Of a stretch of DNA of 64,000 nucleotides, positions 1 through 64,000 are shown one piece after another (the stretch's first letter is position 1; every line of letters begins with the position of its first letter). The stretch is from Lutjanus erythropterus. Taxonomy: Eukaryota; Chordata; Actinopteri; Lutjaniformes; Lutjanidae. The translations under genes and the position numbers were made by a program. The notes under the pieces were generated by a model. The model had not been told where the DNA came from. It ran no database searches and was given only the letters and a program-made list of their open reading frames with translations. The stretch is taken from the NCBI GenBank assembly GCA_020091685.1, contig CM034600.1, positions 4,663,837 to 4,727,836 of the forward strand. Direction: 5' to 3'.

Positions 1-2660
1 TGAAAACCACTGCTCTGGTCTTATTTTATGGCGTCCAACACCTGAATACTGTCTAATAAAATTCTTTAGGGCCTCACATATTAAAACTAGAGGCACTTAA
101 CTGATATTACACAACACTGACAGTTCATCATCTTTTTAAAGGGCATCTCCATCTGTGCTTTTCAAATGGAAACCTCCTCTCAGCTGTTTGCAGTGGTGTA
201 AGTTGCGGTACTGATGGGCACTAGGGAGTTTATATGTATGTCATCACGCAGAATTCTACGGTTTGTCACGGGAAGAGCTTTGGAGAAATAGCATTTTGGC
301 GCTAAAATAGACAAACTTCGACCTTAATTTAAATGTTTGGATTTGAATACATCAGGAACACTAATGTGAAGATACTGAATGTTATGAAACTAAAAATGTT
401 ATTAATTCACCCAACCTTAAAGTCGATATCCAAACTTGACAAAAGTTGCTTATTTACACATCCAGCAGTTACAAAATAGAGCTGCAATGATAACTTAATA
501 AATTGGTTAATCAATTGAAAGAAAAGTCATTCAGTCATTTTTGTTCAGGCAAAAATGTCAAACAGTTGCTGTTTCCAGCTTCTTAAATGTAACTTTTCTT
601 TGTCATTTATGATAGTAAATGAAGAGTCTTTGTATTTGGCCAAAAGATGCAAACAGGCATTTTTTCACTGTTTTTCAGCATTTTTTAGATTCAACTTTTT
701 ATTTGATTAGATGTCATTTTCTGGCCACGTTGGCCTAATATTCACTTTCCTTGTAGCTCAGTTTTGGTTTCCACCAACTCCTGAAGGAAATATCTGATTA
801 TTTACTCGCTAAATGCTCCACTGTGTAACTTGCCAGTGGCAAACTGTCTGCTGGTTGGTGTTTAATGAGCAGTGCTGAGCAGGTAATGTGCAGTTGGTTT
901 TTTAGAGCCTTTTTTCCTGAAAACAGCTGCCCATAGGACAGTGAAGTTGCTGACAGGTTAAACAATGAGCTGACTGACGCTATAATGCTTAAAGCTGAGG
1001 CGAGCTTCAGATTTGGTGATAATTCTCTGTAGGTTCAACACTTCATGTGATCCCTGTCACGGTGTTTTCACATTGTCATTGTCAATGAATTTATTGATCA
1101 GAGCAGCTTATCAACAGAACTCTTTTAATCTTGGCTTTTTATTGTGTTTTTTATCTTGTAATTTGTTAGGTTTAAAGTCTTATCTTTTTATCTGGACTTT
1201 GAGTTTGTACTAAAGTTTGAATTGGATTGAATCTTGCATTACAAACTGAGGTTTTTGTGTTTCATAAATCTGGGGATTTAGCAGTCAGGGAGGGTTTTGC
1301 AAAAATATTATGCATTATGGGTAGTGCAGGATTCTGAAATTTGCATTTTTTAATACAAATTATGTACATTAGCATTACCTTATGAACATTTGCAGTGTAT
1401 ATGTAATAATTTTTTTTCCAGTGGTGACTGTTAAACAGTTGGTTATTTCTTCCATTTTAAATATTATGGCTGGGACAGATTGACAGGAAAGCTCAGCTGT
1501 CTCTGACAGCTACACCCATGAGGGTAAACTTTTGGAGGTGAATTTAACAGGGGGTGAATTTCACCTCCACCAACAGTTCCCTGTTGCATTCTAAATGTTG
1601 AACCTCCACAAGATGCACAGTTTAAGAGGCTCACAAGCTAGTGGCTCTCTCCCAGGTACTGAAATCAGAGTTGTCATGTAAACCACAGGGGAACTGTGTA
1701 ATGTGAGAGGTGATACAAGAACTGCTTACAGACTGTAGAGATAAAGACAAAGATGAAGTGTTGATTTCCAAGGACAAAGGTTCGGTTCAGTTCCAGTAAA
1801 AGTATTATTTACTGCATGTTTTCTCAATGACACATCTGTTGAACATTCTGGATCATCAGTTCCTCCAAATGACACTAGATGGCAACAAAAGCCTATTCCA
1901 CGTTTCACTGATTTTGCATCAAGGTGGAAGCATCTATCTCTCTTTATTTCTCTATTATTGCTTTGTCTCTCTGCCCATCATGCACTACATTAAGTTAAAT
2001 TTTAAGTGTGAAATTCTCTCATTGGAAAGTCACAAATGTTATTGCACATGTTAATTTAATCTACCTAATCGCTCTTCGTACAATGACCTTTCATCTCTCC
2101 TGTTATTTTTATTACTTCAGGATTGGCAGTAGAGTGGCACAGTGACAGGGAGTATTTTATTGTAGTGTTATTATTTTAGTCTTCAGGGACGTTGCCAGAT
2201 GCCAAGAGCCGTTGACGTTCTTTGTCTCATCTGCTTTTGTAGGGATTATAAAAATATCATTGTATTGTTCCATGTGAAGTAATTAGCTTTATTTATTAAT
2301 TTAATTTAATTTAATTTAGTGTTTTCACTGCTGTCACTACCTGTGACGGTCCATACCTTGGTGTATGCTTGGAGTTCTTTGTTGGCTTAATAACACTCTT
2401 TGTATGAGTCACAGAAAGTTAGCTTTCTGTTGATAAATATTTCAGACAGCAGCGTTTCATTTGCATACATTTGGCTGTGGAGGTCAGCCCACTTTCAAAC
2501 TTATTAGTAACAATTGCACTTCCAACACAATTGCCACAACAAGGTGAAAGACTCACATCATATGTACATAGAAGGTGCAGAGTGAGCAGCAGGGTAGCAG
2601 AACAGCAACTTCAGTGCTTGGGATGTGTTCAAGTACAGTTTTCAGTGTAGGTCATTTGAG
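1..2660. other. Noncoding flank or upstream intron, no gene seen
   Basis: No open frame here has codon structure, flanking splice sites or similarity that I recognise. It is AT-rich sequence with a short TTTAA tandem run at about 2298-2318 and a repeat fragment near 478-640 listed separately. If the chchd6 gene extends upstream, this is probably its intron. Confidence 0.5.
478..640. repeat. Fragment of a dispersed fish repeat (AGAGCTGCAATGA terminus)
   Basis: The block starts AGAGCTGCAATGA and continues with an AT-rich 'attggttaatcaattga' segment and 'ccagcttcttaaatgt'. I recognise this arrangement from a common teleost interspersed repeat. A reverse-complement terminus (TCATTGCAGCTCT) appears at 23549-23561, suggesting a second partial copy there. 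No complete pair of ends or target duplication is visible, so only a fragment is claimed. Confidence 0.4.
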
Positions 2661-2673
2661 TTTAGTGAGCTTT

Positions 2674-3186
2674 TAGGCCTGGGCAATAAAACAATTGTTA
2701 TACAGTATGTATTGGCACCAGTATCAATTAGAAAATTGTTTAATGAAGTGATCAAAAGTTTCAGTTAAATGCATTAAATGCAAACCACCATGAAAGTACA
2801 TAACAAATACCCCCTGGCTCATAGACAGCCATTCATATCCCTTGATAATGGAGCATGGACTACAAGTGACACTCAGACAGGCAATCGTATAACAGATGTG
2901 TTGTTCAGTAGCACCATCGACATGTGATGGGAACAGCGTGGAGTGACAAAATGAGTGCTGACAGTGAGGAAACTGTTAATGAAAAAAGTCACTTCATATA
3001 ACCTTTGTGCCTTGGTAAATAAAGTGGTTCAATTCAAAGTAAGGCAGTTAAATTCAGTATCAAATGGTTAAATTCAACCTGTTTTTCCTTCTTTATTAAA
3101 AAATAGGTAATTAAAAATTAACAATAATTATCTATATCTAATAAACTGAAAATATTTTATCATGATAAATACATGGCCCAGCCCTA
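2674..3186. mobile_element. MITE with hAT-like termini (TAGGcCTGGGC)
   Basis: The left end reads TAGGCCTGGGCAATAAA. The right end, reverse complemented, reads TAGGGCTGGGCCATGTA, giving short imperfect terminal inverted repeats about 513 bp apart. The interior is AT-rich with no coding capacity. This terminus type belongs to non-autonomous hAT elements common in fish. A candidate 8-bp flank match (TTTAGTGA at 2661-2668 and TTCAGTGA at 3189-3196) is offset by a few bases from the termini, so the exact boundaries are unsure. Confidence 0.55.
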
Positions 3187-4119
3187 AATTCAGTGAAATA
3201 ATTATATTACAGTGATTTTGTTTAAAGGGCTGCTGCAGCCATTCAGTATTGTGCTGCAATAAAGTTGGGAAACTAACACATGACACCAAAAGAATGGTTT
3301 AAATCAAAGCGGCAGAGCCCCAAGATATCTCCATTTTTAGCTCCTAGCATGGGTGAAGCTTCAAAACCACTATATCCTACGTTTCCTATAGTCCAAATCA
3401 GTAGCATCTTCCATTAGACCCTCCTTGTTTGGTGAACGCCCACATCTTTCTAATTTTCCATGTTTGTGATGCAGGCGTTTTGTCAAAGATGTACCTGATG
3501 ACATTGCTATGACATCATCACAGTTATTGCATAATTTTGTTTCATTATGGTCCTGTGTTTGGTTTAAAAATTAGTTATTGTGAAAATATATCACATCTTC
3601 ACTCTATATTTTCCCATAATCATCACTGTTAGAAATGTGTTCTGGGACTGTACACAGTCTGTGCTTGTTTAGATTATTCTGTGTACACATCTACTGTATT
3701 GATGTACTTGTCATCTAAGTACTATGTATCAAAAGCACTTGCACAGAATACCCGTCACGTCTGAGGAGTATTCCCCTGAGCATCACAAACTGCTGTTTTG
3801 CACCAACCCAAAATAGGGCCAGACGTAATGCGAAATTCTTAGTGCTTTACTCCCAGATGGGATTGTGAGGCGGCAGCACCACTCCAGAGCAAGATAGGGC
3901 TGGGATCCCTCTTGTCTGTTTGTCTGTTTGTCAAGCAGCCCTGCTGGAATGAGCCAGATGTTGGCTCTGATTGGACAAACCTGCCTCTCTTGTTTATACC
4001 TAAACCCATGTAATCAGCTGGAGATTCTGTGCTGATGGAGCGATGGTGTTGTCTCTCTCTTACACACTCAGGAAATTCATTCAGACTTTGGTTATGGGTG
4101 TAAGAGAAACAGCTGTGTT
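3187..4119. other. Noncoding stretch, nothing recognised
   Basis: Ordinary AT-rich intron-like or intergenic sequence. I see no convincing open frame, splice pair, RNA gene or repeat end. Confidence 0.45.
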
Positions 4120-4201
4120 CACACACACACAAACACACACTTACACACACACACTCACACTCACACACACACTTACACACACACACACACACACACACAC
4201 A
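4120..4201. repeat. Imperfect (CA)n microsatellite
   Basis: About 80 bp of CA dinucleotides interrupted by aaac, ttac and ctcac variants. The overlapping open frames on both strands (for example Cys-Val repeats on the minus strand) are products of the repeat and are not genes. Confidence 0.95.
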
Positions 4202-4780
4202 GAGGAGAGAAGCAGACTGAGGCAGATGGGGACATGCTTCATTATAGCAGTACATATGAGCTGGTGAGTAGTTTGATGTTTTATCATGTACTCCTCTGAC
4301 TGCTTATTTAGTCAGACATATGGTAATACACTGCTATTATGCCATTTAGATGAGTGAAAAACAGTTTAAATGAGTTGCTTTGTTTAGCGCGCAGGTTTTG
4401 TCTTGAATTTCAATAAATCTACATCCTTGAAGTCATTTAAGGATTATTGCTGTGTGAATATAAAACACACTATGCGTTTATTTAATATGGATACATATGG
4501 ATACATAGAGCAGAAAATAAAGTATGTACAGCACAGTAATAGTAAGGTATACGCCACTCAAAACAGGTTTCTCTTTCACTCTGTTGGTGATGTAAGGGAA
4601 CCTATCTTATGAAAGAAACATGATTTTAAAAAACGTGTTTATTGGCTCCAAATAGGGATTAAAATGAGATATGGGCCTACATGTCTTTTGGGCAGAGTAG
4701 TAGGAGAAGTGTGAGTGAGAGTTAGACAAGACTAGACATTACAACAGCTTTTATTTGGCAAAGAAAAAAAAACAACTGAT

Positions 4781-6040
4781 CTGTGTCATGATTGGCTGTT
4801 GTGAAATCCCCCTGTGCTGTAATTGACTACTGTAAAATCTCCCTGCCCTCTGATTGGCTGTTGTAAAATCCCCCTGTATTGTGATTGACTGTTGGAAGAC
4901 CCCCCTCTACTCTGATTGCTGGGAAATCCCCTTCTGTTGTGATTGGCTGTTGTAAATCCGCCTGTGTTGTGATTGACTTTTGGAAAAAACATCTTTGCTG
5001 TGATTGGCTGTTGGAGAATCCCTGTGCTGTTATAGGCTCTTGTAAATTCGCCCTGTGCAGTGATTTGCTGTTGTAAAATATCCCTATATTGTGATTGGCT
5101 ATTGGAAAATCCCCCTGTGCTGTTATTGGCTGTTGGAAAGTTCCCTGTGCTGTGATTGGCTGTTGGAACATCCCCCTGTGCCATCATTGGCTGTTGGAAA
5201 ATCCCCCTGTGCTGTGATTGGCTATTGGGAAATCTCCGTATATTATGATTGGCTGTTGGAAAATGCCCCTGTGCTGTTATTGGTTGTTGGAAAATCCCCC
5301 TGTGATGTGTTTGGCTGTTGGAAAATCCCCCTATGATGTGATTGGCTGTTGTAAAATCCCCCTGTGCTGTGATTGGTTGTTGGAAAATCCCCTTTATTCT
5401 GATTGGCTGCTGGAAAATCTCCCTGTGATGTGATTGGCTGTTTGAAAATCCCCCAGTGCTGTGATTGGCTGCTGGAAAATCCCCCTGCGACGTGATTGGT
5501 TCTTGGAAAATACCCCTGTGCTGTGATTGGCTGTTGGACAATCCCCCTCTATTCTGATTGGCTGTTGGAAAATCCCCCTGTTATGTGGTTGGCTATTGGA
5601 AAATCTCTCTGTACTCTGATTGGCTGCTGGAAAATCCCCCTGTGACTTGATTAGTTGTTGGAAAATACCCCTGTGCTGTGATTGGCTGTTGGACAATCCC
5701 CCTGCGCTGTGATTGGCTCTTGGATAATGCCCCTTATTCTGATTGGCTGCTGGAAAATCCCACTGTGACGTGATTGGCTGTTGGAAAATGCCCCTGTGAC
5801 GTGATTGGCTGTTGGAAAATGCCCGTGAGCTGTGATTGGCTGTTGGAAAATCCCCCTGTGACGTAATTGGCTGTTGGAAAATGCTCCTGTGTCATGATTG
5901 GCAGTTGGAAAATTTCTTCCATTTTATGATTGGTTGTTGGGAAAAAAAAACAACTGTGTTGTGACTGACTGTTGGAAAATTCCACTGTATTGTGATTGCC
6001 TGTTGTAAAACCCACCTCTTTTGTGATTGGCTCTCATGAA
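4781..6040. repeat. 31-bp-period minisatellite, about 40 units, each with a CCAAT box
   Basis: A tandem array with unit core GATTGGCTGTTGGAAAATCC followed by CCCTGTGCTGT. The distance between successive GATTGGC starts is 31 bp in the well-preserved centre. Units diverge in the ccctgtg(c/a)tgt part and by small indels, while ATTGGCTGTTGGAAAAT is the most constant part. The reverse strand of each unit carries AGCCAATCA, which matches the NF-Y/CCAAT-box consensus RRCCAATSR. Long minus-strand open frames here (up to 251 codons, periodic Asn-Ser-Gln-Ser) arise because the unit lacks stops in some frames. They are not evidence of a protein. Confidence 0.95.
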
Positions 6041-8739
6041 AACGACCTGTACTTTGATTTATTGTATTGATGAGTCAGTATCGATCGATTGATTGAACTT
6101 CAGTTTTCATGAGATGCTTCCTTTATACAGGCCCTTGTACTAAAAACGTATGAATTAATGGAAAACTTAACACTCATAAGAATTTCTCAATTGTAGTGGG
6201 GCATTTCCATCAGAAATAAAGTTAATCCACTGGGCCTTCACTTCACTTGTGTTGATTCTTGTAGCCAACACCAGAGAACCTCTACATCCTGCAACACATT
6301 TTGGATGTTGTATTGGAGTTGGCATTACAAAGAAAAGCAGTTGTTACTGAATGTAACTGTAGTTCTATGTGTTTAACCCTTTACCTCCATGTTATCTCAA
6401 TCTACAAAAACAAGGAGCAACAAAAATAAGAACAGCAAAGGGTAAGGTAGGAAAAGAGAAGATGCAATGCAGTAGAGGGGTTAAAAAAGAAAGGAGGACT
6501 GGAAAAAGAGAGAGAAGGAGGGGGAGCGTTGGGAAATGAGGGTGCAGAACTGATGGGGAGATGGCAGGAGTGGCATTGAGGGAAATGGAGGGAAAGAGGT
6601 GAGTGAAGGTGGGGTACAGATAAGCCTGCAGTTGTATCAGTAATTGTAATCTGCAGGAGCTGACATGGTTCTGCATGTAAAGCTATTAAACTGGCTGTGT
6701 GCTCAAAAGCCAGCTTCCCTCGCTGCACTGTCAGATAGTCGGTGGGTAAGATGAGCTGAGTGAGCAGGCGCACAGATGAGGAGTCCAGTAAATCTCAGTG
6801 CTGAGAAAAGAGCGGACATAAGAGTTGGCTTTTTATCTACAATTATTAGAGAAAATGTTGCTGCAAAATCAGCCAGAATCTAGCACACTTACAGTGGTCT
6901 GTAATTGACGAAAAGTCACATTTTCACATAAGGGATGAGTATGCTATAGCTCACTGAAGCAGTTAATGGGTAATACTGTGTCATCATGCTAAATATATTT
7001 TTAAACTAATGTAAATATGGCTTGGAGAATTTAAAGGAGTCACGGTGTTCCTCACTGGACTAGGACGCACGTTTTATGATTGCAAAATCAGTGTTCTCCG
7101 CAAGTACCATGACTAAACATCTGGATCTGTTCCTTAAGTCTCTAATCCTGGGTTATGCCAGCAACGATTAAGTTTTAAACCTGATGAAATAGTGGTTTAA
7201 CTTTAGATTACGTTGCACTAAACTGCTTAAAATAGCTTAAAAATGGGAAAGATTAAATATAAACCTTTTTAAACCTAAGTTTAGTTTTCACTCTAAATTT
7301 ATATTAAATTTAATTCTGTTGCACCAAAACTCCAATTTAAAATGTGATCCAGTGTTAACTTCAAATTTACATTTGAAGAGGTTTAACTTTTAAAATGACT
7401 GCCTTTTTGAGATGGATTTACCAAATAATGAAGTTCATTGAAGAAAGTTGCAGGATAAACTCAACTCAGTTGAGTTTCATGAGTGTCTTTTTTTCCTTAC
7501 TGTGCTGTTTTTCGTTTTTAATTTTCAATTTTTTGGCCATATTGCTCCATTAATGTGTTGTTCTCAAAGGAGGAGAAAATAGAGCTCTAAGTTAGCCTAC
7601 TTATCTTAGTTATCTAACTTTTTAGCTAGTTTTCTAGCAATACGACATTAGGTCACTTACTTAAACTAGCTAGCAAACAATAGTAGGCAATGTAATGTTT
7701 GTTTTTTACTTTTTATCTTGCTAGGAAATAATTATTGTCAGATGTGTGATTATACTGTTTAATTTAAAAAAAAAAATATTTAACTTGACTTTTTCACTAG
7801 CTTGCAAAAGATGTAATGTTTTTGTATAAGAATAGAGAGCAGCTGAAAGTTAACATTCCCCCTCCCCGTTTATTTATTTCTATATTTTAATTTCAGTAAG
7901 AAAGTGTCTTCATATTGATTAAATGCTACTTTACATCATTTTGGTTTACATCAAGACATTTGCATTCACTGAACAGAAATAAGTTTTTAATTGTGCAGTA
8001 GAGTTCTACTTAATTTTGCATCTGCATTTGCTCCTGTTAAACCTAGTTTTGCTGAATTCTGATTTAAACCAAACTTAGATTAAATTGGTGCAAGACAGTC
8101 TAATTATTTAATTCTCACTGACTGTAATGATTATCTGACTGTCAATTGCACCGAACTAACGCCAACTTAGCCTGATCTTGAACACCAGTCATGAGTAGAT
8201 ATGAAGATGTTTCACATGAACACTGTCAACAAAACACCCTTTCATACTGGAAACTTAATTGTCATTTAGATCAGAGACCTGTCCAACACATGGTCTCAGC
8301 ACTATATCTCCTGGCTAAAAGCAATGTTGGCAGCATCTTATTTTGGTAATGATCGTAAAATCATTATGAATCACGAGCCACTAAAAATACCAACTCAAAT
8401 GGATATAGTTAAATTGCATTATGTTACATTGCAGCTGAATAGATAGGACACTTTGACATGTCACAGTAGAAAAAGACAGGTGTAAATAATCAATAAATGT
8501 TGGCAGAGTTTCAGTTTTTGTACATGCTGACTCACTGTCACTCTTGAATAGAACAGAGCTAAGCTATTTCCTGACATGTGACCGGTGTGTTTTGGCAGTT
8601 GCTGAAATTATTTTGGCTTTTCCTGGTTGTAAAGGCTGCATCACAGTCAAGTGATGTAATTCTCTGAACTTACCCCATTACATTATATCCACATCACTAA
8701 AGATTATTTCTCACAATTTCCATTGTATTAATATTTTAT
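6041..8739. other. Noncoding stretch with weak repeat-like segments
   Basis: No gene is supported. A purine-rich block (about 6470-6600) creates artefactual minus-strand frames. Segments near 7200-7380 and 8030-8100 share 'tttaaacctaagttta' / 'ttgcacc' vocabulary in opposite orientation, which could be the decayed ends of a MITE, but the boundaries cannot be fixed. Confidence 0.4.
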
Positions 8740-8744
8740 GGAAG

Positions 8745-8834
8745 CACCAATAGTCATCACTTAAGTATTGTCGAAAATACTGTGATATTGTGTCAAAAAG
8801 ATTGTGATATTTGATTTTGTCTTGCCTAGCCCTA
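8745..8834. mobile_element. One end of a hAT-like MITE
   Basis: The right edge, reverse complemented, begins TTAGGGCTAGGCAAGAC and continues with tandem 'aaatatcacaat' / 'aatatcacagta' motifs, typical of fish non-autonomous hAT ends. No matching left end was found nearby, so the copy is taken as truncated. Confidence 0.4.
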
Positions 8835-8835
8835 A

Positions 8836-11800
8836 TTCAAATGAAATGAAATAAAATATGTATATCATAGCCTAAAAACTTAAAGCTACTATTTATGAGT
8901 CACATCGGCCTGCCCTGCCTGTCTTCCATCTTTATACAGTCACTGCTCTGATCACTCTGATTGAGATCCTGATTGTGGCTGCTGAGGTTCTCAATATGGA
9001 AAAAAAAAGGCAAGAACAACATCATAATTTTTAGCAGTTAACCCTGTTTGGTAGTACATTTAACATACAGTATGTTTCCAGTTGAAAAAAACTTGGTCTT
9101 TTTAATATTGCTGATTTTCTTCACCCCACAGAACTACATTAGACCTCGTCTCATAGTCATTTAGAAAGTATTAAAACAAATATAAACATTAAAGAGGAAT
9201 AAGTGTCATAGGAAAGAGGGAGCAGTCAGAGTAAAAGGAGTAAAACCATAGATGGAGGAGAGGATGAGCAGGAAAGAGGAGCAGGAGGAGGAGGAGGAGG
9301 AGAAGGGCCAGTGGCCCATATTGTCCCACTCCTTCTTTTGTGTAGCTGCCTGGCTGTAATTATCAGTCAGATTATTATTGAGTGCTAATTTATTGCCTCG
9401 CTGGGAGCTATGTGTTAAATAAACGCAGCAGAGTAAATAAAGAGAGGGGGGAAGGAGGGAACGGGAGAACAGACTGCTGCTGCTATCAGATGGCAACACA
9501 GCGCACACACTGCCCACGGGGGAAGAGTGAGACGTGTGAGTTTATATTTATACGTGTCTGTCTGTCCCAGGCATGCTTGCAAGCCCAAACACCAGTGTTC
9601 CATGCCCATGTGTTGTGTTGATGATCCATTGGACTGTTAACATTGGTGCGCTGCCCTCAGATGCTCTCTTCATGTGTTCCTTCTGTACTGGATCAGGGAG
9701 TTGGCCCTCCATAACTGATATCACTGTGATGTCTACCCGGCAGACACACTGACTAACAGCTCAGCCAGCCGCCATCTGTTGTCCCTACAGCTTAGCCTCA
9801 AAACCTGCAGCACGGTATGGCTGTTGTAGAGCAGAGCTGAAGCACTGTAAAAAATATGTTCTGCTTTAACTGAGTTTGAGTAGTGGGCAGATTTAATGTA
9901 GAATATTTCTGTTTGTAGTTTGGTTTGGCTCTGTTTATCAGAGTCTGGCATTGTTTTAATAGCACTGATACAATACCTTTTCTGTTTCTTTAACAATTCC
10001 AAAATGTAATTTTCAATACCTTTCTGAATGAAATATAGACGTGTTAAAACTTTCTTCAAGGTAACACTTAGTTGTTTGCTTGTGCTTGTTTTTGTCACTG
10101 ACGGGCTCAGATTGTTATTTTAAGTGTCTGGCAACATTATGGAAAGGACCGCAACGGTGTGAGACCTTTTTCTTAGGAGTAAGATACATTTTGTTTTACC
10201 AGAAACTGATGATTTGTTGCTCTCGCAACTTGTCAGACTCCTTCGAACACGACTGAAACAAAATAAACCTCACCAAAAACGTCTTGGTTCAGAAAGACAT
10301 GTAAAGTCTGATGTTTTCACATCACAGATAATGAAAAAAGACATTAAACACAGATCTTACTGGTAAAATCTATTTAGGCAGATATGTCGAATATTCGTAT
10401 TTGATGGCCAAATCTGATTTGACTAAAAAGAAAGGATAGTCGTTGAACAAAAGAAGCCAATATTCTTAAATGTCACTTTTGTAATACTGGCAGCCTTACG
10501 GGAACTTTGCCTAAATAAAATAGTCCAGTTTAAATAAGTTCTGATCAAAGAATAAGTAGGCTACAGAAAATTATGAAACTAATCATAAATTTGACATCAG
10601 CTCTGCTTGACAGTTTTTGATACTCAACCAATTTGTTAGCATCAAATACATGTTAAGGTATTTTGTTGTAACCATTTTGGTACAATATGGTTGTGTGTTC
10701 AGTTGTCTTGGTCTGGACCAAAGCAGGAAGAGGTACACTGTGTCTTAGGATTATGGGTTAAACTCATAAGAAAGCTGTATACGGCTGCCAACTGCTGCCA
10801 GTGCCTTGCAGCCCAGAAAGCATAGTCCCCACAGACCACCATTATAAAAGAGACTTCTTTACAACTGTTGATGGGACACCTGCAACTGCAAAAAAGGTCA
10901 ATTATCTCTGTAGTATGACCTTTTTATCCATGGAGGTTTTATTTTTATAAAACTTTCTCAGAGCAGAGGAAAGCAGTTTTAATGTGCATTGGAAAATGTG
11001 CAAGCTGTAAAACCTCTTTTTGCTGCTCAGTGTGCAGTTTTCATTCAAGTGTGAATGGCTGGACGTTGGTATGCAGTTCTTATTATAAATCCATGGTTAC
11101 AGTAGCCCGATTGGACTTGTGGGTATTTCATTCACTGGATGGCTTTAATGACCCTTGTCATCAGTGCTACACAGACAAATCAGGGGGGATCAAAACGAGG
11201 TTTATTCATCTGGCTCGACAGCAGGTAATGCTGCACTTTACTGTGATCAAAGGCTCTATGTGTCCTCTCTGGTGGTCAGACAAAGCAAAGAGATCCCAGC
11301 TGGATACGAACATTAGCTGAGACTCCAAGTGGACTCTCTCTGTTATAAATGATGATGGGCTTCTTGAGACAGACGAGGCAGACAGCATGTCTCACCAGAA
11401 CATGATGGGGGACATCATCAGATTTGTTTAACTTTTGAATTCCCACAAGTCCAACATATCAGTCAGAGCTGGTTGTCTTCTTACCACTAATGAACCACAT
11501 CAGAGGTTCTTTTGGAGGCGGACCGACACCAACTTCTGAGTGTGGTTGCTTGGTCCATGCCAAGATGCAACTGGCAGTGGCACATGTAGTCGGACAGCTG
11601 CAGCCAGCTGGCAAAGATGAACCAATGAATGGCCAAAGCTGAAATGAAACAGTATGACACTTCTCACTGACTTCTTCCATATCATTTTAATAAGGTAACC
11701 TTTTACATTTAATACAAAGTGAGTCATTGTGTTTAAAAAACGTTGTGCCTTGCTGTAGACCATAGTTTCTCTTGTTATGATGGAACAAGAATTTACTAGG

Positions 11801-12080
11801 GCTACAGTTAACCAAAGAAAACGGACGGAAATTCTACCTACTCCTCAACCAATCCATTGGACAATGGGGGGAGTGAAATTCTTCACAGTATCTCTAGATT
11901 AACCAAATTGGTCACAGTGCACTAATTGTAGTCTGTCAGCCTAAATAGATGTTAATAATTCAAGTTACATATTGCAGGTTGAATTCCTTCAGTCTGACGA
12001 TTTCTTTTTCATGTGTAGCTATATCATTACCTGCAGGTTGTCTATCATGTAAATTTACATACAGCAGCAACACAAACACA

Positions 12081-12120
<40 letters not shown>

Positions 12121-14639
12121 AGTGATCACAGAGCAGAACTGGTTTAAGGTTGATTTATGGTCACTGTGGTGTGTATGCAGTTCACTGCTGGACCGTTTTC
12201 TCTGCATAGGTACAGCAGCACTGTCGATCCATGGATGCTGGTCATCAGCTGTAAATCTGTTAGTTTGCGTGAATACAGTACTTCTCTTGTAAGCAACTGT
12301 CATAGCAACCAATAGCCAATTATAGTAGAGATGCACTGATTCCAATTTTCTTGGCCGATTCAGATTTCCATTTTTTTCTTTTTTGACCATCTACTTCGAA
12401 TGAGACTTAACGTTAACAACAGTTTCTCTTGACTGTCCCTCAATATTACAACATTATGCCACTATCACATGGATATATTGCGCAACATGCTAACGCCAAA
12501 TTCAACAGGATAACCTGCAAAATAAATACTAATCAACATAGAATGTGGCAAAACTTGAAGCTTTCAAGTTTGAAGTGAGGTCACAGACGGTCCGTATACA
12601 TCTATGAATGAGCTTGGTGTCATGAATGTGGTCACTATGACCAACATAGCTTTGACAGTCATTTCCAGTGTTTCCTGATGGGAAGATATTTACTTGTTGC
12701 TAAAGTAAGTTAGCATAAGCTTGGTTAGCCATGACTCGGTGCTGGAAGCTCGGTACTCCAGCCTATTCCTTGTCATCAACCTGGCCTCCATTGGTCTCTG
12801 AAGCTGTTCTGGTCCTGGTCTGGTCTTACTCACTGGGAATATGACTGCTAATATGACTGCTCTCCTCCTAGTGTTAAATGGTAGGGAGGGGGGGTAACAC
12901 ACAGTGCTGTTGGCTACTGTATGCCAATCAATGTCTATAGCAAGTCAACAGGGTGTCAACAATGACAGAAGTTTCCGCTGACTGGTTGTTTTGGATGTCT
13001 GCCTGCATGCAGACCCCTTCAGTCCATTTGGTGAGCATGTTAAACTTCCTGGCACTGCTGTTGGGGCTTTTAGACATGTGGTCCTGCTGTCACTTCTTTT
13101 TGTCTCCAGTTAACAAGCAAAACTGCATTGCAAACAACAAGGACTGCCTAAACCTTTCTGCTAGATTTGAGTTTTTTGCTGGGAGATGTTTCCACAACAG
13201 ACGCTCTCATCTCTTGTTCCCACTCGCTCACTCACTCTAGCTGTGATTTTGTTTTGTCTCACTTTGTCTTTTTTTATTTTTTTGTTTTTGATAGATGTTA
13301 ACTGTTCAACCTGTCTCTCATTTTTCCGTCTCATTTTCAGCTTATCTTTCCCTCACTTACTCCCGTTTGCTTTCTCCGTCTCTTACATTTACACATTTTT
13401 TCCCCCTCTGTCTGGAGCTTCTAAATAGATGCTTCACACCTCTAGCTGTGTACTGAATTGATTCATATGCAGAAGGTGCCTGGAGCAGGAAGAATGTGCG
13501 ATAATACGTTTGTAAGCTAATCTCCTGTTTAGCTCATGGCTAGCAGCTGCCTTATTCAATTATGCACCTTCGTAATAACTCAAGTTATTTTTGTTTACAT
13601 TTGTTATGTATTTGGTCTTCTTCCTGCCTCTTGTGTGTGATTAGTGGAGATGATTTCTTATCTCTTTTGTTGTTTTTCATTTTAATCATTTGTGATATTT
13701 TTAGAGCAGTTTTTCTAAGTGCAAGAGAATGAATTTGATATCCTGTTTGGTAAACAGGAATTGTTCAGTATCATAAAAAGTAAATAAAAGTAAACATAGT
13801 AAGTCTTTCTTTAAATGCAAGCAGCTGATTAGATATTGCAAAGCATGGATGTGAGATCTGAACAAGTTTATATTCTGGTATAGTTTGTCTATTGTGATCT
13901 TAATAGTGCTTTTAAAGCTGCATTTTCTATCCATTTCAATTCAAGTGCAGAGTAAAATGAAACACTTCTTTTGTTACAACAGTGCCTATTTTTTATGTAT
14001 GTCTAAAAGCACAATGATTGATATCCCTGTAATTTTACACCACTTTGTGACTGAGCATCCCATCAAATTGAATTTCTTTTGTGTGCAGGCTTGCTTGGCC
14101 AATAGGCTGACAGTGATTCTGATACCATACAGGAGTTAAACAAAACAGGTATTATAAAATGAACAAATGCACAGCTCTCGCACTCAGTTTATGTGTTAGA
14201 TTGAGATAATGAGGCGAGTGATCCTGAGTGGACTAGAGTGTGTTTGTGAGGCTTATTCATCATTCTGAGTAAAAACTTCTTTCATTGTGTATTCCTACAA
14301 GAGTTATGCTGCTGCTGTACCGTAGTAGATGACAGAGATGTCATGTTTAAATTGACTTTTTCTTCCATAGCTTTGTTTTTTTATTTCAGAAGTCTTGAGA
14401 GTATCCGCTTGGCTGCAAGTCAGATTAGATATCGAACATCGGTATTTTTTGGCACTGACCTTATGGCAGTGTGTCCTTTGAGTATCGAAAATGGTCAAGG
14501 ACCAAAAGCTCAAATGGAATGCTCGCTGTGGACGAGATTTTTATTTAGATCATTTTATTTGTGACTCGACATGTTGTGGTTATTACTGTGAAAACACCAC
14601 CACTTTTGTGTGTTGAGACAACCTGATGTTGGTGCTACA
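8836..14639. other. Long noncoding stretch, no gene supported
   Basis: Contains a (GGA)n-rich patch at about 9262-9304, a CA microsatellite at 12070-12119, and pyrimidine-rich sequence at 13240-13420. A block at 9301-9440 with 'ggctgtaattatcagtcagattattatt' character looks more constrained than its surroundings, but conservation cannot be judged here. The open frames seen are short and lack splice or family support. Confidence 0.4.
12070..12119. repeat. (CA)n microsatellite
   Basis: Near-perfect CA dinucleotide run of about 50 bp. Confidence 0.95.
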
Positions 14640-14830
14640 GGAAAATTTAGTAGACTTCAAATCTGTACAGGATCTGTACAGGATTTCATGGCAATCCATC
14701 CAATAGTTGTTGAGATATTTCAGTGTTGACCAAAGTGGGAGGCTGACCGATGTGCAGACCAACCCACCGATGGAACAACATTACCATCCCTATGGATATG
14801 CTGCTGGTAAAGCTAAAATGTTTCAGAGGA
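14640..14830. repeat. Teleost interspersed repeat fragment ('catggcaatccatccaatagttgttgagat' type)
   Basis: Contains 'atttcatggcaatccatcca', 'tagttgttgagatatttcag', 'gaccaaagtgggaggctgac' and 'taccatccctatggatatgc' in order. I recognise this series from a high-copy fish interspersed repeat. No terminal repeats or target duplication were found. Confidence 0.55.
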
Positions 14831-15479
14831 AAAATCTTGTTTATATTTTTCTAAAGAGCCAGAAAGATTTTTTTTTCTTATCATTCAGACAAGCAGTACA
14901 GGTAGTATATTGTATAGTATATTGTCAGTCAGTCACCTCACCAATCATTGTTGAGATTACCCAATAATCATAAAAATTGATAGGGTTGTCAGATTTATGT
15001 AATGAGGAAGGACTTTACAACTCTGTAAAGTTACGATGACACCTGTTGTTTTATCTGCTGTCTTGAGTTAAAAGGTAGAATCATCTACTAATGTTCCAAA
15101 ACAGTCTTCACAGAACATCTTCTTGCATATATTTGACTGGCCAGCACACTGTGGAGGATGATGTTGTGTGTGTGACCAGATCTGTGCCAACTTTAATTTT
15201 TTGGTGGAGCCTTCTGCTCCAGCGGTTTACTGTTTCATTGAAATAAATGATTAAATTTTTTTTCTGGAAGTGCTAATGCTGATCTAAACACGGTTTAAAG
15301 CAGGAAATTTGAATTACAGATGGTCTCAATGACGCACATTAGCAGAAACAAAAAAAAGAAAAAAAAAAAGAAAAAAAAGAATGACAGACACAAGTAGACA
15401 GTGCCAGGTATCCCAACCGAGACTAAACAAACATGAGCATGTAAGCCTTAGCCATCCTCTGTGTGCATTTGCGCCGTGG

Positions 15480-15507
15480 TGTGTGTGTGTGTGTGTGTGT
15501 GTGTGTC
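15480..15507. repeat. (GT)n microsatellite
   Basis: Perfect GT run of about 28 bp. A poly-T tract of about 22 bp lies at 15678-15699. Confidence 0.9.
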
Positions 15508-16584
15508 TGGTGTGGTGTGTTCTCTGTAAAGTCACGGCTGGCTGGCTGTTATCTACCATAGACTCACAGGTCCCTGGAGGGACACCAGAGGAGTCATCTG
15601 ATTCACTTGCAGTTTCTTCCCTGACTGCAAATTAAAACAGGACCAACACAGAGAGACACAGATAGGAAGCTGTTTTCTTTTTTTTTTTTTTTTTTTTTTA
15701 ATTAAATCCATTCTGTTTCTACTCAATCCCCGCCAAGCAGATCCTCACCTAACATATAAAATTAGCACACGAACAGCTTCAGTACCTCTTTTCACCTGCA
15801 TTAACATGCGCCGGCTGCAGCTTTCACCCGACGGTCTAAGTATCTCTCACATCAGAAGCCCTCTCGCTCTTTGTCTCTCCTCAGTTAAGGTCTGTTTATG
15901 AAACACAGACGATCTGCTCTGATTTGATTTGGCGTTCAGCAGCCCTGATAATTATGATGAATCTTCCTCCCTCTCTGTGTGTGCGCATGTGTGCGTGTAG
16001 ACTCTCTTCACCTTTCTCCACTGATGCTCCCTTTCGGTGCCACAGTGCCGTTAGTCAGACCTGGCACAATAGAGCTTTAAAGATATTGATTGGCATTAAT
16101 TTGCAGGGTGTACCAGATGCGTAAGATTTAGTACATTAGAGTAGTTCAAATAGTGTCTGACACGCTGTCAATCTAAGAGATGCTTTGCAGTTATTATTTC
16201 GACTTTCTTCATGTTGACTTTCCCTGTGTGACAAACGCATCTATCCGGTGTCAAAATAATCAAAAGTCAAAAGTTTACCAAGTGTTGATACATTCTGATG
16301 CCATATGGTTTGGCACAGCTTAACAAGATTCAAGGCTGAGCAGTCATCTCCTGATGGGACGGTGGTAAAATGCTAGTCTAGTTTATTGGCAAAGCACTGC
16401 AAAGAGAGGAACCTTGTGTATGCATGCTGAATGCTATTCAGGTACAACTGCTACACTTTCATTTCTTAACTTATCTCAAATTACCTGTTTCTGAGAGTAT
16501 GTCAACAGCCAACAGTTTGACCAGTGAGAATTGAGTCAGAAAAATGATTAACCTGTAGCCTTAATTGCATACGGAAAGTGTAAA

Positions 16585-17030
16585 GCAGTGTTTCCCAAAC
16601 TTGTTTTTTTCCTTGAGATCCACTTTGTAAATGAATGAAATAAAATGACAAACCATTGTGATCTGGCCTCATCAATCACTTCTGTGAAGAGTTTGTTCAT
16701 GTTTAAATTAAAGTTCCTGACCATTTTTACTGCCATTTCTGTATAAGTTAACAGTCCATCTCACTGTTTTTATTTCCTCTTAGAAAAACAACCTTGGACA
16801 TTTTACCCTACTTCACAAATAATACAAAATAAGTGAATTTTGACAGACTTAACAGGCTTTTGTTTTTTTTCTCATCAGTAAAAACAATATACAGATTTTA
16901 AATGCTTTATAAAAGTTGGACTGCAGATATAAATTATAAATTTGAAAATTTTCCCTCATAGTCTTTTCTTTATTTGGGCACCCAAATCTCCTGTGACCCA
17001 CATGTGGGTCCCAACCTAGGCTTTGGCAAT
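16585..17030. repeat. Possible decayed hAT-type repeat (CAGTGTTTCCCAAACTTG start)
   Basis: The left side reads CAGTGTTTCCCAAACTTG followed by 'ccttgagatccactttgtaa', the usual beginning of a fish hAT-like repeat. The right side contains 'tgacccacatgtgggtccca'. The two sides do not form clean inverted repeats and no target duplication is seen, so the extent is approximate. Confidence 0.35.
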
Positions 17031-18055
17031 GATTGGTGTAAAGCATAAGAGAAATATAACTACATTTGAAATGAAACAAATAAAAGCAATCAGTGCAGTC
17101 GTTTGTTTGTGTCATTGTGTTGTTTTAGAATAGGCCAAAGTAGGGGTGTGAATGTATGGATTTTTTTTTTGAATCACGCAACGTATTCCTGCCAGATGGT
17201 GATTTATCACAACTGCCCAAATAATAAGGTTTTACTGAACTCTGTTGAAGGATGCTGTTAAAAGCTTAGTGTAGCTCCTTTAATGGAAAGCACAGCAGAC
17301 TGTGAGTGACGGTGCTAGGGTATGGTACCGACCAGATTAAACTGGTACCACTACGTACCAATTCCTGTCAAATCAATCGGTGCCGAATTTTGATACGTGG
17401 GAGTTCATTAGGGTGAGAGAGTAATAGACAGTATAAAAAAAAGAGAGGGAATGGTGTGAGAGTGAGCAGTGGCAGCTTGTTTGGTCACCGAATGGAGTGA
17501 GTGAGTCCTGACAGCAGCAAAATGAAGGTATATGTGAAGTAAAAAGCAAAGCTGCCAACCAAAATCAACCAAACTAAAAGTGGAAGAGTGCACCGCTTTC
17601 ATTGCCTGAAAGCCAAGTCCCCCACAGCAGCAGCAGCAAAAAACGTTAACACCCTCGCAGCCAGCATCTAAACAGTGTAACTTAACCCCCCCATGGACAA
17701 CAAAACTTTGCTGACATCTTTAGGTGATTAATTATCTCATTGGATAAGTTGTTAATGGAGATATCTGGGTGTTTTTCACCGTCTTTGTTGGCTTTGCATG
17801 TTCACTAGCATTAGCCTTGCCCTCGTGTGCCCTGATTCATTTGGCATTCAGTTAACACACCAGTCGACACCATTTGAATGAAAACTAAAACGCTTGTCAT
17901 TTGTTCCTGCTGTTCCTCACCACTGTTTTGGATGAAGGAAAACAAAAAAAAAAGAAAAAAATGAACCAGCTTTAAAAGTTTTCTTGTGATAAATAAGTGC
18001 CATGTGTTGGCTCCTATTTATGCCTCGTTGTGATGGTAGGTGGTAGAATCAACGT

Positions 18056-18057
<2 letters not shown>
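17031..18057. other. Noncoding stretch with possible MITE remnants
   Basis: No gene is supported. 'gtaggggtgtgaatgtatgg' at about 17140 resembles the left end of the TAGGGGTG class of hAT-like MITEs and 'tatggtaccgaccag...ggtaccactacgtacc' at 17320-17360 resembles an internal part of another, but no ends pair up. Confidence 0.35.
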
Positions 18058-18101
<44 letters not shown>

Positions 18102-18109
18102 CACACACG

Positions 18110-18163
<54 letters not shown>

Positions 18164-18166
18164 CAT
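18058..18166. repeat. Imperfect (CA)n microsatellite
   Basis: About 109 bp of CA repeats with GC-containing interruptions (cacgcacaca). It is the longest CA array in the window. Confidence 0.95.
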
Positions 18167-19224
18167 GCAGCCCTGTCCCCCTGAAGCAGTCCACCTAGGG
18201 GAAACACTGCTGTTGAAATAATAACTGCAAACTACCTCTAAGACTGACATTGTGTTAGACATTATTTGAAGTACTCTAATGTACTAAATGTTACACCCAG
18301 CAAATTAATGTCAAAATATGTTTTGCTTCTAGTTACTTCATTTATATGTTTGAGCTTCACTGTGCAGTTGATGTACCTGCAAAGTTTGGCGCTGTTTTCG
18401 TATGCATCTGCTGTGGGGGGAAGATTTCTCTCCGCTCACCACCTTAAAATCTGAGTTTGAGATGAGAGTACGTCTGAATAGTATTTGTGATATCGCAACT
18501 AGTTTGGAAGCCAGTCTGGGTCCAGTATATGCAGTTTACACAAGTGGAAACTTTAAGCCCTCGGGGCACATACACAGAGAATGGACTATCCAGTGAAGTG
18601 GGAGACATCTCACTCAGCAGTTCAACTTTTGAAATGAAAATTATTTGCCTATTCATAGAGTCAGATTTTTTCAGGGAGGGATAAGGAGATGTACTTCTAA
18701 AACTTTCTGGTAATTTAACTTTTTTGTGGGAAAAAAAAAAACATATCAGATGCTTCAAAGCAGAGTGTTTTCCTGCCTAGAGCGGATCTTTAACATTCTA
18801 CACAATACTGTACAACACTTCAAACATTCTTGATACTATTCATGCATTATCATATACATATTTATTATTTGCTCTGTCCAGCACTTTATTGAAGCTACAT
18901 GGTGCTGACACCGAGGGGAATATCCAAAGCAAACATGCAACATATTTTCTGCCAGGTTTGAAAAATTTGGCCAAACATCATGAATATGTAAATGTGTTCT
19001 TGCAGCTGTTCTTTTAATCTTAGTTAATCTTTAAACAAATTAAATAAGTTTGCATTAAAACATCATTTCCATATAATCCATTTGGACATCCGTCTCCCTG
19101 TGGCCTTGCAAATAAAACACAAACAAATGCAAACATTGTTTTCTTATACCTCTGATAACAGAATTCCTTCTGATACTAAATACATTTGGAACAGATGAAC
19201 ACAATAGCATTGTATTGTCTTGGA

Positions 19225-19322
19225 GTGTCATCTAGTCGTTAATGTGATTAATTGTCATTAATTGCATTTTTTCAAAAATTTTTTTAACTGCAATTAAATT
19301 AATAATCATTTAACAGCCCTAA
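19225..19322. mobile_element. One end of a hAT-like MITE (TTAGGGCTGTTAAATG)
   Basis: Reverse complemented, the right edge reads TTAGGGCTGTTAAATGATT and continues with 'aatttaattgcagttaa' and 'aattaatgacaattaatcac'. This is the familiar terminal sequence of a fish non-autonomous hAT family. The other end was not found. Confidence 0.45.
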
Positions 19323-19446
19323 TCCAGGTACTGTGCTGTATTTTCTCACTCTTTATGCTTCTCTCTCCCTCCTTTTCTTTTCCTGCTTTGTTTCTCTACC
19401 TATTCCTCTCTTTCTTTGTCTGCTCTCTGTTTCCCAACCTCTCTAG

Positions 19447-19470
19447 TCTACAGATGAAATAAAAGCAATG
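19447..19470 (+). CDS. chchd6: Probable 24-nt microexon of chchd6 (MICOS subunit Mic25)
   Basis: A roughly 120-bp pyrimidine-rich tract (19331-19446) ends in ctctctag. It is followed by 24 nt reading Ser-Thr-Asp-Glu-Ile-Lys-Ala-Met, and then a strong donor (ATG|gtaagc). The exon is phase 0 on both sides, matching the phase-0 start of the next certain exon at 21957. In mammalian CHCHD3/CHCHD6 the residues just before the equivalent of 'AQQLQKKD' are of the type S-T/H-E-E-...-K-A/S-...-L, so STDEIKAM fits in place and character while being a few residues shorter. This rests on splice signals, frame and a short alignment from memory. It could also be a chance splice-like match. The preceding exon was not identified. 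Confidence 0.55.
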
Positions 19471-21956
19471 GTAAGCTTCATCATAACCCTCATAGCACTA
19501 CTCTTAAGTCCATCCATCCGTCCATCCAAAAGCAAAGTGAAACCCCTCCCTGTTCCCTTCCTTCCTCTTCACATTTATTCTTTGTTCCGCTCTTCTCTGT
19601 CTTCGGCATGTCTCCGTCTTTCATTCTCTTTTCTGCCCCTCTCTCCAAATACTTCCACCCCTTCCTCCCACTTGTTTAACCATTACATATCCTTCCATCA
19701 GTCCCTCTTTATTCTCTCTCTTCATCCCTCTTTATCCTGAATACATATTTCCCTACTTTTGTTTGTCTGTCCTGGTCTCTTTTATCCAGGGATCTACATA
19801 GTATTTATAAGTCACTAAAACTTTTTTCCCCCCCATAATTTTTAAGTTGCAGAGAGTTGCAAGAAAATTATGTGAATACTGCGGCATTGTTGTAAATCAA
19901 AGTGTACACCAAGAACATTATTTTAAAAAATGCATTAAGGCCTGTTAACCCACACTTTTTGGGCATGACATGACTTTATTTTCTTGCATGATAGTGTGAG
20001 ATGGAACTGAGGTTAGATCACTTTTGGCACCCAGGACACTGAGAAGCTGTCCTGTTAGCCATGAGACGCACTTTTCATGGAAGACTGCTGAACCCAAATT
20101 ACACAGAGTGAGAACAGGCATCAGTGTACCATCAAAATGATTTTAGATGTGTTATTTTAAGGTAAAAATTGCATGATTGTGCTTTAACAAAGCTGTTATT
20201 GAATTAAATGCTAACGGAAAGCAAACTGACAAATTATAGCTGGCAAAAATGTATAATGCATCTGTGATTCCACTTCATCTCTTCTATTTCTTCTTCTCCT
20301 TCTTCTTCGTCGTCTTCTTTTTCTCTTTTTCATTTCTCCTGTGTAGTTGCCCCACAGATGCTGTATTTATTTTCACCTGTCAGTCAGTCACCATGGACTG
20401 TGTTTGCATGTGAACGTATGAGCCCGTTTGTCAGCATGCTTTCTAACATGTGTGCATGCGCATGTTTTTTTGTGAACACATGTGAATGCTTGTCACCTTC
20501 AGTGCCTCATAACTACTTGAAAATAACATATGATCTGTGGTGAGACAGCGTGTGGCATGATTTTCTGTGCCGCCACAAACACAGGCACAATGGATGGATG
20601 GAGATAGATGGATAGATGAGCGGTAGGTGGGAACCAAAGATTTTCAAAGACGTATAATTTGAGGGTTGAGGCTCGCTGTTTGTGGGATTTCTTTATACTG
20701 CAGGGTGCCTTACTACTGGAGTTTACACAGCCAAATCAAAAGAGTGTGTGTGTGTGTCAGCCCACTTGTTTGGGTGTCTTTGACATGCTAGTGTGTATAT
20801 GAATGTGCAGGCGGATCCATAAGTTTCGTTTCAGATGTGTTGAACATGCTCCGTTTTCTTTCAGCACTGGTTTGATCTCATTCTCACACTGATGTGTGTA
20901 TGTATGTGCTCTGTGTCCATGTCCATAAGCTTTTCTCCTCATCCACACTGGTTTTATTCATTCACTCTTTAATAAATGGGTACCTGCCATTCTTAATGGC
21001 TTGTGGAGGATTAAACCTTTTTTTTTTTTTTTTTAGCTCAGAGACCCTCACTTTAGCTATCTTTTAACAAAATGGTTGTTGACTTTCTTTTGCTTGACTA
21101 AATTAAAGCACAAACCCATTTAAAACCAAAAAATATTTAACACTTGCAGTCCAGGCCTGTATCCCATTGAATTGTTGTGCGTTAGGAAGCGCAAAGTACG
21201 ACACCGGAGACCCCGCACTGTTGAGCACTTGAAGTCATATATGAAGCAAGAGCGTGAAAGAATTTCACTCTCAAAACTTAAACATTTAGTGTCATAAGTT
21301 CCCAAAACTTACTTAGTGTTGTGAGAGAAAATGTGATGTAACACAGAGGGAAACCCTGTCTCAATGTGTCGCAGACATCAAATTCACAATGAGCGTGTCA
21401 ATTTATTCACAAAAAACAATGAAGTTAATCAGTTTGAACATTAAATATTTTATCTTTGTACTGTATTCAGCTGCATTTTCTTTTCATTTAAGTTTTACAT
21501 AGTAGATGGATGATTTAATATTCCACAGCTCTGATCAAACCAAATCTAACTGACATGACGACAAAAACAAAAAGTTTTGACTCTTTAAATGTTCACTTTC
21601 TTTTCTCGTAAGGTTCATCTTAAATACGTCATAAATATACTTTCCCCTTTATAGAGCATTTTGCCTAAGAATTCAGTTTAAATACTTGACATAATCTGTC
21701 AAATCAAATAATGTTTTAGTCAGTATTTATTGGCTAATATATCCTGATATAGACCAATGCTGTGATAAATAATAGCCTGTAATTTATTTGTCCTTGTATT
21801 TTTCGTGCCTCTTTGCTAATAACTGAAGAAAACAAAACAAAACCAAAAGTCAGCATAACAACTTCACCAGTCTCCTGCCATATAGTGAGAAAACACAGCG
21901 TTACACAGTGTTTAATCCCCTCCTCTGTGTTTGTCCATGTGTGTGCTGTCTTGCAG
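19471..21956. other. Intron of chchd6 (about 2.5 kb)
   Basis: Lies between the putative microexon and the clear coiled-coil exon. It contains a second strong pyrimidine tract (20278-20346, ttc/gtc-rich) ending in tgtgtag that has no matching donor nearby, a short GT run at about 20742-20757, and poly-T at 21019-21034. No gene is seen inside. Confidence 0.5.
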
Positions 21957-22040
21957 GCTCAGCAGCTACAGAAGAAAGATTCACAGCTGAAAGCCTTGGA
22001 CGCCTTCTACAAGGAGCAGCTGGCACAACTGGAGGAGAGG
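21957..22040 (+). CDS. chchd6: chchd6 (or chchd3) coiled-coil exon, MICOS complex subunit
   Basis: An 84-nt exon, phase 0 at both ends, encoding 28 residues from AQQLQKKDSQL through LDAFYKEQLAQLEER. The acceptor is gtcttgcag|GCT and the donor is GAGAGG|gtacag. The residues match the central coiled coil of the vertebrate MICOS subunits Mic25 (CHCHD6) and Mic19 (CHCHD3), notably the D-x-FYKEQL-x-x-LEER core. These proteins sit on the inner mitochondrial membrane facing the intermembrane space and hold crista junctions together with mitofilin. The exon alone is nearer CHCHD3 in the FYKEQL region; the next exon decides for CHCHD6. A CA microsatellite starts 12 nt into the following intron. I am confident of the family and less so of the paralogue. 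Confidence 0.85.
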
Positions 22041-22051
22041 GTACAGCGTTT

Positions 22052-22082
22052 ACACAAACACACACACACACACACACACACA
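22052..22082. repeat. (CA)n microsatellite close to a 5' splice site
   Basis: Roughly 30-bp CA run starting 12 nt downstream of the chchd6 exon donor. Intronic CA repeats near donors are known binding sites for hnRNP L, so it may influence inclusion of this exon (inference). Confidence 0.9.
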
Positions 22083-23930
22083 GGCTTTTAAAGACTTTAT
22101 TAGAAGCCTTCACAGACTCCCAGAGTTATACATACTGCATGCACAAAACTAAAGATGCATACCCACATGAACAATGTCTACAGACTTAATTTTGCGACAC
22201 ACACGAACGTTACCCTGCAATAGTCTGCAATCACCTGTTAATTTGATGTCCTTCTTTCTTTCAATAATGGCTATTTTAACATAGAGCAGCATAATTCAGA
22301 CACCAAATTTATTATTTGCATTTGAAACAATTTCAGCCTCCAAAGCAGAATAAATAACTGATTAAAACTTCTCTTTAGTCAGTGTCCCCACTGTATTGCA
22401 TGACAGGAGAATGCTGCTGTAATTATTTCTCCCTCTGATCTCCTTAGATTTTGAATTGGTTTTCCAGTCAATAAAAGGATGACCCTCAGTCATTATTGAA
22501 CCACAATGGCGCAACTGGGCTCTAAATATTTTGGGAACCTGTTTTTATCTGGGCCCTCTGTAGTCTACTCTGTGGTTAGATGGTGGTATGTTCAGCTAAT
22601 ATTCTGTGATCCAATTCCAATGGTTCTAACCTTAGACCTCTATTTCTATTTTAAAGTTTTAAGAAAACTTTTGCTACAACAACACACCTGTTAATTCCAG
22701 CTTTTTATAGGAATGATTGTTTGCTTGACACTGAAGCTCTGTAGGGATTTTTGGTGCTTAGCTTCCAAATTCTTTAACCGGTGACTGGTGATTTGTTCTA
22801 TTCTTATTTAACTGTTGCTCAGAGGTCTTTTTCTCTTTCTACCCTTTCAGTTGTCAGTCTGATTGAACCATTGTACATCGTTCTGTTCTCCATGTACTAA
22901 GCATTGCTTTTGTTGCAAACCCTCGATACAAAGGGTGGTCCTCTCAGCGATCTGACTACTGGATCAAGCTTTTGTTGCACGTGAAACTTTTGAATAGTTG
23001 TGTATATACTCATGCCTAAACTGGATAAATTGGAGCAGCAGTAATAGCCCCTCCAGTTTGACTACATGAAGCCAGCTTTCGTCTCACATTATTTTTAACA
23101 CCTTGCTATTAGCCTGGCAAGCCTGCTGTGGTTGTAACAAAAGCAGCTCAGGACAAAGCCGGTGGAAATATGTTTTTTTTTTTCACTTCGGCTGGTTCAC
23201 GGTCTCAACTGCAGCCTTCCTGCTCTGCTGTCAAGCACGTAGAGGAGAGGTCAGAGAAGCTAGCATGAACATGAAGGATTAAGGATGTGAATGATTCACG
23301 TGGGTCACATTTTCAGGTTGGAAAATCTTCAATTCTGGATTTATCCAGAAAAAAACACATCCCTGATTGCTTATTTCTTACAAACCTGCTGCATTTGTTT
23401 CTGTAGTGATATTTGACGTGGCTATTTTGTATGTTTAGTCATGACACAGCATTCACTTTAGTTATTGGGTTCAGTCATGTATTATGAATTCACTTTATTT
23501 TCCTTAAAAAAAGCCCTCAAAACGATTCATTTAACAATCAATTAATCATTGCAGCTCTAATCTGCACCAAAATGTAATGGGTTCTTCCTTGGCAGGGGTA
23601 ACAAACCCACACACTATTATACAATCGCACAAATGCAGGCCATTTCAACATAAGCATTTACACCCCACCATAATTATCCTCATGATTTATGCATGTTCTC
23701 TCAGCTGCTGTGAAATGACAGAAAGTGACAATCACAGTTTGCTGAAACCTCTCAGATGGGAGGACACTTGTCGATATTCATCCCTTTGTGCATAAAAGCA
23801 ATTCTGCCCTTGAGGATTTGTGTGCCTCCACACCGGCGACAGCTGTGGCTGGAAGCTTTATGTTGTTGACCCGTTCTCGCAAACAAGATATCTCAAAATG
23901 CTTTTTCGTCAAATTCCGTACAGACTCAAG

Positions 23931-24638
23931 TAGAGTTGGGTGATATGTTAAAAATTTCCAAGCAATCAGCCCATCCATCGTTCATTGGTGATATCATCCC
24001 ACTCCCACCTCCTCTTGTTCTCTCCAGTCTCAGCTGGGAGATGTGCGCAAGTTGCTAATTCACTCTGTTACTCATGCTGCATATGTTCACTACATCCAAT
24101 AGACAAAATAAACTAACAAGGTGTCTAGAAATTACTTGTTCTTATACTTGTTTTCCATTTTAAATGGAAAAATACAACCGTACACCTTCTTAATTCAAGT
24201 TTCTCTCTTTTACTGAATTAAGACGGCCTTAATTGGCTCGTTAACTCATTGGAAAACACACTTAATTCAAACTGGACAGAAACAGGTGTAAAAGTCACCA
24301 AACTCTTTGTTAGCCTGTCCACTCTTCCAACAGTCACCAACTCTGGTTTGGTCAAAATAAATCCTTAATTCACCGCCTGAAAAGAGTATAAAGAGTCTGA
24401 CTGCAGGCTGTTTTCCTCTCACTCGTCACCCAGTTCAGCTCACTCATGGTCGGCTGAGTGGGTGTGAACTGCGCCGCTGGATGAGAGCGTGGTGCAGAGC
24501 AGAGGCTGTCACTCTGCAGACTATTACATTAGCAAAATAAAATTACAAATATCACCCTAAAAATTGGCCAATAAAAAGCAATCAGTGATGGATTCATCAT
24601 CGACAGACGATATATATTTATCCAATCGCCCAGCCCTA
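23931..24638. mobile_element. hAT-like non-autonomous transposon with 8-bp target duplication
   Basis: The left terminus is TAGAGTTGGGTGATATG. The right terminus, reverse complemented, is TAGGGCTGGGCGATTGG, giving an imperfect inverted repeat of about 15 bp. Flanks are GACTCAAG (23923-23930) and GACTCGAG (24639-24646), an 8-bp target duplication with one mismatch, as expected for hAT insertions. The 708-bp interior has no open frame resembling a transposase. It contains 'acaggtgtaaaagtcaccaaactc' and 'attcaccgcctgaaaagagta', with no known coding domain. Confidence 0.75.
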
Positions 24639-24654
24639 GACTCGAGGATGATCT

Positions 24655-24900
24655 GATTAGATTTTGGTGGTCAAAGGTTAAAGATGAAGATCACTGTGGC
24701 CTCGCATCCGTCACATTCTTGTGAATGTGATATGCCAAGAACTCCTTGAGGGGAATTCCTTCGAATTTGGTACAGATGTCCACTTGGACTGATTGGAATT
24801 TGGACATTTAAGGTCAAGATCACTGTGGCCTCGCAAAACCTGTTCTTGGCCATAACTCGTGAATACATACGCTCAGAAGTCAACTTCACTGTGGGATCCT
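24655..24900. repeat. Teleost interspersed repeat with two internal sub-copies
   Basis: The motif 'gatcactgtggcctcgca' occurs twice (about 24690 and 24818) with related flanks ('ggtcaaaggttaaagatgaa' and 'acatttaaggtcaa'), followed by 'cttggccataactcgtgaat'. I recognise this as a widespread fish repeat of the 'ggtcaaggtcactgtgacctca' type. Ends are not defined. Confidence 0.6.
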
Positions 24901-27900
24901 ATCAATTCTCTGTATTCCTCTGTAAAGTAAAGACGATATGTTTCTCAGTGGAAATTGTTTACTGAAATCAGACATGTCAGTATAGTCATAACTTACATTT
25001 ATCCCAAAAATAGCTCCTTTTACATTCTCACACTTTATGAGTATGGAGGACATGAATGTAAACTGCAGCAACCATATATTTCTGAACGTATAAACATGTC
25101 TGAAGCACATTTCAAGTAGATGCCACAGCTGACTATTACAGCAAGTATAGTACACAGAAAAATCTGTAGGAGAAGCCCTGTGCGAGATTTGTCTGTAAAT
25201 GTGACTCAAAGGGGATTTTAGCCAGCCTGAGCATCTCCAGAGAGCCCTTACAAGCCCTTTCTTTCCCTTTCATCTGTCTGACATTTAGCAGGCAGGAAAG
25301 GTGTGGAAGCTGTTGGTCTCAAGTTACGTCTCAGCCTCACCAGGCACCACACAAGAAGGACCTTTACACGGGCTCTCCGGGGGAAGCCCTCGTCGAGTTC
25401 TCTGATGGAGGAGACCTTTACAGGACATTATGTGTAAAATCTTAGTATTATGTTCTGCTTACTGTGGCTAATTCAAGTCTAGCCTGAAACAAGGAGCAGT
25501 TAGAGTCACAAGAGGCGACATTGTTTATTCTCAATCACTCACTCGGCCTTTAATTTGTTCGCTTTTGTACTGGTTTGCATTTTGTCTTTCGTTTATTTGT
25601 GGCTGCTGCTGGAAAATTGAAGGAAAAAAAACAGTATCTATCCAAGTTTGGAATGAATCTTTGATGGTTGGCCCAGTTGGTAACAAAATGTGTGTGTGCG
25701 TGTGCTGGTAGAGGTTATGTTTAGTGTCTGCCATAAGCTAACATAAGCGGATAGACTGCTTGGTAGCCACTGACTCGAGCAATAAGCTTTTTTCTGTTTG
25801 GTTAAATCTGAAGTTTGGGCTTTTTAGGCATGGCGTGTCCAATCCTGTCCTGCTAAAGAGAAGACAAGAGGGAGGTCTTTCTTTCCTTTTCTCTTTCTTT
25901 CTTTGTGTCTTCCTTCTTTCTTTCCTGTGTTCTTCTTCCTTCCTTGCTTCCATTTCTGTAGATGTCCAGGTTAAGACAGACAAACACACACAGGCTAACA
26001 TCACCATAACACAATATCTGTATTGTAATTACCATGCAGTCACCCTGAATAAACATTTATTACCTTGATCAATAGTGTCTACACATATTTCAAACATGCA
26101 CACACTCACACACACAGGTCTTAGTGTCAGATGCCTGGTTATTTGTGTTAGTCTCATTAGTAACAGGTTGGGTTTGCAGAGGGAGTAGAAGACTGGCAGG
26201 CTGACATACGGGTGGCACAAGCTGTGTTTGCTGTTGGGCTTAGGATGTTTGTAGACAGACCTCTGTGTGCGAGTGTGTGCGCGCGGCAGAGAGGCAGACA
26301 GTCATAGAGGGACGGAGATGTGTTCTGCATGCATACTGTATATTCAGGTGCACATGTACTGTATATGTAAATGCGGGGATTTATGTGTCTATCTGCAGGC
26401 ACAGTGTGTTTGCACCAGAAGCCACATAATGCCTCAGTTTTTGGTCTGTTTGACTGCTCAAAATGTTCTCAGTGCTCGAGGTTTAGTTTCCTCAAAGTAC
26501 TCGGCTGAGCAGAACCAAGATGAGTCAAGTCAAACAGAGCTGTGCTTATGTTAATGTTATCTCACCCTTTACATTAACATATGTCCTGGGTGGGGATTTT
26601 TTTAGTTGCAGTCTTATATCTGAGGGAAAAACTGGATGGAAATAATTTTAAACCAGACCACTAAAACTAACAAATATGACTGTTTTTGAGTGGAAATGAT
26701 GTTAAAAATAAAAGTATTGTTGGTTGATTTTTAACAAAGTAAGACATAGTGTCTTACTTTTTATGTTATCCTTTGGGTAACATAAAGAAATGTGTATGGA
26801 AATGCATTCAATGAGTGGCGGATTAGGATATTGCTGAATGCTTCTTGTGTTTCTGATTGGCCTGGCATTATGAGACTAATGTGCAAATGTGAATTAATTT
26901 CAGTTTCCAAGAGGAGTTATCAGTTTTTGTAGACCAAAATGCCTCTGGACACAACTGGATAGACCTACAGGACACAAAATGGTGGCTTCCTGGTCGCAAT
27001 TTTTCTCATATTATTGCTAAATAGTACATTAATATATGTTTATGAGAGCATTTGAGGTAATGAATAGGAAATGTAGTAACAGAATCTTGATTCATTTCAT
27101 CAGCACTGCTTAGTAGTCTGATTTTCGTGAGCCTGAGGTGTTGCTTTGGACAGACCTGCTGATTGGACGTGATAGGGTACACCCAGAACCAATCAGAGCA
27201 ACAAAACATCTGGACTGGTGACGCTTCTCTGTCAAGGATTGCATAGAAACCAACCCCATATTAAATAAACAGTTGTGACCAAATGCAGTTCTGGTAGAGT
27301 TCTGTCTGCGGGGATAGACGCTAATATTTTTAAGCATTGGCCTCTGAAATTTGGTGGCCAAAGTATATTTTTAGTGGCCAAAATGCAAACCTATGCAAAA
27401 ACAAGACAGAAAAAGGATTTTAGCACAAGTTGACATGGGCCTTCTTAACTGTGACCCATGTGTTGTCCACATGGGTTTCTGGTTTTTAGTGTTAGCAGCT
27501 TTTGTAGATGTAGTAATGCCATACTTCAGGAGCCACAACATATTGGTAGTTAGCCAGCAGTGAGTATTTTGTAGAGTGTTGAACTAAAAGGCGTGAAGGA
27601 ATTGTGAAACGATGACGTTGTGTTGGCAAAGGCTCATAGAGTGGGTGTGACAGGGAGCCACCTACATGGAATATCCAGTGGCCACAATGTAACTTTGTTG
27701 CCGTGGGCCTTCAGGCCACGGTTTATGCCGACCCCCATGTCTGATTGGTTGGGAGCGCCGGACTCATTTGCCAGAGCAAAAGAAAAGATGAGCTTAGCAG
27801 ATTCATCTGGTCCCCGGGCTAGTTTTTGTATTGAAGTCTGAGGTTTGGCTGACACAGAAGACCTGAAACACCAACTATTCAGATTCTCTTTTCCACTGTT

Positions 27901-28229
27901 TTGACAATCCAGAAGTCTACTTGTTGGATTATCTCCGTCTTTCCATTTAATGCAAACTGTCAAGAAAAGCAGTAGTAACATTTATTTGAGGGGGTATATA
28001 CAATATATAGTAGCATTTGTTGGTTTCATATGCAGCTTTCACTACCGCCTAATTCCCCCTTTGTCTTTTTCCTCTCTCACACACACTCTTGTCATAGTAG
28101 AGTAGAGTTTGAAGCTGGTGGAAATAGAGCGTACAGAAGGAGATAATAATCCTCCTCCAAGTCTGACAGGTTGCCTGACACGCTGTCAGCAGGGGACTCA
28201 ATGTAGTGCACCAGAAATATCTGCACACT
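24901..28229. other. Noncoding intronic stretch
   Basis: No gene is seen. A small imperfect hairpin (CCGTGG...CCACGG) lies at about 27701-27721, and a pyrimidine-rich block at 25870-25960 produces a spurious Lys/Glu-Arg frame on the minus strand. Confidence 0.4.

Positions 28230-28290
<61 letters not shown>
28230..28290. repeat. (CA)n microsatellite
   Basis: Near-perfect CA array of about 60 bp. A second CA array of about 34 bp follows at 28378-28411. Confidence 0.95.
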
Positions 28291-28291
<1 letters not shown>

Positions 28292-28374
28292 CTTTACTCC
28301 AAATAATGCCAATGGCAGTACCTTTTTTCCTGGCCAAACAGAGAGGCAGAGGACTTATTTAAGATGGCGTGCAC

Positions 28375-28411
<37 letters not shown>

Positions 28412-28416
<5 letters not shown>

Positions 28417-30864
28417 TGACATGAATATGCACATACATACTGGATGTGTGTGTGTGTTCCTGACACGGTGGAGGTAGGTAGGCTCTCTGATTGGAACTCA
28501 AGTTTTTTTTTTTTTTGTAATTCTGTATTAAAAACTTCACTTTTCTGCTGTGTTGCACTTTCTTATGGAAATGCATACACTCTGGGCCTTATGTAGACCG
28601 AGTCAAAGTTTAACGCTTTCATCCTGTGGAAAGCTATCTGCTCAATATGCTGCAGCGAGGGCTTCGGATCTGCTTATTAGTTTAGCTTGTTAGCAATATT
28701 TCCACTGAGGCTGCACCCATCTGGAGATGAAGATATGAATTTCATAATAAGTTAACATTACTAAACATTGCAGAGTTGCGGCTTACATTCCAGTTGCCTC
28801 ATTATTTTGCCTGAGCAAAAAAAAAAAAAAAAGTGCTTGTGTACATTCCTCAAACAGTGGTAAACACTCAGTGAGATCCATCCAGCTACATTTGTTGTGA
28901 TTTTAGTACAAAGTGTCCAGATGAAGGCACTGTGACACAGAAAAAATATGGTGACAAAGAGCTTCTATCACTTTTTGGCTAGAAAATGTGTTTTATTTAA
29001 GAAAAATCACATTCAGAGTGGTGTTGCTCTAGTGAATATAAGGTGTGATTTGGTCGTAGGAAGATAATTCAAGATAATCACAGCCGTGCTGATATTCAGT
29101 TACAACAGCACGACCTTTTATACAACAGTTTTACAAACACCATTTAATATTACAGTAGCAACAAGAGATTATGATTTATTCGTTTATTTACTCATTTCTT
29201 TGGCTCTGTCTACACAGATATTTCCATGACTGGCCTTGGACTGTACTGTTGCCAAGCGACACAAACATTTTCCAGTACACTAACCTTAGCCTCATACCTA
29301 CTTTGTGTAGGTTTACATGTTACCACAGAGCTCTCAGTTAGTTGTCGTGATGCATCCATAAAACTGCCTCAAGATTTTATTAACTCTTCTTAATGGACTG
29401 AATGTCCATGTTTAAATTTTTTGACAGTTCAAGGTGAGTCAAGGCCAGTCTCTTTTATTAGCTATTACCAATGTAAGCAGGTGACAGAAAACAGGCTAAA
29501 TAATAATAGAAACTGCTAATAAACTACAGCCATTTCCTGTTTACCAGAAGTTTAATAAACTCTTCATGTCCCATTTCAGTAATGTAACATTTGTAAGGGA
29601 TAATGTACATTATCATGCTTATTACATGGTTATTTACCCAAAAAATTGAACAATTTAAACAATTTTTGAATGTTTTTCATAGCAATGGTCTGCTATACAG
29701 AAATAACAGATTGTAGAATGCTGTAATTGACCAATCAGAATCGAGAATTTAACAAAACCGTGTAATAATGGTTATTAGAACGCCTATAAAGCGAAGTGAT
29801 ATACGTAGCTCAAAGTCCCAGTGCTGTTACATGGTCAGAACTTGCTGCTGTTTAAACAGGTTATACACTGTATGTCCTGTAACTTTTAAGCTCTCTGAAG
29901 TTTCAGGTGGATGATAGAGTTGGGCTGACAGCCTTAACCGTCATAACAATGTGATTAAGAAACCTTCTGTATTTGAGGTAGTGTGTTCCCTCAGAGTTGC
30001 CGTAGGGGAAGAGCTGTTGTCCAAGTTCCGTTGCTGACATTTTGGAGAGAAAATGTTGCTGCTGATCACTGCGCTAATGTTACACCTCCGTGTCCTGTTT
30101 ATTATTTTCTTGAAGCGGTGGGTAATGGCGCAGACCACAGTTGTGAGCAAGTCGGCTTTTCTGCTATGGGACAGCCAAGAGTGGGTGGACAGGCCTCAAA
30201 AATCAGGATTACTGGACACAAGTAAAATGTTGCATTGGTCTAGTACACCTAGTAACTCAGTGGGGAAAAAAGAATTGTTTTTTCTGGAGCTGATGATGGA
30301 AGAAGTTACAGAGTTGCACATGCACGGGGCACAACAGGCACCCACAAGAAATGGTGGTGGGTAAAATTTATTAGCTGAAGTGCAAGCAAGCATTCAGTTG
30401 TATTTCCCCAACTGGGCAAGTGGAAAAAAAAACACTGACATTGAAGCCTGACTTATGCTGGTAACTTTAGCTGACAAGCTAAGTACAGAAAGTGTGTTAG
30501 CAGTGATGTGGACAAATGAAGACCACATAATTTAACATCTCAACTCACTTGCAGGCAAGTTTTTTGATTCTTTAGCTAACTAGGTAACAAGCTAACTTTT
30601 AAAAAAGCGCATTAGAGGTGCACTTTTTCCCCTGGATGTTACTTTTTCAGCAAGACAAGGTGCAACATAAAGTTCCCATTCTTTTCTTCTTTTTTGGTGT
30701 GTTGCAGGCTGATAGATCGATGAAGGTTACTTGTTCCCTGATGGAAATACAATTTAAAGGACCCATGTGCAAGATTAGTAGCAGCAAGTAGTTAGGTTTC
30801 AGATTGCACGCTGCAAAAATACATGACAGGCTCTATCTATCTTCAGGCAGTGTTTTGTTTTTCC
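28412..30864. other. Noncoding intronic stretch
   Basis: No gene supported. There is poly-T at about 28504-28516 and poly-A at about 28818-28833. An open frame at 30053-30364 overlaps a run of common codons on both strands and has no splice or family support. Confidence 0.4.
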
Positions 30865-31060
30865 ATTCTGGGCTACTGTAGAATATGGAGGTCCAACATG
30901 GCGGACACTAGAAGAGGATGTGCACCAGCTGTAGATATAAAAGGCTCATTCCAACGAAAACATGATTCTTGTTTTCAGTTGATTGTACGCTAAGAAAAAC
31001 ATACATTGGAATATTATTTAGCATTTTTTTTATTTCTATGCACTTAATATGAAGCTGCAG
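30865..31060. repeat. Dispersed fish repeat, copy A
   Basis: Contains 'caacatggcggacac', 'gtagatataaaaggctcatt', 'caacgaaaacatgattcttg' and 'aaaacatacattggaatatt' in order. The same series, diverged, occurs at 49720-49885, so this is a dispersed repeat present twice in the window. It ends about 160 bp before the left end of the TTAA element. Confidence 0.6.
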
Positions 31061-31217
31061 TCAGGAAATGGTTAGCTTCACACAGAGAGTGGAAGATGAG
31101 GAAAATAGTATATCGATATAATAATGATGTATTGCCCAGTCCAAGGCACTGTCATGATCCTTTTCCCTAAAGAGAGTGTGGGTAATGCAATTTACAAAGC
31201 AGACCATGCAAGAAGAC

Positions 31218-31221
31218 TTAA
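31218..31221. repeat. Left TTAA target-site duplication
   Basis: TTAA immediately outside the left inverted repeat, matched by TTAA at 35088-35091. With the adjoining bases the flanks read acTTAA and TTAAgt, so the symmetry could extend two bases further. Confidence 0.8.
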
Positions 31222-31241
31222 AGAGCATATTGCAGGTTATA
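31222..31241 (+). repeat. Left terminal inverted repeat
   Basis: Reads AGAGCATATTGCAGGTTATA and pairs with 35068-35087 in inverted orientation with two mismatches, both T/G. Confidence 0.88.
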
Positions 31242-31395
31242 CTTTTTTACACATGTATATGTAATCTTGTCCAAAAATTACCATTTTAAAAGTTAAGCAA
31301 TGATTTACAATGATTTTCAGCCCACAAGGGTGCAAATTTAACCGAAAAAGTGACTGTTTGGAGCAAAGCGAATATAACCGCTCTTTTTTTCAAGA

Positions 31396-31420
31396 TCGCG
31401 TCATATTACGTCACGTGAGG
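31396..31420 (+). promoter_or_regulatory. Candidate promoter element of the THAP gene: TTACGTCACGTG
   Basis: TTACGTCA (31406-31413) overlaps CACGTG (31412-31417), a CRE-like site fused to an E-box, about 120 bp upstream of the THAP start codon. No TATA box is obvious between it and the ATG. A TTACGTCA motif also lies just upstream of the other gene of the element (34918-34925), which supports a real promoter role. The function is inferred. Confidence 0.45.
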
Positions 31421-31532
31421 GAGTTATAAGCTAGCCGCTGCAATAGTTTAGTGTGGCGAGTAGGTAGTTATAAGTCAGAGCGGTCGTGTTATAGAGAGTC
31501 AGTGTGTTTTCAGTAGTTTATCTTGGTTTATC

Positions 31533-32831
31533 ATGGTGAATTACTGCGTGTGTGGAGGTTGCACAAACTCCAGCCTGTCAGGACATCGGGTCCAACGATT
31601 TCCGAACAGTAAAAAAGAGCGGAGCTGTCTTCCGTGCCTGGGTGCGTTTTGTGCAGCTGAAGAGACGGGACTTCACCGCCGCGTCAGCTACGAAAAACGC
31701 GGTCGTGTGTGGCACTCACTTCAGACTGGAGGATTATCATTCCAGCGATTTGATGGAGTTCAACATGGGATGCCGAAGCAAGAACCAGGTGCGACTTAGA
31801 CCTGGTGCGGTTCCTTCGGTGCACCCGCTTTCATCAGGACCGCTGTCAGCAGCATCTTGGGGTCTTGCTGCCGGCGGGAGACACGGACATGGATCGGACA
31901 GAGACTCAGCTCGAAGAAAACGTGAGCTGTGCACTGTAAGTATTATTTTCTAACAATTCATAATTAACAACTTAGTTAACATAATGATTTCAGTTATGAG
32001 AAGCAACGGGATATGTTTAGGTTGTTGTAGTAGAGCATTAGCTTGTAACCCCCCAAGCTAATAAGGTAGAAGTGGAAAGCGCTAGCTAACGTTGCTAGCG
32101 CTAGCAACGTTAGCTAGCGCTGGCAACTTTTTTTTGTAAAAACCTATCTTCTGAAAAGGCTCTCGGTTTGCTAATAACATAACTGTCAAGTTTGGTTAGA
32201 GCGCAGAGATGTTGTTTGCACAGTAAATATTTTGATAATATAACGTGTGTATGTTTGTAAGGACTTGGGAGACATTAGCAGTGGTGAAAAGGGAGCTACA
32301 GCCAGGGCAGCAGCACAAATTGACACAGAGCAAGAGGATTTTCCTCCACTGGCTCCTCAGTCATCTGTGCTTCACTGTGGCTCACAATGCAACCTCAGAC
32401 CTTCTCATCGTTCATCAGGTAGTGTAACATCACTCGTATACAGAATTAATTGTATATGCCACAGATATGTTTATAGAATATTAGAGAGAAAATAATTAGA
32501 TAAATCTTTCTGTATGATGCAGGTCAGAACACATTCTATGAAAGGGCTATTGTATGGGATTGCATATTGGATGGGGTATATTTTATAAGTCAATAACAGT
32601 GGAAGTGAATGTGATCTAAAATTATGTTTTCTTCCCCCAGAATATGCTTCAGCCCTCATGGAGTCTCTGAGAGTGGAATACTCCAGGTCACCACAGGTTC
32701 TGCGAGAGCACAGTTCAGTCTTGTCCTCCTCTGCACCTGCTCCCCTTTCCAGATCCCTCCAGAAGATGAGCAAGGATGAGGCTGTGGGGGCATACCTTGC
32801 ACAACATTCCCGATTTAACACGGGTCATTAA
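31533..32831 (+). pseudogene. THAP zinc-finger protein gene, three exons, one-base frameshift in exon 1
   Basis: Exon 1 (31533-31935) starts MVNYCVCGGCTNSS, giving the first two zinc ligands (C5, C10). After an A6 run at 31611-31616 the frame shifts by one. The next frame continues with AVFRAWVRFVQLKRRDF, then AVVCGTHF (third Cys and His ligand) and ends the domain with an AVPTIF-like AVPSVHP. Together this is a complete C2CH THAP DNA-binding domain. Donor ACT|gtaagt joins phase 0 to exon 2 (32262-32418, DLGDISSGEKG..., acidic, EQEDFPPLAP), and TCAG|gtagtg joins phase 1 to exon 3 (32641-32831, acceptor cttcccccag), ending SRFNTGH and TAA. The three exons would total 750 nt (249 residues) if the A run were one shorter. 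No catalytic domain follows the THAP domain. The shift may be a real mutation, a polymorphism or a homopolymer sequencing error. A polyadenylation signal lies at 33256. Confidence 0.85.
32079..32120. repeat. 42-bp perfect palindrome in the first THAP intron
   Basis: The sequence equals its own reverse complement over 42 bases, centred at 32099/32100. Each arm contains AACGTT flanked by GCTAGC hexamers. It can form a cruciform or an RNA hairpin with no loop. It lies in the intron 31936-32261. Confidence 0.9.
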
Positions 32832-33255
32832 TACGATACCTGCACAGAGGCCTATCACACTCAAAGTACACACACCTTGTGATATTCTCTAAATTTTGAT
32901 ATCGATCCAGTTGCACGTGTTTTATAAATAACATTTATAATTGAGGATTGAGACAACACTAGTTGAAAGTTTGCACAGTTGAGTGCTCTCTATTTTTACA
33001 TGGGTCAGATGGCATATTTTTCTTTTAATATATTTACATTTGGCACATCTGCATATATATTTTAACAGTTGCAATATTGGGTTAGTTTGGTTTTCACACT
33101 TGATTTATATATGCTGTACCGAATGTGCCTAATTCTCTTCACTTTAATTCATGAAAATACATAAGTAATTATTTATGAAGGACATGTTTATTATCAGTCT
33201 TAGGCTATGTACAGCACTTTGTTTTCAGCTGTGGTTGTTTTTAAAGTGCTTTATA

Positions 33256-33261
33256 AATAAA
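33256..33261 (+). terminator. AATAAA polyadenylation signal for the THAP gene
   Basis: AATAAA in 'gctttataaataaagttgag', 425 bp after the THAP stop codon and before the 3' end of the opposing gene. A second AATAAA (gacaataaaagtc) at about 33733 is also possible but lies within the opposing transcription unit. Confidence 0.45.
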
Positions 33262-33380
33262 GTTGAGTTGAGTTGAGTACTGTTGCTTGCAGGCCTAACC
33301 ATAAATTCAGCTCTGCTTGTTATATAAATGTTCTACTCTAACATATTTTCTTACAGAGACACTTTTAGATTGTGATTTGT

Positions 33381-33386
33381 TTTTAT
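33381..33386 (-). terminator. AATAAA overlapping the stop codon of the P2X7-ballast gene
   Basis: On the minus strand the last codons read GAA TAA AAA, so AATAAA overlaps the terminator codon. It could serve as the polyadenylation signal, giving an almost absent 3' UTR. Confidence 0.3.
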
Positions 33387-34879
33387 TCATTGTCACCCAA
33401 ATGAGGCCATTCAAAACCTTTATAAACCCCTCCTTCCTCTGGAAATTGCTGTCTAATGGCAGACACAACACAAGCTGGTTTGGGCTTTCTGATGTGCCTG
33501 CCCAGAATGCCATAGGCCCAGCGGACAATCTGCCTGTATGCAGTGTAGCGGTATTGCCTGGAAATAGGGACAAAATATCAGTATTAGTCATATACTAATG
33601 GTATGAAAAAGTGTGACACAGGTAATCATATGTTTGCACTTTATATTGTATATGTTTAGATTTTATGTATTTGTACTACTGTGCTGAGCCATATGTAATG
33701 GGATTTTGTTCTACATTTTTGTGTACTCAATGACAATAAAAGTCTGTCTAAGTTACTGTCTACCTAAATATTGGCCACTTTAACTTATTAGCTGTTTACA
33801 GTCACTGGCTAATTATGATAACCTGTACAATCCAATTCAATGCTATACAGCAGCTCGGCTGTACATTCTACATTTATTAATTTTATATATGTTCAGTGTA
33901 TGTTAACTTTGCAGAGAAGGTGATAATTCTACTTTATTACTGAGGCTGTACTAAATGATGGTGGTGTATTAGACTGCCTTATATTGACAGTGTGTTCCTA
34001 TTATTTTGCCCTTATCATATGATAATAGAGTGAACCAAATATTAAGAACACCTTTCAACATACTGTACCCTTATACACCACCACCATCCACTACAATCTC
34101 AGTAATAAACATACAGTAGGAATAAGTTAAAAAACTAAGAATAATAAATTATTTGTACCCTAAACATACTCATGTGTGTTGGCCTAGAGAGGTCCATGCT
34201 CCTGCCTGAAGTGCATGTAGGCTATCTGCAGCACGTATGGGTTGAGACAGCATGCCTCGAACCCTGGGTGCTGTGTGACACACTGCACTTCCAGCCTGGG
34301 GGTGACGCTGTCCACTAACGCCCAGTAGGCATCTACCTCCCTGCAGCACATACTCTCCTCAGCTGTGGTCATGGCCTCGCATTTCCCGCACAAGCACCTA
34401 TCAAACAAAAGGTTTATCAGGGAAATGCGCTCTCTCTCTTTCTTTCTCTCTCTCTCTCTCTCCCTGTAATGGTAAAGCGATATAGCACGTAGTATGGACA
34501 GATGACGACAATGAGACAGGAGCTTAGTAGTTTATGGTAAGTATCAATACTGCTGCTGGTATTAGATGATCAATACTATTTTTTTGCCGGATTCATGATA
34601 GTATTCTGAACGATATTGTGACGTGAGCACAGTATTATTGTCCTCAGCTAACGTGTATAAGCTAGCACCGGTCTCTCACCAGGACACCTGCCCTACTCTC
34701 CACTGATTCTCCTGACACCACAGCTCAATCTCCCTCCTTTGGCCAGTCACTCTCCCCCTGGTCTCTCCCTGCTCTCTGGGACGCACAACAGGCTCATAAT
34801 TATAGGGCTGTGGCCCGTCATATGAGTAGTTATGAACGTTAAAAGTCTCCTCCGTGTCGGAATTGTGATCGCGATCCAT
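33383..34879 (-). pseudogene. Free-standing P2X7-receptor ballast-domain protein, three exons, with an in-frame stop
   Basis: Exon 1 (34879-34680) starts MDRDHNSDTEETFNV, includes SYDGPQPYNYEP and ends ENQWRVGQVS plus two bases. Donor CTG|gtgaga. Exon 2 (34397-34170, acceptor tttgatag) completes a Trp and continues CLCGKCEAMTTAEESMCC...VQCVTQHPGFEACCLN. Exon 3 (33557-33383, acceptor ctatttccag) encodes QYRYTAYRQIVRWAYGILG..., PACVVSAIRQQFP, GVYKGFEWP and a stop. CxCGxC, CC, C-V-T, AYR, P-x-C, IR-x-x-FP and G-x-Y-x-GF follow the order of the zinc- and guanine-nucleotide-binding cytoplasmic ballast of P2X7. The channel part is absent. All phases agree, giving 603 nt in total, but a TAG (34184-34186) interrupts exon 2 five codons before its donor (GA|gtatgt). 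The product would then stop at QEHGPL and lose exon 3, unless another donor is used. Stand-alone proteins of this type are known in fish genomes. The start at 34879 was preferred over 34936 because a promoter-like motif lies between them. Confidence 0.85.
34428..34463. repeat. (TC)n microsatellite in an intron of the P2X7-ballast gene
   Basis: About 36 bp of mostly TC/CT dinucleotides. On the minus strand this is a purine-rich GA tract 31 nt upstream of exon 2, that is, on the acceptor side. Confidence 0.85.
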
Positions 34880-34917
34880 CGTTTTCCTATTGTTCAAGTA
34901 GACCGGTCTCCCTCCCG

Positions 34918-34932
34918 TTACGTCACTTCCGG
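34918..34932 (-). promoter_or_regulatory. ETS-CRE composite site upstream of the P2X7-ballast gene
   Basis: On the minus strand the sequence reads CCGGAAGTGACGTAA: an ETS core (CCGGAAGT) overlapping a CRE (TGACGTAA), 39-53 bp upstream of the preferred ATG at 34879. This composite is typical of TATA-less vertebrate housekeeping promoters. It is the counterpart of the TTACGTCA motif near the left end of the element. Confidence 0.5.
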
Positions 34933-35067
34933 TCAAGCATTTTCAGATGCGGAAGTAAAAACTTATCAATAAATGACCCCCAAAACCTAAAAAATGTATG
35001 TATAAGTATATTTTTAATAAAAAACGAACTCCTACATTATTTTTCTAAACTTTGGTTAAAAGTGGGC

Positions 35068-35087
35068 TCTAACCTGCAATCTGCTCT
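35068..35087 (-). repeat. Right terminal inverted repeat
   Basis: Reverse complement reads AGAGCAGATTGCAGGTTAGA, matching the left repeat at 18 of 20 bases, followed directly by TTAA. Confidence 0.88.
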
Positions 35088-35091
35088 TTAA
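35088..35091. repeat. Right TTAA target-site duplication
   Basis: Direct copy of the TTAA at 31218-31221. Confidence 0.8.
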
Positions 35092-35606
35092 GTTTAATTT
35101 TAAGAAGTAAATCCTGTCCCAGTCCTACCTCTCAAACATCTAAACAAGCTAAATCCTGCTAAAATTTGAAGCACTGCTGAAGAGTTGATACCAACATGCA
35201 CATGGCTATCGTCTGTGTGCTGTAGTGTCCCAGCTAATGTCACCAAGTTGTTAGTCAGAACGATCAGTCTTCTAGGTGTTCCATTAGTGACTGCTGTGAC
35301 CTCTCAATGGCTGCAGACCAAGAGAAGAATATAGCACACACACAAAAGAAGAATTCTTAATTAGATGCAAGTACATACATTTAAGCATACAGGACACAGA
35401 CTGTGACTGTCAGACATATCTGTCAGAGCTCACACACACACAGGTCCACTCGGGGCCCAGGGTCAATAGTATGACACCACAGAGAATTCTTTTGTGTTGT
35501 TCAGTGAATGCCGCTGCCACCATCAGGTCAGACCAAAAGGTTAGATGAAGTGGGAGTGTGTGTGGGTTAAAAGACTGCTCCTTTTACAGTTGGATCAAAG
35601 AGCAGC

Positions 35607-35641
<35 letters not shown>

Positions 35642-38600
35642 TTTTTGGTTTTTTTTTACCACCCACGTGTAGACCAATGTTTGTGATGTCTGCAAAAATT
35701 AAGCCTTTTGTTGCTTTGGCATGTGTCCTGTGTATTTTCTCATTTTGCCTTGCGGTGTGTTTACTGTAAGTCACTGCACCGACCACAACACAACAACCTT
35801 ATCGATGATCCACTCTGACCAATTGTAGCCTCAAATTTTATTTTTTTCCAATTCAGCAGTACCTTTGAAATGACGTTGTTTTAATGAGGCAACAGCCACA
35901 GAAATAAACAGTAAAAATAAATCTGCCTAATTACTTTCGAGCTTGCCATCGACTCCAACCTTCTCCAAGCACAGAGTTTACGAAATGTTCCAATTCCCGT
36001 AGTTGCAGGGGTAGTTGTAAACATGTGTAGACAGCTGGGGAGAATGGCTGCAATCATCAACAGCAGGGAGGCAGAAATGTGTTTGGCTATTGATGGCTGA
36101 TGACTGTAAAGTACAGCTGTTGCCACCTTTCACAGCTAACAAGCTTGATGACACTCCACACATTTGCCTGGCTCTCTGCAATTCTGTAAATATTTTGCTA
36201 CTTTTGATGGCCATCTTTGAAAATAATGAACAGTGGTTTTCCATCATAGATATCTGCATCATCGTTCATTTTTTTTTCTATACCATACACACAAGTTTTC
36301 TCTTCGCTTTTATCCCTAGCCCCGGCCCAGCAATTATCCATTCTGTCAAAATATCGACCATACACCACTATAATCGTGGCTGGAGTATTCAGATTGAAAG
36401 CATACAGAAGGAAGCCTCAGTGAAGCCGTGATTTTTGGAGCACTTATTTTGGCTGAAGGCTAGATTGACATAAAAGGGAAACTAAGCAAAGTTTACAAAG
36501 GTGTATATGATGGAGAGTGAGTGAGCACTACCTGTGCATGTCTCCTTGTCTTAAATAATTAGTGCTGATCGCCTGTTCCATGGAAATCATTGGGATTACC
36601 ACATGGTCCTGTCAGGTAAAAAACTGGGCACACATGTAGTAAGTACTTGTCCTGAAAGTTTCCACCACAACGCTACAAGCTAATAGTTGCAGTGCTCCAA
36701 GTGAGCACAGCCATACCGAGACCAACATGTCCTCCGAGGCCAATTTGATGATGGAGAATAGACTACAGTGTGGAAGTGGTGTTCTCGTTGGGTTTGAATT
36801 GAAGCAGCCCAGGATTGAGTCACTGGTAACCAAGCTAACTGCAGTTAGCCAGGGAGTTCTGACCTAACGTAAATTAGCTCCGTGGTTAGTTTGGTTAGCA
36901 CTGGAATGCTGGGAGCTAAATCCAGCAAGAACATGACCTCTGTACTGTATTTCCTGTCCCTCACAGACATTGTGTCCATCCTGTTGACTGATTACGTGCA
37001 ATGAGAGGCTGCTGGGTCCGGTTCTGCTGCCCTCTAATGGGAGCTAACAGTTATGGTCACCTACTTTAGCAAAAAGTAATTGTTTTTTATTCTGCGCACT
37101 TACCTGAACCTAACTGGATTGAAATGAAGAGAGTAATGGAATATCTGTACAGTATTAAACTATATAGAAATATAAATAATTGTCAAAAGGCGCATTAATA
37201 ATAAACAATAGACCATCTAATCCAATCAAGAGGAGAGGAATATGTAGGTGATGTTTGTGGTACTGGGAAATAGTGTTAGTGACTTTCACTAAAAGCAGCT
37301 ACGTCCAGTCTGATCAGCTTGAGGTGTTTCTCTACTTTGCCCTGTTGCTCTGTAATCAACACCATGCATGCTGTCAGAAATGCTCGAGGTGGCGAGGAGA
37401 GGATGCACTGGGACTCCCATCTAAGTGGACATTTAGATGAACGGACTCACTGACAAGCTAACGTCTTAGCTGCACTGGCTAGTCGATAAGCAGCGCTTAC
37501 TTTACAGAGTTTTCTGTGCAGGTGATTGGTGCAGACAATTTGCTGGCAGTACAAAATTAAACAGTAATCCCCATATCTGTTTTGCTTTTCCTGCATTCCT
37601 CTGTAACATGTAATGTGAGGGCAAATCAGCAGCATTATTAGAACTTGGCACAAGCATGCTGCGTGCTTATTTTCTCACCAGCACTTATGAGATTTACTCC
37701 ATGGGTATCGAAATGTCATACAAAATGATGAGGTATTTATTAATATTTGCTTTTGAACTATAGAACACAAGCAGTGATTACTGTAACAAAATTGTTTTGT
37801 TGGTCTTTATTTCTCATGTGGATTACCATCTAATTAACAATTGTGTTTTTATCACATGAACATAAAGTTATTAAACACCAAGGGCCTGCTCAAGGTGGCA
37901 GCTGAAGTGTTTCTTCTTGTTTGACTACATAAGTAACCTGAAGAATCTTAAGTTCTGCTGCTCACTCTTGTTGGATCATTTCGGGAGTTTATCATAAACT
38001 TCTAGGAGACTAAGTTTGAATTGAGAGAAAATTACTTTTTTTTTCCCATTTTCCCATTGTTCATGCATCAGCAGCCTCAGGTAGCCAGCTGGAAGTCCGG
38101 ATTACCAACAGGCAAAATATGAATATGAGTAAATTTAAAAAAAAAAAGAATTATTATAGTTTTCAAGTTGTTTTTCCATACGATACAGACTAGTTTATTA
38201 CTATAAACTTATACGGGACAGTTTTTGCCGTGTAATAACAATTGCTGACCTCTGCTCTCTGACCCCTCACCTGTGCAGGACAGTCGCTGGTGCAGGTCAT
38301 TTGGCACTACCTTGTGGCCACAGATGCACTTCGCACTCTGCTTGTAGCTGCTGAATTACAATGCTGAGTTACAAGACACACACCACTTCGATCACGGTCA
38401 GCGCTGTCTGATCGCGAGTCTTCTTGGATCTGCATGGGCATTACACATAATAACCCTTGAAGACCTCTGACAAATGAGTGACTCAGGTTTAGTTGCACAG
38501 AATGCTCTCAGTGATACATGTTGAATGTTGTAGATTTCATCTTTGAGCAAGATACTTCAAGATACTTCTTTATCTGCTAATTCATTGCACGCTGTCATTG

Positions 38601-41138
38601 ATGAGAGCTTCTATGCAGGTTGAAAAGGAAAGTAAGTTTGAAGATTTGAACAGTGGCAGGACCAAAGTAGAAAGAAGTAATAGCGTGGATGGAGGAAGAT
38701 AAGCAACAGATAATAACGAACAAAATGTGTTCACAAAAGTCCTCTTTTCATCCTCCTGTCATTATTTGATTTTGATTTCCAGATTCATAAAAACATTTTA
38801 AATAAAGTTTTTCCTAGTTCTCAAAGAATAGCTACTTATGTATTTATCTGAGACGGAAATGGTGGCAGACAGCTTTTTTTGCCAGTATGTTTTCCTCTTA
38901 TTCTTAACTACCAATTTATTGCATAGCAAAATTGCACAATTTTGTGGCAAATATACAGTAGTACATCACAGAGGGTAATGAAAATAAATACAGTGAATGG
39001 TGGAAAATGTAGAAAAGGGTACAGTATGTAATCTGTGCATGGAGGTGAAAAACCTTTAAAAGGATCCAAATAAAAAAGGAGTGGTATGTGGAACAGCAGG
39101 AAGAGGGGGATGGTGACAGTTCAGCGCCAGTGTAAAAAGTAAGCACTGCAGATGCCAGCTGCTAGATTAGAAGCCCAGTAAACACCCCTTAATTCACTAG
39201 CATCACCATGGCAACCAGTTATGCCACACATATTTTTTTTATCCCTTTTGAATTGGGTGAAAATAATGATTCATCCCAAAGGGAAAGTGACTTTGACTAT
39301 TCGTCTTTGGGCTTTAAATGTAAGACATACTTTCAAGACACATACCAGAACTGAAAAAGGAAATAACACAGGCAACACTGATGCGAGTAATGTACTGGGA
39401 TGACAGTAGTATAAAACGTCCTTAACTCTGTAAAATCAAAGCGTTTACAGTATGTTCCCTACATGCAACATTTCTTCTCCTTTTCAGTCAATATCTGTGA
39501 TTTATCTCTCCATGGCCTTGAGGCTAGAGATAGGACCGATCAATCTGATCAGAGATTGATCCCAAGTCAATACGGACATATCTTACTCCTCGGATATTGG
39601 ACCAACGTAACGGATCCCTTTTCTGATCTAAATTCAGACCTGTGCACTTAAAAATAATTATGATGAACATTAAACTGCATGTCATGTTCACTTTGGCACT
39701 TACCATAAAGGATCTGTCTCCCAAATGATCGATCAAATATACAGCTGGGGTGAAAAAATGTACCAGCTACCTCAATTACAGTGTATCAATAAACCAGTAC
39801 AAACATGAACTTACTATGTTCTGAACAAACACATTTTACAAGCAGTAGCAAAAAAGTAAGATTTGCATTCTGGACCATAAAATAACAAACTTAAACTCTC
39901 ACCAGTGCATCATGGGAAGTGGTGCAAACAAGGGGAGAAAAGCATGCTTGCACCATTTTACCACACAGAAATTGTTATTTATACGAACAGGTTGTACCAT
40001 AGATCATACACATGGTTTTGTACGGAGCATAGGGTGACATGAATAAATAAATAAATCTAATCTAATCTAATCTTAATTTAGATTCCATTACTATGTTTTT
40101 TACTGTTTCATTGACAGTGGAGTTATCATTTTGTTGTCAGAGTATGTGTTAATAATGCATTTTTATTGTAGTAATGTATTGATATATTGCTGGTAAATAC
40201 AAATGCAGTGATTTAACGATGTGGGTGTTATAAATAGCCTCAGATGTACATAAGTGTCGCTCATAATGACAGCCGCTCTGACATTACTGTAGAACCTTCC
40301 CGATGTGACACAAACGGTGAAATTGAGCTACATCTTTCCTCTCCTTTTCACTTACAGGTCTAATGAGCGGCAGAGCAGGCGGATGTGTTGATATGCAAAT
40401 GTGTGATTAATTGAGGGAATGTCTACGTTCATTTATTGAAAACTGTGTCAGCCTTGTACACATGCGCCGGGTTTCGCAATGAATGAGATTTCTAAAACAG
40501 GAAACATGCAGATATAGTACATACTGTAGAGTATTTCTGTCTCTTTGTGACTAAGAGTGTAGCTTTGAGGCTACACCTGGCCCCAGAATGTTTAATATCA
40601 TTATGGGTATTAAAGGTAAACTGGATGTTTTATTTCCTCATTCAGTTCTTCCGCCTTCTTTCCCTAAGGCGTAGGAAGAGTGGATTAGGCTAAGAGCCCT
40701 GTTTTTCATAGCTTTGCAACAGCAAGCGCAAGCAGTGCTCCGACCATCTATTTTCCTGACCCTGAAGTTGGCTTTGCCCGTGCCACAGGTGTGAGGTTCA
40801 TTCTAATCTCTGTAAGCAGATCGCTGCATATAAATGTAGAATCTCAAGGGCCAAGATTTTGGCATTGGATGCTTTCTGGTTGAGTTTTGAAAGTCTGATT
40901 TTAGTTGGCTTTGGTGTCATGCAATTTAAAAACTCTGTGTGGAGAGCAAAACGGGCGGAATGCATTGGCCGAAATGCAGTACCAGAACACATTGGATATT
41001 GCCTGAAGACTATTTAGCTTTTAAATCATATGCATTCATACAGAGATATCTGTTTATAGAGATTAGCTTTCAACTCTGTTCTCACGCCAGGTTGCTAATT
41101 GGACGAGGAAGTTTTGGCTTGGATATCTGTTATCCGTT
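35092..41138. other. Noncoding intronic stretch
   Basis: No gene supported. A GT microsatellite (about 35610-35638) followed by poly-T, a simple AATA/TCTAA run at 40042-40072, and otherwise unremarkable AT-rich sequence. Confidence 0.4.
35610..35638. repeat. (GT)n microsatellite
   Basis: Perfect GT run of about 28 bp followed by T-rich sequence. Confidence 0.9.
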
Positions 41139-41245
41139 ATTGGGCCTGGGTGATAAAATGATAGTGATATGTATCGCCAGTAGACATGTCATCAATAGCC
41201 ATAAGAACGTAGTTTGATAAAGTGTTTGATAGTTTCATATAAATT
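41139..41245. mobile_element. One end of a hAT-like MITE
   Basis: 'ttgggcctgggtgataaaat' followed by 'gatagtgatatgtatcgcca' resembles the GGGCTGGGCGATA terminus class seen at 2674 and 23931. The opposite end is not evident, so it is treated as a fragment. Confidence 0.35.
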
Positions 41246-43114
41246 CATTAAATGCAAACTGTCTTGAGTCTCCGAAACATTGACCATTGCCCCCAGAGGC
41301 TAAATTGTCATCAGATGACGTACGATGGGTTCAAAGACCGGGTTTATTCAAACAAGACGTATTGTTTTTTTTATTGCCAGTTTTGTGGAAAACGTGTCGA
41401 AGATGCTGTGCATGTTTTCAATCTCTTAAGCATCAAACTACTTTGAGCAAATAAGCATAAATAACACAATAATGCCAGGGTGAACAGTCTGTATTAAACA
41501 TAGCGTTTAATACAGTTAAAGCAAGAACGCTGGTTAAGTGGCCTGCGTTTATCTTTAAATTAAAATACGCGTTTCTTCCAGTATCTGTTGCCCTCAGCTG
41601 CTTTAGCCTGTATGAAAAGCTTCATTAAACCCCTGCAGCCAGATAAGTTGATCAATCTGCAGTCTCAGATGGGAAATGTGCCTGACCAGTTGGTTACAAC
41701 TGCTTTTCCTGCAGAAGACCATACCTACCACCTTTGCGCGTCTTAAATAGGACCTTTAGTGTCAATGCTCTTTCCTTAATTACTTTCTTCTTACTTAACA
41801 AGTGCAACTCATTTCTCCATAGTTCTCCAATTTCTATCTGTCAGAATGAATTTATCTTGGTAACCATCCTATTTTTATTATCAGCAGCACAGTTGCAAAT
41901 CATCCTGTAATTGAGCGTTGGTTGTGTTAGACAGTTAGCGAGATAACTAAGAGTAAATTAAAAGTCGTGGCATGACCAACGGTACTACTGTGGCCACACT
42001 GCTGGCTACTTGCTTTGCCTCCGAAAGGAAGACTTGATGAAATTCAAATGTTCTTTCAGCCATCATAAGCCGTACACAGTGTTGCTTAATCCCTTTTAAC
42101 TGCCCCTGTATGAGCAATCCAGCGTACATCTGTCACCGGCAGGGCTCCTTTTGTACCTTGCATACCCTCTTACATGTAAATATGCACAGACTTATTATAC
42201 ACAGAGCCCAATCCAGCCCTAAGTAGTCAGGGCAAACTGATTTACCTGCAAAAAAATAAATAAATAAATCTATTCTCTCGCGTCTTACCTTGGTGCCTTC
42301 TGCTGCTTCTCTTCCTTTATTCTTCTCTTACCTCCCTTCTAGCTTTTTTTTTCTGTTTTCTCCCCCCACCGTCCTTCCCTCCCCAGCTGGTGCGGTTTGC
42401 TGGTTAAATATTTGAGGGGGGATGCTTGGCGCAGGAAGGCCTAAGGAGGATCAGCAGAGGAAAGGCTGCAGTTGTTGTGGATTAGCTGCTTGTTTTATCA
42501 TAATACCGCTGCCTGCTTGCTTGGGGTTTGGTGCTCACCGGGCAAGCTGCAAAGTCAGAAATCACGATTTCTTAAAAAAATGTATGTTGGAACGCAACTT
42601 ATTACTGACGAACTTTAGTTTCGCTAAAAGAGGCTGGAATGGCAAAGTCTATGGATGAAGATGCAACTTTTCCTTCGAGGAGTGTTAGTGAATTTGGACC
42701 CGGGGTTTCCTTTGTGGTTCTAGTACTCCGGTTAAAAAAAACTGATGAAATTCCAAGTTGATAACTCACAAAGTGGTTTAGACTTAAAAATATGAAAGGC
42801 ACAAAGTAGAAGCTGCTACAGGTGAAGGAAAGAGAAAGATGAAGAAATGCTGTAGAGGAAAAAATTATTTGGTCACACATGGGGACGTTCTAAAGAATAA
42901 ACCAATGAAATATGAGTTTAAGGAGGAAGAAGAGACAGAAGGGTGGGATTACTTAAAAACCTGTGATGGTTTAGTGGTTAGTATCTTGTATGTATGTTCA
43001 CAGTGCAGAAAAGTCTCAATAAAAGATATGCTGTTAAATATATGAAGTGATATGAGTTAAATCAGAAGATCTGTTCCACTGTTGTGTCTGTCTGTGAGGC
43101 TACTATGAGGCTTC

Positions 43115-43275
43115 TACTAGCAGCAGATTAGTTAGCTTAGCATTAGCATAAAAACTAGAAATTGACTTGCTCTGTCAAAAAGTACTACCAGCACCTCTAG
43201 AACTCACTAAGGGACATTGTATATCTGTTTTCTTTGAGACATATAGAAATGGAAGTATAAAAACAGAAGGTTGTG
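43115..43275. repeat. Fish dispersed repeat fragment ('gttagcttagcattagcata' type)
   Basis: Contains 'gttagcttagcattagcata', 'ctaccagcacctctagaact' and 'cactaagggacattgtatat' in order, a familiar teleost repeat. A related piece ('taaatatgaagctacagcca') occurs at 56920-56945. Confidence 0.5.
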
Positions 43276-43605
43276 TTTTTAGTGGGGCTGGTGAAGTGTT
43301 TTCTTAGCTTTGGATAGAGCCGTGCTCACTGTTTCCTCCTGTTTCCAGTCATAACTCGCTACAACTTACTGCTGACTGTAACTTCATATTTAACGGACAG
43401 CGAGGTTTCTATCTTCTCATCGATGTTCATGCAAGCAAGTGAAGAAGCAGGTTTCCTAAACTTCCAACCTAGCCTTTAAATGTTGTAGTAAAACACTTCT
43501 GTTTTACCAGAACTTTGTCTCGATGTTATTTTAAATATTGGACATCACGCCAAAATATGCACAAATTCCCCAATTTATTCAAAAGTGTTTTTTAATCTCG
43601 TAAGT

Positions 43606-44058
43606 GATGTAACAATACTAAAAACTCAAGGTACAGTGATACTGTGTTAAGTCCATTATCTGATACTTATCGCAGTATTAAAAAACAAAGAAAAGCAAAA
43701 ACTTGATGACTTTATTAAATAATAAGGCTGATGTATACATTTTTGTCGTATGAAATTTGCTTTTCCTTTTAATTTAAAGTGTTTCTGCTTTCCTTCTTTG
43801 AAGATATAAAGTAAAAGTAGCCATCGATGACGTAAGCAGGTGAAAATTTAAAAAAAAAAATTGTCTTTGGCAGTGAATGCTTTAATTATGGATATACAGT
43901 CATAAAACAAAAACAGCCAGCAGCAGTTTGTTTATGAATTTAAACAAAAATAATAAAGTAAAATTATTAATCCTGTACTAGCCCAGTAGATATTGTCACA
44001 GTCTGGTAGGGTATTGTGACATTTTTTGCCACTGTGATATTTGATATATTGTTACATC
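43606..44058. mobile_element. MITE with GATGTAACAATA inverted ends
   Basis: The left end reads GATGTAACAATACTAAAAA. The right end, reverse complemented, reads GATGTAACAATATATCAAA, so the first 12 bases are identical and inverted. The interior repeats 'acagtgatactg' and 'gccactgtgatattt' motifs with no coding frame. It belongs to the hAT-like class whose ends read GGTGTAACGATA. No target duplication is convincing. Confidence 0.6.
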
Positions 44059-44480
44059 CTTAATATCTCATTATATTTTGCGAATGTGTCTTTATGTATT
44101 CATTCTACTCTACATAGGTCTCTTCACGGTTTCTATAAACAAGTATTTGTAACTCTGACTCATGGACAACTAGAGCAAGACATTTCATTTGTGGCTGTAA
44201 GACAATAAACCATTTTTTACACTTGTTGGACCTCAGATGTTGTATTCATGGGCGCAAAAACAGGACAAGAAAGTGAACCGCATGAAGCCGCTGCTCAAGA
44301 AAACATTGTGATTATGCTGTGAACATACAGAGCAATAAATCAATGTTAAATTGTTTGTCCATTTAAGACAGAAAAGAAAACGGGACACACTACTGTACAC
44401 GTTAAAAACTGAAGAAAAACAGGCTCAGCTAATGATTTTTGTTTTTTGTCCTCTTGTGCTGTCCTCCTGCATGTCTTCAG

Positions 44481-44551
44481 AATTTGGAAAGATACAAACA
44501 GAGCAAGGAGCAATTCCACGAAGCTGCCTCCAAGACGGAAGGAAACGTGAG
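44481..44551 (+). CDS. chchd6: chchd6 exon following the coiled-coil exon
   Basis: A 71-nt exon, phase 0 in and phase 2 out, encoding NLERYKQSKEQFHEAASKTE then GNV and the start of an Arg codon. The acceptor is catgtcttcag|AAT and the donor is GTGAG|gtaaga, close to consensus. EQFHEAASK matches the mammalian CHCHD6 segment of the same position very closely, while CHCHD3 reads more like EQYQKAAEE there, so I assign chchd6. It joins the exon at 21957-22040 in frame. The following exon should encode the CHCH domain with its paired Cys-x9-Cys motifs (redox-sensitive disulphides imported by Mia40). I found no such exon in the remaining 19 kb, so it probably lies beyond the window. A CA microsatellite starts 5 nt into the intron. 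Confidence 0.85.
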
Positions 44552-44556
44552 GTAAG

Positions 44557-44588
44557 ACACACACACACACACACACAAACACACACAC
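44557..44588. repeat. (CA)n microsatellite abutting a 5' splice site
   Basis: CA run directly following gtaag of the chchd6 donor. A further short CA/CG-rich tract follows to 44682. Confidence 0.9.
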
Positions 44589-45204
44589 GTTCACAAACTA
44601 ATTTGCAGTTCCAAAAGTGAGGCGATGTTATTCCCCGGAGCCTCTGACACACACCCACCGACTCACACACGGACGCGCACACAGCAGACTAATAAGCAGC
44701 GACAGATAGTGATCTGCTCTTTTCCTCATTTTTTAACCAGTTAAATGCATACATTCTCTAGAGCACACCTGACTAATGTGATAAGTGTTTTAATTGGCTG
44801 CTTTAATTAAGCCGAGTTTAACAATACCCTGTTTCACCATCCTCGCTTCTCACTGTGGACTTGTAATGAGCCACAGCCAGGGAGAAGGTAGCTAATTATT
44901 GCCACTGCAGTCTGTAAAACACCCAGCTGAAATTCACATTAGAGACCTGGCCTTGACTTGCTGTTAAATTTTGTGTAACACCAGTAACAAGGCTTACCAA
45001 TGACAAGAGTCATCAGAGCAGCTAACTGAAAGGCGCGAGTATTTATGGGGGAGGACAAAATAACAAATGCTTGTTTATGCATGTCCTTCAGTGTGTCATT
45101 ATCCCTGACAACAGCCTTTAGCTTGCGACCAGCTTTTTGTTTGTAAAGTTCATCCGTGTTTAAAGTTAATTTCCCAGCATTCATCTGAAGCAACTAAAAT
45201 GAGT

Positions 45205-45530
45205 TTTTAAGGTAAGATAACATAAGATGCTCCTTTATTAATCCCACAACAGGGAAATCTGTAGTGTAAGAGCAGCAAAGTGGATAGCAAGATAGAAATG
45301 GAATCATTAAAAAAAAACAAATAATGAGTAAGTAAACAAGACAGGAGGAAAATAATAATAAACAGGAGGGAGTGTAAAAGATAGGAGCAATATAAACAAG
45401 AGGAAATATTAAATATAGGCATATAAACTTGAGGAAATGTAAATATAGATTTGTGTACATATTTCACAGTCAAAATGATAATAAACTGAAGAAATGTTGG
45501 TATCACACAGTATGGGGTGAAATTATGCCT
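45205..45530. repeat. Non-LTR retrotransposon 3' tail-like repeat
   Basis: 'gatgctcctttattaatccc' and 'acaacagggaaatctgtagt' followed by AT-rich, short-unit sequence ('aggaggaaaataataataaa'). This is the common fish tail of the 'tttattgatcccgagggaaattc' type associated with Rex/L2-like LINEs. Minus-strand hydrophobic frames here are artefacts. Confidence 0.5.
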
Positions 45531-45853
45531 GGCTGAATAATGATTTTATGATTTGAACTGGGTATTTTAACTTAAATTCTGATGCCTCTGTATGATTTAT
45601 GTAAGTCAGACCATCAGTGAGAAGTCACTTCTATATAGTTCTTAATGCCAGTTTCCCTCAGCTCTGTGGAGCGTTTTAGCAACTTTTGGTCATTGTTTTG
45701 GTTTTACGGTCTTCCACAAAAGTCATTTCACCCTCATCAGGGTCATTTTTGGCAGCAGCAGGTAGCTGTTATCGCTGAAAAAGCTCTAAAACCTGCTAAC
45801 TAACTAACTAGTGAGTATTTAGCAGCTAAAATAACGGATAGGTACCTCAGGAG

Positions 45854-46515
45854 TAGGGGTGGGAATCTTTGGGCACCTGCTGATTCGATTACGATTATTG
45901 ATGCATCTTTGATTTATGTATGTTAATGCACTTATTCACAACACACATTTCTTTTTGTCTCACTGAATAAGCATTCATCACTTGCAATTTTTAAAAACAG
46001 TGCCTTTTCCGATGAGGGTGGCAGCTTTCTCATTGCTTCCTAGATTGTTCTCTGGTCAGTAGCGCCACTAGTAGCCGCAGCAACAACAGCCTGCCGTCTC
46101 CCGGACTCCTCCGTCGGGTGGAATCGAGTTACATGGCTTAGCACAACACAGCTTACATATAACATGGCTCTTGTCCAGTTCGCTTCCGCCGCCGACGTTG
46201 TAGAAGCCGAAGTGTTTCCACATGTCTGCTTTTAAATTAGAAGGAGCTGTTCGGATCTCACGGCGAGGTGGCTGGCGGTCAGCCATGTTTGTTTTCCTCT
46301 GTGCGCGTGTCGGCGTGTCCGCTCCAGGTGTGCATCCCAAAGTGTCCCGGAGATGACGCGTACCGCGCTTCTTAGTTCCGCATTATTTAGAACCTTCTGT
46401 ATTACTTTAATTAACAGATTTAAATAATCGAAATTTGGACGTTTGTGAATTGATTCAGATTCGTCCACATCTGAATCGCAATGCATCTAAGAATTGGAAA
46501 TTTCCCCCACCCCTA
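45854..46515. mobile_element. hAT deletion derivative with perfect 8-bp target duplication
   Basis: The left end reads TAGGGGTGGGAATCTTTGG. The right end, reverse complemented, reads TAGGGGTGGGGGAAATTTCC. Subterminal regions share GATGCATC/ATGCATC. The flanks are CTCAGGAG at 45846-45853 and CTCAGGAG at 46516-46523, identical over 8 bp, the hallmark of hAT insertion. The 662-bp interior keeps the first part of a BED-finger coding region on the minus strand. This is a young-looking insertion, given the perfect duplication. Confidence 0.88.
46068..46286 (-). pseudogene. Broken BED zinc-finger start of a hAT transposase
   Basis: On the minus strand from Met at 46286 the frame gives MADRQPP..., then KADMWKHFGFY, LDKSHVICKLC, which is the aromatic and Cys-x2-Cys half of a BED finger as in hAT transposases and ZBED proteins. 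After that the frame runs into an unrelated Cys-rich tail. The His half (HVTRFHP) appears in another frame at about 46115-46135, about ten residues too early, so a deletion with frameshift has removed the middle of the finger. No catalytic domain remains. Confidence 0.7.
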
Positions 46516-46523
46516 CTCAGGAG

Positions 46524-49500
46524 TTTGTAGAGAGAAAAAAAGAATGAGAAATAGAGTGAATATTAGACTTATGCTCACCAGATGGGCGTGATTAGCACTC
46601 CAAATGAATGCTAATGTTGTTCTGTGTATGCATGATGAGTAAATATGTTAGCCACTGTTTGTGGACACGTTCACCATATAAACTTTCGGAGGTGATAATA
46701 TGTCAGTGTTGTTTCTGCAGCTCTTGCACAGCTAACTTCTTTCAATGTGAAGGATCAGCTTTTAAAGTCTGATCTCCTTCCACTTGTCTCCTTACTCTGT
46801 GAGCTTAGTTCCTCATTTTGGTTGCTTGCAGCTGCGATCGATTGATTACAAATCAAGAGCCTCCACTGTCCGGTACAATTCCCGCAATGCTGCTTAAGCT
46901 GCCTGTCTGTCTCACGTGCTGTTTTACTCTGACTCGAGGAAGAAGAAAGCCGCAAGATTCTTGAACACTTTCATTTTTCTCACCATCAAGTAAAAGTAAA
47001 CTGCTTAAACTGCGTCTGTTTTGAGACTTGAGATGTGCTACCTTTTAAATTTTTGGGATTGTTCTCATTGGATTTTAGGTCCAGCAACCTGCCAGTTTTT
47101 ATTTCCTGACTTGTCGGAGTTTGTGGCAACCTTGCCATGTTTCCAGATCTCAGCATATACTTTCATGAGTAAAGTGTGTTTACAACCAACCCAAATGATG
47201 GCCAAAACTGCTAAATAAAACCCTAATTGTGAACAACCGAAATTATTCCTTAAAAAATAGTCCTGTACTGTTTCATTTGAGAAGATTCCACAGTAGAGTA
47301 TTGTGGGTGTACTGGGCAACTCCCTGTAAGCAAACATGAGGAAGCATTACACAGCATTACTGGTTAAGAAGATTCATGCTCAGTCAGTTCTACCTGGAAT
47401 GACTCCAAAAAAATAACAGATTAGAAAATGGTACGTATTTCCCACAGAACGGAGGATCACCTGCTGACCACACACTCGCACCAAAGCCCTGCGCTTCATT
47501 TCTCGAAAGCTGGCGATGACAAAGAATTTTGGGCCCCCCGCGCTCACACATGCATGCACAACTGATTGTGTGCCAGCCCTGTGGTTAATACAACCTTTCC
47601 ATGGTAATCTGGAGTCACTGAATGCTGTTATCAGCAGCTTAGTGTTATGAGACCCCATTAATGTCAGATTTAAAGCAGTGCCAACATGTTTTTGATCTGT
47701 GCTGATGCTGAAGGCCAGGTGATCTTACCTCTGGGGAATACTGTACAGTAATACTGCTAATCCTCTCCTTGTTGGGATGTAGTGTGTGTGTGGGTGTGTG
47801 TGTGTGGAGGGGGACGGAAGGTATTCTAAATCCATGGGTGTTTTATCAGAGAAGATAAAACGATTTGAGGTTCCTTTATGGCACTACCTTTATGGTCAAT
47901 TATATACTGCTTGTGCAGGAAAGTGGATTAGGCTCTCATTCATTCTGTAATCTGGTCTAACCCTAACCTCCGGGGAATTCACTGGTGTTACTTTAATGAG
48001 GATTAAGGTGTGAGGATAAGAGTGTGTCTGTGTGTATGGTGGCAAAATTTACAAACTAAATGAGGTGTATTTGACCAGTATATTTAAGTGGCCACAGAAT
48101 GGTTCACTTCAATAGAATGTAACCATGTGTTAATGTTCTTAATAACTCGTGCATTTCCTATTAGAACAAGTCAAAGTGTTTGCTATAAGACATTCTACTG
48201 GAAAAAGAAAGGGGGAAAAAAGTGGGATTATGGATAAATTATTTAAAAAATGCACTTGGTTTTTACCTCTATTTGTCCATCGTCATCACCTTACCAATGT
48301 GTAATACACTTCAACACTCTGACAGCACTGTCTGATTGGTTAAAAGTCACATATGATAGCCAATCACCACTGAAGGCTGTGTCGTAGACTGGTAGACAGA
48401 GATCTGCACTGGTGAGCTCAGCAGAGCTGTGTGTAACTGAAGTTAAGACAGCAGATATTGCCAAAGTTTCAGCAGTTTGGCAGTTACACCACTAAAAAAG
48501 CCTGACGTCCTGGTTGTGATTTCACTCAATAGAAACGATGTGACAGCTTTTAAATCAGTCAGCCTTCCTTTTTTTTGTTAGAATCTGCTGTCATCTGCCT
48601 CAGAATAAAACACAACGTGCATCTGTCCTTTCATCTGTCTTTTCAGCTCTGCATTGAGATTCAGGGAATTATTACTCTGAAAATTAACAGTGACAGTAAA
48701 ACTGTGTTTCAGACTATGATGGTTTCATTTAGTCCGTGGATCACACGCGGGCGGAACCGTGGCAGTTGATCCTTACAGACGATGAATAGACGACGATCCG
48801 TTCCACCCCTGGTTTGTTGGTAGCTAGTGTGTAGCACTACTGTGTTTTAAAGGGCCAGTTTGGATTCACTAAGGTCACGCAATAATACAGAAAAACTAAC
48901 TGATTGAGGCAGATTGAGGTAGATGAGCAACTCCCGTGTTCTGTAACGTAAAATTACTATTTTTGCCAGATGAGTCTGGGGGCTTTGGAGAGAGCTATAT
49001 TTGGCATAAATAATGTCAGTTTCCCATAAGAAAAGGTTGTCTGACAGCTGAGTAACGGGGTGAAAATATTCTGAATATAGCATACACATAAACTGATATT
49101 TATTTTATTTAGGTGGCTAAAATACTTTTTTGCTGCTTTCCCTGTCTAAAGCTGTACATTGCTTAGCTTCCCTTTTTCTATGCAAAGCTGTGCGAGAAAA
49201 GTCCATGACAAGTTACAGGTTATCTACCGGGAAACTTGAACCACCCTGAAGCATCTCATCTCATGTTCAGTTTAGTTAGTCGATGGCAGCATAAAGTGCA
49301 ACCACGCTCAATTAATTCAGTGGCACTTGCTGTTTGAAGTAGCACCTATGCCCCTTTTTACAAGGTTGGGACATGATCTCTATTAGGGGAGGTTGTCCGC
49401 CTCCACTGCAGAATATCAAGGGAAACCCTGAAACATATTAACTAGGATACCAGCAATCAAAAACAACAAAAAACTACGACTTACAGCTGTAGGATGTTAC

Positions 49501-49719
49501 ATTGTCACTGTGACCATGATTCAATCCATCCAGGATACTTATAGTCAGTGAATCAGGCTTAATATTGGGTTGTAGCAGATTAATTTTAATTTACAGCTGG
49601 CTGTAGGATTTAATGGCATCTCATGATGAGGTTGCAACCAACTGCCACTCTCCTTACTGTCCCCTTCCAAGCATATAAAGCCTTCGATTCCAACGAAAGG
49701 CCCCGATGTTGGTAGGCTA
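46524..49719. other. Noncoding stretch after the last chchd6 exon
   Basis: No gene supported. A short GT-rich run occurs at 47780-47806. Open frames are short and unsupported. Confidence 0.4.
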
Positions 49720-49890
49720 TAGTAGAAACATAGCGGTGCAAAATAGCACTTTGCATGGAAGAGCAGCTGCGCCCTCTGTAGATATAAAGTGCTCATTTCA
49801 AGGTAACAAAAAGACAACACTTATTATTTTATGTCATGATACACTAATTGAAACATACTTGTGAATATTATATTCCATTTATTCAGATTT
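49720..49890. repeat. Dispersed fish repeat, copy B
   Basis: Contains 'aaacatagcggtgcaaaata', 'gtagatataaagtgctcatt', 'aaggtaacaaaaagacaaca' and 'gaaacatacttgtgaatatt'. It is the diverged partner of the repeat at 30865-31060. Confidence 0.6.
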
Positions 49891-52029
49891 TAGTCTTACA
49901 CTGTGGACCTGTAAAACAAGTGCACAAATTGGGTGAGCATCTGCTGCATCCATTGTAGTTTTGATTAGTGTGTGAATCGTCGTAAATTGATAAAATGCAA
50001 GTCGCAGGGAGTCTGATATAGTGTTAGTAATAGAGAGTCAGAGTCTGGGCATTGAGAGACACTTTGAATCTTTCATGTATTTCAGAACAACAGACAGTGC
50101 CGTGTTTTAACACTTTCAGTTGCCAAAACTATTGTGTAATCTGTAGGAAACTTCTGGTATTATGTATGTTTGAGTGAAGTTTCTTTCGCTGCAGAGCTGT
50201 AGAACAAAGCTACTGTAAAATATGATGTGGATGAATCCCAAGCCGCCCCACCCTCCAACCCCATCCTCCATGGTGCTCTGGCTCCACTGTCTGTGTCAGT
50301 ATGTGCTCTGTATGTGTGCATACATGCCTAAACTGCATGTGTGTGATGTGTTAATCCACAGTTTAATCCTTGGAGTGAAAAGTGGGGTTTGGCTGCCAGC
50401 ACTGCCAGCGACGGTTTGTGGAAAACCACAGAGCATAGGGCTAGTGTGTCACTGTACCATGTGTGTACTGTATGTGTGTGTATGAGAGAGAGAGAGAGAA
50501 AGAGAAACATGAATAGAGCACACAAGGCTACAACCTGTAGCACTCTGAAATGCCAAACTCAATGGAGCATGATAAACCAGCCTCAATAACTTTCCTCTCT
50601 CCCTCTTTTTATTTCTTTCCCTTACTCTCTCTGTTTGCTTTGCTTTCTTTGTCCAGAGCACAAATGTATTATTTTCCCCATACTGTAAAAGTTCACTGCA
50701 CACCAGATCTCTAAAAATAATTTCTTTATTCTTTAATTTGGAGTGAATGTCAGCCTTTGCTTTGCTTATCAGACTGACAGTATTATCACAGGTGTTATAT
50801 ACATAGATAAAATATGTGGTAATCACATGACCAACCAATTATGTAAATTTGCAATCATTAAAATGCAGTATCGGCTACAGAAACAAAAACACACTAGAGA
50901 AAAGGAAATTAATTTTGTATTAAAAAAGACAAGGTTAACCCAACAATTAGCTAAAATGCAAAAAAATAATTGTGCTTTTTAAAATTGTTATTTTGGGTCT
51001 AAGGACAGAGGGTGTTATAGGCTGTACAGGTTTTAAAGCCCATTAAGGCAAATAGACAAATTGTGATTTGTGTGATCAGGCTGTATAGATAAAATTGATT
51101 AGACTTGTGTCCTAAAACAAAATGGAACATGGGTCAGTAGTCACACAGCTGGACAGCTCTAAGTACAGGTGTGAACACACCCAGGAAGCACGCGAGGTCC
51201 GATCACTCAGATCGCGTTCACAGGTGGCTTGCCCTTGGGCTTCAGGTGACCACATTCTTTTAGTAATGTGTGTGTGCAATGTGCCCACATTGAAGGACCG
51301 CCCACTCAGCTGACATCCTCCAAGTACATCATTTGGTTCATTGGTGTTTGGGTGCTCTTACCTTCAGCGAATGCCAGTAACCGTAACATCCTCAGATTTA
51401 GAGTTTAGAGTTGTTGAGGAGAAATTTAAATAACCTTGTGAATCTTCACATGGAATGGCTAAATGGATGTTTTTTTTGCATATAGAGCAAAGAAGTGAGA
51501 TCCAATCACAAGTAGTAACTCAAGGTGCATTTTGAGATATATTATAATGCCAGATGTGAATTCTCTCACTTTGAGTCGGGTCCGAACAAGATCTCACATT
51601 GGCATCATCAAAATATGATATAGTATACAGCTGTAATCTTTGTCAAAGCACCTGAGATAACTTTAAAGGCTTATTTATGCTCCATGTTAGTTACGCATAT
51701 GGATGCAGACGGAGCCTTCTCTCCGTACTCTACGTTCATTTCGTCTGTACTTCTGCATGTTCTCTGAGGGCTTGTGGATATGGTTCGAACAGAACGGTAC
51801 CTCCGGTAGTAGTGGGGGCAGCATAGCCAGTAGTTCAAGTGAGACTTGTGAGACAAGTTTTAAAAGTCCAGTTGTATCATAAATAACGTTCATTGTCAAA
51901 TAGGCAGTGTCAAAAATCCCTGTCCACACATTGTGATGTATTAAATGGTGCACAGACCACCTCCATCTACAACGCTGCGTCTGCTTTTGCATCTTTCTCA
52001 AGAGGTTTGTTATTGAAGCCTCTTCCAGC
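49891..52029. other. Noncoding stretch
   Basis: No gene supported. A GA-rich run at 50482-50500 and an AT-rich segment at 50690-51000 explain the open frames present. Confidence 0.4.
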
Positions 52030-52043
52030 ATCACCAGGTCTGA

Positions 52044-52145
52044 AACTTTTGACTCTTCTTGGGGGCAACTTTTGACTCCTCATCTTCAGGGAAACTTTTG
52101 ACTCTTCTTCTTCAGGTTAACTTTTGACTTTTCTGCGAGGTTGAC
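52044..52145. repeat. Short tandem repeat, about four units of 24-27 bp
   Basis: AACTTTTGACTCTTCTTC and variants recur four times (starts at about 52044, 52068, 52092 and 52119), with a variable ggg/cagg/gagg linker. The last unit decays into 'ggttgactctg'. Confidence 0.8.
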
Positions 52146-52627
52146 TCTGTATTGTTTAAGATCCATACCAATGTAAAGGACGTATGGAAAAAAGTGGGCA
52201 GTGACAGTTATATTTTTCAAAACTAACATATCTGTTTTTGCACATAAAGGGAGCATAAATGGGCCTCAAATCTGTTGGCCATTAGTATTGTACATATGAA
52301 CACTGAAAGTCAAACTGAGATAGAATCTCTCAGTCATTAGCTCTACAACAAACTAAAACAGGATTTCGGCAATAGTTCATTACAGCTACTCAGCTTTATG
52401 ACTGGTGGGGTGAGTCATTTGCGCCCTCTATTGGTCAGCTGCCACAAAAAAAGATGCTTCTTACCAGTGGTCCATGGTAGCACGCCATTCTTGAACTGAC
52501 CTATGTTGAAGCAGTGATTGCCAAGTATGACTAATGAGTGTGGCGAATGCAGAGGCAATTTGCATTTGCTAACTCGACAGGTTCTACCTAGCTGTGGAAT
52601 TACTGATAGAGTGAAAGAGACACGAGG

Positions 52628-52772
52628 ATGGAAGCAGTTGTCTTTTTGGTCCTGATACATTTCGTGTGCCAGAGTGTGAGGGAGACAGCCTCCTCTTCAG
52701 AGTTGAAAGTAATAGAACAGGAGCGAGATGGAGACGGACAAGGCGAGATACCCACGTCAAACCGCTCAGGTC
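52628..52772 (+). other. Unassigned open frame with signal-peptide-like start
   Basis: ATG at 52628 opens MEAVVFLVLIHFVCQSVRE, a short hydrophobic stretch that resembles a secretion signal, followed by an acidic, Ser-rich tail up to CTCAG|gtcagc. A strong acceptor-like sequence (ccttctgtctgttacag) follows only about 45 bp later, which is shorter than a usual intron. I know no matching family. It may be chance. Confidence 0.15.
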
Positions 52773-53435
52773 AGCATCCAAGGCATTTTAACAAGCCCTT
52801 CTGTCTGTTACAGTCGTGGTCGAACTAGCCTTAATAGCCAGCCTTTGTCAGATCCTCCCAGCCTGTGTCAGAGGATACCAGCCAACGGAGATTACTCTGC
52901 GATAAGGCTGGAAACATTGACAAGCTCAGAGTCTGAGTTAAAAAGCAGACCACTTGCTAATTATTGTTGTGCTGTAAGAGAAAGGCCGACCAAAAACATG
53001 GTGTGTGGTTCACTGACCCTGGTAAATTTCATGCCACTGAACATTCAACCGGCAGCTTGAGGAGAACACTTATATAGCAACCTGATTTGGGTGGAAAGGG
53101 GAAAAGTGTTAAAAAAGCTATGCCATTGAGGTCATCAAGGGGACTCAAGCGAAGTTCCACACCAACTCCAGATGAACCCACAACTTTTCCAATGACAAGT
53201 TATGACTATTTGCAGCATTTCCTCAGTCTGACATGGCAAACATGACCAAGCCTCTTTCACAAGATAAAAATATGAGAAAGTCAAGTTACCAAAATGAATA
53301 TTGTTACATAGGGGGCCGTCAGGATACAAACACTGCAGGAATTAGCATTAGTGAATGCAACCAAAGAATATGTCTTGTCATTAGTACTAGGCAACCTGTA
53401 CTCAAATACATTTCAAACTAGGTATACAGAAATAG

Positions 53436-53787
53436 TTTATAACACTTTATTTGAAGGGGGACGTCATTACACTGTCATTACAATGTCATTACACCTGTGA
53501 TAAACATGAAGAAGTCTTTATGAATGAATGACATACTTATGAAGGTCCATTGTCAAAAGTGCCAGTGTCAAAACCAACCACATAAGCTAAGGTTTGTCAG
53601 GTTGTCGTAACAAAGACATCTCAAACAATGTCAATTTGGCATTAAAAATGGCAGAATTGACTGGATGACACTTAATGGCAACAGTCATAAACATTCATAA
53701 AGGCTAATTCTTGTTCATGACAGGTGTTATGACATGGTTATGACAGTGTAATCTTATGCACACCCCTTCAAATAAATTGTTACCAAA
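53436..53787. mobile_element. MITE with AACACTTTATTTGAAGGGG ends
   Basis: Left TTTATAACACTTTATTTGAA and right (reverse complement) TTTGGTAACAATTTATTTGA, both continuing AAGGGG. The ~24-bp inverted repeats bound a 352-bp unit with internal 'gtcattaca' and 'atgacagtgt' motifs. It is a well-known type of fish MITE. A target duplication is not evident. Confidence 0.7.
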
Positions 53788-54239
53788 TAATTTTGCCAGC
53801 TTAATTAACTTATAACTAAACTATGTTAAAAAAAATGCCCCATAAATAAATTAATATACACATAAATATATTTAACAGAAATGTTATATTAAATTTCTAC
53901 TTACATTGAGCATAAATGGGGCTTTTGCTGCAACACACTTCATCACATAGATCAATATTAGGCCCCAGGCCAGTATTCAGTATAACCTCAGCCGCATATT
54001 GTTTTTTTAATGAGAGCATTATAGGACTGCAGGCGACTAAACCACTGACTTTCCTGTCACAAGCCTGCCCCTTTAACCTGTAGGGAGCTCCCCTCCTGCA
54101 GGTTATGTAACAAAATAAATAAATGCTTCCCTCTGCAGTGCATGGAGTATTTTTGCAGTAAGTCTAATGACAACATTGTTCAAGCCTTTAATGACAACTG
54201 GAGAATGGTAACTACTTTATATCAGTAAAGCAATCAAAG

Positions 54240-55443
54240 AGGAAGGTTCTATACAAGGATACAAGGCGATTTATTTGTCATTTAACAACAAGGTTGTAAA
54301 ATGAGATTTAGTTGTATTTCCCTCTTTAAACAATTGGTAAAAGATAAATAATAATATAGAACAAATTAATTAATATGGTGGAGTGCTTTGGTTGAATTGA
54401 GCAGTCTCACAGGGGGAAGAAGCTGCACTTCATGCTGGTGGTACGGCAGCAGATACTTCTGTATCTCCTGTCCATTGGTAACAAAATGAACAGAAGGGTA
54501 CCAGTGATGTTCTGGATGGTTTTAATGACCCGGTGTAGAGGTTTTTTCTGTCCCATGCCAGTTTGTGATTGTGTCCTGTCAGGATGCTTTCAATTACTCC
54601 TCTGTAGAAGCGGACAGGAACATGGCTCATACATTTTGCCGTCTTAGATTCCCTTAAAAAATACAGCTGTTTCTGAGGCTTCTTTATCAGGGTAGAGATT
54701 CACCTGCTCCACCTCAGCCTCACTGATGTAGACATGAGTGTGCGTCTTTGCGTCCTTCCACGTTTTTTCTGACTTTGAGCAGTAGGTTGTTTTCTGTGCA
54801 CCACTCTGCAAGGCTGTTGATTTCCTCCCGACATGAAGTCTCATTGTTTTTTAAAATCCAGCCGATGATAGTCTTCTGCAAACTTCACAATAGAGTTTTC
54901 TTCGTGTCAGGTGTTGCAGTCATGGGTGTACAGCGTGAACAGGAGGGGGCTGAGCACACAGCCTTGGGGGGCTCTGGTGTTGAGCACTAGAGTGGACGAG
55001 GTGAGACTGCCAATCCAAACTGTCTGGTACCTGTTTGTGAGGAAGTCCAATATCCGGTTGCAGAGTGTGGTTCTCAGGCCAGGAGTGTTCAGTTTACCAG
55101 TCAGCTTCATGGGGGAGATTGTGCTGAGCTGAAATCAACAAATATTTTGGTGTAGGTGAGTGAGACTGAGTACAGGGCAGTGGATTTCGCATCCTCTGTG
55201 GCTCTGTTGGTTCTGAGTGCAAGCTGGTGAGGGTCCAGGCTGGCTGGGATACTGTTGCTGTAGATATACAACATGGGGTACACAGGCAAAACAGGGAAGT
55301 GAAGCTGAATGGTGAGTGGTTTCATTAGAAAGATTGTTTTGAAGACGTGATTGTTTGGAAGGGAGGTCAATTGGGCATAGTAGTAGTTTATAGGGGCTCA
55401 CTATTTGATCCAAGGATCCAAGTGTACAAATTATATCAGACAT
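54240..55443 (-). mobile_element. Relic of a non-LTR retrotransposon (CR1/L2/Rex-like), antisense
   Basis: Reading the minus strand, 'FVDFSSA' (about 55140-55160), then LCNRILDFLTNRYQTVWIGS, SSTLVLNTRAPQGCVLSPLL and FTLYTHDC (54907-55110) are reverse-transcriptase motifs. Near 54560-54625 FYRGVIESILTG is the familiar C-terminal segment of the same ORF2 family. An AT-rich 3' UTR with 'acaaataaatcgccttgtat' follows to about 54240. Stops, frame changes and the missing YxDD region show decay. The endonuclease half is absent, so this is a 5'-truncated copy. Confidence 0.75.
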
Positions 55444-57015
55444 ATAACTACTTTTTGATTAGTTTTTAATTACTGTAAACAAACAAGAATTTGTCCAAAA
55501 TATAACATATATATGCAACTGGGTAACCACCTATAAGTATTTTATTTTGTAGGTTTGCTAACTCACAAATGAAATCTTCATATGGCTTGTAAAATCTATA
55601 AACGTCAAGCCTGCAAACAGCATTGATCGCGCCCTTGATTTTATGGAGAGCAATGATGGCATGTTTAATGTTTAAAGGGAATCATTACCCTGGATAGAGT
55701 GAAGATAGAAAAGAAGTATCAATAGGGGCATGTAGCGATGGATGTAGAGATGGATGATGAGATTGATTCCCTTTATAAAGTGATGGATGGCAGCAGTTTG
55801 CAGTCTGATATACAAGTGGCTGGTTGATTAAAAGAACAGTTTGAGGATGAAAAGCATGAAAAAAAAAAACATTTCTATTTCATTTATATACATTTGAAAA
55901 CCAGAAGATAGATTGAGGCATTCATTTTAAATGAGATGGGGTTAATGTATTTAAGATCTGATTTGCAGTAAATGAATATTTCATACATGGCAATGTCAGG
56001 GAACATCATTCTTTACAGTATTTTTATCCCCAATGTGTCAGAATGTGATGGAAAGCAGGCTGTTTACCCCTTTACAACATTTCTAAGCAGCAAAACAACA
56101 TAAACGAACTCTTAGCGGGAACTATTTTAAGGTCATGGAAATGTTTCTACCACTTGTAGAAGCTTTGCATATTCATCAGAGCCACTGTGGAACTCTAAGA
56201 CAAAATATATTCACCAATAGAGCGTTGACAAAGGAGTGGCAAATGTGTGAGGCACTGGGAGAAATGAAGTTCTCTCCCTCCACTCCAGTGTTTTATGAGA
56301 GACAAAGTGAAGTCTGAGTGCTAGTACGTAGAGGACCCTCTCTTCCTGGTTTCGGCTGTGATAGGGATGGAGAGATGGGAGAGGACGAGTGAAGGAGTGT
56401 GGAGATACAAGATAGGGGAGAAGAGGATGTGTGCCCTCAGTCAATTGAAAAGCTGTCAGGGTGCAGGTGCATACAAGCTACAAGCAAGAGATAAGAGGCA
56501 ACTCTGTCTCTCTAGCTGTTTTCCTCTTCACCTCTCCTGCCCTCTTTCTCCCTTGTTATCATCTCTCTTTTTCTCTTTTACTTCACCACTGCACCAGTAT
56601 TAATCAAGCCGGTAATGGTAAAGCAGTCTGTTAAGGAATTCTGACCCTCTGACATGTCAAATGCCATTTCCTGCCTCAGTAGATAAGGATGGACCTGTTT
56701 ACCTCACACTCTCTAGTGCTCCCTACAGAGTGTCGGGGTTTCTTTTGGGAGAGTGAGAATCGTTCTCTCTCTTTACACCAGGGATTAAACATCAAGGACC
56801 TATCCAGTTTTAAGCAAATCACTGGAATGGTGCATTTAAGCTAATGGAAAGACTTATATACATTAATTCACTTTCATGCAGAGTTAAAGTAGAAGTTTTG
56901 ATACCAGTGTCATGTCAGTACACTAAATATGAAGCTACAGCCAGATAAAATACAACCGCTAGCTGTTTCCACCTACTTGCTATTACTGTGATCACTAAAT
57001 ATTATATGTCGGTTT
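55444..57015. other. Noncoding stretch with repeat fragments
   Basis: No gene supported. A repeat piece occurs at about 56780-56960 ('aaggacctatccagttttaa', 'taaatatgaagctacagcca'). Confidence 0.4.
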
Positions 57016-57640
57016 TTGGAAGTTTTACTTACTGCAGCTCCTTACTTGCAGGCCTCCCACCATGTACATTCAAACATCTGCAGATGGTCCAGAACATGGC
57101 GACCCGTCAGCTTGTGTCACCCCACTAATCAAATCGCCCCACTGGCTTCCAGTTGCTGCCTGCATCAAATTCAAAACCCTGACACTCGTCTACAAAACGG
57201 CAACTCAAAACAGCTCCCACCTACGTGAACTCCCTCATTCAGGGCTTCATTCCTTCCCGCTCACTACATCCTGCCAAGGAAAGGCCACCACAACAGGCCA
57301 CCACAACAGGGCCCTAGGTTGCTAGCTAGTGGTGGAAAGCTAGTGCTAGCTAGTGGTGGAAAGAGTTGCCTAACTCTGTTTGATCTGCAGGGTCCCTCTG
57401 CTCTTTAAAAGAAGGCTTAAGACCCGGTTCTTTCATGAACTTGATTGGCTGCAAAAAAAGAACCCTACCCTGCATGTACCCTATGCATTGTCTCTTGCAC
57501 TGCCTAAAGGCACCTATGTCCCATCAGACTTGAACTTTCCTTACACTTGTTCTTTCCCAACTAGATCCTTGCTTGTGCTGTATCAGCCCTCAGATGTACG
57601 TCACTTTGGATAAAAGTGCCTGCTAATTGAAATTGTAAAC
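57016..57640 (+). mobile_element. 3' part of a non-LTR retrotransposon, sense
   Basis: From about 57060 the frame includes SPHWLPVAACIKFKTLTLVYK, typical of the C-terminal region of fish LINE ORF2. FKRRLKTRFFHE follows at about 57405-57440 and the 3' end carries 'cactttggataaaagtgcct' + 'gctaattgaaattgta', a widespread fish LINE tail. Several frame changes and a small inserted duplication ('gctagctagtggtggaaag' twice, 57321-57365) show it is dead. Confidence 0.7.
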
Positions 57641-60539
57641 TGTACTTCCAGTCTAGGGTTCAACATTACCATAGCCTGATGGCCCGTGACCATCAAAAGT
57701 TTCTTTGTAGCATCAAAATCATGATGATGTGACATTTGTTGGGGTGTGTACCAAACAAACACATTTTTCCTTTATCAAAAATATATGTACCAAATCACAA
57801 TCTTGGAACCCATTGGCTATCGTCTGATGACAATTTAGCTTTTTGTTAATTGGACTGTCCAATATCAATATTAACTATGGCCTGATAGCACATGGCCACA
57901 AAAGTTTCTCTGTGACCACTAAATTTTCTATGTAGTTAGTCCCCTGTGGCCAACAAGTTTCAAGTTCAGCGCTCTACAAAAACAGCAAACAGTACTTGTT
58001 ACCAGATATTTACTGATATATCAGGGCTACATAGTACGGATTGATTGAACTGGTTGATTCCACTAGGCACAGCTGCATCATGGGGCTTATCGCAGCCATG
58101 CTACATAGCACTTGTTATTCCACCTGCAATGTGGCAACATGTCCCAGAATTGTCTGTCTGCTCTGTTCTGTGGAGAACACGCAGGGAGTTGTGTTAAATT
58201 GCCTTCTCTGTATTCTTTTTAGATAATTTCATTTAGGCCACAGAAATGTTTTAATGTTTCATGAAATGTTTAACAAGTTAGCTCTCTCCTTTAATGTTGG
58301 ATCATCAAATGTAGTTGTATTTAATTCTGTCTGCCACAGTTTTTCACTTGAACATCCAAATATGAACACAAGTGGAGTATCTATCATTAAAGTAACCTGT
58401 GGCTAACTTTGTGTATGCTATATTTTTCCCCTGTAGAAACGGCCTGTATACTCGGGTAACTAAAAAATTGCAGAGAGAAGTGTAGCAGCAACAAAAACAG
58501 AAGCCTCCTTGACAGGAGGGCTTAGACAAGGGATCCACAAGAGTTGTACAGGGAGGAATAGAGGACGGTGTAAAACAGAATTTCGAACATGATGTTAATC
58601 CTGACAGTGTAGGCTCAAGTTGTTCTGCACTAAGAGAAGCGTTAGACTCCACGAATAGAAGGTAGACAAAGACAGAGAAAATGCTTTACTGTACTGGAAT
58701 GGTGATGTGAGTGTGATGTCTGGTCTGAGAGACATGTAGTGCCTTGATATTAAGACATTTCATGCAGGACTTTTTTGAGAAAGCCAGTGGCTGTGCAGTA
58801 GGCAGACAAGTTTCAAGATAAACTGATGGCTCTCTCATTTACATTGCCTTTGTGATTTTGACACACATTAACTTAATGTCTTGATGTTTGTTTGATGTTA
58901 TGTGTTTTTTTGTTTTTTTTTTCCCTGGTAATGAGCGAAATAATATTTTATTCAGTCTTATTTCATATAGTTGGAATAGCAAATTTGAGGTTCAGCTTAA
59001 ACCTCATTATTGAATGATTCAAGAACTTTGAACGCTGAAACTAACTCTGCTAAATAGAACCACCTGGGATTCATCTTGGCAGAAAAAGCAGGTTCAATCA
59101 GAGTTTAAAATTTCACTTAAACTGCTGACTTAATAGATAAAAATATCTGCATATGAATGCAGAATCTGTGGGTAAGGGACACGATTTTGGTATCTGAAGG
59201 ATCCTGGTTTCTGTTTGTAGTCCAAGTAGAATTAACCAATCACATTCACAACAAACTTCGGTCGCATGTAGGTAAACAATCCATATGGAGAGAGAAATGC
59301 ACTCTTGGATCCCATCGGCTATTGTCTCATTGTAATTTAGCGTTTTATTAGCTTTTTAAAACAAAAACAACTATCATATGCAGATTTGTTTGTATAGATA
59401 AACTTCCAAATCCATTTTTGCACCACAAGTTGCTATTCTGACTTTGAACAATGACTTGAAATTCATTTTCTGGATATCCACTGGCTGCACCAGAAGCCCT
59501 GAAGCATCGGCTAAATTGACGGGCTCAGAGATTTGATCTGACCTAGGTACGACATCAGTTGCCAACAAATTGCATGTAATAACAATTATGCACTCTAACA
59601 GCCCTTTATGATAATAGCCAAACGACAATGTTGTGAGAGTCAAGGCTGGTAATTAAACTGGTTTAGATGAAGGATCAGTTGCTCATCAAATTGACTAGGA
59701 TTAGACTGCATCATTTAACACTGTCGTGCATCACAGGACGAGCTCTGTTTCACATACATGACAAAAACAAGAAACGACAACAGTTAAAAGTTGAGTCAGT
59801 AACCTTGTTTCTTTGCTCTGATTACTCCCTCTCCCCCCAAAGTGTGACTTAACCACTTTAAGGGAAAGTGGCTGCCAGAATGAAGCAGGTAGTCAGCTAT
59901 TTGGCTGCCACTTGGCGAGCCGTCTGAATCGCGATTAGGGAGTTTTGTGCCACACAAATTTTTTTACTACCTCTAATGTTTTGCCTTGACATTGAAACAT
60001 GCAGTTGTTTCAAGCTAATACTTGAATATAATGCCTGAACCAAGAATTATTTTTAAAAAAGTAGAGGACACACTATATTCATAACATATCAAAACCTGTA
60101 ATACAACTGTACGCCCAGTGTGTCGGCACGCAGGCAAGATGTTGCAGACTTCCACTGAAATTGTGTGCAGCCCTCAAGTCAGTCACAATATTGGATTCTC
60201 CTCATTTTTCCTCCTTGGGCGCTACTTCTTGTGAGATGTTAACAAGATTTTCTAATTAGTCGCCTGAAACACATTCGAGATACCAATACTTTGTAGTTGA
60301 CAGGATAGAAATAAAATGCCATGTAGGACAAACAATGCTTCATATGTGCAGCCAAGGCCATTAAGGAAAACACGAAAAAACATCACTCTAACTCCGAGAG
60401 AAGCATGGTTTAGAGGCGATAAAAGCATCTTCCTTATCAGTCTCGTAGCTTTGCCAGAGGCTTTTGTAGTTTCTGGTGTGTTTTGTGTCTTTTCCGTTTT
60501 CCAATTTCTCCCCTTTCATTTCTCTCCCCCTCTCTTTGT
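57641..60539. other. Noncoding stretch, nothing recognised
   Basis: No gene, RNA or complete repeat is supported. A poly-T tract lies at about 58905-58922. Confidence 0.4.
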
Positions 60540-60750
60540 CTCGGTAAGCTGGTCTGCGTGGTCCAGAAGTCTGAGGCCTCTGTGTTCCGTCCGCCTCCGC
60601 CTTCGCTGCCGGAGATTAAAAATAATGGGCAGCACCATTAATTAAGCAACTAATCTAACTGTTTATGTTTTGTCATATTTACCGCTCACAGATGCGTAGA
60701 GAGCTCCCCCAAAAATGACTGCTCCCACACACATTAAAATGCCTTCGCAG

Positions 60751-60784
<34 letters not shown>

Positions 60785-61640
60785 TTAACAACAACAACCC
60801 CATACATGGCTCGACGGGCTGTCAGGGACGCTGCTTCACCTCGTTCCAGCTTAAAAACCAATGCCTCCCCCTCTCCCGCTTTATTTTTATTTATTTATTT
60901 TTGTAAGCGGCTCAGTTAATATTGTTGATTTAAGACCTCACCTTCAATTTGGTGTAGCATGTGGACAGAGCTTTAGCTTTTGCCGCGGCTGAACCAATTT
61001 TCTGCTTCAAGCGCCTTTAATAAACCACGCGGCGCTATCAGGAGGCTTTGGCTTCCCTGATGAAGGCCATTTATTTCAAATTAAAGGAGAGTTCCTTATC
61101 TTCGGCGGCCTCAAACGGAGAGAGAGATAAAGATGGCGTGCCTCGGCGTCATCCTCTCTACGTTGTTAATGTGATGAGAGGAGAGGAGGGGGCGAGGAGG
61201 CAGAAGTAAGAAAGGAGAGCGAGTTGGAGAGAAGACAGAGACAAAAAGTGGAAGTAGACAGATTAAACAGGCGAGATAAAACATTGGAGGTGGGGTGGGG
61301 GGAACAGAGGAATCTGATAGGCTGTCATCTTTTTAAAATGGTCTTGTGAGAGAACACCAATGGATGCTTCATTCCTTTCCCTTTCATCATTTTATCTCAC
61401 TTCCTTCCTTTATATGTTTTTCTCTCTGTCTCTGTTCATTTTCCTCTTTAACCTCTATCACCCGCGCTCAGATAAACTCAGTCATCGCAGCCATGATACT
61501 GTTGATAAAGTGTCTGTGCGTCTGTGTGGATGTGGATACGCTGTAATTGAAACGCTGGGGTCAGCTCTCCTCCGTGAATCAAAGCCAAAAAGAGCCTTTA
61601 ATTTGGCTTTCAATTAAATCCGGTGTTAAATGCTCCTCAA
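60540..61640. other. Candidate conserved noncoding region
   Basis: Compared with its surroundings this block is GC-richer and low in repeats apart from a CA array (60751-60783). It includes homeodomain-type cores (CAATTAA, TTAATTTG, GTAATTGA at about 61540-61620) and a smooth segment at 60990-61110 (cgcggcgctatcaggaggct, tttatttcaaattaaaggag). No coding exon with splice sites is visible. The suggestion of constraint comes from composition only. Confidence 0.25.
60751..60783. repeat. (CA)n microsatellite
   Basis: CA run of about 30 bp. Confidence 0.9.
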
Positions 61641-62341
61641 AGAGAGCGTGTGTGTGCAGGGGCGCGGTGTAGGGGAGATCGACATGTCGGTGTGTTAGTG
61701 TGTGTGTGTGCACGTTCGGCGTGCCTTCGTATTTACGGTGTACTACCAAGTGTGTGTGGGTTGCGTGCATTTGTGCATGTGCCTTTCTATACCTGCGTGG
61801 GCGAACATAACTCACTTGTCTCTGCTTCAATCAGTCAGAATCCATTACAGCAAGGCACCCAGGCAGCGAGCCTGTCATAGTTAACAATCACACAGATAGA
61901 CAGGCAAAGACCAATTATAATACAGCCTACATATCAAATTAAGCACGGCTGATTCAATCTCTCAAAGCACACTTTTCTGCTGTATTTGATCAGAATGATC
62001 CTACCCACTCAATTAAATGTGATTTAGCCCTAATTGCATGATTTGCAATGAAGCACGTTCTATACCCACCATTGGTTGTTAAACAGGTTGCAGTGGGTGA
62101 GGTTGTTAATTGTTTTTCATCTGTCTTGCCTCATTTCATCAGACTTCTTCTTTCCTATGAATATTTTTCTTCTTTTTTTGTTTTAATAGTTTTTTCATCT
62201 TTTGTTCTGTTGTTGTTAAGACATGCATGAGGTGAACTGTACCAGTGGTACAAAGCTTTTATTACAAACTGTTTCGGTGGCTTTTTTTTAACAAGAGAAA
62301 AGTGTTTTACTTCTTTCTTAGGACTGGGTGGTAGAAGCCAT
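61641..62341. other. Noncoding stretch
   Basis: A GT-rich low-complexity segment (61645-61790) followed by AT-rich sequence. No gene supported. Confidence 0.4.
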
Positions 62342-62620
62342 ATATGTACAACCCCAGTTCCAAAAAAGCTGGGACATTGTGTCAAACATAAATAAAAACA
62401 GAACGTAACAAATGTTTTTCGACTTCTATTCAATTGAATATTGAAACTGATGATGATTGTTTTTTAGTAAATATACACACATTCTGAATTTGATGGCCGC
62501 AACACGTTTCAAAAAAGTTGAGACAAAGGCAACAAAGGACTGGGAAAGTTGTGGAATTCTCAAAAAAAATCCTCCATTCAACAGATGAACAGGTTAATCA
62601 GTAATCCACTGCTGGAAAAT
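62342..62620. mobile_element. Teleost DNA-repeat fragment ('accccagttccaaaaaagctggga')
   Basis: Begins 'acaaccccagttccaaaaaa' + 'gctgggaca' and continues 'aaataaaaacagaacgtaac', 'gaatttgatggccgcaacac' and 'aaaagttgagacaaaggcaa'. I recognise this order from one of the most abundant fish interspersed repeats. The other end is missing or diverged. Confidence 0.65.
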
Positions 62621-64000
62621 TTTAAGCTTATGCAGATTTTTAAGCCCAACATAAATGCTGATTTAATATGTATGTGCTATATATAAACATGTAAAATTAA
62701 AAAAAAAAAAAAAGTGGCCCAAGTGCTGTCCTTCCATCCTTTCTTCCTGTTTTAGTCAGGGGTTTTACTATCTCTGCCGTGTCTAAACCTGGACGGGATC
62801 TTGCATTTGGCCCATCTTTCATAGGCTGTAGATGGCTCTGTTTAAAGCTAGTGTCTATCCTTTGAAACTAGATGACCTAAGGAATCCACTAGTACCAACC
62901 ATGTCATGCCAGCTTGTCAGGGAGGAGGTTAAGTAATGCTCCAAGGTTAAGGCTTAATTTTGGCGTGGAATAAATGATGTATTCCAATAGTCTTGCATAC
63001 CGGGGTCTCTAAAAAAGTATTGGAATTGTATAGATTGGATATGACAAGAAAGCTGAGCCCAGATGTACTCATGTGTGATGATGTTACATCCCATTGTAGC
63101 AGTTTCTTTGTAGCGAGATCATTTTTTGAAACTTGACAAGTGGAGACATGTTAGAATGAAATTGATTTGCTGGGGACAATCTAATCAACTCTGTGACAAA
63201 ACATTAACCCTCTGAATAGGATGGGACATGCAGGCTCTGACCTATGAATAGGCAACATCAAGTGTAAATTATTTTCAATTTTAGTTCTTGTGAGTATCTC
63301 CAAAAATGTAGATTTCTCTAGCTATATTGATGACAGAATGAGCCAGGGGAGGGAGCAGTTCCTCCTCCATGAAATCCACCATGTTGCAATAACATTTTTT
63401 CCTACTCTACTCCGAAATGGACAAACCAGTCACTGTCTAGATATGGTCTTTCACATCTTACGCAAATTTCTCAACCACCGTAGGTTCTCCCGTGCACTTT
63501 AAAGTTGAGATGACATGTTCACAGTCTGCGAGCTCACTGCTGGATGCCACTCAATCTTACACACCGGTCCTTTAAATTGGGAAGTAAAGACATGTCATTC
63601 CATTTTTGTATCCTTATAAATTGGGCAAACCCAGGATGTTAGGTTGCAAAACCACTAGGCCACACTATCATTAAGGAAAACTGAGATGAAACTACACAAA
63701 AACACATTATTAAAAACTTTGAAACTCTCCACTGGTTGCATCTGCCAGCTGTGGTGGCATTGCAGTAGGTGTTTCGCCATCTGTTGCTTGGCTGAGATCT
63801 AATCTCTACGAGCGCACTCAGGTGTATTTATTTGTTGCGACCAATAAAAATCCTTGACAGACCCAAGCCAAAGTGATATCTACAGTGGATTCAGAATCAG
63901 TGGATTTGATCCATCTGGTCCAATATTCAAGCTTCACATGCTGACGCTCATCAGTTCTTTGATTTCACTGGTGTTTTAAAGCACTTCTAGTTTTTTCAGT
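62621..64000. other. Noncoding stretch to the end of the window
   Basis: No gene supported. A short poly-A tract at 62699-62713 may mark a decayed retroposon end. Confidence 0.4.

Follow-up and report, generated by a model that had tools for sequence, protein, structure and literature searches.

The 3.87-kb TTAA transposon spanning positions 31218–35091 of the window (that is, the whole stretch of 64,000 nt analysed here, from Lutjanus erythropterus, assembly GCA_020091685.1, CM034600.1, positions 4,663,837–4,727,836, forward strand) is a recently active but crippled Kolobok-type transposon, the coordinates of which had been given exactly in the initial annotation. The best explanation, to which we assign a probability of about 95%, is a young non-autonomous Kolobok element of the Kol0/KolX type, derived by internal deletion from a ~6.6-kb parent, mobilised in trans and carrying KolX as a decaying passenger. 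A single internal deletion in the parent would have removed the DDE transposase exons, so that of the transposase gene the THAP exon and the last exon were left, alongside the accessory gene KolX. The product inserts into TTAA, as shown by the target copies and by the empty sites of one copy (L004). The Kolobok family moves by cut-and-paste. Since the element cannot make its own transposase, one supplied from another source would have mobilised it in trans.

Element ends, copies and target sites

The features of the element are listed in Table 1.

Table 1 Features of the 3.87-kb element, with positions given in the window
Feature	Position	Strand	Basis or remark
Left TTAA target-site copy	31218..31221	.	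Sequence; TTAA outside both ends in 10/10 copies
Left terminal inverted repeat AGAGCATATTGCAGGTTA, 18 nt	31222..31239	+	17/18 vs right end; 18/20 extended
Transposase exon 1, THAP domain	31533..31935	+	Pfam; exon end inferred from GTAAGT donor
Probable second transposase exon	32262..32418	+	Inferred from splice-site consensus only
Internal-deletion junction, 1-bp microhomology	32585..32585	+	~2.7 kb of DDE transposase exons gone
Last transposase exon, C-terminus, still open	32641..32831	+	Reading frame
KolX exon 3, C-terminal ballast part	33383..33557	-	PF20478
KolX exon 2, Cys-rich ballast part	34170..34397	-	Premature TAG, window copy only
KolX exon 1 with start codon	34680..34879	-	Spliced KolX (L002) aligned to P2X7
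Right terminal inverted repeat AGAGCAGATTGCAGGTTA (minus strand)	35070..35087	-	Sequence, inverted-repeat search, end-pattern search
Right TTAA target-site copy	35088..35091	.	Sequence; flanks of copies

Inside the TTAA the two ends, AGAGCATATTGCAGGTTATA and AGAGCAGATTGCAGGTTAGA, match at 18 of 20 positions as read from the sequence, just as had been described initially, and an inverted-repeat search of the element gave 24-nt arms with 96% identity. A search of the 937.6-Mb assembly gave 45 hits to the end pattern with ≤2 mismatches and 0 to the reversed-pattern control, so the inverted ends are not a chance result. The variable end position is T at the left end and G at the right end in all 14 end pairs (C6 and C153 counted apart).

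The genome search with inverted ends, proposed earlier as a check, thus yielded further copies: including the one in the window, there are ten near-full-length, near-identical copies of the element, which have identical ends, unrelated flanks (no common flanking sequence was found among them by blastn) and TTAA directly outside. They differ from each other by 0–15 substitutions, with a mean of 0.295% over 45 pairwise comparisons. The termini AG...CT inside TTAA and the TTAA target-site duplication are present in all ten copies as well as in the relatives C19, C6 and C4:21.45-Mb. The lineage of L003, L004 and L006 is clean, and the lineage signal is contradictory for L007 and L018: a 2-nt deletion groups these two, but at other positions L007 agrees with L008.

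Copy L004 is inserted in an interspersed repeat, the unoccupied relatives of which have one TTAA, so empty sites of the element do exist. With the L004 flanks joined, all 40 places scored out of 85 candidates were contiguous over the join at 90–97% identity, and a single TTAA was found in each of the four empty sites (of the 40 scored) whose letters were read, which answers the earlier proposal to look for such sites. The two outcomes given in the initial annotation as grounds for refuting it did not occur in this genome, where further copies as well as empty sites are present.

Transposase gene and the internal deletion

Pfam searches placed THAP (PF05485) and P2RX7_C (PF20478) domains on convergent strands, so the two convergent genes of the initial annotation are supported by their domains, although both are broken in the window copy. 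The THAP frame of exon 1 contains a 1-nt frameshift in the A-run 31611–31616 which is common to all ten copies. The Pfam match of THAP in the window copy lies on the frame downstream of this frameshift (E 2.6e-7), and relative C20 is in frame at the same A-run, with a THAP E-value of 3.1e-8.

The left half of the element matches C19, C20 and C6 up to position 32585, and the right half matches C4, C1 and C20 from that position on. As both bounds of the deletion meet at one position, the transposase exons were deleted there. In the last transposase exon, the DDE-bearing C4 copy and L002 have one synonymous difference. What had been called the “THAP gene” thus consists of the two outer parts of a single transposase gene with its middle exons deleted, and the THAP exon, earlier taken for cargo, is the transposase N-terminus; the DDE-bearing relative C19 carries the same exon. 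It had also been suggested that either an unrecognised transposase is encoded in the element or an autonomous relative exists. The former was rejected because the exons have been deleted at one junction, the window copy and its nine sisters having no DDE exons and all of them the THAP frameshift, while for the latter there are DDE-bearing relatives, none of them complete.

Longer relatives and the search for an autonomous source

Relative C4, which is 98.1% identical to the element over the right 2.5 kb and has neither the left end nor the THAP exon, contains DDE exons with SGDCR, TDRN and FFDIWH and a downstream SLEAFHS segment. In relative C19 the same ends enclose the THAP exon as well as DDE exons and KolX, and its sequence is disrupted by a frameshift and by another element lying within it. 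A DDD/E transposase with a C/DxxH motif (DIWH), in which the last E is preceded by a region rich in Cys and His, was read by eye in C4 and C19; no Pfam model matched the DDE segment at E 1. Among the other paired ends from the end-pattern search, DDE exons were found in C19 only, and no intact autonomous copy was detected in the assembly among ends with ≤1 mismatch.

A DNA query of 2,130 bp around the C4 DDE exons gave 736 candidates, and among the 40 scored it was present whole only in C4; most of it was found in C19 and fragments of it in C1, C20 and C6/C153, with a 75% match on C15; many short matches fell on one ~100-bp stretch. A single transposase exon used as a protein query had six matches, namely C4, C19, C6, C153, C20 and C1 (29%). 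Two of the 13 cousin ends with 2 mismatches were read (L046 and L047, 5 kb each), and neither a partner end nor a recognised transposase was found in them, part of L047 presumably resembling a host gene.

Superfamily assignment

According to the literature, Kolobok termini follow the rule 5'-RR...YY-3', which sets the superfamily apart from piggyBac, and the Kolobok transposase has C/DxxH and a Cys/His-rich zinc finger before the last E. Judging by its motifs, termini, target and KolX, the element fits the Kol0 lineage of the Kolobok superfamily, and the termini, the THAP exon and the DDE exons of the longer relatives agree with the Kolobok-type TTAA transposon proposed in the initial annotation. 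It resembles Kol0 elements (Kolobok-1_XT, with a DDE transposase and KolX) in the TTAA target, the AG/CT termini, the THAP domain with which the transposase starts and a KolX with the P2X7-ballast domain; unlike them, it has no DDE exons and a frameshifted THAP exon, which makes self-movement impossible. Classical non-autonomous Kolobok families are short. T2-MITE and other non-autonomous Xenopus Kolobok elements (PMC6004289) are likewise TTAA-targeted, start with AG and are presumed to be mobilised in trans, and the Xenopus A6 end as printed there starts with AGAGCA, as the ends of our element do; the derivative described here differs in being 3.87 kb long and in retaining a whole accessory gene, KolX.

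KolX gene

By its alignments, the “P2X7 gene” of the element is KolX, a homologue of the P2X7 cytoplasmic ballast. The spliced KolX of L002 matches PF20478 in Pfam (E 1.9e-14) and aligns with P2X7 residues 452–595 of solved PDB chains (E 2.9e-6), and the motif WCxCGxC is present in the KolX of the element. Compared with P2X7 and the nanor-like proteins (PMC7016195), KolX shares the aligned ballast region and differs in having no channel part and in being located inside a transposon, apart from the putative host P2X7 locus. The travelling P2X7-ballast gene noticed initially is therefore real by its PF20478 domain but largely in print already: a 2022 paper (PMC9587614) reported both this homology and the role of KolX as the source of P2X7, and lists KolX among the regular components of Kol0 elements.

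The premature KolX stop of the window copy, at 34186–34184, replaces a Q which is kept in the other nine copies. KolX is intact in three of the ten copies and broken in seven, and the majority state of the ten is an intact frame. The same broken donor site in KolX is present in L003, L004 and L006, which occupy three separate loci. Within the ten young copies, the KolX changes are 1 synonymous, 7 missense and 2 nonsense, with a neutral expectation of 24/71/5%. L002 and C19 differ by 9 synonymous and 11 nonsynonymous changes on 121/473 sites (p 0.010 in a Fisher test), and between L002 and C4 there are 4 and 5 on 122/472 sites (p 0.09); the corresponding counts versus more damaged relatives are 3/5 (C1), 5/4 (C6) and 1/3 (C20), and the young-versus-parent contrast by itself is non-significant (p 0.10). 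The small share of intact copies and the spread of copies with a common dead KolX allele indicate that in the 3.87-kb family KolX is a decaying passenger no longer needed by the copies in cis, although the need for it in trans may persist. The stronger change of synonymous sites, compared with nonsynonymous ones, in the parent lineage suggests that in autonomous elements KolX could be a zinc-binding accessory or regulatory factor acting in trans with the transposase, a guess to which we give somewhat less than even chances.

Ballast-domain loci elsewhere in the genome

The putative P2X7 locus is separate from the element and scores 224.7 bits, with ≤85.7 bits for any other locus. Outside it there are 44 P2RX7_C matches, including 27 in two TTAA-ended repeat families and 17 without an assigned family, so the earlier idea that free-standing P2X7-like loci come from transposons holds for 27 of 44 in this one genome. 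The second TTAA family, with other ends, a length of ~4.4 kb and more divergence, carries KolX without a recognised transposase; in its members L048 and L049, KolX lacks a large internal stretch. Five of the six other KolX loci inspected belong to this family, and no convincing match to a transposase of the C4/C19 kind was found beside the six. At the sixth, L044, there is an ORF with a weak resemblance to Transposase_21 (E 0.028, below the cut-off). KolX without a recognised transposase is exemplified by two TTAA families with different ends, i.e. by the ten young 3.87-kb copies and the ~4.4-kb family.

Discussion

A piggyBac-type element would share the TTAA target seen here, and a few piggyBac families have a protein resembling the KolX C-terminus according to Kojima and Bao, but these versions reportedly lack most of the seven cysteines, whereas the KolX described here keeps WCxCGxC. 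The ends beginning with AG and finishing with CT obey the Kolobok RR/YY rule, and the THAP exon, together with DIWH, the DDE exons and the Cys/His-rich stretch in the longer relatives, makes piggyBac membership extremely improbable. Equally hard to credit is the capture of host THAP and P2X7-like genes as cargo by a TTAA transposon, which would account for two convergent spliced genes between the ends. KolX is standard in Kol0 elements (PMC9587614), and the putative P2X7 locus stands apart with its far higher score. The capture of host genes was rejected because the longer relatives have DDE exons along with both genes, in C19 between the same ends.

The P element has a repressor-encoding deletion derivative, and by analogy the element might be an active derivative which keeps KolX, and perhaps the THAP fragment, to help or regulate transposition. 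KolX does lie outside the deletion, its majority state is an intact frame, and the second TTAA family of the same genome also has KolX without a recognised transposase. However, the THAP frame is shifted in every copy, the KolX changes in the young copies look neutral, the gene is broken in seven copies and a subclade with dead KolX has spread, while KolX is itself internally shortened in L048 and L049 of the second family, and we consider such retention unlikely compared with the trans-mobilised deletion derivative bearing KolX as a passenger.

The source of part of the vertebrate P2X7 receptor in KolX has been proposed before, and the element adds to a known Kolobok type. For the idea put forward in 2022, in which the P2X7 ballast domain is a protein of transposons, it provides a recent and clean example. 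It is also a warning for annotation, since gene models named “P2X7-like”, and some named “THAP”, represent genes of transposons. With ten young copies in which KolX is intact or naturally broken, its role in transposition becomes directly testable. A more tentative reading, with the odds rather against it, is that transposase-less KolX-bearing Kolobok elements might form a recurrent structural class which scatters ballast-domain exons across genomes, KolX being dispensable in cis for movement, as the natural knockouts among the copies would show. If this is true, KolX outlives its transposase, as the two families would suggest, and may constitute a standing reservoir from which further P2X7-like gene fusions could arise.

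The element and its copies

The element lies in a window taken from C10:4663837-4727836 of the Lutjanus erythropterus assembly (937.6 Mb), and we read it as a young, non-autonomous, not previously described member of the Kol0-type Kolobok transposons, the lineage encoding a DDE transposase and the KolX gene. It is bounded by TTAA, and the 20-base ends just inside are inverted repeats of each other with 18 of 20 positions identical (arms of 24 nt with 96% identity according to the repeat search of the window). Pfam detected a THAP domain on the plus strand (PF05485, E 2.6e-7) and P2RX7_C on the minus strand (PF20478, E 1.1e-10, exon 2 and 3 pieces joined), so the extent, the inverted ends and both gene identities proposed in the initial annotation hold. 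Within the element, an imperfect inverted repeat occupies part of the KolX intron that separates exons 2 and 3. Elsewhere in the window, long minus-strand open frames (264 and 165 aa) run through a minisatellite and may fool gene finders.

The own-genome search (40 scored of 296 first-look candidates) revealed 10 near-full-length copies with 99–100% identity, as well as longer or partial relatives, named here after their contigs (C1, C4, C6, C19, C20 and C153). All 10 copies possess identical ends with TTAA outside and different flanks, with no flank shared among them according to BLASTN of 500 + 500 bp against the other stretches (E 1e-8, low-complexity filter on). They differ pairwise by 0–15 substitutions over ~3,870 columns (mean 0.295%, 45 comparisons), L004 and L006 by indels only. 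Allowing two mismatches, the end pattern occurs 45 times in the assembly (30 exact, two with one mismatch, 13 with two) versus none for the reversed control. Of these matches, 32 have no more than one mismatch: 20 are both ends of the 10 copies, the others being the pairs of C19, C6, C153 and C4:21.45 Mb and four single ends. The variable end position is T at one end and G at the other in all 14 end pairs, C6 and C153 counted apart.

The C6 copy, close to the end of a chromosome, and the C153 copy, on a small contig, show a constant offset and equal scores and are probably one locus present on two contigs as an assembly duplicate. The copy at C4:21.45 Mb is a short derivative retaining only ~210 bp of each window-element end around ~5.7 kb of other sequence, which we take to resemble LINE and hAT pieces.

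Empty sites were examined for L004 only, using its flanks joined by a single TTAA (64 bases). All 40 places scored, out of 85 candidates, match contiguously across the join with 90–97% identity, and the four read letter by letter each have one TTAA and no element. Since these unoccupied relatives show one TTAA and no element, L004 entered a copy of an interspersed repeat and the TTAA was duplicated. The TTAA-flanked transposon initially supposed is thus borne out by the copies and by the end and empty-site searches proposed with it.

Positions of the features and state of the broken KolX copies
Feature	Position (strand)	Detail
TTAA pair	window 31218-31221 and 35088-35091	read from window sequence
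Inverted repeat	window 33933-33990 / 34052-34109	58 nt, 76%
Minisatellite	window 4789-6032	31-bp unit, ~40 copies
Single ends, n=4	C1:48.89, C4:39.78, C6:21.77, C20:29.75 Mb	end search, ≤1 mismatch
C6 and C153 copies	C6:39049-43380; C153:16285-20616	
Short derivative	L016:714-6796	C4:21.45 Mb
Distant transposase relative (L031)	C15:34044059-34044494	
Second-family copies	L048:3018-7451; L049:3233-7688; L050 (end at 7229)	
KolX-like ORF of another kind	L044:4097-4612 (-)	172 aa
Transposase_21-like ORF	L044:121-537 (-)	E 0.028, below cut-off
L001 (window copy)		KolX broken, stop
L003, L004, L006		KolX broken, second donor GT -> AT
L007, L018		KolX broken, 2-nt deletion
L019		KolX broken, stop

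The lost transposase

The alignment of the longer relatives with the window element breaks at a single point (element base 1368, window 32585), to the left of which C19, C20 and C6 match and from which on C4, C1 and C20 match. Between the two halves the longer relatives carry exons of a DDE transposase. Read by eye, both C4 and C19 contain SGDCR, TDRN, FFDIWH, a Cys/His-rich stretch and, further on, a SLEAFHS segment, the stretch SDSPGHCAKYGTYSL being uninterrupted only in C4 and shifted in frame in C19. Because no Pfam model matches the DDE segment at a threshold of E 1, the putative assignment to the Kolobok superfamily is based on motifs, termini, target and THAP. The element lacks ~2.7 kb (279 bp seen in C19 plus ~2.4 kb in C4), with one base of microhomology at the deletion junction, and its parent would measure ~6.6 kb. 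C6 and C20 have different deletions of the same gene.

As the DDE exons lie between the matching halves, the window THAP exon is the transposase N-terminus and exon 32641-32831 its C-terminus; THAP is likewise N-terminal in the Xenopus Kolobok transposase, according to the available text of PMC6004289. The THAP gene, initially regarded as cargo, is therefore reassigned to the transposase gene. All 10 copies share a THAP frameshift in the A-run 31611-31616, so that the family descends from a single founder unable to make transposase; C19, C6 and C20 keep the frame there, though all three carry other damage to this exon.

The initial annotation was right to see no transposase in the element, its exons having been deleted at 32585, and longer relatives with DDE exons exist in C4 and C19, with no complete source copy found. 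C4 is devoid of the left end and the THAP exon; in C19, the frame is shifted and ~4.5 kb of sequence with presumably Gypsy-like ORFs interrupts the copy. Searching with the DDE region of C4 as DNA (40 scored of 736 candidates) and with one transposase exon as protein yielded no better copy. A more distant transposase relative, L031, matches the DDE region at 75% in DNA and two exon pieces at 52–54% in protein; its contig, C15, has no PF20478 match.

KolX

The P2X7-like gene of the element is identified as KolX by its sequence. It has three exons and codes for 200 residues where intact; seven of the 10 copies retain GT donors and AG acceptors. The spliced KolX of L002 matches PF20478 (E 1.9e-14) and PDB P2X7 chains (E 2.9e-6, aligned at P2X7 residues 452-595). 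In the available text of Kojima and Bao (PMC9587614), Kol0-lineage KolX is described as clearly similar to the P2X7 C-terminus, P2X7 is traced to a P2X4-like gene that fused with KolX, and nanor is considered a likely domesticated KolX. Free-standing ballast proteins were reported by Rump et al. (PMC7016195), the available text of which contains "transpos-" 0 times. No paper beyond PMC9587614 joining the P2X7 ballast or KolX with transposons appeared among the matches listed in a literature search of titles and abstract starts. Thus, the transposon does carry a P2X7 ballast gene, as first noted from the window, although this is not unexpected: PMC9587614 ties KolX to the origin of P2X7, so the surprising link has been in print since 2022.

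KolX of L002 differs from that of C19 by nine synonymous and 11 nonsynonymous changes (121 and 473 sites, Fisher p 0.010) and from that of C4 by four and five (122 and 472 sites, p 0.09), because of which KolX was probably under constraint in the parent lineage. Synonymous/nonsynonymous counts for gapped, partial or stop-bearing relatives are 3/5 (C1), 5/4 (C6) and 1/3 (C20); for the transposase exons, C4 against C19 gives 12 synonymous and eight nonsynonymous changes, summed over seven compared pieces. The 10 KolX substitutions in the young copies include seven missense, two nonsense and one synonymous (neutral expectation 71/5/24%), with a density of 10 per 603 coding bases versus 35 per 3,271 elsewhere; the contrast with the parent is not significant alone (p 0.10). 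Frame and splice sites are intact in three of the 10 copies (L002, L005 and L008).

L003, L004 and L006 exclusively share the state at 34444, next to a CT repeat, and share those at 31344, 31485 and 32194 with L019 alone. Because of these states, one dead-KolX allele seems to have given rise to three insertions, suggesting that copies can do without KolX in cis; it may still act in trans. L007 and L018 have in common, besides their deletion, an extra T at 32127, but two other L007 states match L008, so this pair carries no weight in the argument.

P2X7-like loci across the genome

The genome contains 46 PF20478 matches (80/80 candidates scored), two of which, at C9:12.78 Mb (224.7 and 39.8 bits, each stretch with one in-frame stop), we take by score to be the putative host P2X7 gene. 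The window family holds 14: nine of the 10 young copies, with L019 the only one lacking a match in the genome profile search, and C4, C19, C1, C6 and C153, the last two counted separately although they may be one locus.

Six other KolX loci were read: L043-L045, which score highest among the rest, and L048-L050, which are partial matches. A TTAA-bounded repeat of ~4.4 kb with the ends AGGAGAAGTGTGTGA and AGGACCAGTGTG occurs in both L048 and L049 (97.7% identity). It represents a second family, whose left end is present in L050 and whose right end, with one change in TTAA, is present in L043; L045 shows homology in the interior only and L044 no match. The left end occurs 422 times with up to two mismatches (100 listed) versus once in the control. 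At least 11 PF20478 matches, including L048-L050, are located within 3 kb downstream of it and on its strand (0.005 expected by chance for 100 ends), a minimum from the comparison of 24 of the 100 listed ends, chosen after viewing the list. The KolX-like ORF has an internal deletion in L048 and L049. As no transposase ORF was recognised in reading the copies, the second family is provisionally placed under Kolobok by target and termini alone.

The two TTAA-ended families therefore take 14 + 11 + 2 (L043 and L045) = 27 of the 44 matches outside the putative P2X7 locus. The transposon origin initially suggested for free-standing P2X7-like genes applies to these, the other 17, L044 among them, being unassigned. 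The KolX-like ORF in L044 has a C2H2-like ORF nearby and, ~3.6 kb away, an ORF weakly like Transposase_21; it is possible that this ballast gene resides inside a non-Kolobok element.

Since the central P2X7–Kolobok link was published in 2022 (PMC9587614), the finding is of moderate weight. It adds the empty-site proof for copy L004, the founding internal deletion, a ballast-domain locus count for one genome and a natural test in which KolX seems unnecessary in cis.
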